DNA from: Actinomycetes bacterium
GTDB taxonomy: Bacteria; Actinomycetota; Acidimicrobiia; Acidimicrobiales; Acidimicrobiaceae
Assembly: GCA_021826315.1 (NCBI GenBank)
Contig: JAKAZZ010000001.1
Location: 1 to 64,000, forward strand
Length of the DNA: 64,000 nucleotides
Direction: 5' to 3'
Shown here: positions 1-64,000 of the stretch, one piece after another
How positions within the stretch are numbered: the stretch's first letter is position 1
Layout of the letters: each line of letters opens with the position of its first letter
Made by a program: the position numbers and the translations under genes
Notes under the pieces: generated by a model
Told to the model about the DNA's origin: nothing
The model's input: only the letters and a program-made list of their open reading frames with translations
Databases searched by the model: none

Positions 1-292
1 TTGAATTTAGCTCTGGAACGAAGTTCTGTGGGATGTTGGGGGCGTAGATGAGTCGCTGTTCTTTGTAGTCGACTACACCTGGAACACCTACCACCAGCCT
101 CTTTGCCCTTCGCTCAGGGTCAATCAACTGACGTAGATCTGTAAACGCCTCGAATGACGTCGAAAATGATGGCGTTGGAAGAGACTTGTGGCCTGTTACG
201 CTCCCATCTTGCGAGACGAATCCCATACGAAATTGGGTGCCTCCAATGTCAACTCCGAGTAATTCGCTTTGCAACTGATCCCCTTTACTCAT
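1..292 (-). CDS. ROK-family sugar kinase, probably glucokinase (N-terminal part)
   Basis: Only the first 97 codons lie in the window; the rest runs off the left edge. The start is the ATG at 292, 7 bases after the HAD gene's stop. The N-terminus carries the ROK/ASKHA phosphate-1 loop (LGVDIGGTQFRMG, residues 12-24), followed near residue 70 by VVGVPGVVD, the usual second strand of ROK sugar kinases. These kinases phosphorylate glucose or related sugars in the cytoplasm. Next to 6-phosphogluconate dehydrogenase, a glucokinase feeding the pentose phosphate pathway is plausible, but the substrate cannot be read from this fragment. The ROK zinc motif would lie outside the window. Confidence 0.8.
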   Translation of the reverse strand, partial: MSKGDQLQSELLGVDIGGTQFRMGFVSQDGSVTGHKSLPTPSFSTSFEAFTDLRQLIDPERRAKRLVVGVPGVVDYKEQRLIYAPNIPQNFVPELNS

Positions 293-299
293 CTATCTG

Positions 300-1001
300 T
301 TACAGATCGATTCCAAACATCGGAAGGCCATCTTTTAGATTTTCAATGGCAAAGTCAGCGCCTGCAGCTGCTAACTCTTCGCGCTTGTACTTATGTGTTC
401 CTACTCCAACGCACTGTATTGCACAACCGTGGGCGGCTTTTATATCATTTGGAGTATCGCCAATGGCAACGAAGTCTTCTAATGGGAGATCGAAACCGTG
501 GATGTTGCGGCATCGATCGATTGCGTTTTGCGTCAAGTCAACACGCTCAAAGGCGTCAGAGCCGTACCCTCCGAAGGTGAAGAAGTCCGCTAGGGAAGCT
601 TTCTCGAGCTTCATCTCAGCAGCCTCTTGAAGGTTTCCAGTTACAACGCCAAGGATCGCTCCTGACGCTTTCAACTTAGTGAGTAACTCGAAAACGCCGC
701 TGAGCACTTCAAAGTGCGCAGATGCATTGATGGTCTCACGGAGGTGGCGTAGTCTAACTTCAATGAGCTCTTTGAGTTCGGCGTCAGTCGCAGGCCTCTT
801 CATCGTAGCTTCGAAGGTGTGCTTAGCGATGGCTTGATCTGTCATGCCTGTGTCGGTGTATTGAAAGATATCTGCGGATATCTGGTACAACTCTTCAAAG
901 GCGAGGGTCCATGAAGATGATCCTGCTCCATCTGAGATGAGCAAGGTACCATCGATATCGAATAGAAATACTCGCTTAGTTGGAGCGCTACTGCTCGACA
1001 A
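300..1001 (-). CDS. HAD-superfamily phosphatase (phosphoglycolate phosphatase-like)
   Basis: A cytoplasmic HAD hydrolase of about 233 residues. Motif I is LFDIDGT (Asp15 nucleophile, Asp17), motif II is VVTGN, and motif IV is GDTPND. A helical cap lies between motifs I and II. The open frame reaches a TTG at 1034, but that would overlap the preceding gene by 29 bases. The TTG at 1001 has AGAAGG nine bases upstream and fits better. It sits 4 bases after the 6-phosphogluconate dehydrogenase gene and 7 bases before the sugar kinase gene, so the three form one operon. The substrate is unknown; the setting suggests a sugar-phosphate or metabolite-repair phosphatase, which is inference. Confidence 0.75.
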   Translation of the reverse strand: MSSSSAPTKRVFLFDIDGTLLISDGAGSSSWTLAFEELYQISADIFQYTDTGMTDQAIAKHTFEATMKRPATDAELKELIEVRLRHLRETINASAHFEVLSGVFELLTKLKASGAILGVVTGNLQEAAEMKLEKASLADFFTFGGYGSDAFERVDLTQNAIDRCRNIHGFDLPLEDFVAIGDTPNDIKAAHGCAIQCVGVGTHKYKREELAAAGADFAIENLKDGLPMFGIDL

Positions 1002-1005
1002 GATA

Positions 1006-2022
1006 TTAATCCTTCTTCTCGTGGTGGCCGCCAAAGCCCTTGCGCATTGCGCTCAAGATCTGGTTTCCGTACTTATCGAGATCGCGCGAGGCAAATCTTG
1101 AATAAAGTGATGCGGTTAGGACTGGGGCCGGAACACCCTCTTCAACTGCGGCAAGTGCAGTCCATCGACCTTCGCCAGAGTCGGATACACGTCCGCCAAA
1201 TTCACTGAGATCAGGAGAATCGACGAGTGCGATGGCTGTTAGGTCGAGGAGCCAAGAGGCAACGACGCTTCCTCTTCTCCAAAGCTCTGAAATCGCGGCG
1301 ATATCCAAGTCGAATTGGTAGTACTCAGGGTGGGTAAGGGGGGCGGTTTCGGCGTCGTTCTCGCGTGTGGCCGATCCAATATTTGCGTTCTTTAGGATAT
1401 TGAAACCTTCTGCGTATGCCGCCATGAGTCCATACTCGATACCGTTGTGCACCATCTTCACAAAGTGGCCCGCACCGTTTGGTCCGCAGTGGTACCACCC
1501 AGTCTCAAAGTTCTCCACCTCGCCACTTCGATTCGGCGTGCGAGGGGCCGCCTCTAGGCCAGGAGCAATTGTAGAAAAGATTGGCGAAAGGTGATCAACG
1601 ATTGCCTTATCTCCACCAACCATGAGACAATAGCCTCGCTCGAGGCCCCACACGCCGCCACTCGTTCCGACGTCTACGTAGGAGATTCCCTTCTCTCTTA
1701 ATTTGTTAGCCCTGTTGATGTCGTCTCGGTAGTAGGAGTTTCCACCGTCGATGATGATGTCGCCCTCTTCCATATACTCTGCGAGTTCGTTGACGGTAGA
1801 AGTGGTTATCTCGCCAGCAGGAACCATAATCCACGCGGCGCGAGGTTTAGAGAGTTTTTCAACAAAATCTTTGATAGAAGATGCGCCAGTTGACCCTTCG
1901 GCCTCAAGGGTTGCGACTGCCTCTTTGCTAACGTCGTAGACTACGGTCTCGTGGCCATTTGCCATGAGCCTGCGGACCAAATTTGCACCCATGCGGCCGA
2001 GTCCGATCATTCCCAGTTGCAT
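1006..2022 (-). CDS. gnd: 6-phosphogluconate dehydrogenase, decarboxylating (short type)
   Basis: Converts 6-phosphogluconate to ribulose 5-phosphate and CO2 in the oxidative pentose phosphate pathway. The Rossmann motif GLGRMG is at residues 7-12. The substrate motif [10 protein letters not shown] and the catalytic segment [14 protein letters not shown] (Lys and Asn) are present. At about 338 residues it is the short form of the family (B. subtilis YqeC/GndA type, often NAD-preferring) rather than the ~470-residue form. The frame opens at 2052, but the ATG at 2022 has AAGGTG seven bases upstream and begins exactly at the Rossmann strand. It is the first gene of the operon with the HAD phosphatase and ROK kinase. 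Confidence 0.93.
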
Positions 2023-2708
2023 AAAACGCACCTTTCTGGCTTTTAGCTCCACTTTGGTAGTGGATAAAACGCTTTGGAAACCCTATTTTTTAGGTCGTGA
2101 ATTTTAGCTTAGACCTTTTGTCTAAACGATTGGTTACGTGCCGTAGACCTATCGCCACCTAGTTCATAGGAAGACATAATTTGATCATAAGAAGACAATG
2201 TTTGGAGATTATTCGTATGAGATGAAGATCAATCTTGCAAAGGGTGGTCCTATTTACGAAATAGTTTTTCGAGATACCCATTACCGTCAGCGAAACATAA
2301 CATCTCACCGGTCACGTGATGGGGATTTGATTTTAGAAGTATCGTTCACCAGAGAAGGTCCACATCGATAAAGAGTCAGACTATTGAGGTGAACTCACTG
2401 TACTGGAGCACCCGTCGAGCCTTCTGGGCAGTGGGAGGTCTTCTAAATCCGTATTGTCGCTCTCGTAGGTGTTCTTTTTGCAGGGTGTCGAACTATGAGT
2501 ATTACTGAACTGGAATTTGCCTGTAAACGGGAATTTCACCACCATAGGAGAGGTACGCATCGAGTTCTTTAAATGAATTCAATCGTCAACAGAAAGAGGC
2601 GGTTTTGGAGTATGAGATTCAAATTATGATTCAGTTCGAAGAATCAGCTAGTTGACAAGTTCCATAGATCAGTAGAGTTCTCCTTTGCGTTTGGCTTGCT
2701 AATGATGA
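2023..2708. other. Gene-poor intergenic stretch
   Basis: About 690 bases without a convincing gene. It should hold the promoter of the leftward gnd operon. One small frame (2222-2371, plus strand, 49 codons) has a segment resembling the start of tyrosine-recombinase N-terminal domains (YEIVFRDTHYRQR), but it lacks a good ribosome site and stops early. Two imperfect direct copies of about 18 bases, beginning CATAGGAAGACA at 2165 and CATAAGAAGACA at 2186, lie in the gnd-proximal part. I see no RNA gene or riboswitch signature here. It may be a remnant of lost genes. Confidence 0.4.
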
Positions 2709-2744
2709 ATAAAAAAAGCCACCGAGCTATTTGGCTCAGTGGCT
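2709..2744 (-). terminator. Rho-independent terminator of tRNA-Pro
   Basis: An inverted repeat (about 10 bp with one mismatch: GCCACNGAGC paired across a short loop) is followed on the minus strand by a run of seven T. It lies just 3' of tRNA-Pro and should end its transcript. Confidence 0.8.
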
Positions 2745-2759
2745 TCAGATTCAAATTGT

Positions 2760-2836
2760 TGGTCGGGAAGGGGGGATTTGAACCCCCGGCCTCAGCGTCC
2801 CGAACGCTGCGCGCTGCCAAGCTGCGCTACTTCCCG
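2760..2836 (-). tRNA. tRNA-Pro (anticodon CGG)
   Basis: A full 77-nt cloverleaf: 7-bp acceptor stem (CGGGAAG/CTTCCCG), D arm, anticodon stem CAGCG/CGCTG with loop TTCGGGA giving anticodon CGG, and a T arm GGGGG-TTCAAAT-CCCCC. The 3' CCA is encoded. A terminator follows on the same strand. Confidence 0.96.
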
Positions 2837-2894
2837 TAGTGAAGACACTTCAGTTTATTCTAAATGAAGTCTCTTCTATTTGGTGACCTATCGA

Positions 2895-3305
2895 TTACGC
2901 ATTTTCGAGTGGTGCATACGACGTGTCCTCGTAGGTACCTCCGTCGAGGACTGCGCGTGCAGCGTCGATCAGCTTCCTTGAGTTAAATGGTTTTATTACA
3001 AACCCCTCAACCATCGTCCTTCGAACAAGGAAGACATCTGCGCGACGATCAAGGATGGCGATCGTTGGTACGCGATTCATTCTCCCGCCGGACTCTTCGA
3101 GGTGAAGTTCGTGAATCGCCGCCATCGCGCCCATATTACCAATTTGCATATCGAGAACTGCGAGGTCGGGAGTTACCCTACCGCACTGCTTGATAAAGGT
3201 TTGTGCACTATCGAACCAGACCAGTTTGGATGCAACAAAGTCAAGGGCCATGCTGAGTTCATCTTTCACTGCTTCTGAGTCGCACACTAGGTAAATCGTT
3301 GACAT
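2895..3305 (-). CDS. Stand-alone response-regulator receiver protein
   Basis: A protein of about 136 residues consisting of one CheY-like receiver domain and no output domain. The presumed phospho-acceptor is Asp52 in LAVLDMQIG and the conserved Lys is in KPF (about residue 105). An acidic Asp follows the first strand (VCDSE), where receivers bind Mg2+. The ATG at 3305 is preferred over the one three codons upstream because it has AGGATG at proper spacing. No histidine kinase gene is nearby, so partner and output are unknown. It lies directly downstream of the ATPase pair on the same strand (33-base gap) and may be cotranscribed. Confidence 0.72.
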   Translation of the reverse strand: MSTIYLVCDSEAVKDELSMALDFVASKLVWFDSAQTFIKQCGRVTPDLAVLDMQIGNMGAMAAIHELHLEESGGRMNRVPTIAILDRRADVFLVRRTMVEGFVIKPFNSRKLIDAARAVLDGGTYEDTSYAPLENA

Positions 3306-3338
3306 GGGATACATCCTACTATTTGGACGGGGAGAACA

Positions 3339-4421
3339 TTAATTCGACGATATTATCGAGCTCGCGAGGCGTGCGAGGTCTTCAATTGAGGTTAGTCCGT
3401 TGCCGTTATCGGCGACGTGGATCAATCCATCTGCCTTTAGTCCGCGGGTCATGTCATCTATATCTTTTTGCTCGACACCCCTCAATAGCTCGATCTTGGT
3501 TAAGTTTTCACTCAAAATATCGAGATCTGATGGGACGAGGTCGTCTAGTACACCACTGTTGTGATCATCTCCAATAAAGAGAGGAACCTCTCGATTTGAG
3601 ATTATTCTTGCGATCGAGAAGCCGTAGCTGAGAAGCTTTTCACCAAAGTCCTTGGCATCGATGATCGTGTTGGTCCTGGGAGAGGTGACAAGGAAAAAGG
3701 TGGTCTTTTCGGATTGAAGTAGATCGCCGACCTCGACGGCGCGAGACCTAAATCCATCCTCCATCCCTTCGAAGTCTTTGAAGAACGCAACTGCTTCATC
3801 TACGATCTCGGCACCAACGACCCTTGATATGGTCTTTAGTACAGCACGCGTGGCGAAAGATAGGGGCTTTAGGAAAGTTGACGATGGCGACATGATGATG
3901 CGAAAGACTTTGTTATCAAGGAAGCTCACCAAGCGTCTAGGTGCATCGAGGAAGTCAAGGGCATTTGCGCTTGGCGGTGTATCGACTATCAAGAGATCGA
4001 AGCGAGGGTCGTTATGGAGTTCGAAGATCTTCTCCATGGCCATGTACTCTTGAATTCCAGAAAGGTACTGAGTGAGGTTTTGATATACCTTGTTTGCTAG
4101 AATCGCCTCTACTTGGGCTTCACTCTTCGCGTACTTTCGAATCAAAGCATCAAACGTTGCGTCTGCATCGAGCATGACCGCATGAAGCGAGCCAGCACTT
4201 CCCATGGGAATCTCGACTGGATCGTTTCCGATCGTCTCTAGCCCTAGAGCATTGGCTAGCCGCCTTGCGGGATCGATGGTCACTACAGCAGTATTAATAC
4301 CACTTAGGGCGGCACCTATCGCAATCGAGGCAGCGCACGATGTTTTTCCAACCCCGCCCGGACCGGTCAAGATAACGACAGATTTTGTGTGAAGGATATC
4401 GAGTACGCTCTCTTTTGTCAT
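3339..4421 (-). CDS. ArsA/Get3-like ATPase, second of a pair (BagB-like)
   Basis: A 360-residue P-loop ATPase of the ArsA/Get3/MinD class. Walker A is GPGGVGKTS (residues 20-28), lacking the signature lysine of the deviant motif. A DTPPSA segment near residue 147 is the switch II region. It overlaps the preceding ArsA-like gene by 4 bases (ATGA), so the two are translationally coupled and probably form a heterodimer. The arrangement matches M. tuberculosis Rv3679-Rv3680 (BagA/BagB), a Get3-like pair linked there to metabolic and nitric oxide stress tolerance. There are no arsenic genes nearby, so an arsenite-pump role is unlikely. The client in this organism is unknown. Confidence 0.85.
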   Translation of the reverse strand: MTKESVLDILHTKSVVILTGPGGVGKTSCAASIAIGAALSGINTAVVTIDPARRLANALGLETIGNDPVEIPMGSAGSLHAVMLDADATFDALIRKYAKSEAQVEAILANKVYQNLTQYLSGIQEYMAMEKIFELHNDPRFDLLIVDTPPSANALDFLDAPRRLVSFLDNKVFRIIMSPSSTFLKPLSFATRAVLKTISRVVGAEIVDEAVAFFKDFEGMEDGFRSRAVEVGDLLQSEKTTFFLVTSPRTNTIIDAKDFGEKLLSYGFSIARIISNREVPLFIGDDHNSGVLDDLVPSDLDILSENLTKIELLRGVEQKDIDDMTRGLKADGLIHVADNGNGLTSIEDLARLASSIISSN

Positions 4422-5344
4422 CGTAGATTTCCCTCTCTGATGATCTCTCTAATCTTCAGACCTTCAAGGTCAGATATGGAAAGGTTCGATTGAAAGAGAT
4501 AAGGAAGCTCTAGTATTTCCACGTCTGAGATGCCGTGGATAAGTCGAGAGATCTCCGCATCTGCGATCTTCTCACGGGCTGTAACGTACTCATAGGCCTT
4601 GACTGAAGGAGATGAGTCTCCTGATTCTATTATCGCCGCCAAACCAGATGCCGAGAGTTTAGGTGCAGTGATTCGCTGATTTACAACCAGAGCGTTTACA
4701 GCGATCGACTTTAGCTCTCGAATCTTTGCGATCGTCTCAATGCTTTCAGACACCGGTGTCTCTTCGGGAAGTGTCACTATCGTGAGGCCACTTCGTCCTC
4801 GATCGTTTAGTAACTCTTCAACCTCGTCAGATTGGCTCTTTAGTAGTCCAACTTTTGCGATGTCCTTCAAGCCCGTTGGCGATGATAGCAAGGTCATGAG
4901 GTGGCCCGATGCCGGTGCGTCAAAGATGATACGTTCGTATTGTCCGCTTTGAGCAAGCTGTTTGATCTTTGCAAGGATCAAAAGCTCCCGAATGCCAGGA
5001 ACTGCTGTTGCTATTACTGATATAACACCGGTAGAGATCAGGCGTTTGCCGAGAGAAGCTAATCCATGAGTCTCAAGATATTCGATTAAGATCTCTTCAG
5101 CTTTAAGGAGTTGAAAGACCGGAGTGTTAGTTGCATACTCCTCTCGAGCAGTGATCTCCTTTTCAGCATTTGCGGTGATCGTAGAGATGTCTGTCGAAAG
5201 AAGGATAACGGATCTTCCAGCACGGGCATTTGCTAATGCGCTAGCGACGGATACAGTTGACTTTCCAACCCCACCTTTTCCAGCCACGATCGTTACCTGT
5301 TGACTGGTAGCTGCTAAGAGCGAAGATTCGTGGCTTTCGATCAC
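4418..5344 (-). CDS. ArsA/Get3-like ATPase, first of a pair (BagA-like)
   Basis: A 308-residue ATPase with a true deviant Walker A, GKGGVGKST (residues 22-30), including the signature lysine, and a switch II-like FDAPASGH segment near residue 140. It starts with GTG at 5344, 4 bases after the stop of the membrane thioredoxin-like gene, and its end overlaps the second ATPase gene. The pairing of one canonical and one signature-lysine-less ATPase mirrors mycobacterial Rv3679/Rv3680. The protein is expected to be cytoplasmic and to work with the adjacent ATPase. Confidence 0.85.
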   Translation of the reverse strand: MIESHESSLLAATSQQVTIVAGKGGVGKSTVSVASALANARAGRSVILLSTDISTITANAEKEITAREEYATNTPVFQLLKAEEILIEYLETHGLASLGKRLISTGVISVIATAVPGIRELLILAKIKQLAQSGQYERIIFDAPASGHLMTLLSSPTGLKDIAKVGLLKSQSDEVEELLNDRGRSGLTIVTLPEETPVSESIETIAKIRELKSIAVNALVVNQRITAPKLSASGLAAIIESGDSSPSVKAYEYVTAREKIADAEISRLIHGISDVEILELPYLFQSNLSISDLEGLKIREIIREGNLR

Positions 5345-5348
5345 GGAG

Positions 5349-6314
5349 TTAGTACGCCTTTTGTGCGGCCACTACTGCTGGAGATGTGCAAACAGAACCT
5401 GGTTGGTTATGGTCGATCTTACAGATGGTGGAGATTATGAGGTTTGCCGATGCGAGGATGGCCTGACTCGTTACTGCCCCCGAAATCGTAAGGCTACCTG
5501 CAATCGATGCCCGAGAGAGACCTTGAAGGATCTGGGGAGAGTAGGCAGGACCGCTCTCGATGTATTGATTTCCAAAGTCAATAAATGGAATACCCGTTGC
5601 GGTAGCTGCATATGGTGGCTGATCGTACTTAGCGAAAAGCTTCTGTTGTGTTGCATTTGGATTTTGAAGGGTCGTATACCCACCTGCACTCGATGCAACA
5701 TTGGTTTGCATCTCAACCGACTGGAAGTCGATGTAGTTGGACTTATAAGACGATCCGTAGAAGGAGAAGGTCTGGGTGTTGGGGTACGCGTCTGTCGATG
5801 ACGACGCAGTCGTGTGAAGGTTCGTGAAGGTTCCGAACTTCGATAGCGCTACTATGAGCGGCCAGCGCTGTGCTGCACAATATGGGCAGTAGTCGGCTCC
5901 CATGTATAGAACAACCGGCTTCGAATTATTGGTTAAAACGGGAGTGTTCTTGACTGCAACTGGTAAAGGTATCGAACTTGTCGGAACGGTCGCTGATGCG
6001 AGGAGAGCATCAGGTACGTTTGTGACCGCGTTAACGACGGATGCAGGAGCTAAGTTCGTTGCTTGGGCTGAGCCACTTGACTTATTAGCCTTGATTATTA
6101 CGAAGGTGGCAATGATGGCTGCTACGACTACGAATGAAGCCGTTACCCACAGCAGGCCACGGTTAGAGCCAGACTTTTTAGCTGCAGTCACCTTACGGTT
6201 AGTGCTACCTGCTCCTCTGTTATTGCCCTGCCCACCTCGTTGTGGCACATTTTGAGCTGACGTTCTATTTCGATTTACGGGCCTTTGCCCGCCTCTGCTT
6301 GAGGCCTGAGCCAT
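5349..6314 (-). CDS. DUF929-type membrane-anchored thioredoxin-like protein
   Basis: A protein of about 321 residues with a basic, low-complexity N-terminus, one membrane segment (about residues 53-75), a linker, and a C-terminal domain holding [17 protein letters not shown] (CPYC about 143-146). This CxxC context is characteristic of the DUF929 family, a thioredoxin-fold group of unproven function. Topology predicts the CxxC domain outside the membrane. The frame opens at 6371, but the ATG at 6314 has GGAGAG upstream. It is the first gene of the unit with the two ArsA-like ATPases (4-base gap), suggesting a shared role in membrane or extracytoplasmic protein handling, which is inference. Confidence 0.75.
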
Positions 6315-6574
6315 TCTTATTTGCTCTCCAGAACTTAACAGACAATCACGGGTGTGAGTCAACTTATACACACGAGTTTACATTAAATGATCACCAAGCT
6401 TCGAGATGGGGCGATATTACCTGATAGCTGATGTGATGGATCGTCTTTCTTTTTAGCTATTTGGATATCTTGAGGTTGTTGAGAAGGATTCCTGTAACAT
6501 TTTTGTTACCAAAATTACAAACGGAGTCGATAAACAAAAAGATCGACTCTGTGTTTCGTCGAGGGAGGTGCAAT

Positions 6575-7360
6575 ATGTCCGCTACGCCTAGTCAGCCGCA
6601 CGATTTGGCGATTGAAAAACTTGGCGGTCATCACCTCCAATGTGGCACCGGTAAAAACCTTATGGTCGTTCCCGGTTGGGCGCTAAAGCCCGCTACGTAT
6701 CGTCAAGTAGCAGTCGAGTTCTCGAAGCACGGCCACAATGTCGTGATCCCCGATCTCTACGCCGCAATTCCGAATTCAACTAAAGCTTGTTTCGAAACTT
6801 ACGTTGATGCCCTTTCGATGGTGGCAAGTGAGGCATTTGGTGAGGCAAGCTTCGACCTAATCGGCCACTCTCTCGGTGGAGCGATCGCAATCGAGGCGGC
6901 TTCGAAGCTTTGCGATCGCATCGAGAAACTAGTTTTAGTGAATGCTATCGGCCATCCGACTTGGAGCAAGGATAAGTCACTCTCGGTCAAGAGCCGAACG
7001 ATCATTGACTGGAGCGGGGCATTCATACAGGATGGCGCCAGGAGCTTACTGGTCTCGCCACAGATATTTTCCGCCCTTTTTGATGGCATTGGCGAGATAT
7101 TGAAGTCTCCACAACGGACTATCGAGTGTGCCTTGATAGCGCGCAATTCAGACATTCGTCCAGCAATGCAGCGAGTCAAGGAGTCCAAAATCGAGGTTCT
7201 GACCATATGGGGTTCCAGAGACGTCGTCGTAACGCGCGACCTCTTTGAAGAGATGACGAGTGAACTTGGCGCCACTTCGATAGTGGTCGATGCCAACCAC
7301 GGCTGGCCATTTCTAAAGCCTGTAGCTTTTGCCAAAACCGTCCAAGCTTTTCTGGCCTGA
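6575..7360 (+). CDS. Alpha/beta hydrolase (BioH/esterase-like)
   Basis: A 262-residue alpha/beta-hydrolase with the complete catalytic triad visible: Ser99 in the elbow GHSLGG, Asp216 in IWGSRDVV, and His242 in DANHGWPF. An oxyanion segment VVPGWA lies near residue 31. The frame extends upstream to 6461, but the ATG at 6575 follows a strong GGGAGGTG ribosome site. BioH, esterase or lipase activities are all compatible; the sequence does not separate them. It is divergent from the DUF929 gene and 50 bases upstream of the Nudix gene. Confidence 0.8.
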   Translation: MSATPSQPHDLAIEKLGGHHLQCGTGKNLMVVPGWALKPATYRQVAVEFSKHGHNVVIPDLYAAIPNSTKACFETYVDALSMVASEAFGEASFDLIGHSLGGAIAIEAASKLCDRIEKLVLVNAIGHPTWSKDKSLSVKSRTIIDWSGAFIQDGARSLLVSPQIFSALFDGIGEILKSPQRTIECALIARNSDIRPAMQRVKESKIEVLTIWGSRDVVVTRDLFEEMTSELGATSIVVDANHGWPFLKPVAFAKTVQAFLA

Positions 7361-7410
7361 AGATCGTTTGCTCCCTAACTACGGGAGGGAAGCTAGCTAG
7401 GATCTATTAG

Positions 7411-8187
7411 GTGATAACACCTAGAGAAGCCGCAACGATCATGCTCGTTAAAGATGCCCCCGAAGGTGGTATCGAAGTATTTATGCTCAAGCGCAACCTC
7501 CAACTCGACTTTGTCGGTGGAGCCTATGTCTTCCCAGGTGGCGCTGTCGATGCAGGCGATGGCCAAGTGGTAAAGGATCAATCTCTAATTATCGGTGATG
7601 ACCGGGAAGCTAGCGCTACTCTTGGCATTACTGAAGGTGGTCTTCGCTTCTGGGTCGCTGCAGTGAGGGAGTGCTTTGAAGAGTCTGGAATCATGCTCGC
7701 TAAGAACGGTGGAAGTACACCTTCAGAGATCGATGGGGATACGGAGCGCTTAGCAAGCCTTCGCGCCCAGCTGAACCGAGGTGAGGTGACCTTCAAGGAT
7801 ATTTTGGAGAGGGAATCCCTTGTGGTTAGCGCAGCCGATCTGTCCTACTTTGCCCATTGGATTACGCCCGAGGGTGCGCCGCGTCGCTACGACACCCGAT
7901 TTTTTATTGCTAGTGCACCGATAGGGCAGTTGGGTGAACATGACAACTCTGAGACGGTCGAAAGTACGTGGATTTCACCCCAAGATGCCCTTGAACGCCA
8001 CCACCATGGGGAATTTGAATTAGTCCTTCCCACTAGGAAGAACTTGGAGGCTATCTCTCGTTTCGAAACGGCCGATGCCCTCTTTGCATATTTGAATACA
8101 GATCGTGAAGTTGTAAGGGTCGCTCCGAGAATGATCTCAGAGGGTAATGGCTCGAGGATCGTGTTGCCAGGTGACCCCGACTTTTAA
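7411..8187 (+). CDS. Nudix hydrolase (NUDT19-like)
   Basis: A 258-residue Nudix-fold protein. The N-terminal strand segment FVGGAYVFPGGAVD (about 34-47) and the metal-binding core RECFEESGI (86-94) of the Nudix box are both clear. Nudix enzymes cleave nucleoside diphosphates linked to another moiety; the long form with an insert before the Nudix helix resembles the NUDT19/CoA-diphosphatase-like group. The GTG start at 7411 has AGGA eight bases upstream. Its substrate cannot be assigned from the sequence. Confidence 0.8.
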   Translation: MITPREAATIMLVKDAPEGGIEVFMLKRNLQLDFVGGAYVFPGGAVDAGDGQVVKDQSLIIGDDREASATLGITEGGLRFWVAAVRECFEESGIMLAKNGGSTPSEIDGDTERLASLRAQLNRGEVTFKDILERESLVVSAADLSYFAHWITPEGAPRRYDTRFFIASAPIGQLGEHDNSETVESTWISPQDALERHHHGEFELVLPTRKNLEAISRFETADALFAYLNTDREVVRVAPRMISEGNGSRIVLPGDPDF

Positions 8188-8193
8188 AAGCTT

Positions 8194-8230
8194 TTGGGGA
8201 TACTTAGCCGACGTGGCTATGGATCCCCAA
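8194..8230. terminator. Inverted repeat between convergent genes
   Basis: A 16-bp stem with two mismatches (arms begin TTGGGGAT and end ATCCCCAA, inner arms TAGCC/GGCTA) and a 5-base loop lies between the convergent Nudix and sigma-factor genes. Its position suggests a bidirectional terminator; T runs on either side are weak. Confidence 0.55.
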
Positions 8231-8263
8231 GTTCAAAACGTTGATCTACTCCCATGGGAGAAG

Positions 8264-9211
8264 TTATAGGGCCAAAAGGTCTCTAGCCCCGGTATCTGAC
8301 GATGGATGTCGTAACTTAGACATCGCTCGCGCCTCGATCTGACGGATACGTTCCCTAGTCAAGTTGAAGTGCTCCCCAACCTCTTCGAGAGTTCTGGCCT
8401 CGCCACGATCAAGACCAAATCTGAGGCGAAGAATCTCGCGTTCGCGATCGTCGAGGGGTGCTAGTAGGCGACCAATTTCGACTGGAAGCATAGATGTTGC
8501 AGCGACGTCGAATGGTGAAGCGGCAGCCCTATCTTCTACGACATCCCCTAACTCAGCATCTCCATCGTCACGAAGGGGCTCGCTTAGGGAGACGGGTTCG
8601 GCGCGGAACTTCATTGCATCAGCAAGTTTGGACTGGTCAATCTCGACCTCACGAGAGAGTTCTTCGAGGTTTGGTTGACGTCCGTGGAGGAGTTCGAAGC
8701 GGGCCGCAGCCTTTTGAACCCTAGAAAGCGTGTCTCCAGCGTGCACTGGAAGTCGAATCGTACGACCGGTATTGGCAATACCCCTCGTTATGGCTTGTCT
8801 GATCCACCAAGTTGCGTACGTTGAAAACTTGAATCCCTTGCGCCAGTCGAACTTATCTACGGCGTGGATGAGGCCAAGGTTTCCCTCCTGAATCAAGTCA
8901 AGAAGTGGTAGGCCCGAAGCTTGGTACTTTTTAGCAATGGAGACGACCAAACGGAGGTTCGACTGTATGAAACGCATCTTCGCCTCTTCACCTTCGCGTA
9001 TTGAGTAGCGAAGTTTGGCCTTGCGCTCAGGATCGATTGCTCGCCCCTTGCTTGTGAGTTCTTTTTCGGCCTTGGCGCCAGCCTCGATTCGCTTTGCGAG
9101 TTCGATTTCGCCGTCTTTGTTGAGAAGTGGGTACTGTCCAATATCACTTAGATAAAGACGTACAAGATCCTCTTCCTCTTTATCGATTCGATCCTTCGCC
9201 ACTTCACCCAC
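8264..9211 (-). CDS. RNA polymerase sigma factor, RpoD/SigB group
   Basis: A 315-residue sigma-70 family protein with region 1.2 (LYLSDIGQYPLL), region 2 (the DLIQEGNLGLIHAVDKFDWR and YATWWIRQAI core), region 3 and region 4.2 with its helix-turn-helix (TLEEVGEHFNLTRERIRQIE). It lacks the long acidic N-terminal extension typical of actinobacterial principal SigA/HrdB, so it is more likely a group 2 (SigB-like) factor than the sole primary one. The GTG at 9211 is taken as start, but a GTG three codons later has a slightly better spaced AAGG. The adjacent genes are in other transcription units. Confidence 0.88.
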   Translation of the reverse strand: MGEVAKDRIDKEEEDLVRLYLSDIGQYPLLNKDGEIELAKRIEAGAKAEKELTSKGRAIDPERKAKLRYSIREGEEAKMRFIQSNLRLVVSIAKKYQASGLPLLDLIQEGNLGLIHAVDKFDWRKGFKFSTYATWWIRQAITRGIANTGRTIRLPVHAGDTLSRVQKAAARFELLHGRQPNLEELSREVEIDQSKLADAMKFRAEPVSLSEPLRDDGDAELGDVVEDRAAASPFDVAATSMLPVEIGRLLAPLDDREREILRLRFGLDRGEARTLEEVGEHFNLTRERIRQIEARAMSKLRHPSSDTGARDLLAL

Positions 9212-9393
9212 CTTCTATGGTTGTAACTTGTCGGTGATATCTACCAAAACCCGCGAAACGGTTGAGTGATTCCCCATGAAATTGAATGTATTTAGTGATT
9301 GTAGTTACTAATAGTAAAAATCCATCAATGCAATTACGCGAGGGTACCTCCGGTAATTGCCTAATGGGGTGAAAATTTCAAAAAGCAGTTTTA

Positions 9394-11187
9394 TTAGATC
9401 GGACGATACTGGTTGGTTATCGGCATTCGACGATCTTTCCCAAAGGCTCTTGGGGTAATTCGAACCCCTGGCGCGCTCTGTCGCCGTTTGTATTCGTTGC
9501 GATCGATCAAGTTGGCAACCCTAACCGCTGTCTCCTCGAGCTCCTCGTCCTCGTCGGCCAAGTCTGAGGGGGTCAAGTCCATTTCAATTAGGCCTACGAC
9601 GATTGGATCGAGGATTTCATAGGGCGGTAGGGAATCTTCGTCCTTTTGGTCCAATCTCAACTCGGCCGAAGGAGCCTTTTGAATGATACTTGCTGGAATG
9701 ACTTCGCTTTTGAAGTGGACTTCGTTTATATATCTAGAGATCTTGTATACAAGAAGTTTGGGTAGATCCTTAATCAGCGCGAAGCCCCCTGCGCTATCGC
9801 CATAAAGGGTTGAATAGCCAGTCGCAACTTCAGATTTGTTCCCAGTAGCCACTAGGAGAGCGCCCGTTGCATTTGAAAAGGCCATGAGTGAAAGTCCGCG
9901 GATCCGACTTTGAAGATTTTCATCAGTGAGGCCTTGTGGGGGGCCACCAAGGACAGGCGTTAATGCGCTCCTGATCGAGTCGTGAACGTCGATTATTGGA
10001 AGAACGTGATAGTTGATTCCTAAGTTCTTCGCAAGTTCGTATGCATCGCTTTGAGAGGACTCGGGGTTGTAGATAGAGGGCATTGCGATCCCAGTTACGT
10101 TTTGTGGACCAAGCGCTATTGAACAGATCGCGGCGCATAGGGCGGAGTCGATTCCCCCCGAAAGTCCGATGACGACTTTTTCGAAGCCATTTTTGGATAC
10201 GTAGTCTGAGATACCAATGGTGAGGGCATTGAGAATTTGCGAAAGGTGATACGAGTCCACTCTTTCCAGCCAATGTTGGTTGGAGCTGATCATGGGATGA
10301 TGTAGGAATTCCACGTCGAATGGGATCTCTCTTGAAACTTTTTCAAATTTTTGTAATTCCCCGATATCGATGACGTTTTGAGGGGTTGTCTTCTTTGTAC
10401 CCCTTGGATCGAGTTGGTGATCGCGAATCTGGCGATCTAAGTCGAGGGTTACCACGGCGTTTTTGGTCTTGAAGGTCTCGAGGGAGGATAGGAGTCCGCC
10501 ATCGCTTCCAAAGACCATCGATCCCCCGTCGAAGACTAACTCGTCCTGTCCACCAACGAGATTCGTATAGACGATCGGTATCGAAAAATCACTTGATCGA
10601 GTTGAGAGCATGAGATAACGATCCCATTTTCTCCCAACCGAATACGGTGAAGCGTTCAAATTGAAGATAACCTCGGCACCTTGGGCGGATGCGATTGCAC
10701 ATGGCCCACTAGGACTCCAAATGTCTTCGCAAATTGACACTCCAAAGCGGATATCTCCTAGTTGAAAGATCTCTACGTCTCCATCTCCAGGAGTAAAGTA
10801 TCGAAGTTCGTCAAAGACGCCGTAATTGGGAAGGAGGCGCTTTCGATACTTTGCCACCACTTTGCCACCATTGATGATCGCGGCAGAGTTGAATAGGCCT
10901 AGATCGCCCTCGGGATATCCAACGATCGAACATATATCTGGGGTTCTTCTCGCGATTTCGTCGATCGCGACTGCACATTCACGGATGAAGTTGGGTTTTA
11001 GGAGCAGGTCCTCTGGCGGGTATCCTGAAAGAGCTAACTCAGGTAAGATCGCAACCTGTGCACCACCTCGTTGTACTTCGAGAATTGCCTCAACTATTTT
11101 TTCGACATTGCCGTAGATATCACCAACGGTCGGATTAATCTGGCAGATTCCGACACTTAGGGATTTGGAGTTAGAACTTGTCTTCAA
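9394..11187 (-). CDS. nadE: Glutamine-dependent NAD+ synthetase
   Basis: A 597-residue two-domain enzyme that amidates deamido-NAD to NAD+ using glutamine and ATP. The N-terminal nitrilase-like glutaminase domain has the Glu-Lys-Cys triad: Glu50 in ILPELALSGYP, Lys116 before LLPNYGVFDE, and Cys153 in VSICEDIW. The C-terminal synthetase domain has the PP-loop SGGIDS (343-348) and the TGNKSE motif. The length is usual for bacterial glutamine-dependent NadE. The start is TTG at 11187; its ribosome site is weak. The gene appears to stand alone. Confidence 0.96.
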   Translation of the reverse strand: MKTSSNSKSLSVGICQINPTVGDIYGNVEKIVEAILEVQRGGAQVAILPELALSGYPPEDLLLKPNFIRECAVAIDEIARRTPDICSIVGYPEGDLGLFNSAAIINGGKVVAKYRKRLLPNYGVFDELRYFTPGDGDVEIFQLGDIRFGVSICEDIWSPSGPCAIASAQGAEVIFNLNASPYSVGRKWDRYLMLSTRSSDFSIPIVYTNLVGGQDELVFDGGSMVFGSDGGLLSSLETFKTKNAVVTLDLDRQIRDHQLDPRGTKKTTPQNVIDIGELQKFEKVSREIPFDVEFLHHPMISSNQHWLERVDSYHLSQILNALTIGISDYVSKNGFEKVVIGLSGGIDSALCAAICSIALGPQNVTGIAMPSIYNPESSQSDAYELAKNLGINYHVLPIIDVHDSIRSALTPVLGGPPQGLTDENLQSRIRGLSLMAFSNATGALLVATGNKSEVATGYSTLYGDSAGGFALIKDLPKLLVYKISRYINEVHFKSEVIPASIIQKAPSAELRLDQKDEDSLPPYEILDPIVVGLIEMDLTPSDLADEDEELEETAVRVANLIDRNEYKRRQSAPGVRITPRAFGKDRRMPITNQYRPI

Positions 11188-11341
11188 ATGCGTGACTCAA
11201 TCTTTTAGGTGAGAGTTTGTCGATGGCTTGAAATACGCTATCGACATCTTCGATCGTTATGATAACTTTATAGGCTTAGCGTAGCTATCTTTCAGCTACC
11301 GATGGTGTCCGCGATGTAGCGGCTGACTAGGTTGGTTTACT

Positions 11342-12388
11342 TTGAAAGTGGGTAACGATAGGGGTGTTGAAATAGGCCAGCGGCTCAGACGTCCAAATAG
11401 TGACTTCTGGGGTTGGTTTGTTACATCGCCGTTTGCTCCGCCGATAAATCTAAAGAGTAACAAGAGCCGTCTAGGAGTTCCACTTATCCTCGGTTCTATA
11501 GTCGCTTTGGTCGTGTCTCTTTTGGATGGGGTCCAAAATCAAAGCTATGTTTACCTCCTTGATCTAGCTCTACTCTTACTCGGTCTACTTCGTTTGATTT
11601 TGAAGACTGAAAGCCGTGTCTTTACCGATCTCTCACTCGCTGTCGCCGTAATCGTCACCAGTTACCAGCTTTACTTGTTTGGTTCGCAGGATCCTGGTGA
11701 ACTCGCGGTCGTCTTTTACATTTGGATCGCCATCTACACCTTCTCGTATCTCAGTATTGTCGAATCGATAGGTCAGATTCTGCTCATACTCATTTCGTAC
11801 TCGGTTGCACTTCGGTATGGCGTTCAACCGTCGGCCCCCATCGGAGATTGGATTTTGACGACCTCCACGGTTATTGTCGCCGCAGTCACCAGTGGTTATC
11901 TAATGCACCTCAAGCGGTCGATGGCAATACGCGACTCATTGACTGGGGTGCTCAACCGCCACGGTTGGTCGCTGTTGATTGCGCGTGAGCTTGAGCGTGC
12001 CCGAAGGAGCAATAACTGCGTAGTTGTAGGCGTGATCGATCTCGATAACTTCAAGGCGATAAACGATAGCGAGGGCCATAGCCACGGCGATGAGATCCTA
12101 AAAGGAGTAGCACTTAGCATTGTGCGATCGGTACGGCGCGAAGATCTCTGCTATCGCCTAGGCGGGGACGAATTCGGCTTCTTCTGTATAACTAAGACCG
12201 CGCAAGATGCGGAGTTGATTGCGAAGAGAATATTCGATAGAGCTATGGACGTAACCTCTGTGAGCTGTGGAGCCACGATATCGGCTCGACCATCGTCCGT
12301 TGATGAGATGACCCGCTCAGCTGACCTCGCCCTTCTCGATATTAAGGCATCTGGGCGCGGACGCATCACCATCGAACTCCGTAACTAG
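11342..12388 (+). CDS. Membrane-bound diguanylate cyclase (GGDEF)
   Basis: A 348-residue protein with five or six hydrophobic segments between about residues 45 and 190, followed by a GGDEF domain. The active-site loop is intact (LGGDEF, 274-278) and an RxxD product-inhibition site (RRED, 265-268) sits exactly five residues before it. DSLTGVLNRHG at 198-208 marks the domain start. It should make cyclic di-GMP at the inner membrane face and be feedback-inhibited. The membrane part matches no sensor domain I recognise. The annotated TTG start at 11342 is uncertain; a GTG two codons later is also possible. Confidence 0.88.
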   Translation: MKVGNDRGVEIGQRLRRPNSDFWGWFVTSPFAPPINLKSNKSRLGVPLILGSIVALVVSLLDGVQNQSYVYLLDLALLLLGLLRLILKTESRVFTDLSLAVAVIVTSYQLYLFGSQDPGELAVVFYIWIAIYTFSYLSIVESIGQILLILISYSVALRYGVQPSAPIGDWILTTSTVIVAAVTSGYLMHLKRSMAIRDSLTGVLNRHGWSLLIARELERARRSNNCVVVGVIDLDNFKAINDSEGHSHGDEILKGVALSIVRSVRREDLCYRLGGDEFGFFCITKTAQDAELIAKRIFDRAMDVTSVSCGATISARPSSVDEMTRSADLALLDIKASGRGRITIELRN

Positions 12389-12503
12389 GTTCAAATCGAA
12401 AAGCATCCTTAACAGAGCGCTATTGTAAATAATTGGTTAAATTGAGCTCTTATGACACCCAAGTTGGTTCGATTCTCCACCTTCTGCTACTAGGAAGAAT
12501 AGT

Positions 12504-13844
12504 GTGGAATCATCATCTGAAAAAAGTTCAAAGATCGGTTACGTTCTAAAGACCGTTGAAGAGCGTAAAGTCAACTTCATTCAACTGTGGTTTTCCGATA
12601 TCCTTGGAACTCCCAAGAGCTTTCAAATTACGCCTGCTGAACTTGAAAATGCTTTGCAGGATGGGATGACCTTCGACGGATCAGCGATCGACGGTTTCTC
12701 GCGAATCCAAGAGAGCGACGTGATAGCTTTACCAGATCCTACGACGTTTACTCTCATGCCGTCAGATCCATCTGTTGCGTCTGTCTTCTGTGACATTTAC
12801 AACCTTGATCTAACTCCATTTGAAGGATGTCCTCGAAATACGTTGCGTCGGGCATTGGATAGAGCCCACAAATTGGGATATACATTTTTTGCGGCGCCTG
12901 AAATCGAATACTTTTACTTCGATACCCATATCAAAGATGGCCCAGTACCACTCGATAATGGGTCTTACTTCGAGTTGACGGTCGCGAATCTCCCGTCTCA
13001 GATTCGAAAAAAGACAGTCCTCGCCCTAGAGGATATGGGAATTCCAGTTGAGTACTCCCAGCACGAAGATGCCCCTAGTCAACATGAAATTGACCTTCGG
13101 TACACCGATGCGCTCTCGATGGCCGATAACGTGATGACCGCTCGTGTTATCATCAAAGAGATAGCGGCTGCCCACGGCATCCTCGCTTCCTTCATGCCAA
13201 AGCCGATATCTGGCGTACAGGGTTCCGGTATGCACACCCACTTTTCACTCTTCAAGGGAAATTCCAATGCGTTCTACGACGAAGAGGATCCGTATCAACT
13301 TTCAGAGGTTGCAAGGCGCTTTATTGCAGGTGTGCTTCACAATGCACCAGCTATGACGGCTATTACCAATCAGTGGGTCAACTCTTATAAGAGATTGGTT
13401 GTGGGCTATGAGGCTCCTACTTACGTTTCGTGGGCGCAAAATAATCGTTCTGCACTCGTTCGAGTTCCGAAGCCAAAGTCCAATAACCCTGACTCTACTA
13501 GATTCGAGTACCGAGCTATCGATCCAGGCGTTAATCCATATCTAGGCTTCGCGGCGATCTTAGGTGCAGGTCTTGACGGCATTGAAAATGGATATGAATT
13601 GCCATCAGAGGTTCAAGAGAATTTGTACAAGCTCTCTCCAGAAGAGGTCGAAAAGTATGGAATTCTCTCGCTACCGGGAAACTTAGATGAGGCGGTTAAA
13701 GAGATGGAACGCTCAACCTTGATGCGTGAGATCTTGGGTGAGCACGTCTTCGAATGGTTCATTAGAAATAAGCGAGACGAGTGGTCTGGCTACAAGACTC
13801 ACGTCTCGCAATTTGAGATCGACCGATACCTTGAGAGGTTGTAG
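12504..13844 (+). CDS. glnA: Glutamine synthetase, type I
   Basis: A 446-residue enzyme forming glutamine from glutamate, ammonia and ATP. The N-terminal beta-grasp segment [15 protein letters not shown] and the catalytic signature [18 protein letters not shown] are present. The length matches the shorter GSI-alpha type (as in Bacillus). The region where GSI-beta enzymes carry the adenylylated tyrosine reads [10 protein letters not shown] rather than the usual NLYDLPPEE, so control by adenylylation is doubtful. The Arg in GFSRIQESD aligns with the feedback-control arginine of B. subtilis enzyme. The GTG start has AGGAAG upstream. The stop overlaps the start of a GlnR-like regulator by one base. 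Confidence 0.95.
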
Positions 13845-14518
13845 TGGAGCCACTTATTTTGTATCCGGAAAAGGCTCCCTTTCACGTGGCCAAAGCATTG
13901 GAAGAGTTTGGGTATCCCTTCACTCCAATCTCGCTCATCGCGAGAGTCTCTTCGCTTGAACCTTCGGAGGGTTGGTCCGGCGCAATAGTCTGTGCAGATC
14001 AGAGTCTTGAAGATGCGTTTTTTGTCTGTCGCCATTTGAGGACGAAGGAGAGGCAGATTACCCCTCTGCTACTCGTCATCGAGAGATCGATGCTCGATAA
14101 GCTTGAGTTGCGTGAAGATCTGTTCGACGACTTCGTGACACTTCCCCTCGACACAAAAGAGTTTCACGTACGCCTACAGAGGCTATTTTTCAGAACTGGT
14201 AGGGGATTAGTCCAAGAAGTTATTGAGTACGGTCCACTTAAGATCAATCTGGAGACCTATCAAGCCACGGTTGCCTCTCGTGCGCTGGACCTAACGTATA
14301 TGGAGTATCAGCTACTGACCTTTTTGGCGTCGCATCCGGGACGGGTATTTGATCGTGAGACGCTCTTATCGCGAGTGTGGGGCTATGAATACTACGGCGG
14401 CGCACGAACGGTGGACGTGCACGTTAGAAGGTTGCGAGCGAAGTTAGGGGAACAGCACGAGTCAATGATTGAGACCGTGCGGAGCGTCGGATATCGCTTT
14501 GGAAGGCACCAACGCTAG
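13844..14518 (+). CDS. GlnR-like OmpR-family response regulator
   Basis: A 224-residue protein with an atypical receiver domain (one likely phospho-acceptor, Asp52 in VCADQS, but lacking the clear acidic pair and the KP motif) and a C-terminal winged helix. The DNA-binding part ([48 protein letters not shown]) is very close to actinobacterial GlnR, an orphan regulator of nitrogen genes that works without phosphorylation. GTG start 13844 shares one base with the glnA stop, so the two are translationally coupled. That linkage is strong support for a nitrogen-control role. PhoB-type regulators share the wing but usually have a canonical receiver. Confidence 0.8.
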
Positions 14519-14538
14519 GCCTTGCGCCTTCCAAAGCG
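14495..14538. terminator. 13-bp perfect inverted repeat at convergent gene ends
   Basis: Perfect 13-bp arms (CGCTTTGGAAGGC at 14495 and its complement at 14526) enclose an 18-base loop holding the stop codon of the GlnR-like gene. It sits between convergent genes and most likely terminates transcription; there is no marked T run. Confidence 0.55.
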
Positions 14539-14561
14539 CTCACTTTATCGAATAGATCTCT

Positions 14562-14930
14562 TTAGGAGAATGAAGATCCGCAACCACAGGTACGGGTCGC
14601 ATTTGGATTTGTGATGTGGAATCCTGCTCCTTGAAGTCCATCTTTGTATTCGAGGGTCGAGCCCTTAATGAGGGGGAGCGACGCCGCGTCGATGGCGACC
14701 TTTACTCCACTGAAGTCAGCAACGGTATCATCCTCTTGGACCTCAGAGTCGAAGAACATGTCATATGAAAAACCTGAGCAGCCTCCTGGCTTTACTGCGA
14801 TGCGCAGGAAGAGGGATTCGCTTCCTTCACTCTCTTCGTTGAGTAGTTCGGCGACTTTGGAGGCAGCCGCGTCAGTGACGATAATGTTGCTAGGCTTTCT
14901 ACCTATCGATATCGTGCTCATATTCGCCAT
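14562..14930 (-). CDS. erpA: Iron-sulfur cluster insertion/carrier protein (ErpA/IscA family)
   Basis: A 122-residue A-type Fe-S carrier with the three invariant cysteines: Cys51 in PGGCSGFSYD and Cys115/Cys117 in the C-terminal RTCGCGSSFS. It hands Fe-S clusters to target enzymes in the cytoplasm. The frame opens at 14999, but the ATG at 14930 follows AGAAGG by six bases. It is divergent from the Mrp Fe-S ATPase gene, fitting a common role in cluster biogenesis. Confidence 0.9.
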   Translation of the reverse strand: MANMSTISIGRKPSNIIVTDAAASKVAELLNEESEGSESLFLRIAVKPGGCSGFSYDMFFDSEVQEDDTVADFSGVKVAIDAASLPLIKGSTLEYKDGLQGAGFHITNPNATRTCGCGSSFS

Positions 14931-15103
14931 ATCGAACCTTCTTTCGTAATCACGGACTTGGCAATGCGCATTCCTACCGAGAGGCGCGTTACATTGCACT
15001 CACTTTTACAATTTATTCTACATCGGTAGTGGAAATTATTACTTACGGTTGACTATTCCTTAGTGCCGCGGCTTCAACTGTTGTGGCAAACTGAGGGTGA
15101 AGG

Positions 15104-16264
15104 GTGAGGTACGTGGCTGATATCGCTTCAATTCGCGAAAAGATCGGTACTGTTGTTGATCCGGAATTAGGGGTCACCATCGAAGAACTCGGCATGCTTG
15201 GAAGTGTCGAAGTGAAAGATGGGCAGTTGATCGTCGAACTAAAGTTGACCACTGCTGCATGTCCGCTTCAAAAAGAGCTAAGAGGTTCGGTGCGACGGAT
15301 CGCCGACTCCTTGGATGAGGGTTTGAAGGTCGAATTCATTACCAACGTAATGAATGGAGATGAAAAGCGCCGCGCTATGGATATCGCTAGAAAGAGTGCG
15401 AAGGATCGAGCCCGTAGACCGCACTCGATCTCTCCCCGAACTCGAATCGTTGCCGTTGCATCCGGAAAAGGTGGAGTTGGCAAGTCAACAGTTACTTCAC
15501 TCTTGGCCCTTGCCCTTGCAGAGTCGGGATTTCGTGTGGGAGTCCTAGATGCTGATATTTGGGGGTTCTCCATCTCGAAGCTGTTGGGATTTGAGGATTC
15601 AGTTGAGGCTACTGGAACTAAGGAGAAGTGGTCGATCCGCCCCTCTACACGAGATTATGGCAATGGCACCCTCTCGGTGATGTCGATGGGTATGTTGGCG
15701 AGTAGTCGCGAGGCCGTAATGTGGCGAGGTCTGATATTGAATAGGGCTTTTCAACACTTTGTAGAGGACGTAAGGTGGGGAGACCTCGACTACTTACTGA
15801 TCGATATGCCGCCCGGTACAGGTGATATACAGATGGGACTTTCGCGACTTCTACCCGATGCCAAGTTGTTGCTAGTCACCACCCCAAACGAGAACGCGTC
15901 GAACGTAGCCGTCCGCATGCTAGATATGGCTCGGCGTGAGATGCTCGAGGTTCTTGGATACGTCCTTAATATGGCCTACTTCGAGTGCAACCACGGCGAG
16001 ACATACAAGATCTTTGGAGAGTTCAAGGATGAGTTTCCTATCGAACTTGAACTGCTTGGAGAGGTTCCAGTAGTCGCTAACTCGGTATTGAATTCTTATC
16101 CACTCTCGATCGCTGGTGTGGAAGGGAAAGACGTAAAAGCAGTCGTCGACCTTGCCAGACGGCTCTCTACCGAGATCATTCCGCCGATCGTTGACCTATC
16201 TTGTACGGCAAGGATTGAAGAAATAGAGGCGCTTTTGTACTTTCAGGATGATAATTTGAATTGA
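15104..16264 (+). CDS. mrp: Mrp/NBP35-family Fe-S cluster ATPase
   Basis: A 386-residue protein with an N-terminal MIP18/DUF59 domain (residues ~5-85, with Cys53 in TTAACP) and a C-terminal ParA/MinD-type ATPase domain with deviant Walker A SGKGGVGKST (120-129) and switch segment LLIDMPPGTGD. Members carry or load Fe-S clusters. The CxxC dimer motif of many Mrp proteins is reduced to FECNHGETY, with a single Cys, as I believe is common in actinobacteria. The GTG at 15104 or the one at 15113 could start the protein. It is divergent from erpA. Confidence 0.9.
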   Translation: MRYVADIASIREKIGTVVDPELGVTIEELGMLGSVEVKDGQLIVELKLTTAACPLQKELRGSVRRIADSLDEGLKVEFITNVMNGDEKRRAMDIARKSAKDRARRPHSISPRTRIVAVASGKGGVGKSTVTSLLALALAESGFRVGVLDADIWGFSISKLLGFEDSVEATGTKEKWSIRPSTRDYGNGTLSVMSMGMLASSREAVMWRGLILNRAFQHFVEDVRWGDLDYLLIDMPPGTGDIQMGLSRLLPDAKLLLVTTPNENASNVAVRMLDMARREMLEVLGYVLNMAYFECNHGETYKIFGEFKDEFPIELELLGEVPVVANSVLNSYPLSIAGVEGKDVKAVVDLARRLSTEIIPPIVDLSCTARIEEIEALLYFQDDNLN

Positions 16265-16344
16265 TTTTCGGGAATAGGTTGCCGCTCCGAGTCTGTTTGA
16301 TTAAGGGTTAGTTTCTATAGTTTTGACGGGTTGGATGGATAAAG

Positions 16345-17844
16345 TTGAATAAATCTAGCGTTGAAAGGCCCCTTGATCGCAAGGGGCTACTTCTTTTTGT
16401 GGCTGCTCTAGCGCAGTTTATGGTGGTCCTAGACGTTTCGATTGTGAACGTAGCCCTGCCGGCGATAAAGACGACACTGGGCTTTACGACCAATGACCTT
16501 GGGTGGATTCTGAATGCTTACACTCTGAGCTTTGCAGGTCTCTTGCTCCTCGGTGGTCGCCTTGGTGACATCTTTGGTAAAAAGAAAATATTTATCATCG
16601 GAATGGCGATCTTTACAGTCGCATCGCTTTTGGGCGCGGTCTCAAATTCTCAGGCGCTAATTCTCATAGCACGTGCCGTCCAAGGACTTGGTTCTGCGAT
16701 TGTATCGCCAGCAACACTGACGATTATCACTACCTCTTTCGCTGAAGGCAAAGAGCGAGCACGCGCCATTGGTATTTGGAGTGCTACTGCTGGTGCTGGT
16801 GGAGCTGCCGGAGCATTATTCGGTGGAGTTTTAACGAACTACCTATCATGGCGTTGGACCTTCCTAATCAACGTTCCCGTTGGTATCGTTGAAGTATTGC
16901 TTGCACTCCTCTACATAAGTGAGTCGCGAGGCGAGCACAAGGCATCCAACCGTTTGGACGTGATGGGTTCGTTAATGGTGACTTTTGGACTTACCTCAAT
17001 CGTCTTTGGTTTGGTGCAAGGTGGAAACATCGGATGGAAAAAGGGTGAGACTATCGCCGCCTTTGCGATCGGGATCGTCCTCCTCGTTGGCTTCCTCTTC
17101 TACGAGGCCCGGGTCGCTGCGGCGCCGATCATTCCGCTCTCGATCTTTAAGTATCGTGCACTCTCTGCTGCTAACGCAGCGATGTTCCTCGTTGGTGGAT
17201 CGATCTTCGCCTCGTGGTTCTTCTTGTCGCTGTTTATGCAAGAGGTTCTGGGCTACTCGCCCCTAAAGGCCGGTTTAGCATTCGTTCCGCAGACTCTTGC
17301 GATAATTGTCGGAGCACAGGTCTCCTCGCGGCTAATTCACAAGGTTGGCACAAGACCTCTGATCATCGGCGGACCAATAATCACGGCTGTTGGCCTTTTG
17401 CTCCTTGGCGGCATTACGCCTGAGGCTTCATACTTGAAGACGCTTTTCGTTCCATCGGTTCTTATAACCCTAGGAATGGGTCTCTGCTTCACTCCGCTAG
17501 CGTTCGCAGCAACGAGCCAGGTCGATCGCCGCTACGCCGGTTTGGCATCAGGTCTCCTCAACACGTCGCGCCAAGTTGGTGGAGCAGTTGGTCTTGCAGC
17601 GCTTTCAACAGTTGCCATCACAAGTGCGACGAATGCAATTCGAGCGATACCTTCAAGTGCATCGGTTGCAGTACGCCATGCAAGTACCCTTCTAGCTTCT
17701 GCCCACGGGTATGGACTTTCCATGAAAATATCAGCTGTCATAGCGATAGGTGCTTCACTAAGCGCCCTAGCCCTTCCTGTCTCGAAGAGCAGGGGTAGCG
17801 AACCCCTCGATGATTCAGCAATGGCTGCAATCGAGCCTGCCTAG
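16345..17844 (+). CDS. MFS transporter, DHA2 (EmrB/QacA) family
   Basis: A 499-residue integral membrane protein with about 14 predicted helices. Family signatures include motif C/D1 region VVLDVSIVNVALPAIKTTL near the start, GGRLGDIFGKKK after helix 2, and ARAVQGLGSAIVSPATL. Such proton-driven exporters remove drugs or other small molecules. No regulator is adjacent, so its substrate is open. TTG start at 16345 with a purine-rich GGATGG upstream. A good terminator follows 12 bases after the stop. Confidence 0.88.
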   Translation: MNKSSVERPLDRKGLLLFVAALAQFMVVLDVSIVNVALPAIKTTLGFTTNDLGWILNAYTLSFAGLLLLGGRLGDIFGKKKIFIIGMAIFTVASLLGAVSNSQALILIARAVQGLGSAIVSPATLTIITTSFAEGKERARAIGIWSATAGAGGAAGALFGGVLTNYLSWRWTFLINVPVGIVEVLLALLYISESRGEHKASNRLDVMGSLMVTFGLTSIVFGLVQGGNIGWKKGETIAAFAIGIVLLVGFLFYEARVAAAPIIPLSIFKYRALSAANAAMFLVGGSIFASWFFLSLFMQEVLGYSPLKAGLAFVPQTLAIIVGAQVSSRLIHKVGTRPLIIGGPIITAVGLLLLGGITPEASYLKTLFVPSVLITLGMGLCFTPLAFAATSQVDRRYAGLASGLLNTSRQVGGAVGLAALSTVAITSATNAIRAIPSSASVAVRHASTLLASAHGYGLSMKISAVIAIGASLSALALPVSKSRGSEPLDDSAMAAIEPA

Positions 17845-17855
17845 TAAGTCGATGC

Positions 17856-17886
17856 GGTCGCTGGCTTGGCGAAGTCAGCGACCTTT
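17856..17886 (+). terminator. Terminator hairpin after the MFS gene
   Basis: Arms GGTCGCTG and CAGCGACC, with inner CTT/AAG pairs, form a stem followed by TTTCGT. It lies 12 bases beyond the exporter stop. Confidence 0.65.
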
Positions 17887-17931
17887 CGTGTAAGTTATTG
17901 GTTAGATAATTCTTAAAGGTGGTGTTCTACT

Positions 17932-18012
17932 TTGTTTAAAAAGCTGATCTTTGTTGCTATCCTCGGTGCGCTTGGAACTTTAGCTTTCAAGAAGCTGCGC
18001 GCTAGCTCATAA
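17932..18012 (+). CDS. Small membrane peptide, 26 residues
   Basis: A short open frame with TTG start preceded by AAGGTGG at eight bases. The product begins MFKKLIFVAILGALG, runs as one hydrophobic helix, and ends in a basic tail (FKKLRASS). Lys-helix-Lys layout resembles the small DLW-39-type actinobacterial membrane proteins, though the C-terminal DLW motif is missing. It follows the MFS terminator, so would need its own promoter. No function can be assigned; the good ribosome site and clean one-helix composition argue it is real. Confidence 0.5.
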   Translation: MFKKLIFVAILGALGTLAFKKLRASS

Positions 18013-18017
18013 TTCGC

Positions 18018-18848
18018 CTAGAGCGAATCGGGCGATAGGCGTAGTAGCGTTCGAAGTTGTTTCGAAATGTGTCTTACGCGATAGGCTAGGTAGCCACTTG
18101 CAAGTGCGATGGTTGTTACCCCAATTGCAAGTGCTACCAAAGCTGTCGGCCTGGCATTCTTTACTCTTCCTTCGCGAACTCGAACTGGATTCGAAAAGGT
18201 CTTAATCTCCCAGTTCCGTTCCTTAGCGAGCTTTGCTAAGACTCTGTCGGGATTTACCACCACAGGGTGGCCGACCGCCTCCAGCATTGGAAGATCGGTG
18301 TACGAATCTGAATAGGCGAAGCTTTCGGATAGAAGAAAGCCGTGCTGTTCAGCGAGGCGTTCCATGGCAACCGCCTTGTAGGGGCCGTATGCGTAAAAAG
18401 CGACCTCTCCCGTGTACCGTCCATCTTCGTCGACCTTTGACTCAGTTGCGATAACGCCATCTACAGCAAGGCGATCGCCAAGTGGTTCAACGATCTCGAG
18501 CGGCGAAGCGGAGACTATGAAGACCATATCTCCATTTTGTTTGTGCATCTCAATTAAGTCGAGAGCTTCCTTGTAGATGAGAGGCTCCACTATTTCGGTC
18601 ATGGTTTCAGCGACAATCGCCGAGACTATGGATCGCTCCCATCCCTTGGTGAGCGACAGAGCGGTCTCTCGCAGCTTCGTGAGTTGCTTTTCATTGGCGC
18701 CGGCGTACTTGAATACAAACTGGGCGTAGACGGAGCGCAAAATAGTTCGCCTAGAGAGCAAACCTTCGTTATAGAAGGTTCTGCCGAATGCGAGCATAGA
18801 CGCCTTCGCTATGACGGTTTTATCGAGATCAAAGAAGGCTGCCTTCAC
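18018..18848 (-). CDS. HAD-IB (SerB-like) phosphatase with C-terminal membrane helix
   Basis: A 276-residue HAD phosphatase. Motif I is FFDLDKTVI (Asp7, Asp9), motif II VSASP, and motif IV YSDSYTDLPML. The actinobacterial HAD-IB group to which it belongs (near M. tuberculosis Rv0505c/SerB1) includes proteins with a membrane tail; here a hydrophobic helix spans about residues 236-258. The motif I residues fit a phosphatase rather than a mutase. Phosphoserine is one possible substrate, but membrane attachment suggests a lipid or cell-surface phosphate ester, which is inference. Confidence 0.8.
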   Translation of the reverse strand: MKAAFFDLDKTVIAKASMLAFGRTFYNEGLLSRRTILRSVYAQFVFKYAGANEKQLTKLRETALSLTKGWERSIVSAIVAETMTEIVEPLIYKEALDLIEMHKQNGDMVFIVSASPLEIVEPLGDRLAVDGVIATESKVDEDGRYTGEVAFYAYGPYKAVAMERLAEQHGFLLSESFAYSDSYTDLPMLEAVGHPVVVNPDRVLAKLAKERNWEIKTFSNPVRVREGRVKNARPTALVALAIGVTTIALASGYLAYRVRHISKQLRTLLRLSPDSL

Positions 18849-18893
18849 AGGTGTAATCCTAGTCGTAGATCTTTACCTGGTGTGGCTGAACGG

Positions 18894-21068
18894 TCATCTA
18901 CCTGCATGTAGCCATCCTCTCAGATTTCCACCAAGCGTTCTTCCATGTTCTTTTGACAGAAGTGAATTTGAATTGCCGCACTTAGGACTCACGATACAGC
19001 TCGGACATCCATCTTCACACGGACACTCCTCTAGATTCTGTATCGAAGTTGCTAGCAACTCGCGCCATCTCGCAAAGGATGCACGAGCCACTCCACTTCC
19101 TCCGTCACTCCCGTCATAGATCGCAATCGCTCCGCCGTTTGTGATGATATCGACTCCGTTGTTATATGGGCCATTTATCACAAATGAGACACCTCCGACG
19201 TCCCAGCGATCACATAGTGAGACGGTCGAAAGTACTCCGATTGTGGCGTGTTCGAAGGCGTGAAGGGCAGCGCCATATTCGCTGATCGGAATCTCTGAAA
19301 ATAAGTAGAAAGGGATCGCGAATAGAAGAGCTTCGCTCTGTAGGGTCTTTGGTTCGAGTTCGTAGTCTATAAATTCAACTACTTCTCCCCTCCCTTGCAA
19401 AAGGTCATATCCAGTAAAGAATTCTGTGACTTCAATCTCGGATAAAGAAACGAGTCCTTCTAAAGATTCGTCTTTCTCTATGGTTTTGAGAAGGCTATAT
19501 TGAGACTCGATACGGGGTTTGGTATACCTCTTAGAACTCTCTGAGGCGCAGTAGACGAGGCGTTGGTCAAAGTCAATGTCGGTACCGCGGTGTCGTCGTC
19601 CTCGGTGGCGGTGTATGGCCCCAAGGTAGAAGTTGAAAAAGAGCCTTGAGCTATCAAAGATTTCGAGAAGCTCTCCGTCGTCGGTGATGAGGGTGTAGGT
19701 AACGCTGTCTCCACCCCTTAGGCCGCCAACCTTGCTCGGTCGAAGCGCGCCAACAAAGAGGTGCCCTGATTTAGTTGCGACTAATTTTCCTTGTTGCTGA
19801 TTTTCTTCGAGTAGATCTTGAATGAGTCGCTGGTGTTGATGGTCGTGCGATAATTGCTCTGGTTTGATTGAAGTCTCATCTGCAGCGCAGAGTAGTTGGT
19901 ACTCCATGACTTTGGGGTTTTGTGGATTTATCGCAGCCGACTCGTCGCGGCGATCGTTGATTGAATTTATATTTCTAACGACCCATTGATCAAGGTTGTC
20001 GCTGTCAGGTAGCAGTACCAGGGCTGAATCGTTCGTTGAAAGCGTTGAGATGTTGCGACGAATCTGAGCGATCGTCTTTGGTATGCCGAGGAAGATCACA
20101 AGGTCAGATTGCGGCAGCTCTAGCGAAAGTTGAGACGTTGCAACGGCGACCTTGAACTCCCCCGAGGCAATCTCTTCTCTGATATCGTCACGCACTTCAT
20201 CGATGTAGCCACCGCGGTAGAGGAGTGGTTTTATTTCGGTACCACCATTGTGGCTTGATATGGAAGTAATAGTCTCGGCGATTACTTCGGCCTGACTTCG
20301 CGAAGAGGTAAGTATGGTCGTTCGAAGGCCACTCATTTCGAGTTGAACGCCAATGGATGCGGCAAGGAATGAGGGAGATGCAACGGCATTCGCAGCCTCG
20401 ACTGAAGCCGTGAGACATGGTATTTCTATGCCATCTATCATCCAAAGTTCGCGACATTCGGCCGGATCCGAATCGATGATTGCGCCAAATAGAGACCTTG
20501 CGTTTCCAAGATATATTGCGGTGGCGTTGAAGGATAGGTGGTTGCCCTCCTTGGCGATCGATAATCGTTTGAGGATGTAGTAGAGATGGGATCCAAGGAC
20601 ACCACGAAAATTTGAGAGATCGAAGAGACTTACAGTCGAGACCGCCTCTAAAAGACGAGTGAATCTAAAGCTGTCTGGCAAGATCTTGCGGTGAAGGATC
20701 TCCGGCGTGCATACCAACAGCTTTCGTCGCGATCCAAGGGTTGCCATGTCTTTGATAGATATTTTGTCGGTTAGGTCTAGTGCAAAGTCGGGTCCAAATC
20801 GCCCCTTAGCACTCTCTACTACAATCTGGGCTTCGTACTTGCTTGAGGTGAGTACGAGAGTGGTAGAACCGAGATCTGCGCGTCTCTTGGCATAGCCCAA
20901 GGTCGAGTCAATCGCAGCTGATGACCTATCCACGTTGATGACAAAATTGTGGGCATTATCGGACACTTCGCCATCGAGGTGTGGGGTGATCCTAAATTCG
21001 GTCTGTTGGAGGAAGGGCCACTTACTGGTGATCGCTGTTACGAGTTCGTTATTTGAGTCTCGTTTCAT
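18894..21068 (-). CDS. MrfA/YprA-like helicase homologue lacking ATPase motifs
   Basis: A 724-residue protein related over its length to MrfA/YprA-type superfamily 2 helicases with a C-terminal DUF1998/MZB zinc domain. The fold is recognisable (LLVCTPEILHRKILP, then FRGVLGSHLYYILKRL), and the four-cysteine zinc site CPCEDGCPSC...CG is intact near the C-terminus. The motor motifs are not: no GKS/T Walker A exists in the N-terminal part, the DEAH position reads FDLSNF, SAT reads NATAI, and the QxGRxGR arginine-finger region reads RRNISTLSTND. It probably cannot hydrolyse ATP and may act as a DNA-binding or structural partner. The frame is open throughout, so it is not an obvious pseudogene. Confidence 0.75.
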   Translation of the reverse strand: MKRDSNNELVTAITSKWPFLQQTEFRITPHLDGEVSDNAHNFVINVDRSSAAIDSTLGYAKRRADLGSTTLVLTSSKYEAQIVVESAKGRFGPDFALDLTDKISIKDMATLGSRRKLLVCTPEILHRKILPDSFRFTRLLEAVSTVSLFDLSNFRGVLGSHLYYILKRLSIAKEGNHLSFNATAIYLGNARSLFGAIIDSDPAECRELWMIDGIEIPCLTASVEAANAVASPSFLAASIGVQLEMSGLRTTILTSSRSQAEVIAETITSISSHNGGTEIKPLLYRGGYIDEVRDDIREEIASGEFKVAVATSQLSLELPQSDLVIFLGIPKTIAQIRRNISTLSTNDSALVLLPDSDNLDQWVVRNINSINDRRDESAAINPQNPKVMEYQLLCAADETSIKPEQLSHDHQHQRLIQDLLEENQQQGKLVATKSGHLFVGALRPSKVGGLRGGDSVTYTLITDDGELLEIFDSSRLFFNFYLGAIHRHRGRRHRGTDIDFDQRLVYCASESSKRYTKPRIESQYSLLKTIEKDESLEGLVSLSEIEVTEFFTGYDLLQGRGEVVEFIDYELEPKTLQSEALLFAIPFYLFSEIPISEYGAALHAFEHATIGVLSTVSLCDRWDVGGVSFVINGPYNNGVDIITNGGAIAIYDGSDGGSGVARASFARWRELLATSIQNLEECPCEDGCPSCIVSPKCGNSNSLLSKEHGRTLGGNLRGWLHAGR

Positions 21069-21094
21069 GTCGTAAGGTTAGCACTTCAGTACTT

Positions 21095-21760
21095 TTAGCG
21101 ATTTCCCACAAGAATTGACTTAACTTCACTCTCGGATTCGACGTTTACTAGGACGACTACTTCGTCACCGCTACGAAGGATGGTGTCGCCGCGTGGAACA
21201 ATGACGTTCTCTTCACGAATGATCGCGACGATCGAAGCCTCTCGGGGAAATGGAAGTTGCGATAGCTCCATGTCATTTGCTGGGGAGTTGTCGGCTAGCG
21301 TTACCTCCACTAGGCGAGCTCCACTTTTTTCAAAGGAGAGAAGTCGCACAAGTGACCCCACCGAGACCGCCTCTTCAACTAGAGATGAAAGCAGGTGAGG
21401 TGTTGATACAGATACGTCAACTCCCCAAGTCTTATTGAAGAGCCAGTGGTTGCGAGGGTTATTTACTCGAGCAACGACCCTAGGTACCATGAACTCTTGC
21501 TTTGCTAAGAGGGAGATTACTAAGTTGTCCTCATCGTCACCGGTGGCCGCAACTACTACGTCCGCATCCGATAGTCCAGCCTTTTCAAGTGATGAGACTT
21601 CGCATGCATCGGCGATCAAGTAAGTGCATTTGATGTCAGGATTTAGTTTTTTGGCCTCATCGCGGTTCTTTTCGATTACGAGAACTTCGTGACCTGCATT
21701 ACCAAGATCTTCTGCAATGAAGGAACCGACACTTCCAGCGCCTGCGATTATTACCTTCAT
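21095..21760 (-). CDS. TrkA-family K+ transport regulator (CeoC-like)
   Basis: A 221-residue cytoplasmic regulatory subunit with an N-terminal RCK/TrkA-N Rossmann domain (GAGSVG, residues 7-12, acidic VIEKNRDE after strand 2) and a C-terminal TrkA-C domain. These bind NAD(H) or nucleotides and gate a Trk/Ktr potassium channel. It overlaps the neighbouring TrkA gene by 4 bases. The pair plus the divergent permease copies the ceoB-ceoC (Rv2691-Rv2692) locus of mycobacteria. No membrane Trk subunit is encoded in the window. Confidence 0.88.
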   Translation of the reverse strand: MKVIIAGAGSVGSFIAEDLGNAGHEVLVIEKNRDEAKKLNPDIKCTYLIADACEVSSLEKAGLSDADVVVAATGDDEDNLVISLLAKQEFMVPRVVARVNNPRNHWLFNKTWGVDVSVSTPHLLSSLVEEAVSVGSLVRLLSFEKSGARLVEVTLADNSPANDMELSQLPFPREASIVAIIREENVIVPRGDTILRSGDEVVVLVNVESESEVKSILVGNR

Positions 21761-22416
21761 TTGTGGTGGTCTCCCATTCTAGAAATTGTGGAATCGAGGG
21801 AGATAATATTGTCGCGCTCGATCAGAAAGTGGAGGATATCGCCGTCTTGAATAACAATCTCGGGTGTATAACGCCTGGTAGTTGTTCCGCGCGTTAGAAG
21901 AATAGGCTCGAAGTTCGCCTTGAGAGCGCTGTACCTATGGCCTATCAAAGCTTCTGGAACACCTCGCTCTAGGAGTACAAATTGTCCATTTGAGTCGATC
22001 CAATCAGGCTTTGCCTCGGTGTCGAATAGCCTACGCATAGCCTGTTCTGTCGTCCAGGTTACGGTCGCGACCGTTGAAATCCCAAGTCTGCGGTAGATCT
22101 CCGCGCGCTTAGGATCGTAGATTCGGGCGACTACCTTCGGGACCTCGAAGGTCTCTTTAGCAATTCTTGCAGTCAAGATATTGGAGTTGTCGCCACTCGT
22201 AACGGCTGCTAGAGCATCTGCATGTTCCACACCTGCGGCCTTTAGGCAGTCCCGGTCGAAGCCGAGACCTTCGAGTGACGAACCAGAAAAATTAGGTGGT
22301 AATCTACGGAAGGCGGCAACGTTTTTGTCGATTATGAAGGACGTATGACCCTCCTGATCGAGTCGCGCCGCTAGCTCGGAGCCTACTCGCCCACACCCAA
22401 CTACTATCACGTGCAA
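21757..22416 (-). CDS. TrkA-family K+ transport regulator (CeoB-like)
   Basis: A 219-residue RCK/TrkA protein with the nucleotide loop GCGRVG (7-12) and a C-terminal TrkA-C domain. It is the first gene of the two-gene unit and overlaps the next by 4 bases, suggesting the two assemble into one regulatory ring on a potassium channel. It is transcribed divergently from the permease/OB-fold gene, as ceoB is from Rv2690c in M. tuberculosis. Confidence 0.88.
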   Translation of the reverse strand: MHVIVVGCGRVGSELAARLDQEGHTSFIIDKNVAAFRRLPPNFSGSSLEGLGFDRDCLKAAGVEHADALAAVTSGDNSNILTARIAKETFEVPKVVARIYDPKRAEIYRRLGISTVATVTWTTEQAMRRLFDTEAKPDWIDSNGQFVLLERGVPEALIGHRYSALKANFEPILLTRGTTTRRYTPEIVIQDGDILHFLIERDNIISLDSTISRMGDHHK

Positions 22417-22546
22417 GTTAAATCACCTAGTAATCTAAAGTTAGTCGGGCATCTATTTGAACCGACGTGCCTAGATTATATACGTTATAGGGCGACCAAT
22501 AAAACCCAAAAGTTTCAGTTGACTCTCGGGCGAAGGGATTCTTAGA

Positions 22547-24955
22547 GTGTCAGATAGTGAAGAGTTAGGCTCCCCCGGTTCCAGCTCATATGATTCGAGT
22601 CCAAATGTTCCGTTCCGTGGAGTTCGTGGAGGCAATCAAAGGCCTGCGACCCTTGCACCCCTTGGATCGTACGATATTCCAGAGACAAGGCTTTATCGTC
22701 TCAAAAATAAGTTTCTCGGTAAGCCTCTCGTCAATGAAAGCTTAAAGGGTGAGCGCTTAGGCAACTTCACCGCAATGGCGGTGCTCTCCTCTGATGTTAT
22801 CTCGTCGTCGGCCTATGCCACCGAGGAGATATTGACGATCTTGGTGCCAGTAATCGGTGTAGCCGCCTTCTCGCTGGTTCTCTCTGTTTCGTCCTTGATC
22901 CTCGTAATCCTCGTAACGGTTGCGGCCTCGTACTTCCAAGTAATAAAGGCGTATCCGAAGGCCGGTGGCGCTTACGTAGTGGCTCGCGATAACTTTGGTC
23001 CAAAGATAGCCCAGATTGCGGCGGTCGCGATCATGATCGACTATACAATCACAGTTGCAGTTTCAGTTGCTGCAGGTGTTGATGCAGTTGTCTCGGCAAT
23101 ACCATCACTAGGACCCTACACTCTAGAGTTAGCGGTCTTTTTTGTATTGTTACTCGCCTATGGCAACCTGCGTGGTATCAAAGAGGCGGGCAGACTGTTT
23201 GCCCTCCCGGCCTATCTCTTTATTGTGAATATGTTGATAATGCTCTCGGTCGGTGTATTTAAGGCTCTGACCGGAGGTTTGAAAGCTCTTCCCCTTCACG
23301 TGGCAGGTGGTTATCGACCAGGAACTCCTGGTTCAGGGTTATTCATGGGGGCTTCGCTCTTTATCTTCCTCCAAGCATTTGCTAACGGTGGATCCGCCGT
23401 AACCGGTATTGAAGCGGTATCAAATGGCGTTTCGTTGTTCAAGGCTCCTCAGTGGAAGAACGCCCAGCGCGTCTTGGTCTACATGGCGGTGATTTTGGGA
23501 ACCTTATTCTTCGGCCTCTCCTTCTTGGCCTCTAAGATTCACCCCGTTCCCCGAATCTCCGGTACCCCTACGGTGATTTCGATCATCGCCCAAACGGTCT
23601 ACGGCTCGACTGCGCTTGGCAAGGTGTTCTTCTATATTTTGCAGATCAGCACATACCTCATCTTGATCTTCGCAGCGAATACCTCTTTTAACGGCTTTCC
23701 ATTCCTCGTCTCCTTCGCGGCTGAGGACTCATTCCTGCCAAGGCAATTCCGTCGCCGAGGTCATCGCCTCGCCTTCTCTAACGGGATCATCCTCCTAACG
23801 GTCGTATCCGAGATAATTTTGATTGCAACCAAGGCGAGTGTCAACTCCCTGATTGGTCTTTATGCCATCGGCGTCTTCACCGGGTTTACTATCGCTGGCC
23901 TAGGAATGCTCAAGCACCACCTTAGGCTCAAAGAACCTGGATATAAGAAGGGTTTTGTCGTCAACTTGATTGCGGCAGTCCTCTCTTTCATAGTCGTAAT
24001 CGTCTTTTTGGTTACTAAGTTCACCCAGGGAGCTTGGGTAGTCGTCGTAATAGGCCCAGCGATGGTATTTGGCTTCATACGTCTTAATCGTCAGTACGTT
24101 GAAGAGGGAAAGCGCCTTGAGAGTGACGTTACGGCAGCATGTGAGGCCCCGGTTCTCCGGAAGCACAAAGTCATCCTCTTCGTCGAAGAGCTTGACTTAG
24201 CCGCAGCTCGCGCCCTGCAATATGCTCGCACACTCACCCCCGATGAGATCCGTGCCGTCCACGTTGAGCTCGATAGGAAGGTCGCCCGTTCGCTCGAGAC
24301 CGCCTGGTCTGAGTTGGGAGTTCGCCGTATCGACCTTGAGGTTGTCGAGTGCGCCGATCGTCGTATCCGTCGCGCCGCTATTGACGTTGTAGCTGACGCC
24401 GTATCTGACAATGAGTCCGAGGTTACCGTTCTTCTACCACGCAGGAGTTACTCCGGTTTCTTCCAACGCGTCCTTCACGACCATACGGCAGACTCACTCG
24501 CGCGCGTACTAAGCCAGTTACCCCACGTTAATGCCACAATCATTCCCTTCCACGTCAACTTGAGCCAGCACGACCGTCTTCGTCGAATCTTGGGGCGTAA
24601 GACCGCTGAAGATATCGAAGTCAAGAATGTCATCGCCAATATGGAGAAGTCGTCGAGCCCTGAAGTAAAGGGCGCTACCTCTATTCGAGACGTCGAATAC
24701 CGGAAGGTTTCTAAAGTTTCTGGTCGAATAAAGTCGGTTCGAGTACAGCCGCTTGACTCAATCCCCTCACTTGCGGTTCGTCTTGAAGACGCCAGTGGCG
24801 GAATAATGTTGGTATTTCCTGGAAAGAGGACGATCCCGGGCCTTGAACCCGGGCGGCTAGTGGTCGCCACCGGTCGCATAGGAAACATCGATGGCCACAT
24901 AGCGATTATGAATCCTGACTATGAGGTTCTGTCGGCTCACGACGACGACGAGTAG
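22547..24955 (+). CDS. APC-superfamily permease fused to a C-terminal OB-fold domain
   Basis: An 802-residue protein. Residues ~75-520 form an APC-type permease with about 12 membrane helices (AVLSSDVISSSAYATEEIL, KAYPKAGGAYVVARDNFGP), matching the Rv2690c-type permease next to ceoB. A soluble region (~530-690) follows, like the cytosolic tail of such permeases. The last ~90 residues (from 712, IRDVEYRKVSKVSGRIKSV, ending GHIAIMNPDYEVL) resemble the small OB-fold protein usually encoded separately in this locus (Rv2694c-like). The reading frame is continuous, so this is a true fusion. Transported substrate unknown; potassium or amino acid uptake is possible. Confidence 0.82.
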   Translation: MSDSEELGSPGSSSYDSSPNVPFRGVRGGNQRPATLAPLGSYDIPETRLYRLKNKFLGKPLVNESLKGERLGNFTAMAVLSSDVISSSAYATEEILTILVPVIGVAAFSLVLSVSSLILVILVTVAASYFQVIKAYPKAGGAYVVARDNFGPKIAQIAAVAIMIDYTITVAVSVAAGVDAVVSAIPSLGPYTLELAVFFVLLLAYGNLRGIKEAGRLFALPAYLFIVNMLIMLSVGVFKALTGGLKALPLHVAGGYRPGTPGSGLFMGASLFIFLQAFANGGSAVTGIEAVSNGVSLFKAPQWKNAQRVLVYMAVILGTLFFGLSFLASKIHPVPRISGTPTVISIIAQTVYGSTALGKVFFYILQISTYLILIFAANTSFNGFPFLVSFAAEDSFLPRQFRRRGHRLAFSNGIILLTVVSEIILIATKASVNSLIGLYAIGVFTGFTIAGLGMLKHHLRLKEPGYKKGFVVNLIAAVLSFIVVIVFLVTKFTQGAWVVVVIGPAMVFGFIRLNRQYVEEGKRLESDVTAACEAPVLRKHKVILFVEELDLAAARALQYARTLTPDEIRAVHVELDRKVARSLETAWSELGVRRIDLEVVECADRRIRRAAIDVVADAVSDNESEVTVLLPRRSYSGFFQRVLHDHTADSLARVLSQLPHVNATIIPFHVNLSQHDRLRRILGRKTAEDIEVKNVIANMEKSSSPEVKGATSIRDVEYRKVSKVSGRIKSVRVQPLDSIPSLAVRLEDASGGIMLVFPGKRTIPGLEPGRLVVATGRIGNIDGHIAIMNPDYEVLSAHDDDE

Positions 24956-25047
24956 TTAGTTATCTTTATTGATTGCGTAAGTTGTCGTCTATCGAGTAGC
25001 TTAAGTAGTTCGTTGGTACATGGCGAGATTGGTTGTACGGTAATCAG

Positions 25048-27780
25048 ATGGCAAAACCACTTGTAATAGTTGAGTCCCCCACTAAGGCGAAGACCATCTC
25101 TCGTTTTTTGGGCGACTCCTACCTTGTTGAGTCGTCAATTGGCCACATACGTGACCTTCCAAAGAGTGCGGCCGAGATTCCAGCAGCCTATAAGAAAGAG
25201 GCTTGGTCGCGCCTTGGCGTTGATGTGAATAATCGCTTTAAACCCCTATATGTCGTCTCAGATAAGAAAAAGCAACACATATCTCACTTAAAGCAGCTCG
25301 TAAAAGAGGCTAGCGAGATCTATCTAGCGACAGACGAGGACCGCGAAGGTGAGTCAATCGCTTGGCACCTAATGGAAGTCTTGTCCCCCAAGGTACCAGT
25401 GCGTCGCATGGTCTTTCACGAAATAACTAAGGCGGCAATCGACGACGCGATCGCCCATACCCGTGAGATCGATACCAAGCTGGTCTCTGCGCAAGAGGCG
25501 AGGCGAATCCTAGATCGTCTGTATGGATATGAGGTCTCACCTGTACTTTGGAAGAAGATCAAGCCTGCTCTCTCTGCGGGAAGAGTCCAAAGTGTGGCCA
25601 CTCGAATCTTGGTTCAGCGTGAACGGGAGCGAATTAACTTCGTTTCAGCTTCGTACTCGTCTATCAAAGTTGGGGCAGCTAAGGAGAAAAGTAGGTTTTT
25701 AGCCTCCCTTCAACACCTAGATGAAACCCGAGTTGCGACTGGCAGAGACTTTGGTGCTGATGGCGTACTAAGTGGCGCCGACGGCGCCAAAGCGGCCATA
25801 ATCTTGGCAGTGGGTGACGCCGAGATATTGTCGAGCGCACTAACGGGCAAGATGCTACAGGTCTCTTCGATAGAAGAAAAGCCGTATCGTCGCTCGCCTG
25901 CACCTCCCTTTAGAACCTCCACTTTGCAACAGGAGGCGGGACGAAAGTTACGCTTTTCATCGAGTCGTACCATGTCTGCGGCGCAAAGGTTATATGAGGC
26001 CGGCCACATTACTTATATGCGTACCGACTCGACCTACCTCGCCGATGTTGCAGTTGCATATGCCCGAAAGGTGATCTCAGAGCTTTACGGCAGTAGCCAC
26101 CTACCGAAGAGTTCTAGAGACTATAAAAATAATGTCAAGAATGCGCAAGAGGCTCACGAAGCCATAAGACCATCTGGGGACAATTGGATTCACCCTAATG
26201 AGATGGCACGACTCGTTTCGAGTGACGAAGCCCGCCTCTATGAATTGATTTGGAAGCGCACCATCGCTTCACAGATGACCGATGTTTTGGGTACGACGGT
26301 AACGGTAAAATTTGTAACTCCAATCTCAGACGTTCCAGAACTTGGAGCGCAAGGTGGCAAGCGACTTGCTCCAAGTGAAGCTCGCTTTTCATCGAGTGGT
26401 CGTGTTATTAGCCATACCGGATTTATGGCCGTCTACGTCGAAGACTCCGACGATAATTCTGCTGACGAAGAAGATGCAATTCTTCCTGGATTTGTTGAGG
26501 GTGAGCTGATTCCGATTGAATCGGTCGACGTCAATTCTCATGTAACGAATCCTCCCTCTCGTTACACGGAGGCATCTTTAGTAAAAGCACTGGAAGACCT
26601 TGGTGTTGGAAGGCCAAGTACCTATGCGAGTATTATTACAACGATTCTCGACCGTGGGTATGTCTTCAAGAGGGGTAGTGCTCTTGTCCCTTCGTTTGTA
26701 GCCTTTTCAGTCGTCAACCTTCTCGAGCAGTTCTTCAGTGACTTGGTCGACTATAACTTCACGGCTGAGCTTGAAAATACGCTTGATCAGATTGCTACGG
26801 GTAACACGCCGGCGATCCCTTATCTCGAGAAGTTCTACTTCGGTAATGGTCGTCCTGGCCTAAAAGATCAGGTCGCAACTCAGCTTGATTTAATTGATCC
26901 TCGACAAATAAATTCGATTCCGGTTGGTGTTACGCCGGACGGCGAATTGATCGAAGTACGAGTGGGTCGATTTGGGCCATTCCTAAGTGCTGGCGATCGT
27001 AGTGCTCCAATTCCAGATGGTATGGCACCGGACGAATTGACCTTCGATAAGGCCGTTGAACTACTTGAAAAGGGTTCGGGTGATCGAATACTCGGCGTGG
27101 ATCCTGATAACAATCTGCCAGTAGCGGTAAAGGTTGGCCGCTTCGGCCCATTCGTACAACTTGGTGAAGCCGAACTGTTGGGTAAAGGAGAGAAGCCAAA
27201 GACGGCATCTCTTTTCAAGTCGATGGAACCAGAGACGATCACTCTCGAAGATGCCTTGAAGCTACTTTCGTTACCTCGACTCGTTGGCGTAGAACAGAGT
27301 AGCGGCGAAGAGGTGTTTGCTACGAACGGTAAGTTCGGCCCGTATATCAAGAAGGGTCGAACATCGCGTTCACTAGAGGGTGAAGAGCAGATCTTTTCAG
27401 TCACGGTAGAAGAGGCACTTGAGATAATTGCTCAACCGCAGAGTCGTGGAGGTCGTAGGAGCGCCACCTCGGTTGAGGTTGGTACTGATCCAGACGGGAA
27501 AAGGATAACTCTTCGGTCAGGTAAATTTGGCCCATATGTGACCGATGGCGAGGTGAATGCTACGGTAAAGCAATTCGAAGTTGACATGGGAATCACCGTG
27601 GAGCGCGCATCGGAGCTATTGGCTGAGAGGCGGGCTGCTCTTTTAGCTAGCGGTGGATCTACGACGAAGAAGCCTGCAAGTCCTCGGGCCAAGACGGCTT
27701 CAACTCGATCTAGCAGTACGACCAAGACTAAGTCTGCGACTGGAACGAAGAGATCGACCTCAACCAGAAAAAAGAGCTAG
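25048..27780 (+). CDS. topA: DNA topoisomerase I
   Basis: A 910-residue type IA topoisomerase that relaxes negative supercoils. The Toprim domain opens the protein (LVIVESPTKAKTI, then DEDREGESIAWH) and the nucleophile is Tyr323 in ITYMRTDST. The C-terminus has no zinc fingers but at least four repeats of the actinobacterial type (VGRFGPFL, VGRFGPFV, NGKFGPYI, SGKFGPYV) and a Lys/Arg/Ser/Thr-rich tail, which in mycobacteria aids DNA binding. The ATG at 25048 is preferred to the upstream TTG because the Toprim strand starts there. It precedes tmk and holB in one unit. Confidence 0.97.
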   Translation: MAKPLVIVESPTKAKTISRFLGDSYLVESSIGHIRDLPKSAAEIPAAYKKEAWSRLGVDVNNRFKPLYVVSDKKKQHISHLKQLVKEASEIYLATDEDREGESIAWHLMEVLSPKVPVRRMVFHEITKAAIDDAIAHTREIDTKLVSAQEARRILDRLYGYEVSPVLWKKIKPALSAGRVQSVATRILVQRERERINFVSASYSSIKVGAAKEKSRFLASLQHLDETRVATGRDFGADGVLSGADGAKAAIILAVGDAEILSSALTGKMLQVSSIEEKPYRRSPAPPFRTSTLQQEAGRKLRFSSSRTMSAAQRLYEAGHITYMRTDSTYLADVAVAYARKVISELYGSSHLPKSSRDYKNNVKNAQEAHEAIRPSGDNWIHPNEMARLVSSDEARLYELIWKRTIASQMTDVLGTTVTVKFVTPISDVPELGAQGGKRLAPSEARFSSSGRVISHTGFMAVYVEDSDDNSADEEDAILPGFVEGELIPIESVDVNSHVTNPPSRYTEASLVKALEDLGVGRPSTYASIITTILDRGYVFKRGSALVPSFVAFSVVNLLEQFFSDLVDYNFTAELENTLDQIATGNTPAIPYLEKFYFGNGRPGLKDQVATQLDLIDPRQINSIPVGVTPDGELIEVRVGRFGPFLSAGDRSAPIPDGMAPDELTFDKAVELLEKGSGDRILGVDPDNNLPVAVKVGRFGPFVQLGEAELLGKGEKPKTASLFKSMEPETITLEDALKLLSLPRLVGVEQSSGEEVFATNGKFGPYIKKGRTSRSLEGEEQIFSVTVEEALEIIAQPQSRGGRRSATSVEVGTDPDGKRITLRSGKFGPYVTDGEVNATVKQFEVDMGITVERASELLAERRAALLASGGSTTKKPASPRAKTASTRSSSTTKTKSATGTKRSTSTRKKS

Positions 27781-27793
27781 GTGGATCTTCACG

Positions 27794-28402
27794 GTGTTCA
27801 TCGTCTTTGAAGGTATCGATGGCGTCGGAAAGAGTACGCAAATCGAATTGCTCACCGGCGCTCTAGTCGAGTTAGGGTATGACGTTGTTTCGACTCGCGA
27901 ACCTGGGGGTACCGAGGTCGGAGAAGAGATCAGGGCTTTGCTTAAGTCCGATTATTCGATGGGTATTCGTTCAGAGTTGCTGCTCATGTTGGCTTCACGA
28001 AGCCAACATGTTGATGCAGTTATTCGGCCCGGCATTGAACGAGGATGCGTTGTCATCTCTGACCGGTTCGAAGCATCCACCTTCGCATATCAAGGCTACG
28101 GTCGAGGAGGGGATCTTTCGAGACTGCGGGCTATTAACGAATTTGCAACGGGCGGCCTAAAGCCAGACGTCACTTTTCTGATCGATAGGGAGAGCTCCTT
28201 TCGGGCAACGTTCGATGAAGATCGTTTTGAGAGCGCAGGGATTGAGTTCGCGAAACGAGTTCGAGAAGGCTATCTCGAGCTATCTAGGGAAGAGGGCTGG
28301 GTTGTCATCGATGGAGATCGTGAGATCAATACGATTCAAGGTGAGATCCTTGAGCACCTCCGCCTTCTTGGATTGACAAATATTAAAGAGGGGAAGAGTT
28401 GA
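27794..28402 (+). CDS. tmk: Thymidylate kinase
   Basis: A 202-residue kinase making dTDP from dTMP. The P-loop FEGIDGVGKST opens the protein (5-15), followed by STREPGGTEVGEEIR and the DR(F/Y) motif ISDRFEASTFAYQG. The frame is open far upstream into topA, but the GTG at 27794 has AGGTGG nine bases before it and begins at the first strand, 13 bases after topA. The holB gene begins one base after its stop, a common tmk-holB pairing. Confidence 0.94.
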   Translation: MFIVFEGIDGVGKSTQIELLTGALVELGYDVVSTREPGGTEVGEEIRALLKSDYSMGIRSELLLMLASRSQHVDAVIRPGIERGCVVISDRFEASTFAYQGYGRGGDLSRLRAINEFATGGLKPDVTFLIDRESSFRATFDEDRFESAGIEFAKRVREGYLELSREEGWVVIDGDREINTIQGEILEHLRLLGLTNIKEGKS

Positions 28403-28403
28403 A

Positions 28404-29471
28404 GTGAATCCTTCGAAGCTCCTCTCTGAAATGCGATTACATCCATCTATCTGCGCCAAATTAGAAGTCTTTCTTGCGGCACCAACTAACAGCTACCTCT
28501 TTTATGGTCCATCAGGAAGTGGAAAGATGGAGGTGGCCCGCCTCTTTGCAGCTTCGCTTCTCTGCCCAGATGGTGGTTGTGGAACATGTGCCACGTGCAA
28601 AGGTGTTATGAACTCGAACCATCCGGACTTTTCCTTCGAGACGTCATCGAATAGAAGAATCTCTGTAGATGACGCACGTGCTCTAGTACGGAAAGCCCAT
28701 CTCTCTCCCAATTCATCGACTCGTAGGGTCGTACTTATTGATGAGTTTGATAACTTCGCGGATGTAGCTCCAATCATGCTTAAGACGATCGAGGAACCGC
28801 CGCTTTCGACCGTATTTATTATCGTTGTGGGAGATTTAACTCCCTCTATTGCAACCATTGTCTCTCGTTGTGTGACCATCGAGGTTCCACGTGCAGAAGA
28901 TGAAGATCTGGTTAGCTTTCTTCAATTTAAGTATTCAATCGATTCGCAGCGGGTTCGTGAACTCATTGATGCAGCCGATAGAGACCTAGATGTGATTGTT
29001 GAGATGCTCTCCGATGAGAACTTTGAGCGACGACGTGCGATTTGGGAGGGTATCTACGCCGATCGCGGTAGTACGCAGTCACTCCTGGGACGAACGAAGA
29101 GTGTGATGGAATTCTTGGATGACGTTGTGGTTCAGGTGATTGAGCGTCGAGACCTCGAGCTATCTAGGTTGAAGGAGATGCAATCTAAGGGATCGCCGCC
29201 TAAGGGCGTTGTGAAAGAAGTAGAAGATCGTTATGCCCGAATCGTGCGATTTAGACGTCGCAGCGAAATTGAACTGGGTGCGCGCTTTCTTCTTGAGCGT
29301 TTGAAGAGAGAGATATTTTCTAGTGTCCCTGATCAGCTCTACGCGAGTATCGCCTACGAGCAGTTAGTTTCATCTTTTGCAACACTTCTAAGTCAATTGA
29401 GGTACGGAAGCGATGAGCAGATGATTATTGCGCAACTTATTGAAGTGGGTGTGAAGAAGTCTCCGTTTTGA
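28404..29471 (+). CDS. holB: DNA polymerase III delta-prime subunit
   Basis: A 355-residue clamp-loader subunit. Walker A is GPSGSGKM (35-42), a zinc module follows (Cys54, Cys59, Cys62, Cys65), and LIDEFDNFADVAPIMLKTIEEPP covers the Walker B and sensor region. The usual motif is DExx with sensor SRC; here VSRC is present. It starts with GTG one base after tmk and has AGGGGAAG upstream. tRNA-Thr follows 16 bases downstream. Confidence 0.9.
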   Translation: MNPSKLLSEMRLHPSICAKLEVFLAAPTNSYLFYGPSGSGKMEVARLFAASLLCPDGGCGTCATCKGVMNSNHPDFSFETSSNRRISVDDARALVRKAHLSPNSSTRRVVLIDEFDNFADVAPIMLKTIEEPPLSTVFIIVVGDLTPSIATIVSRCVTIEVPRAEDEDLVSFLQFKYSIDSQRVRELIDAADRDLDVIVEMLSDENFERRRAIWEGIYADRGSTQSLLGRTKSVMEFLDDVVVQVIERRDLELSRLKEMQSKGSPPKGVVKEVEDRYARIVRFRRRSEIELGARFLLERLKREIFSSVPDQLYASIAYEQLVSSFATLLSQLRYGSDEQMIIAQLIEVGVKKSPF

Positions 29472-29487
29472 TTAGGATGTATCTTGC

Positions 29488-29559
29488 GCCCGGGTAGCTC
29501 AGTGGCAGAGCAGCTCACTCGTAATGAGCAGGTCAGGGGTTCAAATCCCCTCTCGGGCT
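29488..29559 (+). tRNA. tRNA-Thr (anticodon CGT)
   Basis: A 72-nt cloverleaf with acceptor GCCCGGG/CTCGGGC (one G-T pair), D stem GCTC/GAGC, anticodon stem GCTCA/TGAGC with loop CTCGTAA (anticodon CGT), and T arm AGGGG-TTCAAAT-CCCCT. CCA is not encoded. Confidence 0.95.
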
Positions 29560-29749
29560 CAAGTTATTGCCTCATCCCTTCCTTAGTCTTCCTTCCTTCT
29601 TTGAGATCGCCACTCAATTTTGCACGGGAGGCGCAATCAATCGCACGTAGGGTCCTCCTACGTAGGTAGAGGTGTCTTCTTCCCTTGAAATCTCAAAATA
29701 TAGGAATACTGTCGCTTTATTCTGGCACTAGTAAGGCGCGGTGGTTTAA

Positions 29750-30238
29750 TCACTTATCAAACATGGCCGCTTGTGAAGTTGCCTCTAAGCCGTTACGGAT
29801 CTTCCAGAGGGCAACATTAAGTGCCTCTACATCGTCCTCGGTAAGAAGATCAAAGACACGGCGCCGAACATTTCGAAGTTGAGTCGGATAAGTTACCTGC
29901 AATGCTTTGAGGCCGGCGGGAGTCAAGGTCGCCAACATGCATCTCCCGTCTTCGGGTAGACGACCCTTGGTGACTAGACCCCTCTTTGACATCTCGTCTA
30001 CTAGGCGAGACATCCGACTCGGTGAAAGTGCACTGATGGACGCTAGGTCTCCAATACGAAGTTGCTGCGACTCTGCTTCTGATAGGTGGACAAGGACCAC
30101 GTACTCCGGTAGTGATATCTGCGTCTCGGTTGCTAAATCCTCCCCAAGAGTTTTTACGAGGTGATTGGCGATGTAAGTCAGGGCACGCCATGCTGAATCC
30201 TCGATTGGATTGAGAGACGGCGAAGGTTCTTTTGGCAT
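29750..30238 (-). CDS. MarR-family transcriptional regulator
   Basis: A 162-residue winged-helix regulator. The core is typical: YVVLVHLSEAESQQLRIGDL, then helix-turn-helix SALSPSRMSRLVDEMSKRGLV, then a wing with GR...ATLTPAG. MarR proteins are dimeric repressors released by small ligands or oxidation. It is divergent from the PPOX-type oxidoreductase and muconolactone isomerase-like genes, with a palindrome in the shared promoter region, so autoregulation and control of that pair is likely (inference). Confidence 0.88.
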   Translation of the reverse strand: MPKEPSPSLNPIEDSAWRALTYIANHLVKTLGEDLATETQISLPEYVVLVHLSEAESQQLRIGDLASISALSPSRMSRLVDEMSKRGLVTKGRLPEDGRCMLATLTPAGLKALQVTYPTQLRNVRRRVFDLLTEDDVEALNVALWKIRNGLEATSQAAMFDK

Positions 30239-30250
30239 ACTGCTATTTTA

Positions 30251-30262
30251 GTGCGTGCGCAC
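30251..30262. promoter_or_regulatory. Candidate MarR operator
   Basis: Inverted repeat GTGCG-TG-CGCAC, 13 bases upstream of the MarR start and about 70 bases upstream of the divergent gene. Position and symmetry suit a MarR-type operator. This is a positional inference. Confidence 0.4.
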
Positions 30263-30332
30263 ACATTTATATGCTACGATGGTCGCAACAGGGCAGCTAA
30301 TTCAAGCCCCACTGTGAACATGAGGGTTGCAA

Positions 30333-30725
30333 ATGAGTGCATTTACCGCGGCTGAACTTGCCTATCTGGAAACTCAACCTCTGATGCGCTTTGCGTCGGC
30401 CTCTCTAAGTGGCAAACCCGATGTCACACCAGTTGTCTTCTCACTTGACGAAGATGATATCCTGACGGCGGGATTCGATATCACCCACACAGTACGCTAC
30501 AAAAATGTTTTGGTAAATCCTCGCGTTACCGTTGTAGTTGACGACCTGGCCTCAATTGAACCTTGGAGCCCGCGAGGTATCAAAATAATTGGAAGCGCCG
30601 TCGTTGAAGAACACGAAGGCTCCCCACGCTTTCGAATCAGTCCCAAGGTGATCATCAGCTGGGCGATCAATGATACAACGCCGGGAATTCCAAAGATGGA
30701 ACGACGGTCCGCCGACCCATCTTGA
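30333..30725 (+). CDS. PPOX-class, F420- or flavin-dependent oxidoreductase
   Basis: About 130 residues with the split-barrel fold of the pyridoxamine 5'-phosphate oxidase class: LMRFASASLSGKPDVTPVVFSLDEDDILTA at the start, then NPRVTVVVDDL and a C-terminal RISPKVIISWAI. In actinobacteria such small members are usually F420-dependent reductases. The ATG at 30333 has GAGGG seven bases before it. It precedes the muconolactone isomerase-like gene and faces the MarR gene. The cofactor cannot be fixed from sequence alone. Confidence 0.75.
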   Translation: MSAFTAAELAYLETQPLMRFASASLSGKPDVTPVVFSLDEDDILTAGFDITHTVRYKNVLVNPRVTVVVDDLASIEPWSPRGIKIIGSAVVEEHEGSPRFRISPKVIISWAINDTTPGIPKMERRSADPS

Positions 30726-30776
30726 ATGCGTCATGTAAGTACACAGGTTCGAAAGTAAAAAACGAGGGGTTTCAAT

Positions 30777-31040
30777 ATGAAACAATTTATGGTCGTATGT
30801 ACCTTTAGGCCTAACACGGTAAATGAAGATGTAACAGCGATGATTCCGGAAGAGATCGCCCAAGTTAGGATTCTCGAGGAAGAAGGTGTCCTCAAGGGCG
30901 TTCGTGTCTCTGTCGCCCGTGACAAGGTCTTTCTCGATGTCATTTCTAACGACACTGAAGGAGCTGAGGCTACGGTTCGGCGCTTACCTATGTCAAAATG
31001 GTGGGATCTAGATACCTATCAGATTGCGATGCCTTCATAA
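30777..31040 (+). CDS. Small dimeric alpha-beta barrel protein (muconolactone isomerase-like)
   Basis: An 87-residue protein, MKQFMVVCTFRPN at the start and LPMSKWWDLDTYQIA at the end, with central PEEIAQVRILEEEGVLKGV. The pattern (antiparallel strand, helix with PEE, and a final SKWWD strand) fits the muconolactone delta-isomerase/YciI-like ferredoxin-fold group. Such proteins are small isomerases or stress proteins. It sits 51 bases after the PPOX gene and probably shares its transcript. No catechol-degradation genes are nearby, so an isomerase role in that pathway is not supported. Confidence 0.6.
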   Translation: MKQFMVVCTFRPNTVNEDVTAMIPEEIAQVRILEEEGVLKGVRVSVARDKVFLDVISNDTEGAEATVRRLPMSKWWDLDTYQIAMPS

Positions 31041-31496
31041 CTGGCAAAATCGGCTTCCTTCGAGTGAATAGTTGTTATGTACGAGGGGCGAAGAAGCTAC
31101 TTTCTAGTTCTGTAGAGCATTGAAGATTGTCGGCAGCGATGGAAGTTTCCGTCGCTGTCTTCTTCGGTCAACCTTTATTTGCCCACCCTGTCCGTTGTTG
31201 CAGTCCTTGATTGCTTCTTTAGATAGGTTGTCGATAGTCGTGCTTTGGGTTCTAATTGCGAGTCGATTGCTGCCCTAGTAGGACTTAGGAAGGCATTTGA
31301 CTCCGGCTTTACTCGGCTTTAGATCTCTAAGTGGTACCAATTTGCCTTTGCCATACCTCAAGCTCGCTGAGCTTTTCCGTGGCTCCCGAAGGTAATTCAA
31401 CATTTTGAAGTTGAATTTAGGATTTTTCTGTGTAAGAATTCTCACCTATAGAAGACCTTTTAGCGCAAAGACGTATCGAAATCAGGAGCAATTTGG
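31041..31496. other. Intergenic stretch without a gene
   Basis: 456 bases. A hairpin at 31134-31157 lies about 95 bases beyond the preceding stop. The rest carries no convincing frame on either strand and no riboswitch signature; it should hold the promoter of the lipoprotein gene. Confidence 0.5.
31134..31157 (+). terminator. Putative terminator hairpin
   Basis: Arms CAGCGATGGAA and TTCCGTCGCTG form an 11-bp stem with one G-T type mismatch and a 2-base tip (the innermost pairs are likely unpaired), followed by TCTTCTT. It likely ends the PPOX/isomerase-like transcript. Confidence 0.45.
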
Positions 31497-32777
31497 GTGA
31501 CTGAGGTTAGTGGCAGACGTAGGTGGTTGAAACTGGCGGCAAGTTCGGTCTCGGTACTGGTGCTTTCGGCGTGCGGATCTACTAATCAAAGCGTAACTGC
31601 TACATCGACACCTCAACAAAAAGGCGAATCAGTAGGCTCGGCAACGACAGTGGTAAACCCAACAACGGGAAAGTCGGTGACACTTCCTAAAAATGTTTCA
31701 GTGGCTTCAGCATCGACAGTAGGCTCAATAACGGGCGAGACGACCTTCATCCCTCACTCTGTATCCTTCGTCTCGTCATCGGTGGGTTGGGCGTGGGGTC
31801 CTGGTCCAAGTGCCGTAAAGAGTGGGGTTGGCCCAGGCGTACTGTCTAGTACGGATAATTATGGCAAAACTTGGAGTAAGGTAACTACGCCTGGAATCGA
31901 CTTCACTACCCAGGGATCCGACAACAATTTCGAATACGCAAACGGCGTCCGATTTGTAAATGCCCATCTTGGTTTTCTCTTTGGTTCGGCGCTCTATGTG
32001 ACGACCGACGGAGGTAGCGCTTGGGCCAAGGTTTCATCGCCGGGTACGGTTTATGACATTGAAGCAGGTGGCGGCAAGGTATACGCTCTTATAAATAATT
32101 GCGGAATCAGTGTGAGTTGCGGTACCGCCAGCCTGTACCAGATCTCAAATAACGGATTACTCATTCAAAGAGTCTCATCCAGCCCCGTCTTCTCTTGGCA
32201 AGCGCAGTTATTAGTTAGTGGATCGAGCGCCTTTATATTGACGCCTCCGACTACAGCTGGAAGTGGACCTTACAAGTTATGGAAGCTGCAAGCTAGCGGT
32301 TTTTCGAAGACCTTTGATACCCCTTGTGAATTCTCTGGTTCGCTTTCAGCAGCTATAGCCGCTTGGTCGGATGTGGGGTTGGCTCTTGTTTGCGGATCGC
32401 CGCCTGGAGCTGGAGAGCAGATAAAGACCGCTTACTCATCGAGCGATGCTGGTAAAACGTGGAGCAAAGGGAAGCTCGTAGGCAACCTAAGTGGCTATAT
32501 CACCTCACTTGCGGCGGCTAATGCAAATACGTGGATTTTGGGTGAAGGAAGGGGCGATTTGCTTGTGACCCATGATGGGGGCCAAACTTGGTCAGACCTT
32601 CCCATTACCGGTTCCGACGGAGGACCAGGTCAAGGTTGGGGATTTGTAGGATTTACTAACGCACACGAAGCGGTAGCAGTTCCATGGACTGTAAACGGGT
32701 CATATCTAGCCTTTACTAACGATGGCGCTCGAAATTGGACGATAGTCAACTTTCCTAGTGGCGGGGCAATCGATTAG
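31497..32777 (+). CDS. Lipoprotein with BNR/YCF48-like beta-propeller repeats
   Basis: A 426-residue secreted lipoprotein. A basic start, a hydrophobic stretch and lipobox LVLSACG give Cys26 as the lipidated residue; a Ser/Thr-rich linker follows. The body repeats the pattern of YCF48/sialidase BNR blades: STDNYGKTWSKV, TTDGGSAWAKV, SSSDAGKTWSKG, THDGGQTWSDL, TNDGARNWTIV, about five to six blades. Such propellers are usually binding modules on the cell surface; no catalytic residues are visible. The GTG start follows AGGAG at good spacing. It is monocistronic as far as can be seen. Confidence 0.78.
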   Translation: MTEVSGRRRWLKLAASSVSVLVLSACGSTNQSVTATSTPQQKGESVGSATTVVNPTTGKSVTLPKNVSVASASTVGSITGETTFIPHSVSFVSSSVGWAWGPGPSAVKSGVGPGVLSSTDNYGKTWSKVTTPGIDFTTQGSDNNFEYANGVRFVNAHLGFLFGSALYVTTDGGSAWAKVSSPGTVYDIEAGGGKVYALINNCGISVSCGTASLYQISNNGLLIQRVSSSPVFSWQAQLLVSGSSAFILTPPTTAGSGPYKLWKLQASGFSKTFDTPCEFSGSLSAAIAAWSDVGLALVCGSPPGAGEQIKTAYSSSDAGKTWSKGKLVGNLSGYITSLAAANANTWILGEGRGDLLVTHDGGQTWSDLPITGSDGGPGQGWGFVGFTNAHEAVAVPWTVNGSYLAFTNDGARNWTIVNFPSGGAID

Positions 32778-33289
32778 GTGAAGCGAAACTAGTCGGAAAT
32801 GGTCGAAGATCCTTCGAAATGGTTGAATTGAACATCGGTTGTATCCGGTACGTGCTTTTGAAGTTTTGATTCCAATGGGCGTGCAATTTGGGAGAAAATT
32901 TGTTCATTTGGAAACTCTGGGTCAAATTGAGTCGAGCTTGGTCCGGTTTTGCACTACTTAGTCACGGTCGTTTAGCTTCAGGTGGCAATTTTATTCGTGT
33001 GTGCGCTTTACTGGTTTAGCATGCCCCTTGTCTTGATGAAGTGGAAAGATTCATTTTGATTAAGCCAGGCTTAGTTGAACGACTTGTTCCCTATTACCGG
33101 GAGCCTCCTTCATCGTTGTCGTTGGGTTGAGGTGGTATTTCTTCTGATTAATCCCGATCTTTTGAACTTATATTTCTGTATACTTTTGTTGTGTTGGTAA
33201 ATTTACGTATCGGAGTCGTTTTTACGGTTCAAAACCAAATTTGCTCTCTAGGTTAAAGATGCTGGACAGCCATCCTGCGCAGGAGTCAC
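32778..33289. other. Intergenic stretch upstream of the PTS island
   Basis: 512 bases with no convincing frame on either strand. It borders the broken DeoR gene and may contain degraded sequence plus the island's promoter. Confidence 0.5.
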
Positions 33290-34053
33290 GTGTATCCTCA
33301 AGAACGCCACGATTGGATTGTCGAGAAGCTAAAGGTGCACAAGCGCATCGAAGTCACCGATGTCGCAAATTCATCAAATGTGACGCCCGAGACAATTCGA
33401 AAAGATCTTGCGATATTGGAGAATGCGGGGGTCTTAAAGAGGGTTCACGGCGGAGCTATCTTCGTTGAGAGGCTTAGATTCCAGGCTAATCTCGACTCTT
33501 GTGATCAGGCAGAGAGTTCTGAAAAAACAGCGATCGCGCGAAGGGCAATCGAGGAGATTCCAGATGGTGGTTCAATCATCCTTGACGCTGGAATTACAAC
33601 TGCGAGAATTGCTCCGCTGATCCCGGATGATCTTGAATTGATGGTCGTTACTAACTCGGTTCCAATCTCGCTTACTTTGGCACTTTAACCGAATTTGAAC
33701 GGTCTTCTAATTGGGGGGGAGAATTAGCGCAAGGACGGCTACGACTGTGGATAGTTGGGCTTTAGATGCTCTCAGAAAGATTCGCGTTAACACAGCCTTC
33801 ATTGGAACCAATGGGAATTTCGATTGAGCGTGGCTTTACAGCTGCTGATCCTGCTGAGGCAGCGGTTAAGAGAGCGATGGTAGCCGCTGCTAAGCGGGTC
33901 GTGGTAGTAGCTGATCACACAAAGTTTGGTGACGAAGAGTTCGTCAGATTTGCATCGTTGACCGATGTAGAGCAATTAATAACAGATGACGGATTGACGA
34001 AGGGGGATTTGATGTCATTAGTTGGCGCCGGATTGCAGGTGGTAACAGCGTGA
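33290..34053 (+). pseudogene. DeoR-family regulator, broken by a stop and two frameshifts
   Basis: The 764 bases encode a DeoR/FruR-type repressor of about 254 residues if repaired. The N-terminal helix-turn-helix (RIEVTDVANSSNVTPETIRKDL) and sugar-phosphate effector domain are clear. Three lesions occur: an in-frame TAA at 33686; one extra G in a run of seven at 33713-33719; and one extra G in GGG at 33813-33815. Between lesions the expected sequence is readable (GLLIGG, then RTATTVDSWALDALRKIRVNTAF, then GISIERGFTAADPAEAA). The original GTG start has AGGAG upstream. The end overlaps fruK by 4 bases, so the operon structure is preserved although the regulator is not. Confidence 0.85.
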
Positions 34054-35000
34054 TTGTTACATTAACGCCGAATCCAAGCGTCGATCGTACGCTTGAAGTG
34101 AGCAACCTCCGGTTTGGAGAGATAAATCGAGCAGGTCACGTAACTATCGATGCAGGGGGCAAAGGAATAAACATTGCTCGTGCACTCGCAGCTTCCAACC
34201 TTCCAACTAGGGCAGTACTTCCAGTTGGTGGTGTCGAGGGTGGCGAGATCGCCAGACTACTTGCGACCGATGGAGTTGAGACCGTCCTTGTCCCGATCGC
34301 AGAGTCAATCAGGATGAACATCTCTATCGTTGAACCTGGTGGAATAGTCACAAAGGTTAATGAACCGGGGCCGTATCTCCTCCCTGAAGAGGAAAAATCA
34401 CTATTGCAGGCGACAGTCGATGCGGCCATCGGCTCATCATGGCTGGTACTTTCTGGCACATTGCCGCGGGGAGTCGGAGCGGACTTCTACTCTCGGATTA
34501 TAGGTCGAGTGCGCGATACCGGGGTGAAGATCGCTGTAGATACAAGTGGCGAAGCTTTGGATAAGGCTCTGATTGCACAACCGGATCTGGTAAAGCCCAA
34601 CTTGGCTGAGATGGAAGAGTTGCTCGGTGGGCGAATACTTACCCTGAAAGACGTGGTCAATGGGGGCCAGTTGATAATGGAAAAAGGCGCACGAGCTGTG
34701 CTCATCACTTTGGGGAGCGATGGTGCCGTTTTTATGAATCAAAGCACCATTCTCTATGGCGAAGTACGGCCGAGTCGAGTCGAATCGGCCGTAGGTGCAG
34801 GAGATGCCCTTTTGGCCGGCTTCCTCTCCACGGAGGCAAACGAGCGCGCAAAGTTTAAAGAGGGGTTGGCCTGGGCGGCGGCGGCGATCGCACTACCAGG
34901 GACAAAATTACCAAAAGCAAATCAAATCAGCAGGTCAGCGGTTTACATTCACGACCGAATCGATCTTGCGAAACAAATGACTAAAAAAAGTCGACGATGA
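34050..35000 (+). CDS. fruK: 1-phosphofructokinase
   Basis: A 316-residue PfkB-family kinase that converts fructose 1-phosphate to fructose 1,6-bisphosphate after PTS uptake. It opens with TLTPNPSVDRT and holds the substrate motif GGKGINIARALA, VKPNLAEMEELLG, ITLGSDGA and the catalytic GAGDALLAGF. The frame is intact and the length normal. GTG start overlaps the broken DeoR gene (GTGA), and its stop overlaps the start of the EIIA reading frame by 4 bases. Its substrate would normally come from a fructose EII complex, which is broken or absent here. Confidence 0.9.
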   Translation: MIVTLTPNPSVDRTLEVSNLRFGEINRAGHVTIDAGGKGINIARALAASNLPTRAVLPVGGVEGGEIARLLATDGVETVLVPIAESIRMNISIVEPGGIVTKVNEPGPYLLPEEEKSLLQATVDAAIGSSWLVLSGTLPRGVGADFYSRIIGRVRDTGVKIAVDTSGEALDKALIAQPDLVKPNLAEMEELLGGRILTLKDVVNGGQLIMEKGARAVLITLGSDGAVFMNQSTILYGEVRPSRVESAVGAGDALLAGFLSTEANERAKFKEGLAWAAAAIALPGTKLPKANQISRSAVYIHDRIDLAKQMTKKSRR

Positions 35001-35451
35001 GCGAAATCCTCGAACCGTCTTTTGTGCTTTTAGATCCCGCAGTCGCATCCAAGACGAATTGATCAACGCGATGGTCGACGCCCTCTTAGAGGGCGGAAGG
35101 GTCTCAGATCGAGATCAGTTACTGAAAGATATTGCAGCGCGCGAAGAGATCACGCAAACCGGGCTTGAGGGAGGAGTTGGGCTACCCCACGCGAGGAGTA
35201 TGGCTGTCAAGGAAGCCTCTATCGCCTTTGCTCGCGTAAAGGATGGAGTCGACTTTGGGGCGGCCGATGGTAAGGCGAATATAGTCTTTCTAATCGCCGT
35301 TCCGGCAACATCCGAGGCCGATCACATGAAGATAATCGCCTCGTTGGCTCGGCGATTGATTCACGACTCATTCAAGTCATCCCTTCGATCTGCAGCGAGT
35401 AGAGATGAGGTCGTTGAGATTATCTCGAGAGAAGTCTTCGACAAGAAGTAG
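34997..35451 (+). pseudogene. PTS fructose-type EIIA, broken by a one-base deletion
   Basis: The frame starts at ATG 34997, overlapping the fruK stop, and reads MSEILEPSFVLLDPAVASK before a one-base loss near 35053-35056. After the shift it continues as ELINAMVDALLEGGRVSDR and onward through GGVGLPHARS (the phospho-accepting His) to the normal end. The repaired protein of about 150 residues is a PTS EIIA-2 (mannitol/fructose) domain. Downstream of the lesion a TTG in frame could restart translation, but it would lose about 20 residues. No EIIB or EIIC gene follows. Confidence 0.8.
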
Positions 35452-35477
35452 ATCGAATACACAAGGGGTAGTTTTCG

Positions 35478-35747
35478 ATGTTGGTAAAGAGAGCAACCGT
35501 TGGCTCGCGAGTAGGTCTGCACGCCCGTCCTGCAACACTTTTAGTCGAAAGTGTACAAAGTGAAGGGGTGGAGGTCGAGATCGCGCGTAGTGGCGATGAT
35601 GACTTTGTCGATGCATCAAGCGTCTTAATGATACTTGCCCTTGGTGCAAGCCACGGTGATACTGTCACGATTCGAAGTGAAGACGCTACCGCTGAACAAC
35701 TGGCAAAGATAGCAATGCTTATCGAGAGCGATCTCGACGCAGATTAA
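35478..35747 (+). CDS. ptsH: PTS phosphocarrier protein HPr
   Basis: An 89-residue phosphocarrier. His15 in GLHARPA is the site phosphorylated by enzyme I. The regulatory serine region reads DASSVLMILALG (Ser47/48) but lacks the usual Lys and Met residues, so HPr-kinase control is uncertain. It lies 26 bases after the EIIA frame and precedes the broken enzyme I. With enzyme I broken it has no obvious phosphate donor in the window. Confidence 0.9.
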   Translation: MLVKRATVGSRVGLHARPATLLVESVQSEGVEVEIARSGDDDFVDASSVLMILALGASHGDTVTIRSEDATAEQLAKIAMLIESDLDAD

Positions 35748-35777
35748 AAGGTCAATTAAATTGGATACGGATAGCTT

Positions 35778-37427
35778 TTGCTCCATGGAGTTGGCGTGCA
35801 ACGTGGGATGGTATTCGGCGCGGCGATCTGGATGGCACCTTCGATCGACCTTCGAGAACTAAGTGTCGAACTGTCAGTAGGGCAAAGTGCTAAGGATCTC
35901 TATGACAGATCAGTAGATAGCGTCGTGTTATACCTCGAGGATCTTCCTATGAGGTCAGCCGGCGACTCTAAGGCGATCATCGAAGCCCAAGTTCAAATTG
36001 CAAGAGATCCGGCACTTCGAAAGAAGGTTTTTCTTCTATTGACAAAGGTGTTCCACTTCCAGAAGCAATCTCGATTGCAAGTGGTGAATTCCGGGTACTC
36101 TTCAGCCGTCTTGGTGGCCTTTACGCTGAGCGAGTGACCGATTTAGAGGACATTACAAACCGCATATCAGCTGTTGTAGCTGGCGTTGATCCACCTGGAT
36201 TGCCGCAATCTGATCTTCCATATATTCTTCTTGCCGATGACTTGGCGCCCGCCGATATCGCCTCATTGAATCCAGACAAAGTTGTGGCAATCCTGATTGC
36301 GAAGGGGGGACTTACCTGTCACGCTGCGATAATAGCGCGATCACTAGAGATCCTAACTGTTGTTGCGGTTGCTAATCTCGACAAAATCGAGGCAGACCAA
36401 TTGATCTTAGTTGATGGCGATGAGGGTTCAATAACCGTTGGTATCAGTGAGGTCGACGCTAAGGAGGCGATCTCCAAGAGAGAGGTCTCGTCATCCAATA
36501 GAGGTTCGTTTGGGCTAAGTAAATTTCGTGATGGCAGTCGTTACAACCTTCTCTTAAATGTAGGTACTAGGCGCGAGATAGAGATGGTTTCACCAAAGTC
36601 ATTTGATGGAGTAGGTCTATTTCGAACCGAGTTTTTGTATTTAAATAGGTCAAGTGAACCAACGGTAACCGAACAAAAAGGTTACTATTTGAAGCTCTTT
36701 GAAAAGTTCGAAGGCAAGGGCGTAATTGTGAGAACGATCGACGCTGGCGCAGATAAACCACTGCCGTTTTTGGGTTTGGCCGATGAAGTAAACCCCGCAC
36801 TTGGGGTTCATGGTTTTAGGGTTGTGAACCTCCACAGGGAGGTAATTGGAGGCGATCTCGCTCGCGGCTTCAGCGACGAAAGCTTTAGTATCTGTGATGG
36901 CACCAATGATTTCGACCGTAGCTGAAGCCACTTACTTCGTCGAGATGGCGAGGAGTTTTTCGATCGCGAGGGCTGGAGTTATGGTAGAGGTACCAGCAGC
37001 GGTATTTTGTGCTGAAGAGTTACTTGCGGTATGTGACTTCGTCTCGATTGGTACCAATGACCTCGCTCAATATTTGTTCGCATCGGATAGAGAGTCTCCG
37101 CAGCTCGTGCAGGTGCAAGATCCGTGGAACGTAGCACTCTTGCGTGCAATCAAAATGGTTGTGAATGCTGGTTTGCAAGGTGGAAAGAGTGTCTCGGTTT
37201 GTGGTGAGGCTGCGTCAGATCCATTTTTCGCAGCAATCCTTATAGGGCTCGGCGTTACCTCTCCCTCTGTTGGTTCGGCGAGCATTGGCAAGTTGAGGGA
37301 CATGATTTCACGTTGTAACCGAAGTGAATTGGAGGCGTTAGCAAATGATGCGACTTCGATAACGGACCCCATTGCACTGAAGACATTTGTTAAAGGTAAA
37401 TTGGCCGTTCTTCTTCCAGAGGCCTAA
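35778..37427 (+). pseudogene. PTS enzyme I, broken by frameshifts
   Basis: Three frames together encode a nearly full enzyme I of about 550 residues. Frame one covers LLHGVGVQRGMVFGAAIW. A base lost in the T run at 36028-36032 moves reading to a second frame, with the phospho-His segment GGLTCHAAIIARSL and VGLFRTEFLYL. One extra base in GG near 36848-36852 moves it to a third frame, with VSIGTNDLAQYLFASDR and CGEAASDP. Another lost base just before the start (T run near 35776-35779) is possible, because TTG 35761 has AAGG upstream. Normal function would be phosphorylation of HPr by phosphoenolpyruvate. Confidence 0.87.
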
Positions 37428-37575
37428 TCCTAAAAAGCCACTCATGACTTTTTCTTTGCTTATATGGAAATCTTTTGTGGATATTGGAATTAAAAGAACC
37501 ACATTGGCACCTGATACGAATACTTATCATCTACTTCTCCTAGGCTGTAGCAAAAGATTAAATTGGATGTGACTA

Positions 37576-38151
37576 ATGGCGGATCAATCGAAGTTTGCTG
37601 AGGATGCGATGGTCTATATCGACGCCCTCTTCTCAGCTGCAATGCGTATGACGCGTAACTCTGCTGAGGCAGAAGATCTAGTGCAGGAGACCTATCTAAA
37701 GGCCTACAGAGGATACGGATCGTTTCAAGAGGGCACGAACCTAAAGGCTTGGCTCTATCGAATTCTCACTAATACCTTTATCAACTCCTATCGAGCCAAG
37801 AAGCGACGCCCAGACGAGAGTGATCTTGACGAAGTTGAGGATCTGTATCTCTACCGTCGCCTTGGCGGACTCGAAGCTGTTGCAGCTGGCCGTTCGGCCG
37901 AAGAAGAGGTTCTTGACTCATTTACAGATGAGAACGTAAAGGCGGCTATCGAAGCGCTTCCCGAACAATTCAGATTGGCAGTTCTTCTGAGCGACGTTGA
38001 AGGGTTTTCCTATAAGGAGATTGCGGAAATTATGGACGTTCCAATAGGAACAGTCATGTCTCGCCTTCATCGTGGAAGAAAAGCGCTGCAAAAGGAGTTG
38101 TATCAGTTTGGTGCAAATCGAGGAATGGTAGCGAGCCGAAGTGGGAACTAA
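37576..38151 (+). CDS. ECF sigma factor, SigR/SigH type
   Basis: A 191-residue extracytoplasmic-function sigma factor of the thiol-oxidative stress group (ECF12, Streptomyces SigR/mycobacterial SigH). Region 2 reads [17 protein letters not shown] and region 4 has [24 protein letters not shown]. The downstream gene is the matching zinc anti-sigma factor and overlaps it by 11 bases. The pair should control thioredoxin and other thiol-stress genes. No clear self-recognition promoter (GGAAT-18-GTT) was found in the 148 bases upstream. Confidence 0.92.
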
Positions 38152-38407
38152 TCACTACAACAACGATTCAATGGAATGCAGAGAAGTTCTTGCACGCCTT
38201 TATACGTTTTTGGACGGTGAACTGACTGAGGAGAGGCGAATTAGGATTCGTCGCCACTTGGATGAGTGCTCCCCCTGCCTCGAAGCCTACGAATTTGAAG
38301 CTGAACTGAGACAGATGGTCGCAAATAGATTGCGCGACCGTGTGCCCGACATGCTCCGTATTAAGATCTCTCGACTGATCGAGAAAGACAGCCAAAGCGC
38401 TAATTAA
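38141..38407 (+). CDS. Zinc anti-sigma factor, RsrA/RshA type
   Basis: An 88-residue redox-sensitive anti-sigma factor. Cys13, His39, Cys43 and Cys46 (HLDECSPC) match the C11-H37-C41-C44 zinc set of Streptomyces RsrA with an offset of two. It holds SigR inactive until its cysteines oxidise. The GTG at 38141 overlaps the sigma gene; an ATG at 38171 would begin two residues before Cys13 but has no ribosome site. Confidence 0.9.
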
Positions 38408-38445
38408 TCGGGGAATATTTAGCTTTAGTCTTAGTTAGTTTTAAT

Positions 38446-38640
38446 ATGTCTAGAACTACAGAAGGACTAAGCGGAGTCGCCGTTAGTGCCATTGGAAGAC
38501 CCTCAAGAGCCTACACAAAGGGTCGAACTTGTAAGTACGACGGTTGTGAAACCAAGCTGTCAATATACAATTCAGGTAAATACTGCTACAACCACCAGCC
38601 CCTAACAGTTCCTCGGACAAGAGGCAAGAAACTCGATTAG
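38446..38640 (+). CDS. Small CxxxxC...CxxH zinc-binding-like protein
   Basis: A 64-residue basic protein. A candidate zinc knuckle reads CKYDGCETKLSIYN then CYNH, spaced C-x4-C-x10-C-x2-H. The rest is basic and Ser/Gly-rich. It lies between the SigR/RsrA pair and the DUF2342 gene, on the same strand, 38 bases after rsrA. I do not recognise a named family; comparable small Cys/His proteins accompany SigH-type loci in actinobacteria. DNA or RNA binding is possible from composition only. Confidence 0.55.
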   Translation: MSRTTEGLSGVAVSAIGRPSRAYTKGRTCKYDGCETKLSIYNSGKYCYNHQPLTVPRTRGKKLD

Positions 38641-38663
38641 GGTTTTGAACGGAGGAGGTCCAC

Positions 38664-39704
38664 ATGATCTCATGGGACTTAGCTACCAAGGTAGCAAAGG
38701 GTGTTATTGCTTCGTTTCCTAGAGAAGACGAGTCGCGGCTTACTGCGTTATGTGTTGAGATGTCTAAGTTCGCAAGTTATGCTCTTCCTAAGGTTGAGCA
38801 AGTTAGCGGTATATCAATATCTGACAACGCAATCGAAGTGCGATTTGCAAGTCGCAGCGAGTGGGTTGAAAATAATACCAAGTCGATGCAAAAGCTACTT
38901 GACCCAATAATCAAAGAAGCGACTGAGGCCGTTCCAGAGTTTCTTTCGTCGATCTACTCATCTGCCGGAGCGATTCAATTTGGCCTTCTATTCGGATGGA
39001 TGTCGAAGAGGGTCTTGGGACAGTACGACGCCGCCATGTTCACCAATGCCGACGTTGCTGGTGCGCCAGTTTTTGTTGTTGGATCGAACGTCTTTGAAAT
39101 AGAGGGTCGAAACAACTACACTCCTGGATCCTTTGGCCGGTGGGTACTGCTTCACGAAATTACTCACAAACTCCAATTCGAAGGTGTGGATTGGATGGCG
39201 AGTTACTACCGCTCACTGATAAGCGACCTAGTAGCTTCATCAAAGATATCCCCATCTGACGTCTTTGAGGCGATCGTTACGATCGTCGAAGAAGTTAGAG
39301 CAGGGCGTAATCCTATCGACGAAGCGGGTATCGCCGCTCTCTTTTTAGGGAAAAATCAGCGCCAGAGCCTGAGAAAGATTACCTCCTTAATGACGATATT
39401 GGAGGGGCACGCTGACTTTGTGATGTCGCGTGTAGCAAAGGGCACGATCGAAAATGCTGAAGAGTTTGAGACAATGGTCTCAGAGCGTCGCCAAGGTGGC
39501 TCCCCCGTATTCAAATTGATCTCTCGTCTATACGGTTTTGATGCAAAGGTACGCCAGTATGCGAATGGTCGCAAGTTTCTTGAGGAGCTGGCGAGTCGCA
39601 AATCGGATGACTTTGTTAGGACGATATTTTCATCTCCAGAATCACTTCCATCAGTGGAAGAGATCGCAGATGTGGAGTCTTACCTTTCTCGAGTGACTGC
39701 CTGA
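38664..39704 (+). CDS. Zinc-dependent metalloprotease-like protein (DUF2342)
   Basis: A 346-residue protein with HEITH (164-168) in LLHEITHKLQFEGVDWM, the hallmark of the DUF2342/coenzyme F420 biosynthesis-associated actinobacterial family. The first and last histidines of HExxH are predicted zinc ligands. Its true function is unknown, and the F420 label reflects gene neighbourhood rather than biochemistry. It immediately precedes tilS and hpt, the same order as Rv3626c-Rv3625c-Rv3624c in M. tuberculosis. AGGAGG at 38651 gives a strong ribosome site. Confidence 0.85.
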   Translation: MISWDLATKVAKGVIASFPREDESRLTALCVEMSKFASYALPKVEQVSGISISDNAIEVRFASRSEWVENNTKSMQKLLDPIIKEATEAVPEFLSSIYSSAGAIQFGLLFGWMSKRVLGQYDAAMFTNADVAGAPVFVVGSNVFEIEGRNNYTPGSFGRWVLLHEITHKLQFEGVDWMASYYRSLISDLVASSKISPSDVFEAIVTIVEEVRAGRNPIDEAGIAALFLGKNQRQSLRKITSLMTILEGHADFVMSRVAKGTIENAEEFETMVSERRQGGSPVFKLISRLYGFDAKVRQYANGRKFLEELASRKSDDFVRTIFSSPESLPSVEEIADVESYLSRVTA

Positions 39705-39735
39705 TCCATTGATTGCTATCCTTGAGCATTGAGAG

Positions 39736-40677
39736 ATGTCTGAGATAGTTGCAAGTGGAAGAAGAGCATTAACCGTAGGTTCGGCTAGAGCTCTGATTTC
39801 AATGAACTTTGAGCCAATCGATGATCTTCTCGCAAGGTGCTACTTCCCGACCGATGGTGCTTTCCATGCTGCTGTATCGGGGGGTTCTGACTCCTTAGCG
39901 ATGACAATGATCGCATTTAGCGCGGGTTTAAATGTGGAGATCTGGAATCTCGATCACAGAATTAGACCTACGTCAAAGGCTGAATCAGCGGCGGTTCGCG
40001 GCTTTGGCAATTGGCTTGGTGTGCCAGTTCATAATTTTGAAGCCGAAGTAGATGACCGAAACGTAGAGGCTAGTGCTCGCAAAGTGCGTCGATCGTATTT
40101 TCCAAGTAACGTCTCGACTGGGCATACTATGGACGATCAGGCTGAAACGTTTATCTTGAATGTGCTTCGTGGATCGGGCGTTGATGGATTGGCTAGTATG
40201 CGCCCAGGTCCTCAGAAGCCGATTCTCAATCTCCGAAAGATGGACACGATAGCGATCTGCAAGATCTTTTCGTTGGTCCCAGTTGAAGACGAGAGTAATT
40301 TAAGTGACAAATATCGTCGAAACCGAGTGCGGATGGAGGTCATCCCACTTTTATCGCAGATCTCGAATAGGGACATAGTTCCGGTCATTGCCCGAAGCGC
40401 ATCCGTATTGAGAACAGATGCTGACTTTATCGCTGAGCTTTCGAGAGGTATCGAGACGAACAATGTGAAAGAGCTACTCGCCCTTGATGGATCGGTATTG
40501 GCGAGAGTATTAAGGCAACGGGTGAGCAATATCTCTGGGTATCCTCCGTCGGCCAAGTCGATAGAGCGACTTCTATCTTACCTACGCGAGAAGAAGAGCT
40601 TTTCACTTCAATTAGAGGGAAAAGTTGTCGCGAAGGTGAAGAAGGGATCTGTATTTTTCGAGACCCTCGCTGACTAG
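39736..40677 (+). CDS. tilS: tRNA(Ile)-lysidine synthetase
   Basis: A 313-residue PP-loop ATPase that converts C34 of tRNA-Ile (CAU) to lysidine so that it reads AUA. SGGSDS (48-53) is the ATP motif; WNLDHRIRP and STGHTMDDQAETFILNVLRGSG follow. It is a short type with only a limited C-terminal domain. It lies between the DUF2342 gene and hpt, a conserved actinobacterial order. Confidence 0.92.
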   Translation: MSEIVASGRRALTVGSARALISMNFEPIDDLLARCYFPTDGAFHAAVSGGSDSLAMTMIAFSAGLNVEIWNLDHRIRPTSKAESAAVRGFGNWLGVPVHNFEAEVDDRNVEASARKVRRSYFPSNVSTGHTMDDQAETFILNVLRGSGVDGLASMRPGPQKPILNLRKMDTIAICKIFSLVPVEDESNLSDKYRRNRVRMEVIPLLSQISNRDIVPVIARSASVLRTDADFIAELSRGIETNNVKELLALDGSVLARVLRQRVSNISGYPPSAKSIERLLSYLREKKSFSLQLEGKVVAKVKKGSVFFETLAD

Positions 40678-40760
40678 AAATGCCATCGAATGTTTTGTGA
40701 TGATAACTTTTGCATTATCGTAGGTAGGGCTACATTTTTTAGGATCCGGCTAGGTATGAG

Positions 40761-41321
40761 ATGAACGACAACAGCGCTAAGCACTTGAATGACCCAAACC
40801 TCTCACGTATTTTGATATCGGAGACGGTACTAAGGGATCGGATTGCAGAGATAGGGGCACAAATATCCCATGACTACGCAGGTCGCGAAATCCTCATGGT
40901 TGGAGTACTAAAAGGGGCATTCCTCTTCATGGCCGATCTGGCTAGGGAGGTTACTGTTCCGGTTCAGTTCGACTTTATGGCGGTATCGTCATATGGTTCG
41001 GCTACGAAGACCTCTGGTGTAGTTAGAATTTTGAAGGATTTAGATATAGACCTTGCCGGTCGAGACGTCTTGATAGTGGAAGATATTATCGACTCGGGGT
41101 TGACCCTTTCGTATCTTCTGCGAAACCTCAAGTCCCGCAATCCTTCCTCACTGACCATCTGCTCACTTTTAGTTAAAGATACGATCGTAGCGGATGAGTT
41201 GGATCTGAAGTATGTTGGATTCAATATTCCAAACGAGTTCGTAGTTGGATACGGCCTTGACGTTGCAGAACGATATCGAAACCTACCGTTCATAGCTATT
41301 TTTCAGGAGAACCAAGGTTAG
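40761..41321 (+). CDS. hpt: Hypoxanthine-guanine phosphoribosyltransferase
   Basis: A 186-residue purine salvage enzyme making IMP or GMP from PRPP. The PRPP-binding loop is VLIVEDIIDSGLTL and the flexible-loop segment is FMAVSSYGSATKTSG. The C-terminal VGYGLDVAERYRNLPFI is typical. In most actinobacteria hpt is followed by ftsH before folE; here folE follows directly after 13 bases. Confidence 0.95.
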   Translation: MNDNSAKHLNDPNLSRILISETVLRDRIAEIGAQISHDYAGREILMVGVLKGAFLFMADLAREVTVPVQFDFMAVSSYGSATKTSGVVRILKDLDIDLAGRDVLIVEDIIDSGLTLSYLLRNLKSRNPSSLTICSLLVKDTIVADELDLKYVGFNIPNEFVVGYGLDVAERYRNLPFIAIFQENQG

Positions 41322-41334
41322 GGAGGTTTCTTCC

Positions 41335-41928
41335 TTGAATGAAGCACGCGAAGAGTCCGAGCCGTCAAGATTAACCTCTCTCATCAGAAATATCTTGGAT
41401 GAACTCCCATATGACGAGGCGACCATAAGTTCCTCAAAGGACGATACCTCAAAGCGCCTGTCGGCGCTTTGGTTTGATCTGTTGTCGGGTTCGAATGAAG
41501 ACGCATCTCAGTGCTTCAATGGTGGCCTTGAAACCTCAGCATCTGAATACATCGTTTTTAGAGATATAGCTTTCTACTCTCTATGCGAGCACCACTTTTT
41601 GCCATTCTTTGGTACCGTTGACGTTCTTTATCGCCCAGGTAGTGCTGGGCTAGTAGCAGGTGCTGCGACAGTTGCTCGTGCAATCGGTGTGGTCTCAAAG
41701 CGTTTACAACTCCAGGAGCGATTTACAAACGAAATCGCAGATGCCATCTTTAGGGGTGTCGACGCTCAAGGAGTTGTTGTAGTAACCAAAGCTCACCACC
41801 TCTGTATGTCGATGCGCGAACGACGTGACTCTGGAACCTCTCTCACATGCATATCTACCGCAGGAACCTTTGCCCTTGAGGGGCAAAACCGCTCTGAGGC
41901 GATGCAGATTATCTTTGGTGGTCAATGA
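41335..41928 (+). CDS. folE: GTP cyclohydrolase I
   Basis: A 197-residue enzyme opening GTP to dihydroneopterin triphosphate, the first step of folate synthesis. Zinc ligands are in SLCEHHFLPFFG and HLCMSMRER. The TTG start has GGGAGG upstream. It overlaps folP by 4 bases (ATGA) and opens the four-gene fol cluster. Confidence 0.95.
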   Translation: MNEAREESEPSRLTSLIRNILDELPYDEATISSSKDDTSKRLSALWFDLLSGSNEDASQCFNGGLETSASEYIVFRDIAFYSLCEHHFLPFFGTVDVLYRPGSAGLVAGAATVARAIGVVSKRLQLQERFTNEIADAIFRGVDAQGVVVVTKAHHLCMSMRERRDSGTSLTCISTAGTFALEGQNRSEAMQIIFGGQ

Positions 41929-42740
41929 GCGCATCTTTCACGAGTCAAACCACGAGATCACCAAGTTCTATTGAAGTCGTCGGGATATTGAACGTAACGC
42001 CTGATTCCTTCTCTGACGGTGGACGCTACTTCGACCCTTCGAGCGCAGTTGCTAAAGGTATCGAAATGTTTGAAGGAGGTGCGCAGATCGTTGATGTCGG
42101 TGGGGAGTCAACGCGTCCGGGTGCTACGCCGATAACAGTTGTTGAAGAGATTCGTAGGGTCGTACCTGTTATCGAGGCCCTGTCGCAGCATGGAAGAGTC
42201 TCGATAGACACCTTTAAGGCCGAAGTGGCCGGTGCGGCGATCAAAGCCGGTGCGAGCCAGATCAACGACATTTCATCGACTTTATATGAGGTTGCTGCCG
42301 AACATGGAGTTGGGTGGATTGCAATGCACATGAAGGGAACTCCTCAAAGCATGCAGCTCAATCCACTGTATGATGACGTAGTTGATGAGGTCTTTAGGTT
42401 TCTGAGCGAAAAGGTCGCGATCGCACGCAACCTTGAGATTGCTGAGATCTATGTTGATCCCGGTATCGGTTTTGGCAAAACCATTGAACACAACCTCAAA
42501 CTGCTAGGTGCAGTGGGACGCTTTCGCGAACTTGGAGTTCCCGTCTACTTGGGTACTTCGCGTAAAAGCTTCTTAGGAAAGTTGGTTGGCGAGGTTGAAG
42601 GTAGCGATGCGCGACCAAATGATCGCCTTGAAGGTAATCTAGCGACCGTGGCATGGGCAATTGCAAATGGCGTGAAGGCCTTGCGCGTTCACGATGTCAA
42701 GGCTACGTGTGACTATATAAGGCTCGCTGGTCTAGCCTAA
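41925..42740 (+). CDS. folP: Dihydropteroate synthase
   Basis: A 271-residue TIM-barrel enzyme joining p-aminobenzoate to the pterin. GILNVTPDSFSDGG and the second signature DVGGESTRPGA are present, as is the phosphate-binding end SRKSFL. It overlaps folE and precedes folB by 4 bases. This is the sulfonamide target. Confidence 0.96.
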   Translation: MSASFTSQTTRSPSSIEVVGILNVTPDSFSDGGRYFDPSSAVAKGIEMFEGGAQIVDVGGESTRPGATPITVVEEIRRVVPVIEALSQHGRVSIDTFKAEVAGAAIKAGASQINDISSTLYEVAAEHGVGWIAMHMKGTPQSMQLNPLYDDVVDEVFRFLSEKVAIARNLEIAEIYVDPGIGFGKTIEHNLKLLGAVGRFRELGVPVYLGTSRKSFLGKLVGEVEGSDARPNDRLEGNLATVAWAIANGVKALRVHDVKATCDYIRLAGLA

Positions 42741-42744
42741 TTGC

Positions 42745-43119
42745 ATGACAAAACGAGGAGTTATTTCAGTTCGAGGCATTTCATGTTTTGGACGTCATGG
42801 AGTTCTTCGCCATGAACAGATCGTCCCACAAGAATTTCTCATCAACCTCGAACTCGAATTAGATCTTGATTCGGCTATCGAATTTGACAACGTCGACGCC
42901 ACCGTCGACTACTCAAGGGCGTGCAAAGTTGCCGTAGAAGTAGTTGAAGGTAACAGCTTTTCACTCATTGAGGTACTCGCCCATACCATTGGAGCCACTT
43001 TGCTAGCTGAATTTTCGATAGTGGATCGTATCGAAGTGACGGTACAAAAAGTTGCTCCACCTATGCAATTCCACGTCGCGTCGGTTGGCGTAAGCCTTGG
43101 CATCGAAAGAGAAAATTAG
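42745..43119 (+). CDS. folB: Dihydroneopterin aldolase
   Basis: A 124-residue enzyme producing 6-hydroxymethyl-dihydropterin. It has the short DHNA fold: RGISCFGRHGVLRHEQIVPQEF, DYSRACKVAVEVVEG, and the catalytic lysine in TVQKVAPP. It sits between folP and folK with 4- and 1-base gaps. Confidence 0.93.
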   Translation: MTKRGVISVRGISCFGRHGVLRHEQIVPQEFLINLELELDLDSAIEFDNVDATVDYSRACKVAVEVVEGNSFSLIEVLAHTIGATLLAEFSIVDRIEVTVQKVAPPMQFHVASVGVSLGIEREN

Positions 43120-43120
43120 A

Positions 43121-43639
43121 TTGAAGGCACTTCTGTCCATCGGCTCGAATTTGGGCGAACCGATAGAAAATTGCCGCCGCGCCCTAGAGATGCTCGGTGA
43201 AAAGATCGTGGCATCCTCTTCGCTTTACGAGACCTCTCCCGTTGAGACCATCGACGCGCAAAGGGCCTACGTAAATGTCTCAGTTTTAATCGAAACTTCG
43301 GATAGTCCGCTACAGCTGCTAGAGCGAATTCAGTCGATAGAGAGTTATTTCGATCGGCAAAGGCCCCATTTTCATGCTGCTCGAACAATGGATATTGACA
43401 TAATTTGGCTCGAAGGTATTGAGCTAACCGGCGGCCGTTTGACCGTTCCCCACCCCCGTGCTTCGATGCGACTATTCGTACTTTTGCCAACATTTGAGAT
43501 TTCGCCCGACTTGGCAGTTAAATTGGCCGATCCAGAGGCGACTCCCTACCTTGGATCCCTTGAGGTTGGTAAGTCTCTAGTGGCAACGTTGGGCACCGAG
43601 ATTCAAGAGATAACCCTCATCGAGGGGCCTGCTAAGTGA
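43121..43639 (+). CDS. folK: 6-hydroxymethyl-7,8-dihydropterin pyrophosphokinase
   Basis: A 172-residue HPPK. The start LSIGSNLGEP, ETSPVE, and the PPPK signature DIDIIWLEG...LTVPHPR are all visible. The frame is open upstream to 43097, but the TTG at 43121 begins the first strand and lies one base after the folB stop. It closes the fol cluster; panC follows about 100 bases on. Confidence 0.92.
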   Translation: MKALLSIGSNLGEPIENCRRALEMLGEKIVASSSLYETSPVETIDAQRAYVNVSVLIETSDSPLQLLERIQSIESYFDRQRPHFHAARTMDIDIIWLEGIELTGGRLTVPHPRASMRLFVLLPTFEISPDLAVKLADPEATPYLGSLEVGKSLVATLGTEIQEITLIEGPAK

Positions 43640-43737
43640 CGTTGAGACTTCGTCGATACTCGCGCGGCATTTTTACTTCTAACGTATGGGGCGCATCATG
43701 CTCGTGGTACTTTTATCTATCTGAAGAGGTGATCTAA

Positions 43738-44586
43738 GTGAAGTCAAGCTATCGGCCAGATGAGGCGCGTGAAGATCTCGATGAATGGAGGCTTCAGCGA
43801 AGGTCAGTTGGATTTGTGCCAACGATGGGTGCTCTACATAAAGGGCACATGTCGTTGATCGATCGGGCCAAGAGCGAAAATGACAAAGTGGTCGTCTCGA
43901 TCTTTGTGAACCCACTTCAATTCAACGATCAGAGCGACTTTGATAACTATCCTTCAACGTTGGATCAGGACCGCTCACTATTAGAGGATGCGGGTGTAGA
44001 TCTACTGTTTTCGCCAACCGCAAGCGTTATGCACCCGATGCCAATGAACTTTAAAGTTTCCGTTGGCAAGATCGCTGAAGTCTATGAGGGGTACTTTCGT
44101 CCTGGACACTTTGACGGCGTTGCAACTGTAGTGGCGAAACTTATGTTGGTAGTTGGAGCGAGCAAGGTCTACTTTGGTGAAAAAGATATACAGCAATGTT
44201 TGGTTGTCAAGCGAATGGTGGAAGAGTTTCACTTCCCGAACCAGATAGAAGTCGTAAAGACCTATCGCGAAGTCGACGGACTTGCTTTTTCCTCTCGCAA
44301 TGTGCGACTTTCGACTCCCTCGCGGGAGATTGCGCCCCTTATGTACCGCTACTTATCCGAAGCAGCTAGATCTATCAGGGACGGGGCAGATGTTTCTACT
44401 GAGATCGATGGTGCAATCAAGATGGTCGCTAAGGCGGCCTCTAGCTCCTCAGTAGATTTTCGCTACGACTACGTGGACCTCGTTGACGGTAGCTTCAACG
44501 CCATGGATCGATTTAATGAGGGGCTGCGCTTAATTGCTGCCTGGACGCTAGATGGTGTTCGCTTGATTGACAACCTCGCTGTTTGA
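43738..44586 (+). CDS. panC: Pantothenate synthetase
   Basis: A 282-residue ligase of pantoate and beta-alanine. Signatures: VPTMGALHKGHMSLI, FVNPLQFN, YFGEKDIQQ and SSRNVRL. GTG start with GAGGTG upstream. It precedes coaX directly, an actinobacterial order linked to CoA synthesis. The usual panD gene between them is absent. Confidence 0.95.
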   Translation: MKSSYRPDEAREDLDEWRLQRRSVGFVPTMGALHKGHMSLIDRAKSENDKVVVSIFVNPLQFNDQSDFDNYPSTLDQDRSLLEDAGVDLLFSPTASVMHPMPMNFKVSVGKIAEVYEGYFRPGHFDGVATVVAKLMLVVGASKVYFGEKDIQQCLVVKRMVEEFHFPNQIEVVKTYREVDGLAFSSRNVRLSTPSREIAPLMYRYLSEAARSIRDGADVSTEIDGAIKMVAKAASSSSVDFRYDYVDLVDGSFNAMDRFNEGLRLIAAWTLDGVRLIDNLAV

Positions 44587-44602
44587 AAAATTTGGAGACC
44601 AT

Positions 44603-45415
44603 ATGTTGCTCGTAGTTGATGTAGGAAATACAAACACCGTTATCGGTGTCTACTCGTGGGATTCGTTGCAGATCGGCGCGAAAGGTGAGGCGCGAACCGC
44701 TGATTTTGGACTTTCACACCATTTTCGTATTGCAACTGTTACCGAACGGACCGTGGACGAGTACGCACTTCTTTTAGTGCAGCTACTAGGTATGAGGAAG
44801 TTGGACCACCTCGAGACGATAAAGGCGGTCGCACTCTCGTCGACCGTTCCACAGGTCACACAGACGATGCGTGATGTAGCGTCAAAGTGGTTCGGAGTGA
44901 CGCCAATCGTCGTTGGTCCAGGGGTTAAATCCGGTATCTCGATTTTGTACGATAATGCAAAAGAGGTGGGTGCCGACAGAATATGCGATGCCATTGCAGG
45001 ACTTGACCTTTATACGGCCCCTTTGGTCGTAGTCGATTACGGTACTGCGACGACCTTTGACGTGCTCTCGGCTAAGGGCGAGTATCTCGGCGGAGCTATC
45101 TGTCCCGGAATCGAGATTTCGCTCAATGCCCTCGTATCGCGTGCGGCGGCCCTTAGAAATGTTGAACTCACTCCTCCTCGATCGGTGATCGGTAAGTCGA
45201 CGGTTGAATCGATACAGTCAGGCGTTTTGTATGGATTTGCGGCTCAAACGGATGGAATGGTCGAGAGAATCCGGGAAGAGTTGGGCGAAGACCTTCATGT
45301 TATTGCGACCGGCGGCCTAGCTCCTTTGGTGGCACCATTTTCTAAGACCATTAAAAGTATTGAACCGTGGCTAACGTTGCATGGTTTGAGGTTAGTTTAT
45401 GAGCGCAACTCATAG
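44603..45415 (+). CDS. coaX: Type III pantothenate kinase
   Basis: A 270-residue kinase starting CoA synthesis. The ASKHA signatures are VDVGNTNTVIGVY, VVDYGTATTFDVL and GGAICPGIEIS. The frame is open to 44567 inside panC, but the ATG at 44603 has GGAGAC upstream and begins the first strand. The gene follows panC by 16 bases. Confidence 0.94.
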   Translation: MLLVVDVGNTNTVIGVYSWDSLQIGAKGEARTADFGLSHHFRIATVTERTVDEYALLLVQLLGMRKLDHLETIKAVALSSTVPQVTQTMRDVASKWFGVTPIVVGPGVKSGISILYDNAKEVGADRICDAIAGLDLYTAPLVVVDYGTATTFDVLSAKGEYLGGAICPGIEISLNALVSRAAALRNVELTPPRSVIGKSTVESIQSGVLYGFAAQTDGMVERIREELGEDLHVIATGGLAPLVAPFSKTIKSIEPWLTLHGLRLVYERNS

Positions 45416-45470
45416 CAAGTGAGAGCGCGGACCTTAGACTTAATCTTCTAACAATCGAAGAGGTGACCAC

Positions 45471-46898
45471 TTGAGTAGCGACCGTGAAGTCGTAGCAATA
45501 CCGTACTCGTTCCCAGTTGATTCGAATACGGCAATTCTCACCGAGAAGTACTCAGCTATAGAAGAAGGCGTTGTCACTGAGGATCGATACAAGATCGCAG
45601 GACGCTTGATGCTTCTCCGAAGTCAGGGAAAGATCTCCTTTGGCGACCTTCGTGACCAATTTGGATCGATCCAACTCTTTGTTCGATCAAATGAAGTCGA
45701 GGATTTCGCACTCTTCAATTCGCTCAATCTCGGTGATTGGATCGGTGTTGAAGGTCGAGTTGGTAAGACGAAGAAGGGCGAACTCTCCATATTTGTCGAG
45801 GGATTTACCTTGCTGGCACGGGCTGAGAGAAATTTTGGCGATAAGTGGCACGGAGTAAGTGATACCGACACTCGCTATCGCCAACGATACGTCGATCTTT
45901 GGGCGAACCCTGCCTCTAGGGAGACCTTCGCCAAGCGCTTTAAGATGATCTCTCTAATGCGTCGCTTTTTAGAGGATCGTGGATTTCTCGAGGTTGAAAC
46001 CCCAATTCTCCATCCGATCTCCGGCGGAGCACTCGCCAAGCCGTTCGTTACTTATCACAACGCATTGGACTCAAACTTCTACTTGAGAATCGCTCCAGAG
46101 CTCTATCTGAAGCGCCTTATCGTTGGAGGATTTGAAAGGGTCTTTGAGATCGGCCGTGTCTTTCGAAATGAAGGCATCTCGCCGCGGCATAATCCTGAAT
46201 TTACGATGCTCGAGCTCTATCAGGCCTACGTCGACTACGCCGACATCATGGACTTGGTTGAAGAACTGGTCTGCTTCCTAGCCCTTGAGCTAAATGGCTC
46301 CCTTACGCTTGAGTATCAGGGCAAGACGATCGACTTTACTCGTCCGTGGAGGAGAGCATCGTTGGAGGAACTCGCAAGCGAGTCATTGGGTTATGAGATC
46401 TCCCTTGAGACTCCATTTGAGAAGTTGGTCGAGATCGCAAAGTCGCTATCGATTAAGATCGAGTCGGAGTGGGGAGCTGGCAAGTTACTCCTTGAGATCT
46501 ATGAGGCTACAACCGAACATCGCCTGTGGAATCCGACCTTTGTAATGGACTTTCCTGTAGAGGTTTCGCCTTTAGCTCGTGACCATCGCTCCAAGGCGGG
46601 ACGTGTTGAGCGCTTTGAAACTATAGTTGCTGGACGCGAGTTGGCGAATGCTTTTTCGGAACTGAATGATCCGCGGGAACAGCGACGTAGGTTTTCCCAT
46701 CAGGTTGAAATGGGGCGGGCCGGCGATGATGAAGCAATGAGCATGGACGAAGATTACATCCGGGCGCTCGAGTATGGCCTTCCACCTACTGGAGGACTCG
46801 GAATCGGAATCGACCGTTTGGCAATGCTACTATGCGACGCCTCGCAAATACGTGAAGTCGTTGCCTTTCCTGCGATGCGTCCTGAGGTATTCGATTGA
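45471..46898 (+). CDS. lysS: Lysyl-tRNA synthetase, class II
   Basis: A 475-residue class II enzyme with an N-terminal OB-fold anticodon-binding domain (about 55-130) and a catalytic domain. Motif 2 is FEIGRVFRNEG and motif 3 is GLGIGIDRLAML; AKPFVTYHNALD is the family-specific motif. TTG start 45471 has GAGGTGACCAC before it. It is followed convergently by the CRP-like gene. Confidence 0.96.
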   Translation: MSSDREVVAIPYSFPVDSNTAILTEKYSAIEEGVVTEDRYKIAGRLMLLRSQGKISFGDLRDQFGSIQLFVRSNEVEDFALFNSLNLGDWIGVEGRVGKTKKGELSIFVEGFTLLARAERNFGDKWHGVSDTDTRYRQRYVDLWANPASRETFAKRFKMISLMRRFLEDRGFLEVETPILHPISGGALAKPFVTYHNALDSNFYLRIAPELYLKRLIVGGFERVFEIGRVFRNEGISPRHNPEFTMLELYQAYVDYADIMDLVEELVCFLALELNGSLTLEYQGKTIDFTRPWRRASLEELASESLGYEISLETPFEKLVEIAKSLSIKIESEWGAGKLLLEIYEATTEHRLWNPTFVMDFPVEVSPLARDHRSKAGRVERFETIVAGRELANAFSELNDPREQRRRFSHQVEMGRAGDDEAMSMDEDYIRALEYGLPPTGGLGIGIDRLAMLLCDASQIREVVAFPAMRPEVFD

Positions 46899-46900
46899 GA

Positions 46901-47560
46901 CTATCCAGCGATTATCTCAAGTTGGTGACGATTTAGGATTCGGTAGTTACGGTCGTTGACCTCGATATATCGGGCTCTAATGAACGTAGCGATCGTCTTG
47001 TTGACTCGTTCGCGCGAAGCGCCTATCAGGCCGGCGAGCTCTTCTTGTGTGAGCGGAATGAAGAATTCATCATTTCCCTGGGAGAGCTCGAGTATACGTT
47101 TTGCGCATCGTCCCGTAACGTCTAGGAACATTGCATCGGTAAGAGCGTCATCCGTCTGCCTCATTCTGCGTGCCATAAGATCGAGGAGCGACCATAGAAG
47201 TGACGGTCTTCCTTCGAGGACGGAGCGTATTGGCTCATATTCGACTTCGATGACTTCGGAACGTTCTAAAGCTCTTGCCGTTGCGGATCTAACGCCTTTG
47301 TCAAAGAGTCCCATCTCTCCGAAGAGGTCGCCACCTTCCATCATTGCTACGATCGACTCTTTGCGATCTAAGAAGGCTTTGACTATCCCAATTCGTCCCG
47401 ACGAGACGATGTAAAGGGAGTTGGCCGTCGCATCCTCCTTGAAGAGTTCGTCATTTCGCTTCAGCGAGAGCATGCGATGTCCTTTGACAACTTCTTGAAG
47501 TTCGCTGTCTGTAAGTGCGGCGAATAGTGATGTATTTGACAAAAGATTTGCAACGTCCAC
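46901..47560 (-). CDS. CRP/FNR-family regulator
   Basis: A 219-residue protein with an N-terminal cyclic-nucleotide-binding fold (GDLFGEMGLFDKGVRSATARAL resembles the phosphate-binding cassette, with the Glu and Arg of cAMP binders) and a C-terminal helix-turn-helix, LTQEELAGLIGASRERVNKTI. No FNR-type cysteine cluster is present. It may bind cAMP, as in actinobacterial CRP. Start is GTG at 47560. It is divergent from carD, the direction and spacing used in other actinobacteria being different. Confidence 0.87.
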   Translation of the reverse strand: MDVANLLSNTSLFAALTDSELQEVVKGHRMLSLKRNDELFKEDATANSLYIVSSGRIGIVKAFLDRKESIVAMMEGGDLFGEMGLFDKGVRSATARALERSEVIEVEYEPIRSVLEGRPSLLWSLLDLMARRMRQTDDALTDAMFLDVTGRCAKRILELSQGNDEFFIPLTQEELAGLIGASRERVNKTIATFIRARYIEVNDRNYRILNRHQLEIIAG

Positions 47561-47689
47561 ACCTACACCATATCGAAATAAATAGGCCTTTATATGCCTA
47601 ACACGACATTCGGTGCATGTTTGGTGCTATGTGGACGAAAATACGGTTAAAATTTAACAGTAAGTTAAATGTCTAGCTTCGGGAGCATC

Positions 47690-48169
47690 ATGAAGTACGA
47701 GGTTGGAGACAAAGTTGTCTACCCCCATCACGGAGCTGCAATAATTCAAAAGCGCGAAAATATCGACTTCAATGGCACCACCACTGAGTATCTGGTTTTG
47801 AAGCTTGCATTTGGAGACTTGACTCTTAAAGTTCCAGTTGAGAGAGCAGAAGAGGTCGGTATCCGCGAAGTAATCAACGACGAAGAGGTCGAAGAAGTAT
47901 TTGCGGTTCTCAAGAAAAAAGATGCTCGTATGCCGACCAACTGGTCTCGACGCTACAAAAATCACGTTGAGAAGCTCAAGTCGGGCGATATCTACCAAGT
48001 TGCTGAGGTAGTTCGTAACTTGACGATTCGCGACAATGACAAAGGATTGAGTGCTGGCGAGAAGAGAATGCTTTCCAAGGCCCGTCAGATCTTGGTGTCT
48101 GAGTTGACTTTCGCACTTGATGTACCAGAGGGTGAGGCCGAGTCGCGACTAGACGAGGCACTCAGTTAA
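47690..48169 (+). CDS. carD: CarD-family RNA polymerase-binding regulator
   Basis: A 159-residue protein. An RNA polymerase-interacting Tudor-like domain opens it (VGDKVVYPHHGAA) and a helical C-terminal domain has LSAGEKRMLSKARQILVSEL. CarD stabilises promoter open complexes. The upstream ATG at 47669 is in frame, but 47690 has GGGAGC upstream and matches the family start. ispD, ispF and rlmB follow, as in M. tuberculosis. Confidence 0.94.
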   Translation: MKYEVGDKVVYPHHGAAIIQKRENIDFNGTTTEYLVLKLAFGDLTLKVPVERAEEVGIREVINDEEVEEVFAVLKKKDARMPTNWSRRYKNHVEKLKSGDIYQVAEVVRNLTIRDNDKGLSAGEKRMLSKARQILVSELTFALDVPEGEAESRLDEALS

Positions 48170-48190
48170 AGAGTTTAAGGCAATCGGCCA

Positions 48191-48850
48191 TTGTTGGATG
48201 CTAGAAACGACGACGTTGCAGTAGTACTCATGGCAGCTGGCGCTTCATCTCGGTATGGACGAGATAAGTGCCTTGAGTATCTCGATGGTTCGGTAACTGT
48301 ACTCGATCACTCCTACGACGTGGCGCGAGAAGTTAGTGAAAATGTGGTAATAGCGGCCTCTGGGGCTACTTTGGAGTATTGCGAGAGCCGGGGTTATCCC
48401 TGTGTTCAAGGGGGCTCTACGCGATCGGAGAGTGTATTGAATGCACTCAATGCCCTAGACGATGCTTCGATCATTCTCGTTCATGATTCAAGTCGACCTC
48501 TAGCAAGCGCCGAGCTTTACCGACGTGTGATAGCCAAAATTCGGAGTGGTGAAGACGTGGTTGTCCCAGTCCTTCCCGTAGTGGATTCGATGAAGGTAAA
48601 GACCGTCGACGGATTTGTCACCGTTGACCGAAGCGATAAGTTCATAGTTCAAACGCCACAGGGTCTATCACTGTTGGCTCGTAATCGCTTGTTAGATGCG
48701 CATCTGGAAAGCACTGACGAATCGGGCGCGGCAGAGTTGCTTGGAATTAGGGTATCGACGGTTGAGGGCGAACGAGGAAATATCAAAATCACTTATCCGG
48801 ATGACATTGATATTGTTCGGGCTCTACTGTCAGTCTTAAGGCGGGAGTAG
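48191..48850 (+). CDS. ispD: 2-C-methyl-D-erythritol 4-phosphate cytidylyltransferase
   Basis: A 219-residue MEP-pathway enzyme. The start VLMAAGASSRYGRDKCLEYL and the central VHDSSRPLAS segment are typical; VDSMKVKT and QTPQGLS are conserved. TTG start (48191, with another TTG next to it). ispF follows 6 bases after its stop. Confidence 0.9.
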   Translation: MLDARNDDVAVVLMAAGASSRYGRDKCLEYLDGSVTVLDHSYDVAREVSENVVIAASGATLEYCESRGYPCVQGGSTRSESVLNALNALDDASIILVHDSSRPLASAELYRRVIAKIRSGEDVVVPVLPVVDSMKVKTVDGFVTVDRSDKFIVQTPQGLSLLARNRLLDAHLESTDESGAAELLGIRVSTVEGERGNIKITYPDDIDIVRALLSVLRRE

Positions 48851-48856
48851 TCCACA

Positions 48857-49357
48857 TTGGATATTACCAGTTTGCGAGTCGGAAGTGGTCTTGACATCCA
48901 CAAGCTTTCCAGCGATCCAGAGCGTCGCTTTATCGTAGGTGGCGTTGAAATACAGCCTTCGAATGGTCCAATTGGGCACTCAGATGGAGATCCATTGTGC
49001 CACGCGATAGCGGACTGCCTGTTGGGCGCTAGTGGACTTGGAGATATTGGCGATCATTTTGGTGATACCGATCCTCAATGGAAGAACGTCGATTCAATGG
49101 ATCTGCTTAGAAGAGTCGTAGATATGGTAAGGGGTTTGGGATACCAGATTCTCAACATTGACAGCACCATTGTTTTACAGCATCCGAAGGTTAAGCGTTT
49201 TCGTCCGATGATGCAGGAGCGATTAACGCAAGTGGTGGGTGCTCCTGTATCGGTGAAGGCTAAGAGTCCCGAAGAGGTGGGATCTTTAGGACAAAGTGAA
49301 GGCGTTGTTGCATTTGCGACGGCGCTTTGCCTCTCACCAAATAGTTCAAATATCTAA
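48857..49357 (+). CDS. ispF: 2-C-methyl-D-erythritol 2,4-cyclodiphosphate synthase
   Basis: A 166-residue trimeric enzyme. The metal-binding segments are GSGLDIHKL and GPIGHSDGDPLCHAIADCLLG, and IDSTIVLQHPK follows. TTG start. cysS, which normally lies between ispF and rlmB in actinobacteria, is missing here. Confidence 0.94.
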   Translation: MDITSLRVGSGLDIHKLSSDPERRFIVGGVEIQPSNGPIGHSDGDPLCHAIADCLLGASGLGDIGDHFGDTDPQWKNVDSMDLLRRVVDMVRGLGYQILNIDSTIVLQHPKVKRFRPMMQERLTQVVGAPVSVKAKSPEEVGSLGQSEGVVAFATALCLSPNSSNI

Positions 49358-49385
49358 GATATTTTTTCTTCTGAAAGAAGGGTTT

Positions 49386-50195
49386 ATGGCAAGGCCAAAT
49401 CAGCGTAACGGTAGAGGCGACGGACGGGGTGAAGACTACTCCAAGCGTCGGCGATCAGTTGGCGGTGACCAAGTTGAGGGTCGTCAATCCGTTAAGGAAC
49501 TCGTCTTTGCGAATCGTAGAAGTGTTGAGCAGATATGGATCGAAGAGACGGTAGTTCGCAAGGGAATCGTAAACGAGATCATCGAAAAGAGCGTGAACAG
49601 GCGTATTCCAGTTCATACAGTCTCGACACGACGATTTGAAAGTGCAGTTAGGTCCGAAGGTTCTCAAGGAGTCATCGCTTTCTGTGCGGCACTGCGAGAA
49701 GTGGAACTCTCAGAGCTGGTAACTTCAAAGACGAACCCTTTCTTGCTGGTGATCGATGGCATCACAGACCCACGTAACCTAGGAGCTATTTTGCGATCTG
49801 GTGAACTGGCGGGGGTAACTGGAGTTGTTCTGCCGTCGCATCGATCGGCCATGGTGACTCCATCTGCGACAAAGGCAGCAGCCGGAGCTATTGAGTACTT
49901 GGACTTTTCACTAGTTCCAGGAGTGCCTTCGGCTCTTATGGAATTGCAAAAGTTAAATGTTTTGTGCGTTGGGTTGGATCTAAATGGAACCTCGACGATC
50001 TATGACCTTCCAAAATTTGAAGAGACTCCAGTTGCGCTTGTCTTGGGTGCAGAGGATAAAGGCATGAGTCGGCTCACCGCAGAGAGGTGTGACCTGATAG
50101 CCAAGATTCCTCAATTTGGACGTTTGGACTCGTTGAATATTTCGGTAGCTGCATCTATTGCGATGTTTGAAATTGCTCGAAGTCGAGTCAAATAA
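49386..50195 (+). CDS. rlmB: 23S rRNA 2'-O-ribose methyltransferase, TrmH/SpoU family
   Basis: About 269 residues. An N-terminal substrate-binding domain (VKELVFANRRSVEQIWI) precedes the SPOUT knot domain with VIDGITDPRNLGAILRSGE, LVLGAEDKGMSRLTAERC and LDSLNISVAASIAMFE. The protein methylates a G in 23S rRNA. The frame is open to 49296, but the ATG at 49386 has AGAAGGG upstream. Confidence 0.9.
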   Translation: MARPNQRNGRGDGRGEDYSKRRRSVGGDQVEGRQSVKELVFANRRSVEQIWIEETVVRKGIVNEIIEKSVNRRIPVHTVSTRRFESAVRSEGSQGVIAFCAALREVELSELVTSKTNPFLLVIDGITDPRNLGAILRSGELAGVTGVVLPSHRSAMVTPSATKAAAGAIEYLDFSLVPGVPSALMELQKLNVLCVGLDLNGTSTIYDLPKFEETPVALVLGAEDKGMSRLTAERCDLIAKIPQFGRLDSLNISVAASIAMFEIARSRVK

Positions 50196-50215
50196 ACGCC
50201 CTGAAAATGGAGGAG

Positions 50216-50288
50216 AGCCGGTGGTCGGACTCGAACCGACGACCTGACGATTACAAATCGCCTGCGCTACCAACTGCGCCACACCGGC
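50216..50288 (-). tRNA. tRNA-Thr (anticodon TGT)
   Basis: A 73-nt cloverleaf: acceptor GCCGGTG/CACCGGC, D arm GCGC/GCGC, anticodon stem GGCGA/TCGTC with loop TTTGTAA giving anticodon TGT, and T arm GTCGG-TTCGAGT-CCGAC. CCA is not encoded. Confidence 0.95.
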
Positions 50289-50417
50289 AATAGGCATAAC
50301 ATTATAACTTGGCCGATCGGTACTGTAACCAGTGCCGATGCAGTTTGAAGAAACTTTTTGTAACTTTAATTGCAATATCTGCATCTTCAATTGCTACTGT
50401 TAAAGCTGGTGAATAAC

Positions 50418-51353
50418 ATGACTGTTATTCAACCTAATTTAGCTCCTAAGCCTAGGATCGTTGAACGGTTCACAAGGGAGATTTTCTTGACAGACGGCCA
50501 GTATCCCGACGATGAAATTTTTGCGCGCCCGGTTGCAAAGCGGCCAAATCAAAGCGCTCCTACGCCAACAAAGCCTGTTATTGGCTTTAAAGAAAGTGAA
50601 AGAAAGCCAAAACGTCAGCACGCGGCAAGTACTGGTCATTCCTATGATGCTGCAGTCGCACGTCGTCTGTTGGTAGGCGGCGTTGTCGCAGTTTCCTTTG
50701 TTGGACTAATCGGATACGGTTTTTTCGGGGGAGGCTCAACGAGCCCAAGTAGCTTAGCAAGCGGATCTTCAACGATTCCAGCCACCGTTGGTACAGCGTC
50801 ATCTTTGCCAGCTAACCAACAGGCGGCGACGTCGCCGGCCACTACCGCCTCGGTTGCGCACGATTCGGCGCCTACAACACTTTCACAGAATTCGGCTACG
50901 ACGCAACCTACGGTTCCACCGGTTACTGCCGCGTCAACCACTACTACACGACTTCCTCCAACTACCGTGGTGGTAACAACTACTACGGCCGTAACTTCGA
51001 TTTCGGCTGCCTCGTCGGCAACTACATTGCCACCTGGTGTGAATCCGGCAAATGCATCGATCACAGTTAGGGTTGCAAATGCAACGAATGTGGCTGGGGC
51101 GGCTACGTCAGTAACTGAAGAACTCGGAAGATTGGACTTTAACGTTCTCGGTCCGGCAAATGCTCCAACGACTAATCCATCGGCAACGGTTGTTTACTAC
51201 GCGGCTGGTTTTCAAGTCGCAGGTGATGCAGTAGCTAGGATTCTCGGAGTTCCGCAATCGCAGATCAAACAATACAGTTCAGGTGCAGTTATCGGTGCAG
51301 TAGCTCCATCAGATGTAAATGTTGTACTTGGTCTCGATGTTGCGGCAAAGTAG
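50418..51353 (+). CDS. LytR_C-domain cell-envelope protein
   Basis: A 311-residue protein with a cytoplasmic N-terminus, one membrane helix (about 84-105, LLVGGVVAVSFVGLIGYG), a long Ser/Thr/Ala/Pro-rich linker and a C-terminal LytR_C domain (VRVANATNVAGAATSVTEEL...VVYYAAGFQVAGDA). LytR_C domains are found in envelope-remodelling proteins of actinobacteria. The ATG at 50418 is preferred over 50370, with GGTGAA upstream. Confidence 0.82.
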   Translation: MTVIQPNLAPKPRIVERFTREIFLTDGQYPDDEIFARPVAKRPNQSAPTPTKPVIGFKESERKPKRQHAASTGHSYDAAVARRLLVGGVVAVSFVGLIGYGFFGGGSTSPSSLASGSSTIPATVGTASSLPANQQAATSPATTASVAHDSAPTTLSQNSATTQPTVPPVTAASTTTTRLPPTTVVVTTTTAVTSISAASSATTLPPGVNPANASITVRVANATNVAGAATSVTEELGRLDFNVLGPANAPTTNPSATVVYYAAGFQVAGDAVARILGVPQSQIKQYSSGAVIGAVAPSDVNVVLGLDVAAK

Positions 51354-51372
51354 CTAGACAGATGAATCTTTC

Positions 51373-52191
51373 ATGACGCGGGCGTTAGACGACAAGAAAT
51401 CCTTCTTTCAAGGGTTGCTAGGCGAGCGCGTGGGGGCCTGCTTCGTTTTTGACTTCGACGGAACTTTAGCGCCAATCGTCGTCGATCCGACGACCGCTGC
51501 CGTCAGTCAGCCTTTGATAGAGCCTCTGAGAGCCCTTTCGCAACTTGCAGCTGTCAAGATTATTTCGGGAAGACCAGTCGATTTTTTGCGTGAGAAGCTT
51601 TTCGCTGTCTTTCCAAATGAGAGAGATTCGATCGAAATATTCGGTAAGTATGGAATCGAAAGAGGTACCCTCAAGGAGGGAGTTACAAGCACTTTTCAAG
51701 TGGCTCGGGAATCATTGGATCAACTTCGAAGCTTGCAGGTCGCGATGGAGGCGGTGATGCCCGAGAGGTGTTTCATCGAGGAGAAGGGCACTTCAACCGG
51801 TTATCATTTTCGTTTAAATCCAACACAGCAGTCGCACATCCGCGATCTTATCGACGGAAATATCAAGGATCATGGCCTTGACAAGCTCGAAGTACATGGC
51901 GGAAAGATGGTCTTTGAGGTTATGGTAAGTGGTGTACCAACTAAAGGTGCCTCGATATCGACTTTCAAGGAAGACTTTCGCGGCATATTTTTTGCTGGAG
52001 ATGACCTAGGGGACGTCGATGCCTTTAAGGTTATTTCGGATTTGCCAGAACCAAGTGGCCTCACCGTTCTTGTAAGAGGGAGTGCTGAGACTGAAGCTCG
52101 GGTGGGTGCCAGTGTGGACTTGATCGTCAGCGATCAAGTCCACCTTGCGGAACTAATACGCGAACTTTTAGGTCAGAGCATCGGTTTTTAG
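51373..52191 (+). CDS. otsB: Trehalose-6-phosphate phosphatase
   Basis: A 272-residue HAD phosphatase that dephosphorylates trehalose 6-phosphate. Motif I FDFDGTLAPI (nucleophile Asp27), SGRPVDFL, and the C-terminal FAGDDLGDVDAF are characteristic of OtsB. It is convergent with otsA. Confidence 0.92.
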   Translation: MTRALDDKKSFFQGLLGERVGACFVFDFDGTLAPIVVDPTTAAVSQPLIEPLRALSQLAAVKIISGRPVDFLREKLFAVFPNERDSIEIFGKYGIERGTLKEGVTSTFQVARESLDQLRSLQVAMEAVMPERCFIEEKGTSTGYHFRLNPTQQSHIRDLIDGNIKDHGLDKLEVHGGKMVFEVMVSGVPTKGASISTFKEDFRGIFFAGDDLGDVDAFKVISDLPEPSGLTVLVRGSAETEARVGASVDLIVSDQVHLAELIRELLGQSIGF

Positions 52192-52193
52192 CT

Positions 52194-53594
52194 CTACGCG
52201 AACCAAGCAATCTGCATTTGCAGCCACTTCGATGGGTTACGCTTTTTCAGCTCTTCCACGAGCTCTACACTACGAGATTTTCGTACCTCTTCACTCTGTT
52301 CAAGGATGGAGTGCATAGCAAGTGCAGTCTCTCGAATGTCGTATGGATTCACTAACTTGGCCTTTTCGCCGACCACTTCGGCAATCCCCGCATTGCGGGA
52401 GAGGACCAATCCCCCATTTCGCTCATTTATTAGTGGACCTTCACTGGCAACTAGGTTGTATCCGTCTCGAATGGGATTTACCAAGAGAACGTCGTTCTCT
52501 TTTAAAAGTGCTAGTGATAGTTCAAAGTTATCTTCGGTGAATTTATAGATTGGATCTGTCGGCAAATCTAGGCCAAGGCGGGAAGCTAGTTCCCTTAGGT
52601 ACGCATTTGACTCTTCAATTTTTGATTCCACTTCATGAGCGTACGAGGTGTAGTCTTCGAGTGCCTCGCGACTTGGGTAGCAGTTAGCAATGTGGACAAC
52701 AGATTTCATAAGGTGAGGGTAGAAGCGGAACAACTCTACAACAGAGTCGATGCCTCGGAGGATGTTTTTAGAGGGCTCCATCCGATCAACTCTTGCGATT
52801 ATCCTGCGGCCTGCTGCAATCTCTCGAATCTTAGATCGTTCCTGTTTGACTGCATCTCCACTCGCAGCGGAGACTATGTCGTCGATATCTGTTCCAAGGG
52901 GATTTACGTGAAGATTCGGAAGTGGGCTTCGGCCGGTAAAGCGGAGATATACCTCTGAAAAGTTATCTAGCCAGCGCTGTGCATGAAACCCTATGTGGGC
53001 TACTTTAGACATCGATCCAAGTAGCTGGTCTCTTACTTCTTCAGGTAGTATCTCAAATTCTGAGGCGGAAGCAAATGGCGTGTGCAGAAAGAGTGAGATC
53101 GAGATGTCTTCGCGCAGTTGTCCAAGGTAATTCGGAACCATGAACATGTGGTAGTCCTGGAGAAGTACTTTGGCGTTCTCCGGTGCTACTTTGGCGATTG
53201 CATGTGCGATGAGTTCAGAGAATTCGTTGTAGTTCTTCCAATCAAGGTAGAACTGAGTGTCGAACTTGGGCGACCGAGTCACTGGAAACATCCCATGCAA
53301 CAAGTACCAGAGAATCTTATTTGACACGTCGTTGTAGGCTGCGCGATGTATGTCTTCAGCGATCGGAATCGGTATTAAATTTAGGTCGCCCTGCGTTAGA
53401 GATCCAGCCTCGAATGCCTCGATCTCCAAGTCGGTTGATATTGGAAATAGCCACTTGGCGAGGTCGTTGTGGACCAACGGACTGATCGCCGACGCCAGTC
53501 CTCCCCCAGACCTACTTACAGTGACTCCCTGACCGTCTTGCGACTTCTTTGCAGCTACTGGACCCCGATTTGAAACGATTATGTATGAGTTCAT
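52194..53594 (-). CDS. otsA: Trehalose-6-phosphate synthase
   Basis: A 466-residue GT20 glucosyltransferase making trehalose 6-phosphate from UDP- or GDP-glucose. Conserved segments are ISNRGPVA-like VSNRGPVAAKK, LLQDYHMFMVP, LFLHTPFAS, and the C-terminal NPIRDGYNLVASE. Its pairing with otsB (2-base gap, convergent) supports the assignment over related valienol-type synthases. Confidence 0.9.
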   Translation of the reverse strand: MNSYIIVSNRGPVAAKKSQDGQGVTVSRSGGGLASAISPLVHNDLAKWLFPISTDLEIEAFEAGSLTQGDLNLIPIPIAEDIHRAAYNDVSNKILWYLLHGMFPVTRSPKFDTQFYLDWKNYNEFSELIAHAIAKVAPENAKVLLQDYHMFMVPNYLGQLREDISISLFLHTPFASASEFEILPEEVRDQLLGSMSKVAHIGFHAQRWLDNFSEVYLRFTGRSPLPNLHVNPLGTDIDDIVSAASGDAVKQERSKIREIAAGRRIIARVDRMEPSKNILRGIDSVVELFRFYPHLMKSVVHIANCYPSREALEDYTSYAHEVESKIEESNAYLRELASRLGLDLPTDPIYKFTEDNFELSLALLKENDVLLVNPIRDGYNLVASEGPLINERNGGLVLSRNAGIAEVVGEKAKLVNPYDIRETALAMHSILEQSEEVRKSRSVELVEELKKRNPSKWLQMQIAWFA

Positions 53595-53677
53595 CGTCTA
53601 CTAACTTAGCGAGGTTCTAAGCGTCCGATGAACCTGAGCTGTGTTTGTGGTTCGCAAAGTTATTAGCATCATGGAAC

Positions 53678-54694
53678 GTGAAGGTCCTACTTTTGGTCGA
53701 TAAATTTAGGGGCACCTTGAGCGCCCGGGAGGCAATAGACGTTGTAGTGTCGTCTGCCCCAAGCTGGGCAGAGGTCAGAGGAATCGGACTCTCTGACGGA
53801 GGGGAGGGACTGCTTGACGCTATCTCCGTTGAGCGATTTCCAGTCATGGTTCACGGTCCTCTCGGTGCCCAGGTGCAGGCGGAATTTGGTCGTTCGGCGG
53901 ATGGAGCAGCCCTTATTGAGATGGCAAAGGCCTCGGGCCTAACGCTTGCCGGAGGTAGGGAGTTGAATGATCCGATTGCCGCATCGACGATCGGTACAGG
54001 GGAATTGATCAAGGCCGCTATCGAAAAGGGATTTCAAAGTATCGTTGTCGGATGCGGTGGATCTGCAACTACCGATGGAGGCTTTGGGTCCTTTGAGGTA
54101 CTCCGGACGCTGAGGGGATTCGATAGAGTCGAACTTACCTGCTTACACGACGTTGAGACCAAATTTCTTGATGCAGCGAAAGACTTCGCTCCCCAAAAGG
54201 GGGCCACTTCCAAACAGGTTGAATTTCTGCGGCGACGCCTTATGGGTACCGCACAGATATATTCCGGAGTTTATGGCATATCACCCATGGAGGTGGCCGG
54301 GAGCGGTGCGGCCGGTGGACTGGCGGGTTTTCTTTACTGCGCCGGCGCCACTTTGGTACGAGGCTTTGACTACGTCGCTGAGGTCTTGGAGGTAGCACGT
54401 GCGGTTGAAGAGTGTGATGTAGTTGTGACGGGCGAGGGGCTTTTAGACGCAGAGAGCTTTAACGGGAAAGTGGTTGGAGAGGTAGTGCAGTTGGCTAGAG
54501 CGGCTTCGAAGCCGGTCTTTTTGCTATGCGGTGATTCTGCCCTTTCCTCAGGGCATAACTACTTCGACGAATCAATCAAGGCTGTAACGATGGCGGAATT
54601 GGTAGGAATCGATCGGGCGGTGAATGAACCGTATTCTTCGTTAGCGTTGGCTGCATCGGAGCTTTTTGAACGCGAGATCGCCCAATATCGCTAG
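53678..54694 (+). CDS. glxK: Glycerate kinase (GlxK/GarK family)
   Basis: A 338-residue kinase of glycerate to 2- or 3-phosphoglycerate. The N-terminal DKFRGTLSAREA, central VGCGGSATTDGGFG, and GSGAAGGLAGFL are type I glycerate kinase signatures. The frame opens at 53645, but the GTG at 53678 begins the first strand and matches the family start (weak GGAAC site). It precedes the SAM-riboswitch gene with no overlap. No glyoxylate pathway genes adjoin it. Confidence 0.85.
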   Translation: MKVLLLVDKFRGTLSAREAIDVVVSSAPSWAEVRGIGLSDGGEGLLDAISVERFPVMVHGPLGAQVQAEFGRSADGAALIEMAKASGLTLAGGRELNDPIAASTIGTGELIKAAIEKGFQSIVVGCGGSATTDGGFGSFEVLRTLRGFDRVELTCLHDVETKFLDAAKDFAPQKGATSKQVEFLRRRLMGTAQIYSGVYGISPMEVAGSGAAGGLAGFLYCAGATLVRGFDYVAEVLEVARAVEECDVVVTGEGLLDAESFNGKVVGEVVQLARAASKPVFLLCGDSALSSGHNYFDESIKAVTMAELVGIDRAVNEPYSSLALAASELFEREIAQYR

Positions 54695-54749
54695 AACTGA
54701 CCAATCGAAGCGATCTAGTCAATTGCTCTAGGTAGACTTGACGCAACAA

Positions 54750-54847
54750 ATATTTCATCAAGAGCGGTCGAGGGACGGGCCCTACGACGCCGCGGCAACC
54801 GCTTCTGCGAAGAAGGTGCCAACGCCCGAGCGATGAGGAGGATACAG
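54750..54847 (+). ncRNA. SAM riboswitch (S-box class) in the thrC leader
   Basis: Signatures run in order: TCATCAAGAG at 54755, GGTCGAGGGACGGGCCC, CGCGGCAACC and AAGGTGCCAACGCC, then GATGAGGAGG. The TCATC at 54755 pairs with GATGA at 54832-54836 to form stem P1. The 3' strand of P1 abuts GAGGAGG, the thrC ribosome site, so ligand-bound P1 should block translation. No terminator hairpin follows. In actinobacteria this class binds S-adenosylmethionine. Confidence 0.88.
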
Positions 54848-56089
54848 ATGTCAAACGTCATTGCACTCGTATGTAAAGAGTGTGGTAAGAGCTACGAAGC
54901 CAAGGCTCTCCACGTTTGTGAATTCTGCTTCGGTCCTCTTGAAGTTAAGTATGACTACGATGCAATCGCATCCAAGGTGTCCCATGAGTCGATCGCGGCG
55001 GGTCCTAACAATATGTGGAGATACCGAGAGCTTCTCCCAGTTGAATCTACGGATTATGTCTCGTTGGGCGCCGGTTTTACCCCACTTGTTCGAGCAGAAA
55101 GATTGGCTAACTATCTAGGCCTTGACGAACTTTGGATTAAGAACGATACTCTCAACCCAACCGGTTCGTTCAAGGATCGAGTCGTCTCGGTCGCTTTAAG
55201 TAAGGCGCGTGAGCTTGGTCTGAAGATAGCTGCTTGTGCGTCTACTGGTAATTTGGCCAACTCTGTTGCAGCTCATGCCGCATGGGCAAACATGGAGTCA
55301 TACGTTTTCGTGCCGGCAAATCTGGAACGCGCCAAGATCATTACCACTGCGGTCTATGGGGGAAATGTAGTTGCGATCGATGGCAACTATGACGACGTGA
55401 ACCGTCTTTGTGCTGAGATTGCCTCGGAGGAACCGGAGTGGGCTTTCGTAAATGTCAACGTTAGAACTTACTACTCAGAGGGTTCTAAGACGCTCGCCTT
55501 TGAGGTAGCAGAGCAGTTGGGATGGGACTCGCCAGACCATGTGGTCGTCCCTGTCGCGTCGGGGAGCCAACTTACGAAAATACACAAAGGCTTCGATGAG
55601 CTACATCGCGTGGGCCTGTTGGACCGTAAGCCAAATGTAAAGATAAGTGGTGCTCAGGCAGCGGGTTGTTCTCCCGTTGCAACGGCATTTGCCTCAAATA
55701 GCGACGTAATTCGTCCAGTTAAGCCAAACACGATTGCCAAATCATTGGCGATCGGAAATCCTGCTGATGGATACTACGCACTAGATGTTGTCCGTAAAAG
55801 TGGCGGATCATTTGGATCGGTTACTGATGAAGAGGTTCTCGACGGGATACGCCTTTTGGCACAAACCGAAGGTATCTTTGCAGAGACCGCTGGAGGGGTA
55901 ACTATCGCAACTCTTGTGAAGTTAGTTCGTGAAGGTTTGATCAACAAAAATGAAAAGACGGTTGCCTACATCACGGGTAACGGATTGAAGACGGTGGAGG
56001 CCATGGCTCCTACCACACAGGCAACTATTACGATCGAGCCTAAACTCGATCAGTTCTTTCAATTTCTAAATGAGCAAAGGAATCGCTAG
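54848..56089 (+). CDS. thrC: Threonine synthase or PLP-dependent homologue (SAM-riboswitch controlled)
   Basis: A 413-residue PLP enzyme of the threonine synthase group. An N-terminal zinc-ribbon-like tail (Cys9, Cys12, Cys24, Cys27) precedes the catalytic core; the PLP lysine is Lys109 in NPTGSFKDR. The usual reaction turns O-phosphohomoserine into threonine. Start at ATG 54848 is set by GAGGAGG; an ATG at 54833 lies inside the riboswitch and is rejected. SAM control and the adjoining ThiS/MoaD-like carrier instead suggest a sulfur role, such as forming homocysteine from O-phosphohomoserine; that is inference. The thrC-carrier-groEL order matches Streptomyces SCO4293-4296 as I recall it. Confidence 0.88.
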   Translation: MSNVIALVCKECGKSYEAKALHVCEFCFGPLEVKYDYDAIASKVSHESIAAGPNNMWRYRELLPVESTDYVSLGAGFTPLVRAERLANYLGLDELWIKNDTLNPTGSFKDRVVSVALSKARELGLKIAACASTGNLANSVAAHAAWANMESYVFVPANLERAKIITTAVYGGNVVAIDGNYDDVNRLCAEIASEEPEWAFVNVNVRTYYSEGSKTLAFEVAEQLGWDSPDHVVVPVASGSQLTKIHKGFDELHRVGLLDRKPNVKISGAQAAGCSPVATAFASNSDVIRPVKPNTIAKSLAIGNPADGYYALDVVRKSGGSFGSVTDEEVLDGIRLLAQTEGIFAETAGGVTIATLVKLVREGLINKNEKTVAYITGNGLKTVEAMAPTTQATITIEPKLDQFFQFLNEQRNR

Positions 56090-56091
56090 CC

Positions 56092-56373
56092 ATGACCGTA
56101 AGTGTTCGAATCCCGACCCAACTTCGCACTTTGACACAGGGAGTCTCTGAGATCTCCGTAAGTGGGGCTACGGTGGGAGAGGCCTTGGCCGATCTGGGCG
56201 CACAATTTCCTAGTCTTCAAGATCGCATCTTCGATGAGTCCGGAGCAATAAGGCGCTTCGTTAATGTCTTCCTCGCAGATGAGGACGTTCGCTTCTTGGA
56301 TGGTTCGGAGACACCCGTTTCAGAGGGGCAAGTTATCTCTATCGTGCCAGCTGTTGCCGGCGGGTCAAGGTAA
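56092..56373 (+). CDS. ThiS/MoaD-family sulfur carrier protein
   Basis: A 93-residue ubiquitin-like protein (beta-grasp, GATVGEALADLGAQFPSLQ, VFLADEDVRFLDG, VISIVPAVAGGSR). Carriers of this group end in GlyGly, which is thiocarboxylated. Here two residues follow, GGSR, so a protease of the JAMM/Mec+ type would need to trim it. CysO-type carriers feed cysteine or homocysteine synthesis. It lies 2 bases after thrC with AAAGGA upstream and probably uses the same SAM-controlled transcript. Confidence 0.85.
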   Translation: MTVSVRIPTQLRTLTQGVSEISVSGATVGEALADLGAQFPSLQDRIFDESGAIRRFVNVFLADEDVRFLDGSETPVSEGQVISIVPAVAGGSR

Positions 56374-56381
56374 ATCCAGAG

Positions 56382-56397
56382 TCAAAAAATTTTTTGA
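56382..56397. repeat. 16-bp AT palindrome
   Basis: TCAAAAAATTTTTTGA, a perfect palindrome 20 bases upstream of the CIRCE element. It may bend DNA or help set the groEL promoter; no protein is assigned. Confidence 0.5.
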
Positions 56398-56416
56398 TAG
56401 TGCACAATTTTTGGCG

Positions 56417-56443
56417 TTAGCACTCTAGTATTGAGAGTGCTAA
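56417..56443. promoter_or_regulatory. CIRCE operator
   Basis: TTAGCACTC, nine-base spacer, GAGTGCTAA: a perfect match to the CIRCE consensus bound by the heat-shock repressor HrcA, 28 bases upstream of the groL start. hrcA itself is not in the window. Confidence 0.97.
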
Positions 56444-58090
<1,647 letters not shown>

Positions 58091-58143
58091 GGGGAAAGCA
58101 GATACAGTCTGCCCTCTTTTGAAGTAATAAGTTATTAACTTGA

Positions 58144-58176
58144 AGGCGAGCATCCATTTGGGTGCTCGCCTTTTGT
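58144..58176 (+). terminator. Rho-independent terminator of groL
   Basis: A stem of GGCGAGCATCC pairing with GGGTGCTCGCC across a four-base loop, followed by TTTTGTT, about 50 bases after the groL stop. Confidence 0.9.
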
Positions 58177-58278
58177 TATCTTACGGCAAGTTTTTTCTAA
58201 GGGAAATTACAGATAAGGCCACTATCAATAGAGATGGAAATAGCGTATCCTTGTATTTAGTAGTTCGATGTTTGGAGA

Positions 58279-58998
58279 ATGAGAAGGTCCTTGCTGAGTT
58301 TCCTGGCACAATCGAAGTTATCAGATGGATTTGCGAGGCGTAGGGGCGGGCTTTCGCTTCTGCTCGGATCTGCTTCTGCAGCTTTTATCGCGTCCAGTTG
58401 CGGGTTGTCCCCGTATAGCTTCTTCAACTATTCGAACTCCTCTGGAGCTGATATGTACTTCAAAGTGCCCCAGTCTTGGAGCAACTTTGGCCCGAAGGAT
58501 GTCTATTCGACTCCTCAGATGACATTGAGTGCTTCTCAATTGGCGTCGATTGAGACTGGTAATTGGGCGACAGTTTTTACTGCTCAGAGGGCTACTTCAC
58601 TTTCAAGTTTGACGGGGATCTTTGCAGGTGCCCCCTTTGGAATTTCGCAAGCGACTAAGTTATCGGCATCTCAAAGAGACTCTTTTTCGCTTGCTACACT
58701 TCGGAAGTTGTTGTTACCTGTAGATCCTCTCTCATCTTCAAATTCTGCGAGCGGGGTAACATACGCATCACAGTCTTACAACGAATTTGTTACACCAAAC
58801 GGAATGCGCGGATCGCGTATGGTTGTTTATGTTAAGCAATCGGGTAAGCCCACTGCTGTGCTTGACCAAGTTGCGGAGGTCGATGCCAATACCAATTGGG
58901 TGTACCTAATAGGTGTTGGTTGCGATTTGACGTGTTTCAATTCGAATAAGTCGACGATTCAAACGATCGTAAGCTCCTGGAGCGTTAAGGAGAGATAG
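58279..58998 (+). CDS. Predicted lipoprotein upstream of the FtsH-like protease
   Basis: A 239-residue protein with an N-terminal signal (SLLLGSASAAFIASSCG) whose Cys near residue 41 could be lipidated. The long N-terminal part before the hydrophobic stretch and the imperfect lipobox (ASSC) make the true start unclear; a TTG four codons later is possible. The remainder is Ser/Thr/Tyr-rich and matches no family I recognise. It overlaps the FtsH-like gene by one base and is translationally coupled to it, implying linked function at the membrane. Confidence 0.65.
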   Translation: MRRSLLSFLAQSKLSDGFARRRGGLSLLLGSASAAFIASSCGLSPYSFFNYSNSSGADMYFKVPQSWSNFGPKDVYSTPQMTLSASQLASIETGNWATVFTAQRATSLSSLTGIFAGAPFGISQATKLSASQRDSFSLATLRKLLLPVDPLSSSNSASGVTYASQSYNEFVTPNGMRGSRMVVYVKQSGKPTAVLDQVAEVDANTNWVYLIGVGCDLTCFNSNKSTIQTIVSSWSVKER

Positions 58999-61439
58999 TG
59001 GGAAAGAAGAACAAGGGCAGTAGCGCCTTGGATTCAGAGATGACCGAGTCATATAAGGGTTCCTCACTCGATATGCAAGTTCGGCAAAAGATGAGCGGTT
59101 GGGATCGATCAAAGTTCCTAATCGTTATCGTAGGAATATTTCTATTCCTGACCGTGAACGTTCTGTCGCAAAATCCGCTCATGAGCGTTGTCGACGGAAT
59201 CGCGCACGAAATGGGAGCGGCTTGGTGGCTAGTCGGCCTATTTGTGATAGAAGGGCTACGACAGGTCCACTATCTGATTGCCGAGAGATCGCCTGAGTGG
59301 AACACCTTCTTCTCGAAGGTTCTATTCTCTGGGGTGAATCGGCGCTCGGCGACGATGAACGATTGGAATAAGTATCGAGTAAGCCGTGCCCTAAAGTACG
59401 TAGGCGTCTTGGTTGCTCTCGATATTTTTCTAGCGGCTCACTATCACCTCTCCGTCTTTACCGCCATCTTCCAAGCTCCAGCTGCGTTGTCGGCCTCGCT
59501 CCCGCTGATTTTGCAGTTGGGTTTCGCTTTCGTCTTCGTAATTCTTCAGTTCGTCGGCCTCTTTTGGTTCCTTTCGAAGGGCGGTATTGACGTATACTTC
59601 CCCGGGGATGTGAAGACGAGGTTCAGTGATGTCTGGGGTCAAGACGCCGTACTCGAGCGCATCAAAGAAAACATCATCTTCTTGAAAGAGCCAGACATCA
59701 TCGAAGAGAAGGGTGGTTATGTCCCTGGAGGTATCCTTCTTTGGGGTCCCCCTGGTACAGGAAAAACGTTGATGGCCGAGGCGGTTGCTGGTGAGACAGA
59801 AAACCCCTTTGTGTTCGTCGATCCAGGTGCATTTATCAATATGTTCATGGGCATTGGCGTACTCAAAGTAAAGGGTCTCTTCCGCAAGCTCAGGAAGCTA
59901 GCAGTGCGCTATGGAGGTGTGGTTGTCTTCTTCGACGAGGCAGACTCGCTCGGGAGTCGTGGCAGCCTCTCCGGTACGGGTGGAAGCTTCAATTCTTCCT
60001 TGGCATCATTTGCGAATCACGTGAATTCGTGTAATGGCTCGAACTACATATCTTCCTCATCTTTAGGGCACATCTTCAACGCAAATAGATCTACTGACGA
60101 GGAGCCCGAAGCTCGCCGTGGCCGTCTGTCGCGCTTCGTCGCTGGTGCCGGAGGCATGGGTGGCATGGGTGGCGGAGGCACTGGAACTCTCCAAGCTCTG
60201 CTTACCGAAATTTCGGGCTTGAAGAAGCCGAGAGGCTTTTTCAATAGAACGGTTCGTAGAGCCTTTGGCCTGAAGCCAAAAGAGCCACCGAAGTATCGGA
60301 TGCTCATCATGATGGCGACAAACATGCCAGACGCCCTTGACGAAGCGCTGTTGCGCCCTGGTCGTATCGACAGAATCTACCGAGTTGGTTATCCATCCAA
60401 GGCAGGTCGAGTCAAAACCTACAAGGGCTATCTAGCAAAGGTTGCACACGTTCTTACCGACGAAGAGGTTGATCGCTTGGCGACGATCACTCCATACGCC
60501 ACTGGTGCAACGATCAAAGACTTAGTGAACGAATCGCTAATTATCGCGATCCGTGATGGCCGTGAAGTTATCACATGGAAAGATATCGTCCGGGCTAAGC
60601 AATTGAAGGACTTCGGACCGCCAGACGATGTCGAGTACATCGAGCGTGATCGTCACGCCGTCGCAATCCACGAAGCTTGCCACGCAATCGCTGCGATTAC
60701 GATTCGACAGCACTTGACGATCGATATAGCGACGATCGAGAAGGGGAGCAACTTCCTTGGACTCGTAGCATCGATTCCACCTGAGGATCAGTTCACTAGG
60801 TGGAGGAGCGAGTACGAAGCCGACATTATGGTGTCTTTGGCGTCTCTAGCCGGCGAGCGTATGTTTTTCGACGGCGATAACTCCTCTGGGGTATCGGGAG
60901 ACCTCGAATCGGCCACCACAGTTGCGACTTTGATGGAGGGAAACTGGGGAATGGGGTCAACGATCTCATCTCATGCCATCAGTCAACAGAGTGGAGCTGG
61001 AGGAGCCCGTCCTGGCGGTAGAACAGGCAAGGGTACTAAAGAGTCCCCAGCTGAGTTGGGCAACCGTATCGAAGCGAAGCTTGACGACCTCTATAGGAAG
61101 GTTCGACTTCTGCTTGAGGATAACAGGAACAAAGTGTTCGCTGTTGCTCACGCTCTAGAGGCGTACAAGACGGTTACCGGCGAAGATATTCGTGCGATCG
61201 TGAATGGTATGAGAGGCCCGCTTATCGATGGAACGGTTTACAATAACCCTGACTTTATCGCTAAGCTCGAGGCTTATCACTACGCGGCTCTAGCGGCCCA
61301 CAAGGACCACCGTACGCCAGAGATCGCGCTTCCAATGCCTGCAAATACTGAGACTTACGTCTCGTCTGAATCGACGTTGATAACTACTGAGTATTCGCTC
61401 GATGGCGTAAAGCCTATGACGAATCCGGATGACCTGTAG
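58998..61439 (+). CDS. FtsH-like membrane AAA protease with a glycine/serine-rich insert
   Basis: An 813-residue protein; canonical FtsH has about 600-650. Membrane helices are near 40-57, 74-90, 132-149 and 165-192, more than the two of FtsH. The AAA domain has Walker A GPPGTGKT (250-257), pore loop FINMFMGIG, Walker B FFDEAD (311-316), and arginine fingers LRPGRIDR. An insert (about 322-398) rich in Gly, Ser and Asn, and a shorter one (411-433), interrupt the segment that is normally about 20 residues. The zinc site is HEACH (558-562), Cys replacing the usual Gly, with a later SGDLESAT for the third ligand. GTG start with AAGGAG upstream. Confidence 0.85.
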   Translation: MGKKNKGSSALDSEMTESYKGSSLDMQVRQKMSGWDRSKFLIVIVGIFLFLTVNVLSQNPLMSVVDGIAHEMGAAWWLVGLFVIEGLRQVHYLIAERSPEWNTFFSKVLFSGVNRRSATMNDWNKYRVSRALKYVGVLVALDIFLAAHYHLSVFTAIFQAPAALSASLPLILQLGFAFVFVILQFVGLFWFLSKGGIDVYFPGDVKTRFSDVWGQDAVLERIKENIIFLKEPDIIEEKGGYVPGGILLWGPPGTGKTLMAEAVAGETENPFVFVDPGAFINMFMGIGVLKVKGLFRKLRKLAVRYGGVVVFFDEADSLGSRGSLSGTGGSFNSSLASFANHVNSCNGSNYISSSSLGHIFNANRSTDEEPEARRGRLSRFVAGAGGMGGMGGGGTGTLQALLTEISGLKKPRGFFNRTVRRAFGLKPKEPPKYRMLIMMATNMPDALDEALLRPGRIDRIYRVGYPSKAGRVKTYKGYLAKVAHVLTDEEVDRLATITPYATGATIKDLVNESLIIAIRDGREVITWKDIVRAKQLKDFGPPDDVEYIERDRHAVAIHEACHAIAAITIRQHLTIDIATIEKGSNFLGLVASIPPEDQFTRWRSEYEADIMVSLASLAGERMFFDGDNSSGVSGDLESATTVATLMEGNWGMGSTISSHAISQQSGAGGARPGGRTGKGTKESPAELGNRIEAKLDDLYRKVRLLLEDNRNKVFAVAHALEAYKTVTGEDIRAIVNGMRGPLIDGTVYNNPDFIAKLEAYHYAALAAHKDHRTPEIALPMPANTETYVSSESTLITTEYSLDGVKPMTNPDDL

Positions 61440-61480
61440 TTAGCTCTACTTCTAGGTAGCATTTAAATTAGCGAGTATTT

Positions 61481-61507
61481 GACATATCCGCCAATGGCGG
61501 ATATGTC
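61481..61507. repeat. Perfect 12-bp inverted repeat in the chdC leader
   Basis: Arms GACATATCCGCC and GGCGGATATGTC enclose AAT. It starts 42 bases after the FtsH-like stop and ends 20 bases before the chdC start. The sequence is followed by TCTTTCC, not a strong T run, so it could be a weak terminator, an operator for a dimeric repressor, or an mRNA hairpin just ahead of the ribosome site. Confidence 0.7.
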
Positions 61508-61527
61508 TCTTTCCGAGGAGGATCATT

Positions 61528-62238
61528 GTGACAGAAGAGGTTCTTCCTGAACTTTCACCAGAGGACGAAACTTTCACTCCAACTGAAGGGTTAGCTGTTC
61601 TTCACCTTTTTTGTAAGGCGAATCGCCAACTTGATAAAGCGGCAATAAACGTTGCTGCCAAGGCCCTTGCTGAGCCCGGCTATTATCTGGTTCCATTTTC
61701 AATGCTGGGCCACAAGGCGCAGGTTGGATTTTTGGCTTACGGTCCGAGTTTCGTTAAGTTGAAGCAGTTTCAAAGAGATATTGAGAGGGCGGGGCTTGAC
61801 GTTGTCGATAGTTACGTGTCGATGACCGAGGTATCGGAGTACGCGAAGGATCTCCCCGCCGACCGTCGTGCGCCGCGCCTATACCCTGTACTACCCCCTA
61901 AGGGCATGTACAACATCTGCTTTTACGGAATGTCTAAGCAGAGGGGCGAGAAGTATAACTGGTACACACTCCCCTATGAGGAGCGTGAGAAGCTGATGTT
62001 TGGACATGGTGCTTCCGGTAGAGCTTTTGCCGGACGAGTCATTCAATTGGTTACCGGTTCTACAGGTGTTGATGACTATGAATGGGGCGTAACACTCTTC
62101 GCGACGAAGCCCGACTTTCTCAAAGAGGTCGTTTACACGATGCGTTATGATGAAGGATCTGCCCTCTATGGAGAGTTCGGTCCTTTCTATACTGGCGTTA
62201 TTGGTTCTCTTGATTCAGTTCTAGAGACAACCTTCTAG
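61528..62238 (+). CDS. chdC: Coproheme decarboxylase (chlorite dismutase family)
   Basis: A 236-residue enzyme that converts Fe-coproporphyrin III to heme b, the last step of the coproporphyrin-dependent pathway of Gram-positive bacteria. Hallmarks are GMSKQRGEKYNWYTLPYEER, then MFGHGASGRAFAG holding the heme-proximal His, DDYEWGVTLFA, and the end FGPFYTGVIG. GTG start with GAGGAGG upstream. A 12-bp perfect inverted repeat lies 20 bases before it. Confidence 0.94.
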   Translation: MTEEVLPELSPEDETFTPTEGLAVLHLFCKANRQLDKAAINVAAKALAEPGYYLVPFSMLGHKAQVGFLAYGPSFVKLKQFQRDIERAGLDVVDSYVSMTEVSEYAKDLPADRRAPRLYPVLPPKGMYNICFYGMSKQRGEKYNWYTLPYEEREKLMFGHGASGRAFAGRVIQLVTGSTGVDDYEWGVTLFATKPDFLKEVVYTMRYDEGSALYGEFGPFYTGVIGSLDSVLETTF

Positions 62239-62271
62239 TACTTTTTCACTCACTCAAGTAGACTGCATAGA

Positions 62272-63081
62272 GTGAAATATATTGCGGAAGTAGAAAAGCT
62301 AGAGTCGATTCTCCGAGGGTACGAGCGATTGGTCGTTGGGTATTCGGGAGGGGTCGACTCGACGCTTTTAAGCTATTTGGCCACCAAATTTTTAGGCGAA
62401 GAAAATGTCATAGCGGCAATCGCTGACTCCCCGTCGTTGGCTCGAGACGAATTAGATGATGCTTTGGAGCTTGCGGCGACCCTCGGGTTGCAGGTAAAGG
62501 TTGTGGCTACCGACGAATTCGGGGATGAGAATTACCTTCAAAACGACGCTTTACGCTGTTTCTATTGTAAGAGTTCGTTGATGGACAGCCTTGAACCTTT
62601 GGCTAAGGAGGTTGGTGCTGTCGTGGCACTCGGGGTCAACCTTAGCGACGTGAGCGACTATCGTCCGGGCCAACGAGCCTCTAAAGAGCGCGGAGCCAGG
62701 TTTCCACTGCTTGAAGCAGCCATTACCAAAGATATGGTGCGGTCGATCGCAAGTGATTTCGGCGTACCAAATTGGGACAAACCAGCAGCACCTTGTCTTT
62801 CGTCTCGAATCCCATACGGAACCCCAATTACAATTGGCCTTCTTGGGAGGGTTGAGCGTGCGGAGCGTTATCTCAGACAGCGAGGGTTGGCTAACGTTCG
62901 AGTGAGAGACTTTGGACAGATTGCCATGATTGAAGTTGGTGACGATGAGACCTTGGGTTCAATGGCTGACCAATCAGAAGTAGCCGCGGAAATTCGTAAG
63001 ATCGGATACGACTTTGTTTCGATTTCTCTAGAGCCTCTAAAGAGCGGCTCTCTCAACCGTGTAATTAAATCGTTGGAATAG
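62272..63081 (+). CDS. larE: LarE-like ATP-dependent sulfur transferase
   Basis: A 269-residue PP-loop ATPase (SGGVDS near residue 24) with PAAPCLSSRIPYG holding the Cys that in Lactobacillus LarE is sacrificed as the sulfur donor. LarE makes the thiolated nickel-pincer cofactor of lactate racemase, but larB and larC are not in the window, so another target is possible. It is followed at 12 bases by a NIL-domain gene. The GTG start has no good ribosome site. Confidence 0.85.
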   Translation: MKYIAEVEKLESILRGYERLVVGYSGGVDSTLLSYLATKFLGEENVIAAIADSPSLARDELDDALELAATLGLQVKVVATDEFGDENYLQNDALRCFYCKSSLMDSLEPLAKEVGAVVALGVNLSDVSDYRPGQRASKERGARFPLLEAAITKDMVRSIASDFGVPNWDKPAAPCLSSRIPYGTPITIGLLGRVERAERYLRQRGLANVRVRDFGQIAMIEVGDDETLGSMADQSEVAAEIRKIGYDFVSISLEPLKSGSLNRVIKSLE

Positions 63082-63093
63082 GGGATTTAGATA

Positions 63094-63333
63094 ATGGCAA
63101 GTGTGCGCGCTAAGTTGGTTTATCCAGTAACGCAGGTAAAAAGGCCGGTAATTGCGACGTTGGCTCTTGATTTTAATGTGCTTGCGGACATTCGACGAGC
63201 AAACGTTGAAGATGGTAACGGATGGCTAATATGCGAATTAGAGGGCACTTCCGATGATCTCCAACGTGCGTTTGCATGGCTAGATGAAATGGGTATAGAG
63301 GTTGATACTCTCGGAGATGTTGTCGAGAGTTGA
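63094..63333 (+). CDS. NIL-domain protein
   Basis: A 79-residue protein with the NIL fold (KLVYPVTQVKRPVIATLALDF, NGWLICELEGTSDDLQRAFAWL, GIEVDTL). NIL domains accompany MetN transporters and sulfur-transfer enzymes. Next to larE it may take part in sulfur chemistry, which is inference. It has GGGGATTTAG before the ATG. Confidence 0.75.
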   Translation: MASVRAKLVYPVTQVKRPVIATLALDFNVLADIRRANVEDGNGWLICELEGTSDDLQRAFAWLDEMGIEVDTLGDVVES

Positions 63334-63479
63334 CTCTTTAAATCTTTGCTCTTGGAATCCTGTATATATTTCGATTTTGCTAAAAGTTGAGTCGTTTCCG
63401 GCATTGGTGTTCATTTTTTTGGTATCTTTAAAATAAATTTAGGGATGGACCCCTTTGATTGCCAAGAAATGGATTTGCG

Positions 63480-64000
63480 GTGGAATCGGTTTTTGTTCTT
63501 TCGTTTGAAGGTGACGATGACGCGGTTGGCTCAGGTGGAATTGCGATTGCATTTTTGCGTGAACTCCTATCAGCCTCGGTATGCGGCGAACTACGAGTCG
63601 ATAGTTACATGGAAGATGAGGTAGTTCAACCCTCGATTCAAATCATCGATGGGAGGCGTCGCGAGTTGCATTGGCCTCGAGTATTGATCTACTGCGCGGA
63701 GTTACCCACACTTTCAAAACGGGTCTATCTCGCCTCCTTTCCCTCCATGAAGAAGGGGTGGGGTAGCTACTGTCACGCAATTGCCGATATGGTCGCAAGT
63801 TTCAAACCTGACGCTGTTGTGCTCCTTGGAAGTATCATTGCGACCGAGCGCCAACCTTACTTTGGTCGGGTATTGGTGCGATCTAATTCGCCTAAATTGA
63901 TGCGTAAATTCGGACTGTTTATGGATATGTGCACCGGAGTTACTGGAACTTTGGGTGCGGTCCATGTGATTTTAGAGAGTAAGCAATTGTCCGCAGCCTC
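63480..64000 (+). CDS. PAC2-family protein, N-terminal part
   Basis: At least 173 codons, running off the right edge without a stop. VFVLSFEGDDDAVGSGG at the start, RVDSYMEDEVVQPS, and VVLLGSIIA follow the PAC2/proteasome-assembly-chaperone pattern seen in actinobacteria, where these proteins are of unclear role. The GTG at 63480 with GGAT upstream is the likely start; an in-frame TTG at 63459 is an alternative. Confidence 0.75.
   Translation, partial: MESVFVLSFEGDDDAVGSGGIAIAFLRELLSASVCGELRVDSYMEDEVVQPSIQIIDGRRRELHWPRVLIYCAELPTLSKRVYLASFPSMKKGWGSYCHAIADMVASFKPDAVVLLGSIIATERQPYFGRVLVRSNSPKLMRKFGLFMDMCTGVTGTLGAVHVILESKQLSAA

Follow-up and report, generated by a model that had tools for sequence, protein, structure and literature searches.

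What kind of protein is encoded by a helicase-like gene whose reading frame is open but whose ATPase motifs are gone, and why has such a gene been kept? This question is raised by a frame in the window, the whole stretch of 64,000 nucleotides that was analysed from an actinomycete of the family Acidimicrobiaceae. An earlier note on this DNA had described the frame as an open one of 724 residues, with the architecture of YprA/MrfA helicases and an intact zinc site but with all core ATPase positions lost, and had suggested that selection retains it for a non-catalytic role, for instance the recognition of damaged DNA or the regulation of a second helicase. The frame, which is indeed open, and its surroundings are as follows.

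18894 to 21068, minus strand: putative pseudohelicase, a SftH/YprA/TIGR03817 homologue; open frame of 724 aa with an ATG start and a full-length structural match to MrfA
18018 to 18848, minus strand: HAD-IB hydrolase, next gene downstream (45 bp gap) and conserved neighbour (TIGR01490, 3e-55; synteny)
21095 to 21760, minus strand: TrkA-type RCK protein 2, upstream (26 bp gap) and conserved neighbour (Pfam TrkA_N/TrkA_C; synteny)
21757 to 22416, minus strand: TrkA-type RCK protein 1, conserved neighbour (Pfam TrkA_N/TrkA_C; synteny)
25033 to 27780, plus strand: topA, anchor of the SftH/TIGR03817 neighbourhood (TIGR01051, 758 bits; synteny)

According to the synteny comparison, the gene order is TrkA1, TrkA2, pseudohelicase and HAD-IB, adjoined by an APC transporter, topA, tmk and holB. 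A promoter scan returned no more sites than are seen in shuffled sequences. Two further observations were made in this region. The thymidylate kinase gene by topA (27653 to 28402) evolves fast between near relatives, with 59-66% identity and a dN/dS of 0.15-0.20, while most of its neighbours exceed 90% identity between the same relatives; its called start overlaps topA, and part of the divergence may come from a wrong start. Just past the window (G000:C6:65167-66477) lies a 1513-residue helicase frame, common to G007 and G008, which was judged to be Lhr-like from its length and its partial TIGR03817 match.

The family of the 724-residue protein can be seen from both sequence and fold. Pfam MZB matches it at 4.3e-17, and the sequence of PDB entry 6znp (B. 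subtilis MrfA/YprA) matches residues 116-692 at 9e-32. TIGR03817 gives 279.7 bits over residues 114-708, below its cut-off of 874.1, as is also the case for intact relatives from the same taxonomic family. An AlphaFold2 model (pLDDT 80.9, pTM 0.82) was built from an alignment in which the window protein was joined by two near orthologues and by eight intact relatives, so that intact helicases were included in its input. Foldseek places MrfA at the top for this model (6znp_A, 8.7e-45), and VIA-align fits model residues 4-716 to residues 5-749 of 6znp_B with Z 27.8 and rmsd 5.8 over 627 aligned residues. As modelled, the protein is a full-length YprA-type fold and no fragment; the predicted fold would consist of two RecA-like lobes and a C-terminal canopy of winged helix, OB and MZB, as in the SftH/YprA family, and the MZB/DUF1998 domain carries the tetracysteine zinc site. 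The helicase architecture described earlier is therefore confirmed by the MZB, TIGR03817 and 6znp matches together with the full-length MrfA fold.

Within this fold, four motifs are degenerate.

20907 to 20966, minus strand: region aligned to Walker A (residues about 35-54; motif alignment), VINVDRSSAA for ATGTASGKS
20607 to 20624, minus strand: degenerate motif II (residues 149-154), FDLSNF for DExHxx (DELHMF in intact relatives)
20514 to 20528, minus strand: degenerate motif III (residues 181-185), NATAI at the SAT position
20028 to 20060, minus strand: degenerate motif VI (residues 337-347), RRNISTLSTND for QxGRxGR (QQAGRAGR), with two residues deleted

Walker A is thus absent, as had been claimed, and the other three strings are present and align where they had been placed. 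A regex scan of the whole window protein found no GK[ST], DExH/DExD, S[AG]T or QxxGRxGR, and the alignment and structure comparison with MrfA gave no substitute GKS/T or DExx in the protein. All 43 intact homologues have the Walker A Lys, D/E/H of motif II, S/T of motif III, G/D of motif V, and Q and both Arg of motif VI, whereas the Walker A Lys occurs in 0/11 members of the dead clade. Among the nine full-length members of the genus, the Walker Lys, D/E/H of motif II, S/T of motif III, and Q and the last Arg of motif VI are never present; the Glu of motif II has always become Asp, and the last Arg of motif VI is deleted in all. Motif Ia, part of the DNA track of SF2 helicases, is lost too. 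By descent and fold the protein belongs to the SftH/YprA lineage; because SF2 catalytic motifs I, II, III and VI were looked for and found lacking, it is not filed as a functional SftH/YprA helicase.

Could the protein still be an ATPase, acting through unconventional residues such as the NSGQ of the G003 group, or through another ATP site? Orthologues of the G003 type still have a loop, GPPNSGQ, that is reminiscent of Walker A. However, this loop has no Lys, motif II has no DE pair, SAT is missing and the last Arg of motif VI is deleted, and neither GK[S/T] nor DExH stands anywhere in the window protein, which makes this explanation extremely unlikely. As the genome is a draft of 110 contigs, a sequencing, assembly or gene-calling artefact, with a hidden frameshift masking real motifs, was also considered. 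Its probability is practically negligible: the same losses are found in the independent assemblies L021 and L022 and in eight more genomes, and the start lies only 26 bp from the TrkA stop, too close for a Walker A segment to have been missed.

The gene is present in 11 of the 12 genomes sampled from the genus (window included), with the same losses in all 11, so that orthologues sharing these losses were found genus-wide. Because they are common to all orthologues of the genus, the losses cannot be put down to a sequencing artefact or to chance. Identity to the window protein is 76% for the G008 orthologue, 70-71% for G007, and 31-37% for G001, G002, G003, G004, G010 and G011. The orthologues of G005 and G006 are contig-end fragments, and the full-length set of the genus accordingly numbers nine, all with open frames, of 718-796 aa and with 31-76% identity to the window protein. 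In the twelfth genome, G009, the gene is missing, and tblastn of the gap finds chance matches only (E above 1). Since the gene was lost there, the pseudohelicase is dispensable at least in G009.

The position of the gene was also compared with that in the sister genus g6 of the same family (G016 and G022). There, an intact helicase with STSSGKS, DEAH, SAT and QxGRxGR fills the identical slot by TrkA/HAD-IB, and synteny with these two genomes places the window gene in the topA-side chromosomal slot common to intact orthologues. Therefore, the pseudohelicase is a positional orthologue and no stray paralogue. HAD-IB stays beside it even where a molybdopterin oxidoreductase cluster lies upstream. 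This cluster, read from translations as a ferredoxin-membrane subunit fusion, a catalytic subunit and a chaperone-like gene, is found in L095 (2164-7566) between TrkA2 and the pseudohelicase, and the same insertion is suggested by gap size in L097, L098 and L099; it is not in the window. In G009 (L113, G009:C117, 8416-8967), the gap of 550 bp lies between the cluster and HAD-IB. A TIGR03817 search for a compensating intact paralogue in the 12 genomes of the genus showed that only G010 has a B-type copy. The other TIGR03817 matches in these genomes were set aside as Lhr or DEAD-box-like, judged by length and partial coverage. Additionally, a second YprA-type subfamily, which is divergent and has its motifs intact, was seen in the same taxonomic family (L105, G010:C14, 1490-3937; and G012:C44), within the genus only in G010.

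Apart from the ATPase motifs, several modules have been retained.

20190 to 20219, minus strand: retained motif IVa, YRGGYxxxxR (residues 284-293; alignment of the nine full-length members)
18897 to 19283, minus strand: MZB (DUF1998) domain and C-terminus (residues 596-724; Pfam MZB and conservation count)
18996 to 19025, minus strand: zinc site CPCEDGCPSC (residues 682-691), all Cys kept in 9/9

The zinc site is thus as intact as the earlier note had stated. The dead clade also keeps motif Ib (TPE..H), RG..GS, SR..AE of motif IV, YRGGY....R, and T..L of motif V; in motif IVa, Y284, R285, G287, Y288 and R293 are identical in 9/9 and the same as in intact helicases. Since parts of Ib, IV and IVa survive together with the first half of V, the helicase motifs are not all gone, and the loss claimed for all core positions holds for ATPase motifs I, II, III and VI but not for the other helicase motifs. 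Family-conserved positions, defined from the 43 intact homologues, are kept by the dead clade (9/9) at 36/46 sites in MZB residues 596-724, compared with 0/28 in residues 1-112, the ATP-binding half of RecA1 (Fisher p 2.6e-12). Identity in residues 1-120 is 13-25% in the dead clade versus 39-57% in distant pairs of intact helicases. In WH, OB and MZB the identity of the dead clade equals that of the intact family, and for the two best MZB blocks it is 0.61-0.65 versus 0.62-0.65. Within the pseudohelicase, protection is thus greatest in the MZB/zinc module.

All the dead genes fall into a single clade, whose SH-aLRT support is 100 for all columns of the whole protein and 99 for residues 373-724 alone, the C-terminal half without the ATPase motifs. 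In an order-level sample of 298 genomes, scores against the dead-clade profile fall from 1117 bits within the genus to 416 bits for the next-best match, and no other dead lineage was found in the order, 27/27 of the inspected next-best homologues being intact. One candidate, L126, had appeared degenerate by regex and was rejected, as it reads ASGTGSGKS and SATM. In genus g2, a half-degenerate helicase occupies the TrkA-adjacent slot beside TrkA2 (L108, G012:C111, 238-2655). It keeps SNSGKS, has AEVH for DEAH, and has lost SAT and the arginines of motif VI; the strings NSG, TATA, TP and LDS are common to it and members of the dead clade, and the same genome also carries an intact paralogue of another subfamily. 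Since its placement in the tree is weak (support 70 and 32), this gene may be either an intermediate or a parallel loss. On the best explanation, the pseudohelicase is probably a vertical descendant of an actinobacterial topA-neighbourhood SftH/YprA helicase (TIGR03817), and ATP binding and hydrolysis were probably lost in or before the ancestor of the genus.

The dN/dS of the pseudohelicase is 0.125-0.228 for genus pairs with dS of 0.15-1.0, these closer pairs within the genus having been used because dS is saturated when the window gene is compared with its two nearest relatives; a value below 1, expected if the gene is retained, is thereby borne out. By region, dN/dS is 0.04-0.11 in MZB versus 0.13-0.35 in the N-terminal ATPase half. 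Moreover, 26 positions are fixed in the dead clade in a state that is rare among intact homologues, six of them changed to Lys/Arg (E106K, x127R, Q338R, L487R, x492R and Q517K). For the same pair, dN is 0.178 in the pseudohelicase versus 0.019-0.056 in HAD-IB, TrkA and TopA, and because of this faster evolution than in neighbouring genes, constraint on the pseudohelicase is considered to be partly relaxed.

The faster evolution, the loss in G009 and the variation of catalytic positions between species would suit a decaying gene, that is, an unneeded helicase which drifts and whose frame is open by chance. However, the frame is open in every full-length orthologue across the whole range of identities given above, dN/dS is low (0.13-0.23), MZB is conserved as in intact helicases and 26 positions are newly fixed, so that decay is very unlikely. 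Instead, the substitution patterns point to a constraint that is relaxed but real, with new fixed states. The shared losses, the lack of a substitute site and the low dN/dS support the retention by selection of a dead YprA/MrfA-type helicase. The protein combines a helicase fold, lost catalytic residues and purifying selection, which define the pseudohelicase class; as it belongs to one clade under purifying selection, with 26 fixed residues and with MZB and the zinc site kept, the comparisons of sequence argue that it is very probably a functional ATPase-dead pseudohelicase and no decaying gene.

Taken as a whole, the best explanation (probability roughly 0.7) is a pseudohelicase of SftH/YprA descent that has lost its ATPase and is kept for an ATP-free role, as a passive clamp or platform. 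Since the gene stays intact under selection in 11 of the 12 genomes, its product most likely has a motor-free job. In the YprA-family motor, as a 2025 survey describes it, RecA1 and RecA2 move along ssDNA beneath a canopy that consists of OB, connector and MZB (PMC12458937). With the ATP site gone, what remains is RecA2, YRGGY, the winged helix, OB and MZB, and the surfaces of RecA2, YRGGY, OB and MZB might act as a passive clamp or platform in place of translocation, binding a partner protein or DNA that is single-stranded or branched. By analogy with D. radiodurans PriA, a static DNA clamp or platform would be the simplest reading of the retained modules. That the role is ATP-independent nucleic-acid binding is put forward with slightly less than even confidence, and such DNA binding may be weakened, because motif Ia is also lost. 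More tentatively, what had been the sole SftH/YprA helicase of the whole genus would now be an obligate clamp on nucleic acids, or a platform for partners, that works without ATP, and its RecA and OB regions would have gained basic residues.

A different explanation is that the protein serves a complex as a regulatory or structural subunit, similar to DrmB, and has as its partner a nuclease, the product of the HAD-IB gene or some other helicase. Protection is strongest at the MZB end of the canopy (OB/CON/MZB), and the canopy acts in trans in DrmAB (PMC9142583; PMC12458937); SftH itself is able to bind a partner, DruH (PMC13316683). The adjacency to HAD-IB also holds despite the upstream molybdopterin oxidoreductase cluster, but it is likewise seen with the intact helicase in g6. 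Further, most genomes of the genus are without an active YprA-family partner, G010 alone having the intact B-type copy. The MrfB exonuclease (PF13482) had no match in G000 and 10 other genomes of the genus, with a positive B. subtilis control, and its one weak match is in G009, which is without the pseudohelicase. RecA2, needless for a canopy-only subunit, is still conserved. The subunit explanation is rather unlikely, though it is the main rival of the clamp or platform. Any partner would be of another kind, since most genomes of the genus have no YprA partner and MrfB is missing.

If the clamp or platform reading is true, it shows for a large family that the OB-MZB canopy has its own function, which can be separated from that of the motor. 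A long-lived natural lineage with the motor gone and the canopy kept would be a ready-made separation-of-function experiment, in which intact relatives in the same slot can be contrasted with the dead clade, with the half-degenerate G012 relative also available.

Several known systems can be compared with this protein. M. smegmatis SftH (MSMEG_6160)/TIGR03817 has homology over most of the length, the topA neighbourhood, the order RecA1-RecA2-WH-OB-MZB and the tetracysteine site in common with it, whereas the pseudohelicase is without Walker A, DEAH, SAT and QxGRxGR. MSMEG_6160 likewise stands beside topA. SftH is described in two reports as a monomeric 3'-5' ssDNA translocase and helicase (PMC12458937, PMC13316683). 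B. subtilis MrfA/YprA (PDB 6znp, 6znq, 6zns) shares the fold over 627 residues and the zinc site; however, MrfA works as an active helicase and shares an operon with MrfB, while the pseudohelicase has neither ATPase motifs nor MrfB. Of the kinship with MrfA proposed earlier, the YprA family and fold stand, but the nearest characterised relative by position is SftH rather than the MrfAB pair.

DrmB of DISARM likewise has OB-CON-DUF1998 and no ATPase of its own. As an OB-DUF1998 subunit it modulates DrmA, which is a separate helicase (PMC9142583), and it stands beside DrmA in a defence operon without RecA lobes, whereas the pseudohelicase keeps degenerate RecA lobes at a housekeeping locus. Membership in a defence system was rejected for the window protein, as PADLOC gives only weak DruE and DpdJ fragment matches; none of the PADLOC DrmA/DrmB models reached 0.01.

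A parallel in kind is D. radiodurans PriA, also a bacterial SF2 helicase orthologue whose ATPase motifs were lost lineage-wide while the gene was kept (PMC4504706). It has no ATPase, but its affinity for ssDNA and forks differs from the E. coli value by no more than about twofold, and it makes contact with DnaB (PMC4504706). PriA belongs to a different helicase family, and its DNA and DnaB binding was tested in vitro, whereas the function of the pseudohelicase is inferred only. In the open-access literature, PriA and eukaryotic Utp25 were found as known pseudohelicases, and no earlier report of a dead YprA/MrfA/SftH protein was found there, in agreement with the novelty first claimed for it. 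The passages found in the 2025 YprA family survey mention inactivated nucleases and GTPases but not inactivated helicase cores (PMC12458937). Pseudohelicases as a kind are already known from D. radiodurans PriA; what is new is a pseudohelicase of the YprA family.

Follow-up and report, generated by a model that had tools for sequence, protein, structure and literature searches.

A KimA-type permease fused to an Rv2694c-type OB-fold domain beside ceoB and ceoC in an actinobacterial genome

The fused gene and its parts

The window is the whole stretch of DNA that was analysed, 64 kb in length. The features with which this work is concerned are listed below in the order of their positions, together with the evidence on which each assignment is based.

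21095..21760, minus strand: ceoC-like RCK protein with TrkA_N and TrkA_C domains (Pfam; gene order)
21757..22416, minus strand: ceoB-like RCK protein with TrkA_N and a weak TrkA_C domain, divergent from the fusion (Pfam)
22417..22546: divergent intergenic region of 130 bp between ceoB and the fusion, with no Rfam riboswitch
22547..24955, plus strand: KimA-type permease-OB fusion, 802 aa (open frame; joined form present in at least 37/60 relatives)
22697..24136, plus strand: transmembrane domain, residues 51-530 (KimA alignment, residue mapping, model helices)
within the transmembrane domain: K+/H+ residues D83, Y90, T169, T286, E289 and Y439 (KimA alignment)
24137..24562, plus strand: KimA-type cytosolic domain, residues 531-672 (KimA alignment, residue mapping, model)
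24563..24682, plus strand: variable linker, residues 673-712 (low pLDDT; poorly kept in relatives)
24683..24940, plus strand: OB-fold domain of the Rv2694c type, residues 713-798 (model, PF01336 in relatives, hhalign)

The first-pass annotation of this DNA had described a permease and an OB-fold protein joined in one 802-residue chain, and this is what the sequence contains: a single open frame of 802 codons runs on the plus strand from GTG at 22547 to TAG at 24955, with no internal stop. A structure model of the whole chain has the same layout as the domains derived from the sequence (permease, linker, OB), and in this model residues 673-704 of the linker have pLDDT values below 50. The two RCK proteins beside the fusion match TrkA_N in Pfam with E-values of 1e-28 and 1e-25. 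A ydaO (c-di-AMP) riboswitch is absent from the whole 64-kb window at the Rfam gathering threshold.

Residues 51-669 match Bacillus subtilis KimA (PDB 6s3k) from end to end with an E-value of 4.9e-108, which is the sole match in the PDB, and the Pfam family AA_permease_2 is matched over the permease part with an E-value of 3.6e-28. The KimA residues that have been reported to be involved in K+ binding or proton coupling are D36, Y43, T121, T230, E233 and Y377 (PMC6994465, PMC10284832); their equivalents are identical in the window protein and in 25/25 fused proteins, and among 65 other KimA-type permeases from actinobacteria nearly all retain the same six residues. Judged by these residues, the fused permease is a KimA-type (KUP-family) K+/H+ symporter with an intact K+/H+ site, for which transport is predicted. 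The earlier designation “permease” can be made more specific, in that the permease is of KimA type. A third KimA-like permease type, with approximately 35% identity and with F in place of KimA Y377 and H in place of R337, occurs at two other loci (L066 and L070), where neither an OB domain nor CeoBC was detected nearby.

KimA is controlled by c-di-AMP, which binds in the cytosolic domain of KimA itself (PMC10284832). In the c-di-AMP pocket of the window protein, R399 (KimA R337, which is in the TM8-9 loop of the transmembrane part) and H644 (KimA H579) are retained, while N580 is replaced by D, Q581 by H, S582 by T and P479 by F; the equivalent of KimA V506 is present in the window protein and absent from most relatives. 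At positions 579-582, about half of the non-fused permeases read H, N, Q and S, as KimA does. A diadenylate cyclase gene is found in the window genome and in 52/60 genomes searched, and control of the fused permease by c-di-AMP is possible. The overall comparison with B. subtilis KimA (6s3k, 8b70, 8b71) is that the fusion shares the transmembrane and cytosolic domains, all of the K+/H+ residues and part of the c-di-AMP site (the equivalents of R337, H579, Y118 and N237), but lacks several residues of the c-di-AMP pocket (the equivalents of P479, F565 and V457), has an additional N-terminal tail, linker and OB domain, and adjoins two RCK genes. At six loci from several other actinobacterial families (L109, L141, L149, L152, L154 and L159), the cytosolic domain of KimA occurs a second time behind the transmembrane part, mostly in frame with it, and the C-terminal end of KimA thus seems to be a site where domains get added.

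The C-terminal 103 residues of the window protein match the Pfam OB family PF01336 below threshold (21.9 bits compared to a cut-off of 27), and PF01336 is matched by 53/54 members of the family, with a best E-value of 2.3e-9. The AlphaFold model of the domain is a confident five-stranded barrel with a mean pLDDT of 88, and the structures nearest to it include the OB folds of archaeal RPA, the RecG wedge and AspRS (Z 10-12). The claim that the tail is an OB domain of the Rv2694c type was evaluated by hhalign profile comparison, which had been set as the test beforehand, and it is upheld by the alignment of 21 fused OB domains with 9 mycobacterial ceo-locus OB domains (99.4%, E 5.6e-21, 31% identity over 91 columns). 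By this profile comparison, the tail of the fusion is an Rv2694c-type OB domain which shares common descent with the separate OB protein of ceo loci.

Among PDB sequence matches of the OB domain, RecG is the best with a self-sufficient stretch (E 0.004); the top matches are to ubiquitins, are inflated by repeats and lack any one stretch that is significant, and they were rejected as spurious. The OB folds of the RecG wedge, RPA and AspRS (PF01336, PF17191) have the fold and a weak sequence similarity in common with the ceo OB domain, but the latter is without a helicase, replication or synthetase domain and is linked to K+ transport genes. A computational label that gives Rv2694c the name “artP, arginine transport ATP-binding protein” (PMC6528289) was also set aside, because a lone OB domain is at odds with such an assignment.

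The OB family has a conserved glycine loop, preceded by an aromatic residue (F/W58) in 54/54 members and a basic residue (R/K61) in 52/54, and G66 is invariant. The phosphopeptide RIPGIDTGR that has been reported for M. tuberculosis Rv2694c (PMC4322841) fits the loop RIPGI(E/D)SGR of the mycobacterial OB sequences that were fetched, a set drawn from mycobacteria other than M. tuberculosis. A threonine in the conserved OB loop is phosphorylated in M. tuberculosis (PMC4322841), and the window OB domain has a proline where M. tuberculosis has this threonine.

Linkage, layouts and history of the fusion

The linkage of the OB domain to K+ genes was evaluated with 60 loci across the phylum, for the choice of which only the OB domain was used. 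At 53 of these loci CeoB/CeoC and a KimA-type permease are both present, at 3 the permease only, at 3 CeoB/CeoC only and at 1 neither, and each of the two partners is thus found near the OB domain in 56/60 loci. With a mycobacterial OB query, 80 loci were found, nearly all from genomes named Mycobacterium or Mycolicibacterium, and at 76 of these the order is OB (plus), ceoC (minus), ceoB (minus), permease (plus), the other four having the OB gene without the full set. This agrees with the earlier statement that the permease and the OB protein of mycobacteria are separate genes flanking ceoB/ceoC. The mycobacterial ceo locus (Rv2690c, ceoB, ceoC, Rv2694c) shares with the window locus the same four modules, including a homologous OB domain, but its OB gene is separate and lies beyond ceoC, and its permease belongs to another KimA-type clade. 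One locus of the mycobacterial type (L226) is titled as a Bifidobacterium breve MAG; its OB protein is 85% identical to that of Mycolicibacterium, and it is probably from a mislabelled or contaminated bin.

Four layouts were observed: OB beyond ceoC, which is the commonest; OB upstream of the permease; OB downstream of the permease as a separate gene; and OB fused to the permease. At ten loci the OB gene immediately precedes the permease in the same orientation, its stop lying at most about 45 bp from the point where the permease match begins, and at three (L053, L054 and L114) a separate OB gene lies just downstream of the permease. Since the OB domain is found directly beside the permease in several layouts, more than one lineage has placed it there. 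The first-pass annotation had taken the fusion as a Rosetta-stone hint that the OB module acts with the permease or with the K+ regulators, and this inference is strengthened by the phylum-wide linkage and by the ten loci with OB directly upstream of the permease. As to the choice between the two partners, which had been left even, the fully scanned loci that are broken up lean to the permease, because OB occurs with the permease but without ceoBC in 6 of them and with ceoBC but without the permease in 2. The counter-point is that the commonest layout sets OB beside ceoC, which would equally suit a contact between OB and CeoC. In one genome of the same class, the OB gene is situated between ceoB and ceoC (L113:6209-8110).

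Within the order, a search for the fusion in relatives found the permease and OB domain joined in frame in at least 37/60 genomes (window genome included), a count which was obtained from the match table of the 60 relatives together with the locus L052. Among the relatives with the fused frame, one has a complete genome (2,158,157 bp). A genome that at first appeared to have separate genes (G036) was left out of the separate count, because its pieces are at contig ends (L051 and L069) and are probably a split assembly. The gene ceoB is linked to the fusion in 16/24 fused loci (window excluded), and most of the other 8 are at contig edges or in genomes with a second ceo locus. One relative has a tandem pair of permease-OB fusions beside ceoBC (L042:5913-10706).

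In comparisons with the two closest relatives, synonymous sites in the folded domains are near saturation (pS 0.66-0.89) and the OB domain is identical at 82-83 of its 86 residues. At 70-79% identity, relatives retain 5-14 of the 40 linker residues and 53-57 of the 86 OB residues. A comparison of dN/dS between domains was set aside due to the saturation of synonymous sites, and protein conservation alone is quoted. Because the OB domain is kept in these relatives while the linker varies, the OB module is, on protein conservation, under purifying selection. A fusion specific to one strain is ruled out by the conserved OB domain, the free linker and the number of genomes in which the joined frame occurs.

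In the permease tree, all of the fused proteins fall in one clade (97/93), along with a few members whose OB gene is separate, and the nearest outgroup of this clade (L111) has a separate OB gene beyond ceoC. A branch with 100/100 support divides the fused clade from the clade that contains the permeases of mycobacterial-type loci, and the fused permease is therefore, as far as the tree can tell, a sister type and not the orthologue of Rv2690c. The earlier description of the fusion as the Rv2690c permease joined to the OB protein is too simple, given this separation and the fact that four genomes of the order (G038, G039, G042 and G044) carry both KimA types. In these four genomes the fused-type permease and its own OB domain lie apart from ceoBC, while the permease of the other type adjoins ceoBC and is accompanied by a separate OB gene. 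The OB gene tree has too few columns to resolve the date of the fusion; there may have been a single fusion followed by later splits, or more than one fusion.

Co-occurrence with KimA and TrkH

In 246 actinobacterial genomes, KimA is present in 68/70 genomes with the OB domain and in 23/176 without it (Fisher p ~1e-37), and TrkH is present in 13/70 with OB and in 136/176 without (Fisher p ~1e-17); these tests ignore shared ancestry and the p-values are descriptive. TrkH is also present in 24 of the 91 genomes with KimA. Within the order, TrkH occurs in 6/9 genomes without KimA, and only 3 genomes with KimA have it.

Neither TrkH/KtrB (PF02386) nor Kup is matched in the window genome, the assembly of which is approximately 90% complete, so that a TrkH could be missed; KdpA is present. 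Since no TrkH was found in an assembly of this completeness, it is unlikely that CeoB/CeoC serve TrkH in the window genome. CeoB and CeoC are TrkA-like RCK proteins and in this respect resemble the TrkA of the enterobacterial system (TrkH channel plus TrkA), but in the window locus TrkA is split into two genes, no TrkH was detected in the genome, and the membrane protein linked to the two genes is a symporter of the KimA type.

The role of the OB domain and the partner of CeoB/CeoC

The interpretation favoured here, which is regarded as probable, is that a KimA-type importer has the OB domain as a subunit for regulation or docking, and that CeoB/CeoC probably act on this importer and not on a TrkH channel. 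Its components do not all carry the same weight. It is very likely that the OB domain functions as a module of the importer; it is likely that its role is in the regulation of transport and not in an action on nucleic acids; and there is a reasonable expectation, held with somewhat less assurance, that CeoB/CeoC act on the same importer as the OB domain. In this mechanism, an OB subunit which most actinobacteria, mycobacteria and streptomycetes among them, have as a separate protein has been attached behind the cytosolic domain through a flexible linker. The importer would be a dimer with swapped cytosolic domains, as is KimA, and each dimer would consequently carry two OB domains at its cytoplasmic face. 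Transport would be adjusted by the OB domains in one of two ways: they would bind a ligand, or they would dock CeoB/CeoC, which are nucleotide-binding RCK proteins, onto the permease. CeoB/CeoC would then gate the symporter in place of a TrkH channel. The structure of B. subtilis KimA was solved and its transport assayed without OB or RCK partners, and so the module is not needed for transport as such.

An unlikely alternative is that the OB domain is itself a sensor which binds a nucleotide or nucleotide second messenger (for example c-di-AMP, ppGpp or ATP/ADP) and switches the importer independently of CeoB/CeoC. The retention of OB with the permease at loci that have no ceoBC is consistent with such a sensor, as are the invariant aromatic residue and the basic residue ahead of the glycine loop, and the control of KimA by c-di-AMP (PMC10284832) in combination with the diadenylate cyclase gene in the genome. 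On the other hand, the cytosolic domain of KimA already binds c-di-AMP and its site is partly conserved in the fusion, which would make a second sensor unneeded, and OB folds commonly bind proteins too.

It is less probable still that DNA or RNA is what the OB domain binds, so that some activity on nucleic acids would be anchored at the membrane, or expression coupled with transport, with the K+ locus being secondary. The resemblance to RPA, the RecG wedge and AspRS and the weak sequence similarity to RecG are what this proposal has in its favour; similarity of fold does not show function, however, and 59/60 of the OB loci are linked to K+ genes, while the fusion sets the domain on a membrane transporter throughout an order.

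The fusion could in principle be incidental, i.e. a neutral read-through of two neighbouring genes that brings no functional coupling. The adjacent separate genes of the close outgroups L053, L054 and L114 imply that the loss of a stop would suffice to produce it, and fused and separate members are intermixed at the base of the clade in the permease tree. Nevertheless, the joined form has been retained over a family and many genera with a conserved OB domain and a free linker, and other layouts also pair OB with the permease, which together make an incidental fusion highly improbable. An artefact, be it a frameshift, a misassembly or a C-terminal segment that has no relation to the OB protein Rv2694c, can be dismissed with near certainty despite the sub-threshold Pfam match of the window protein's own OB domain, because the same fusion recurs across the related genomes and the profile match to the mycobacterial OB domain is highly significant.

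The reading of the OB domain as a subunit of a KimA-type importer bears on the ceoB/ceoC system of M. tuberculosis. CeoB and CeoC have been studied as a constitutive “Trk” K+ uptake system of this organism which matters for host colonization, and deletion of ceoBC perturbs K+ homeostasis (PMC6375644). Transposon mutants of ceoB and Rv2690c are alike in their enhanced survival in rifampicin (PMC12216072). The M. tuberculosis “Trk” papers that were searched by term contain no mention of TrkH, nor, where this name was searched as well, of Rv2690c; no named membrane subunit was found, and one of the papers presents the system as a pair of TrkA proteins. A study of Streptomyces venezuelae lists KimA-like proteins, was unable to find TrkH or KtrB, and saw no binding of c-di-AMP by the RCK_C domain of Vnz_27460 (PMC10117811); the gene number of Vnz_27460 adjoins that of the KimA-like Vnz_27465. 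A link between CeoBC and KimA or between Rv2690c and KimA was not found in the open literature, the coverage of which omits most subscription journals, and neither was a description of the control of KUP/KimA proteins by RCK and OB components.

A KimA-type importer may be the partner of CeoB/CeoC in the M. tuberculosis “Trk” system too. On the strength of the linkage, the avoidance of TrkH and the natural fusion, the membrane part that is missing would be a symporter of the KimA type, and the small OB protein would be a subunit that has been overlooked. The window protein is a KimA transporter to which a conserved OB module has been added, and this makes the identity of the membrane partner of CeoB/CeoC directly testable. 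If the reading is correct, then a KimA under the control of OB and RCK proteins is a transporter-regulator combination which the fusion displays in one chain. A more far-reaching proposal is that the actinobacterial ceoB/ceoC “Trk” system, that of M. tuberculosis included, would be no Trk system but would comprise a KimA-family K+/H+ symporter (of either the Rv2690c or the fused type), a two-protein RCK assembly that controls it and an OB subunit which acts as a nucleotide sensor or phosphoswitch; this is put forward tentatively, as a possibility with slightly less than an even chance.

Two other features of the window were observed. Beside ceoC, a TIGR03817-type helicase is encoded at 18894-21068 (minus strand) which is without Walker A (GxxxxGK[ST]) and without a DEAH-type box, and in which a cysteine cluster is present. 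Its relatives in the order (L055, L058, L061 and L113) have GTASGKS and DELH, but both motifs have also been lost from the helicase of the same genus at L031, so that, from its motifs, the protein looks like an ATPase-dead helicase of the genus. Finally, a SAM riboswitch (RF00162, 70 bits) at 54752-54839 (plus strand) lies directly upstream of the ORF at 54833.
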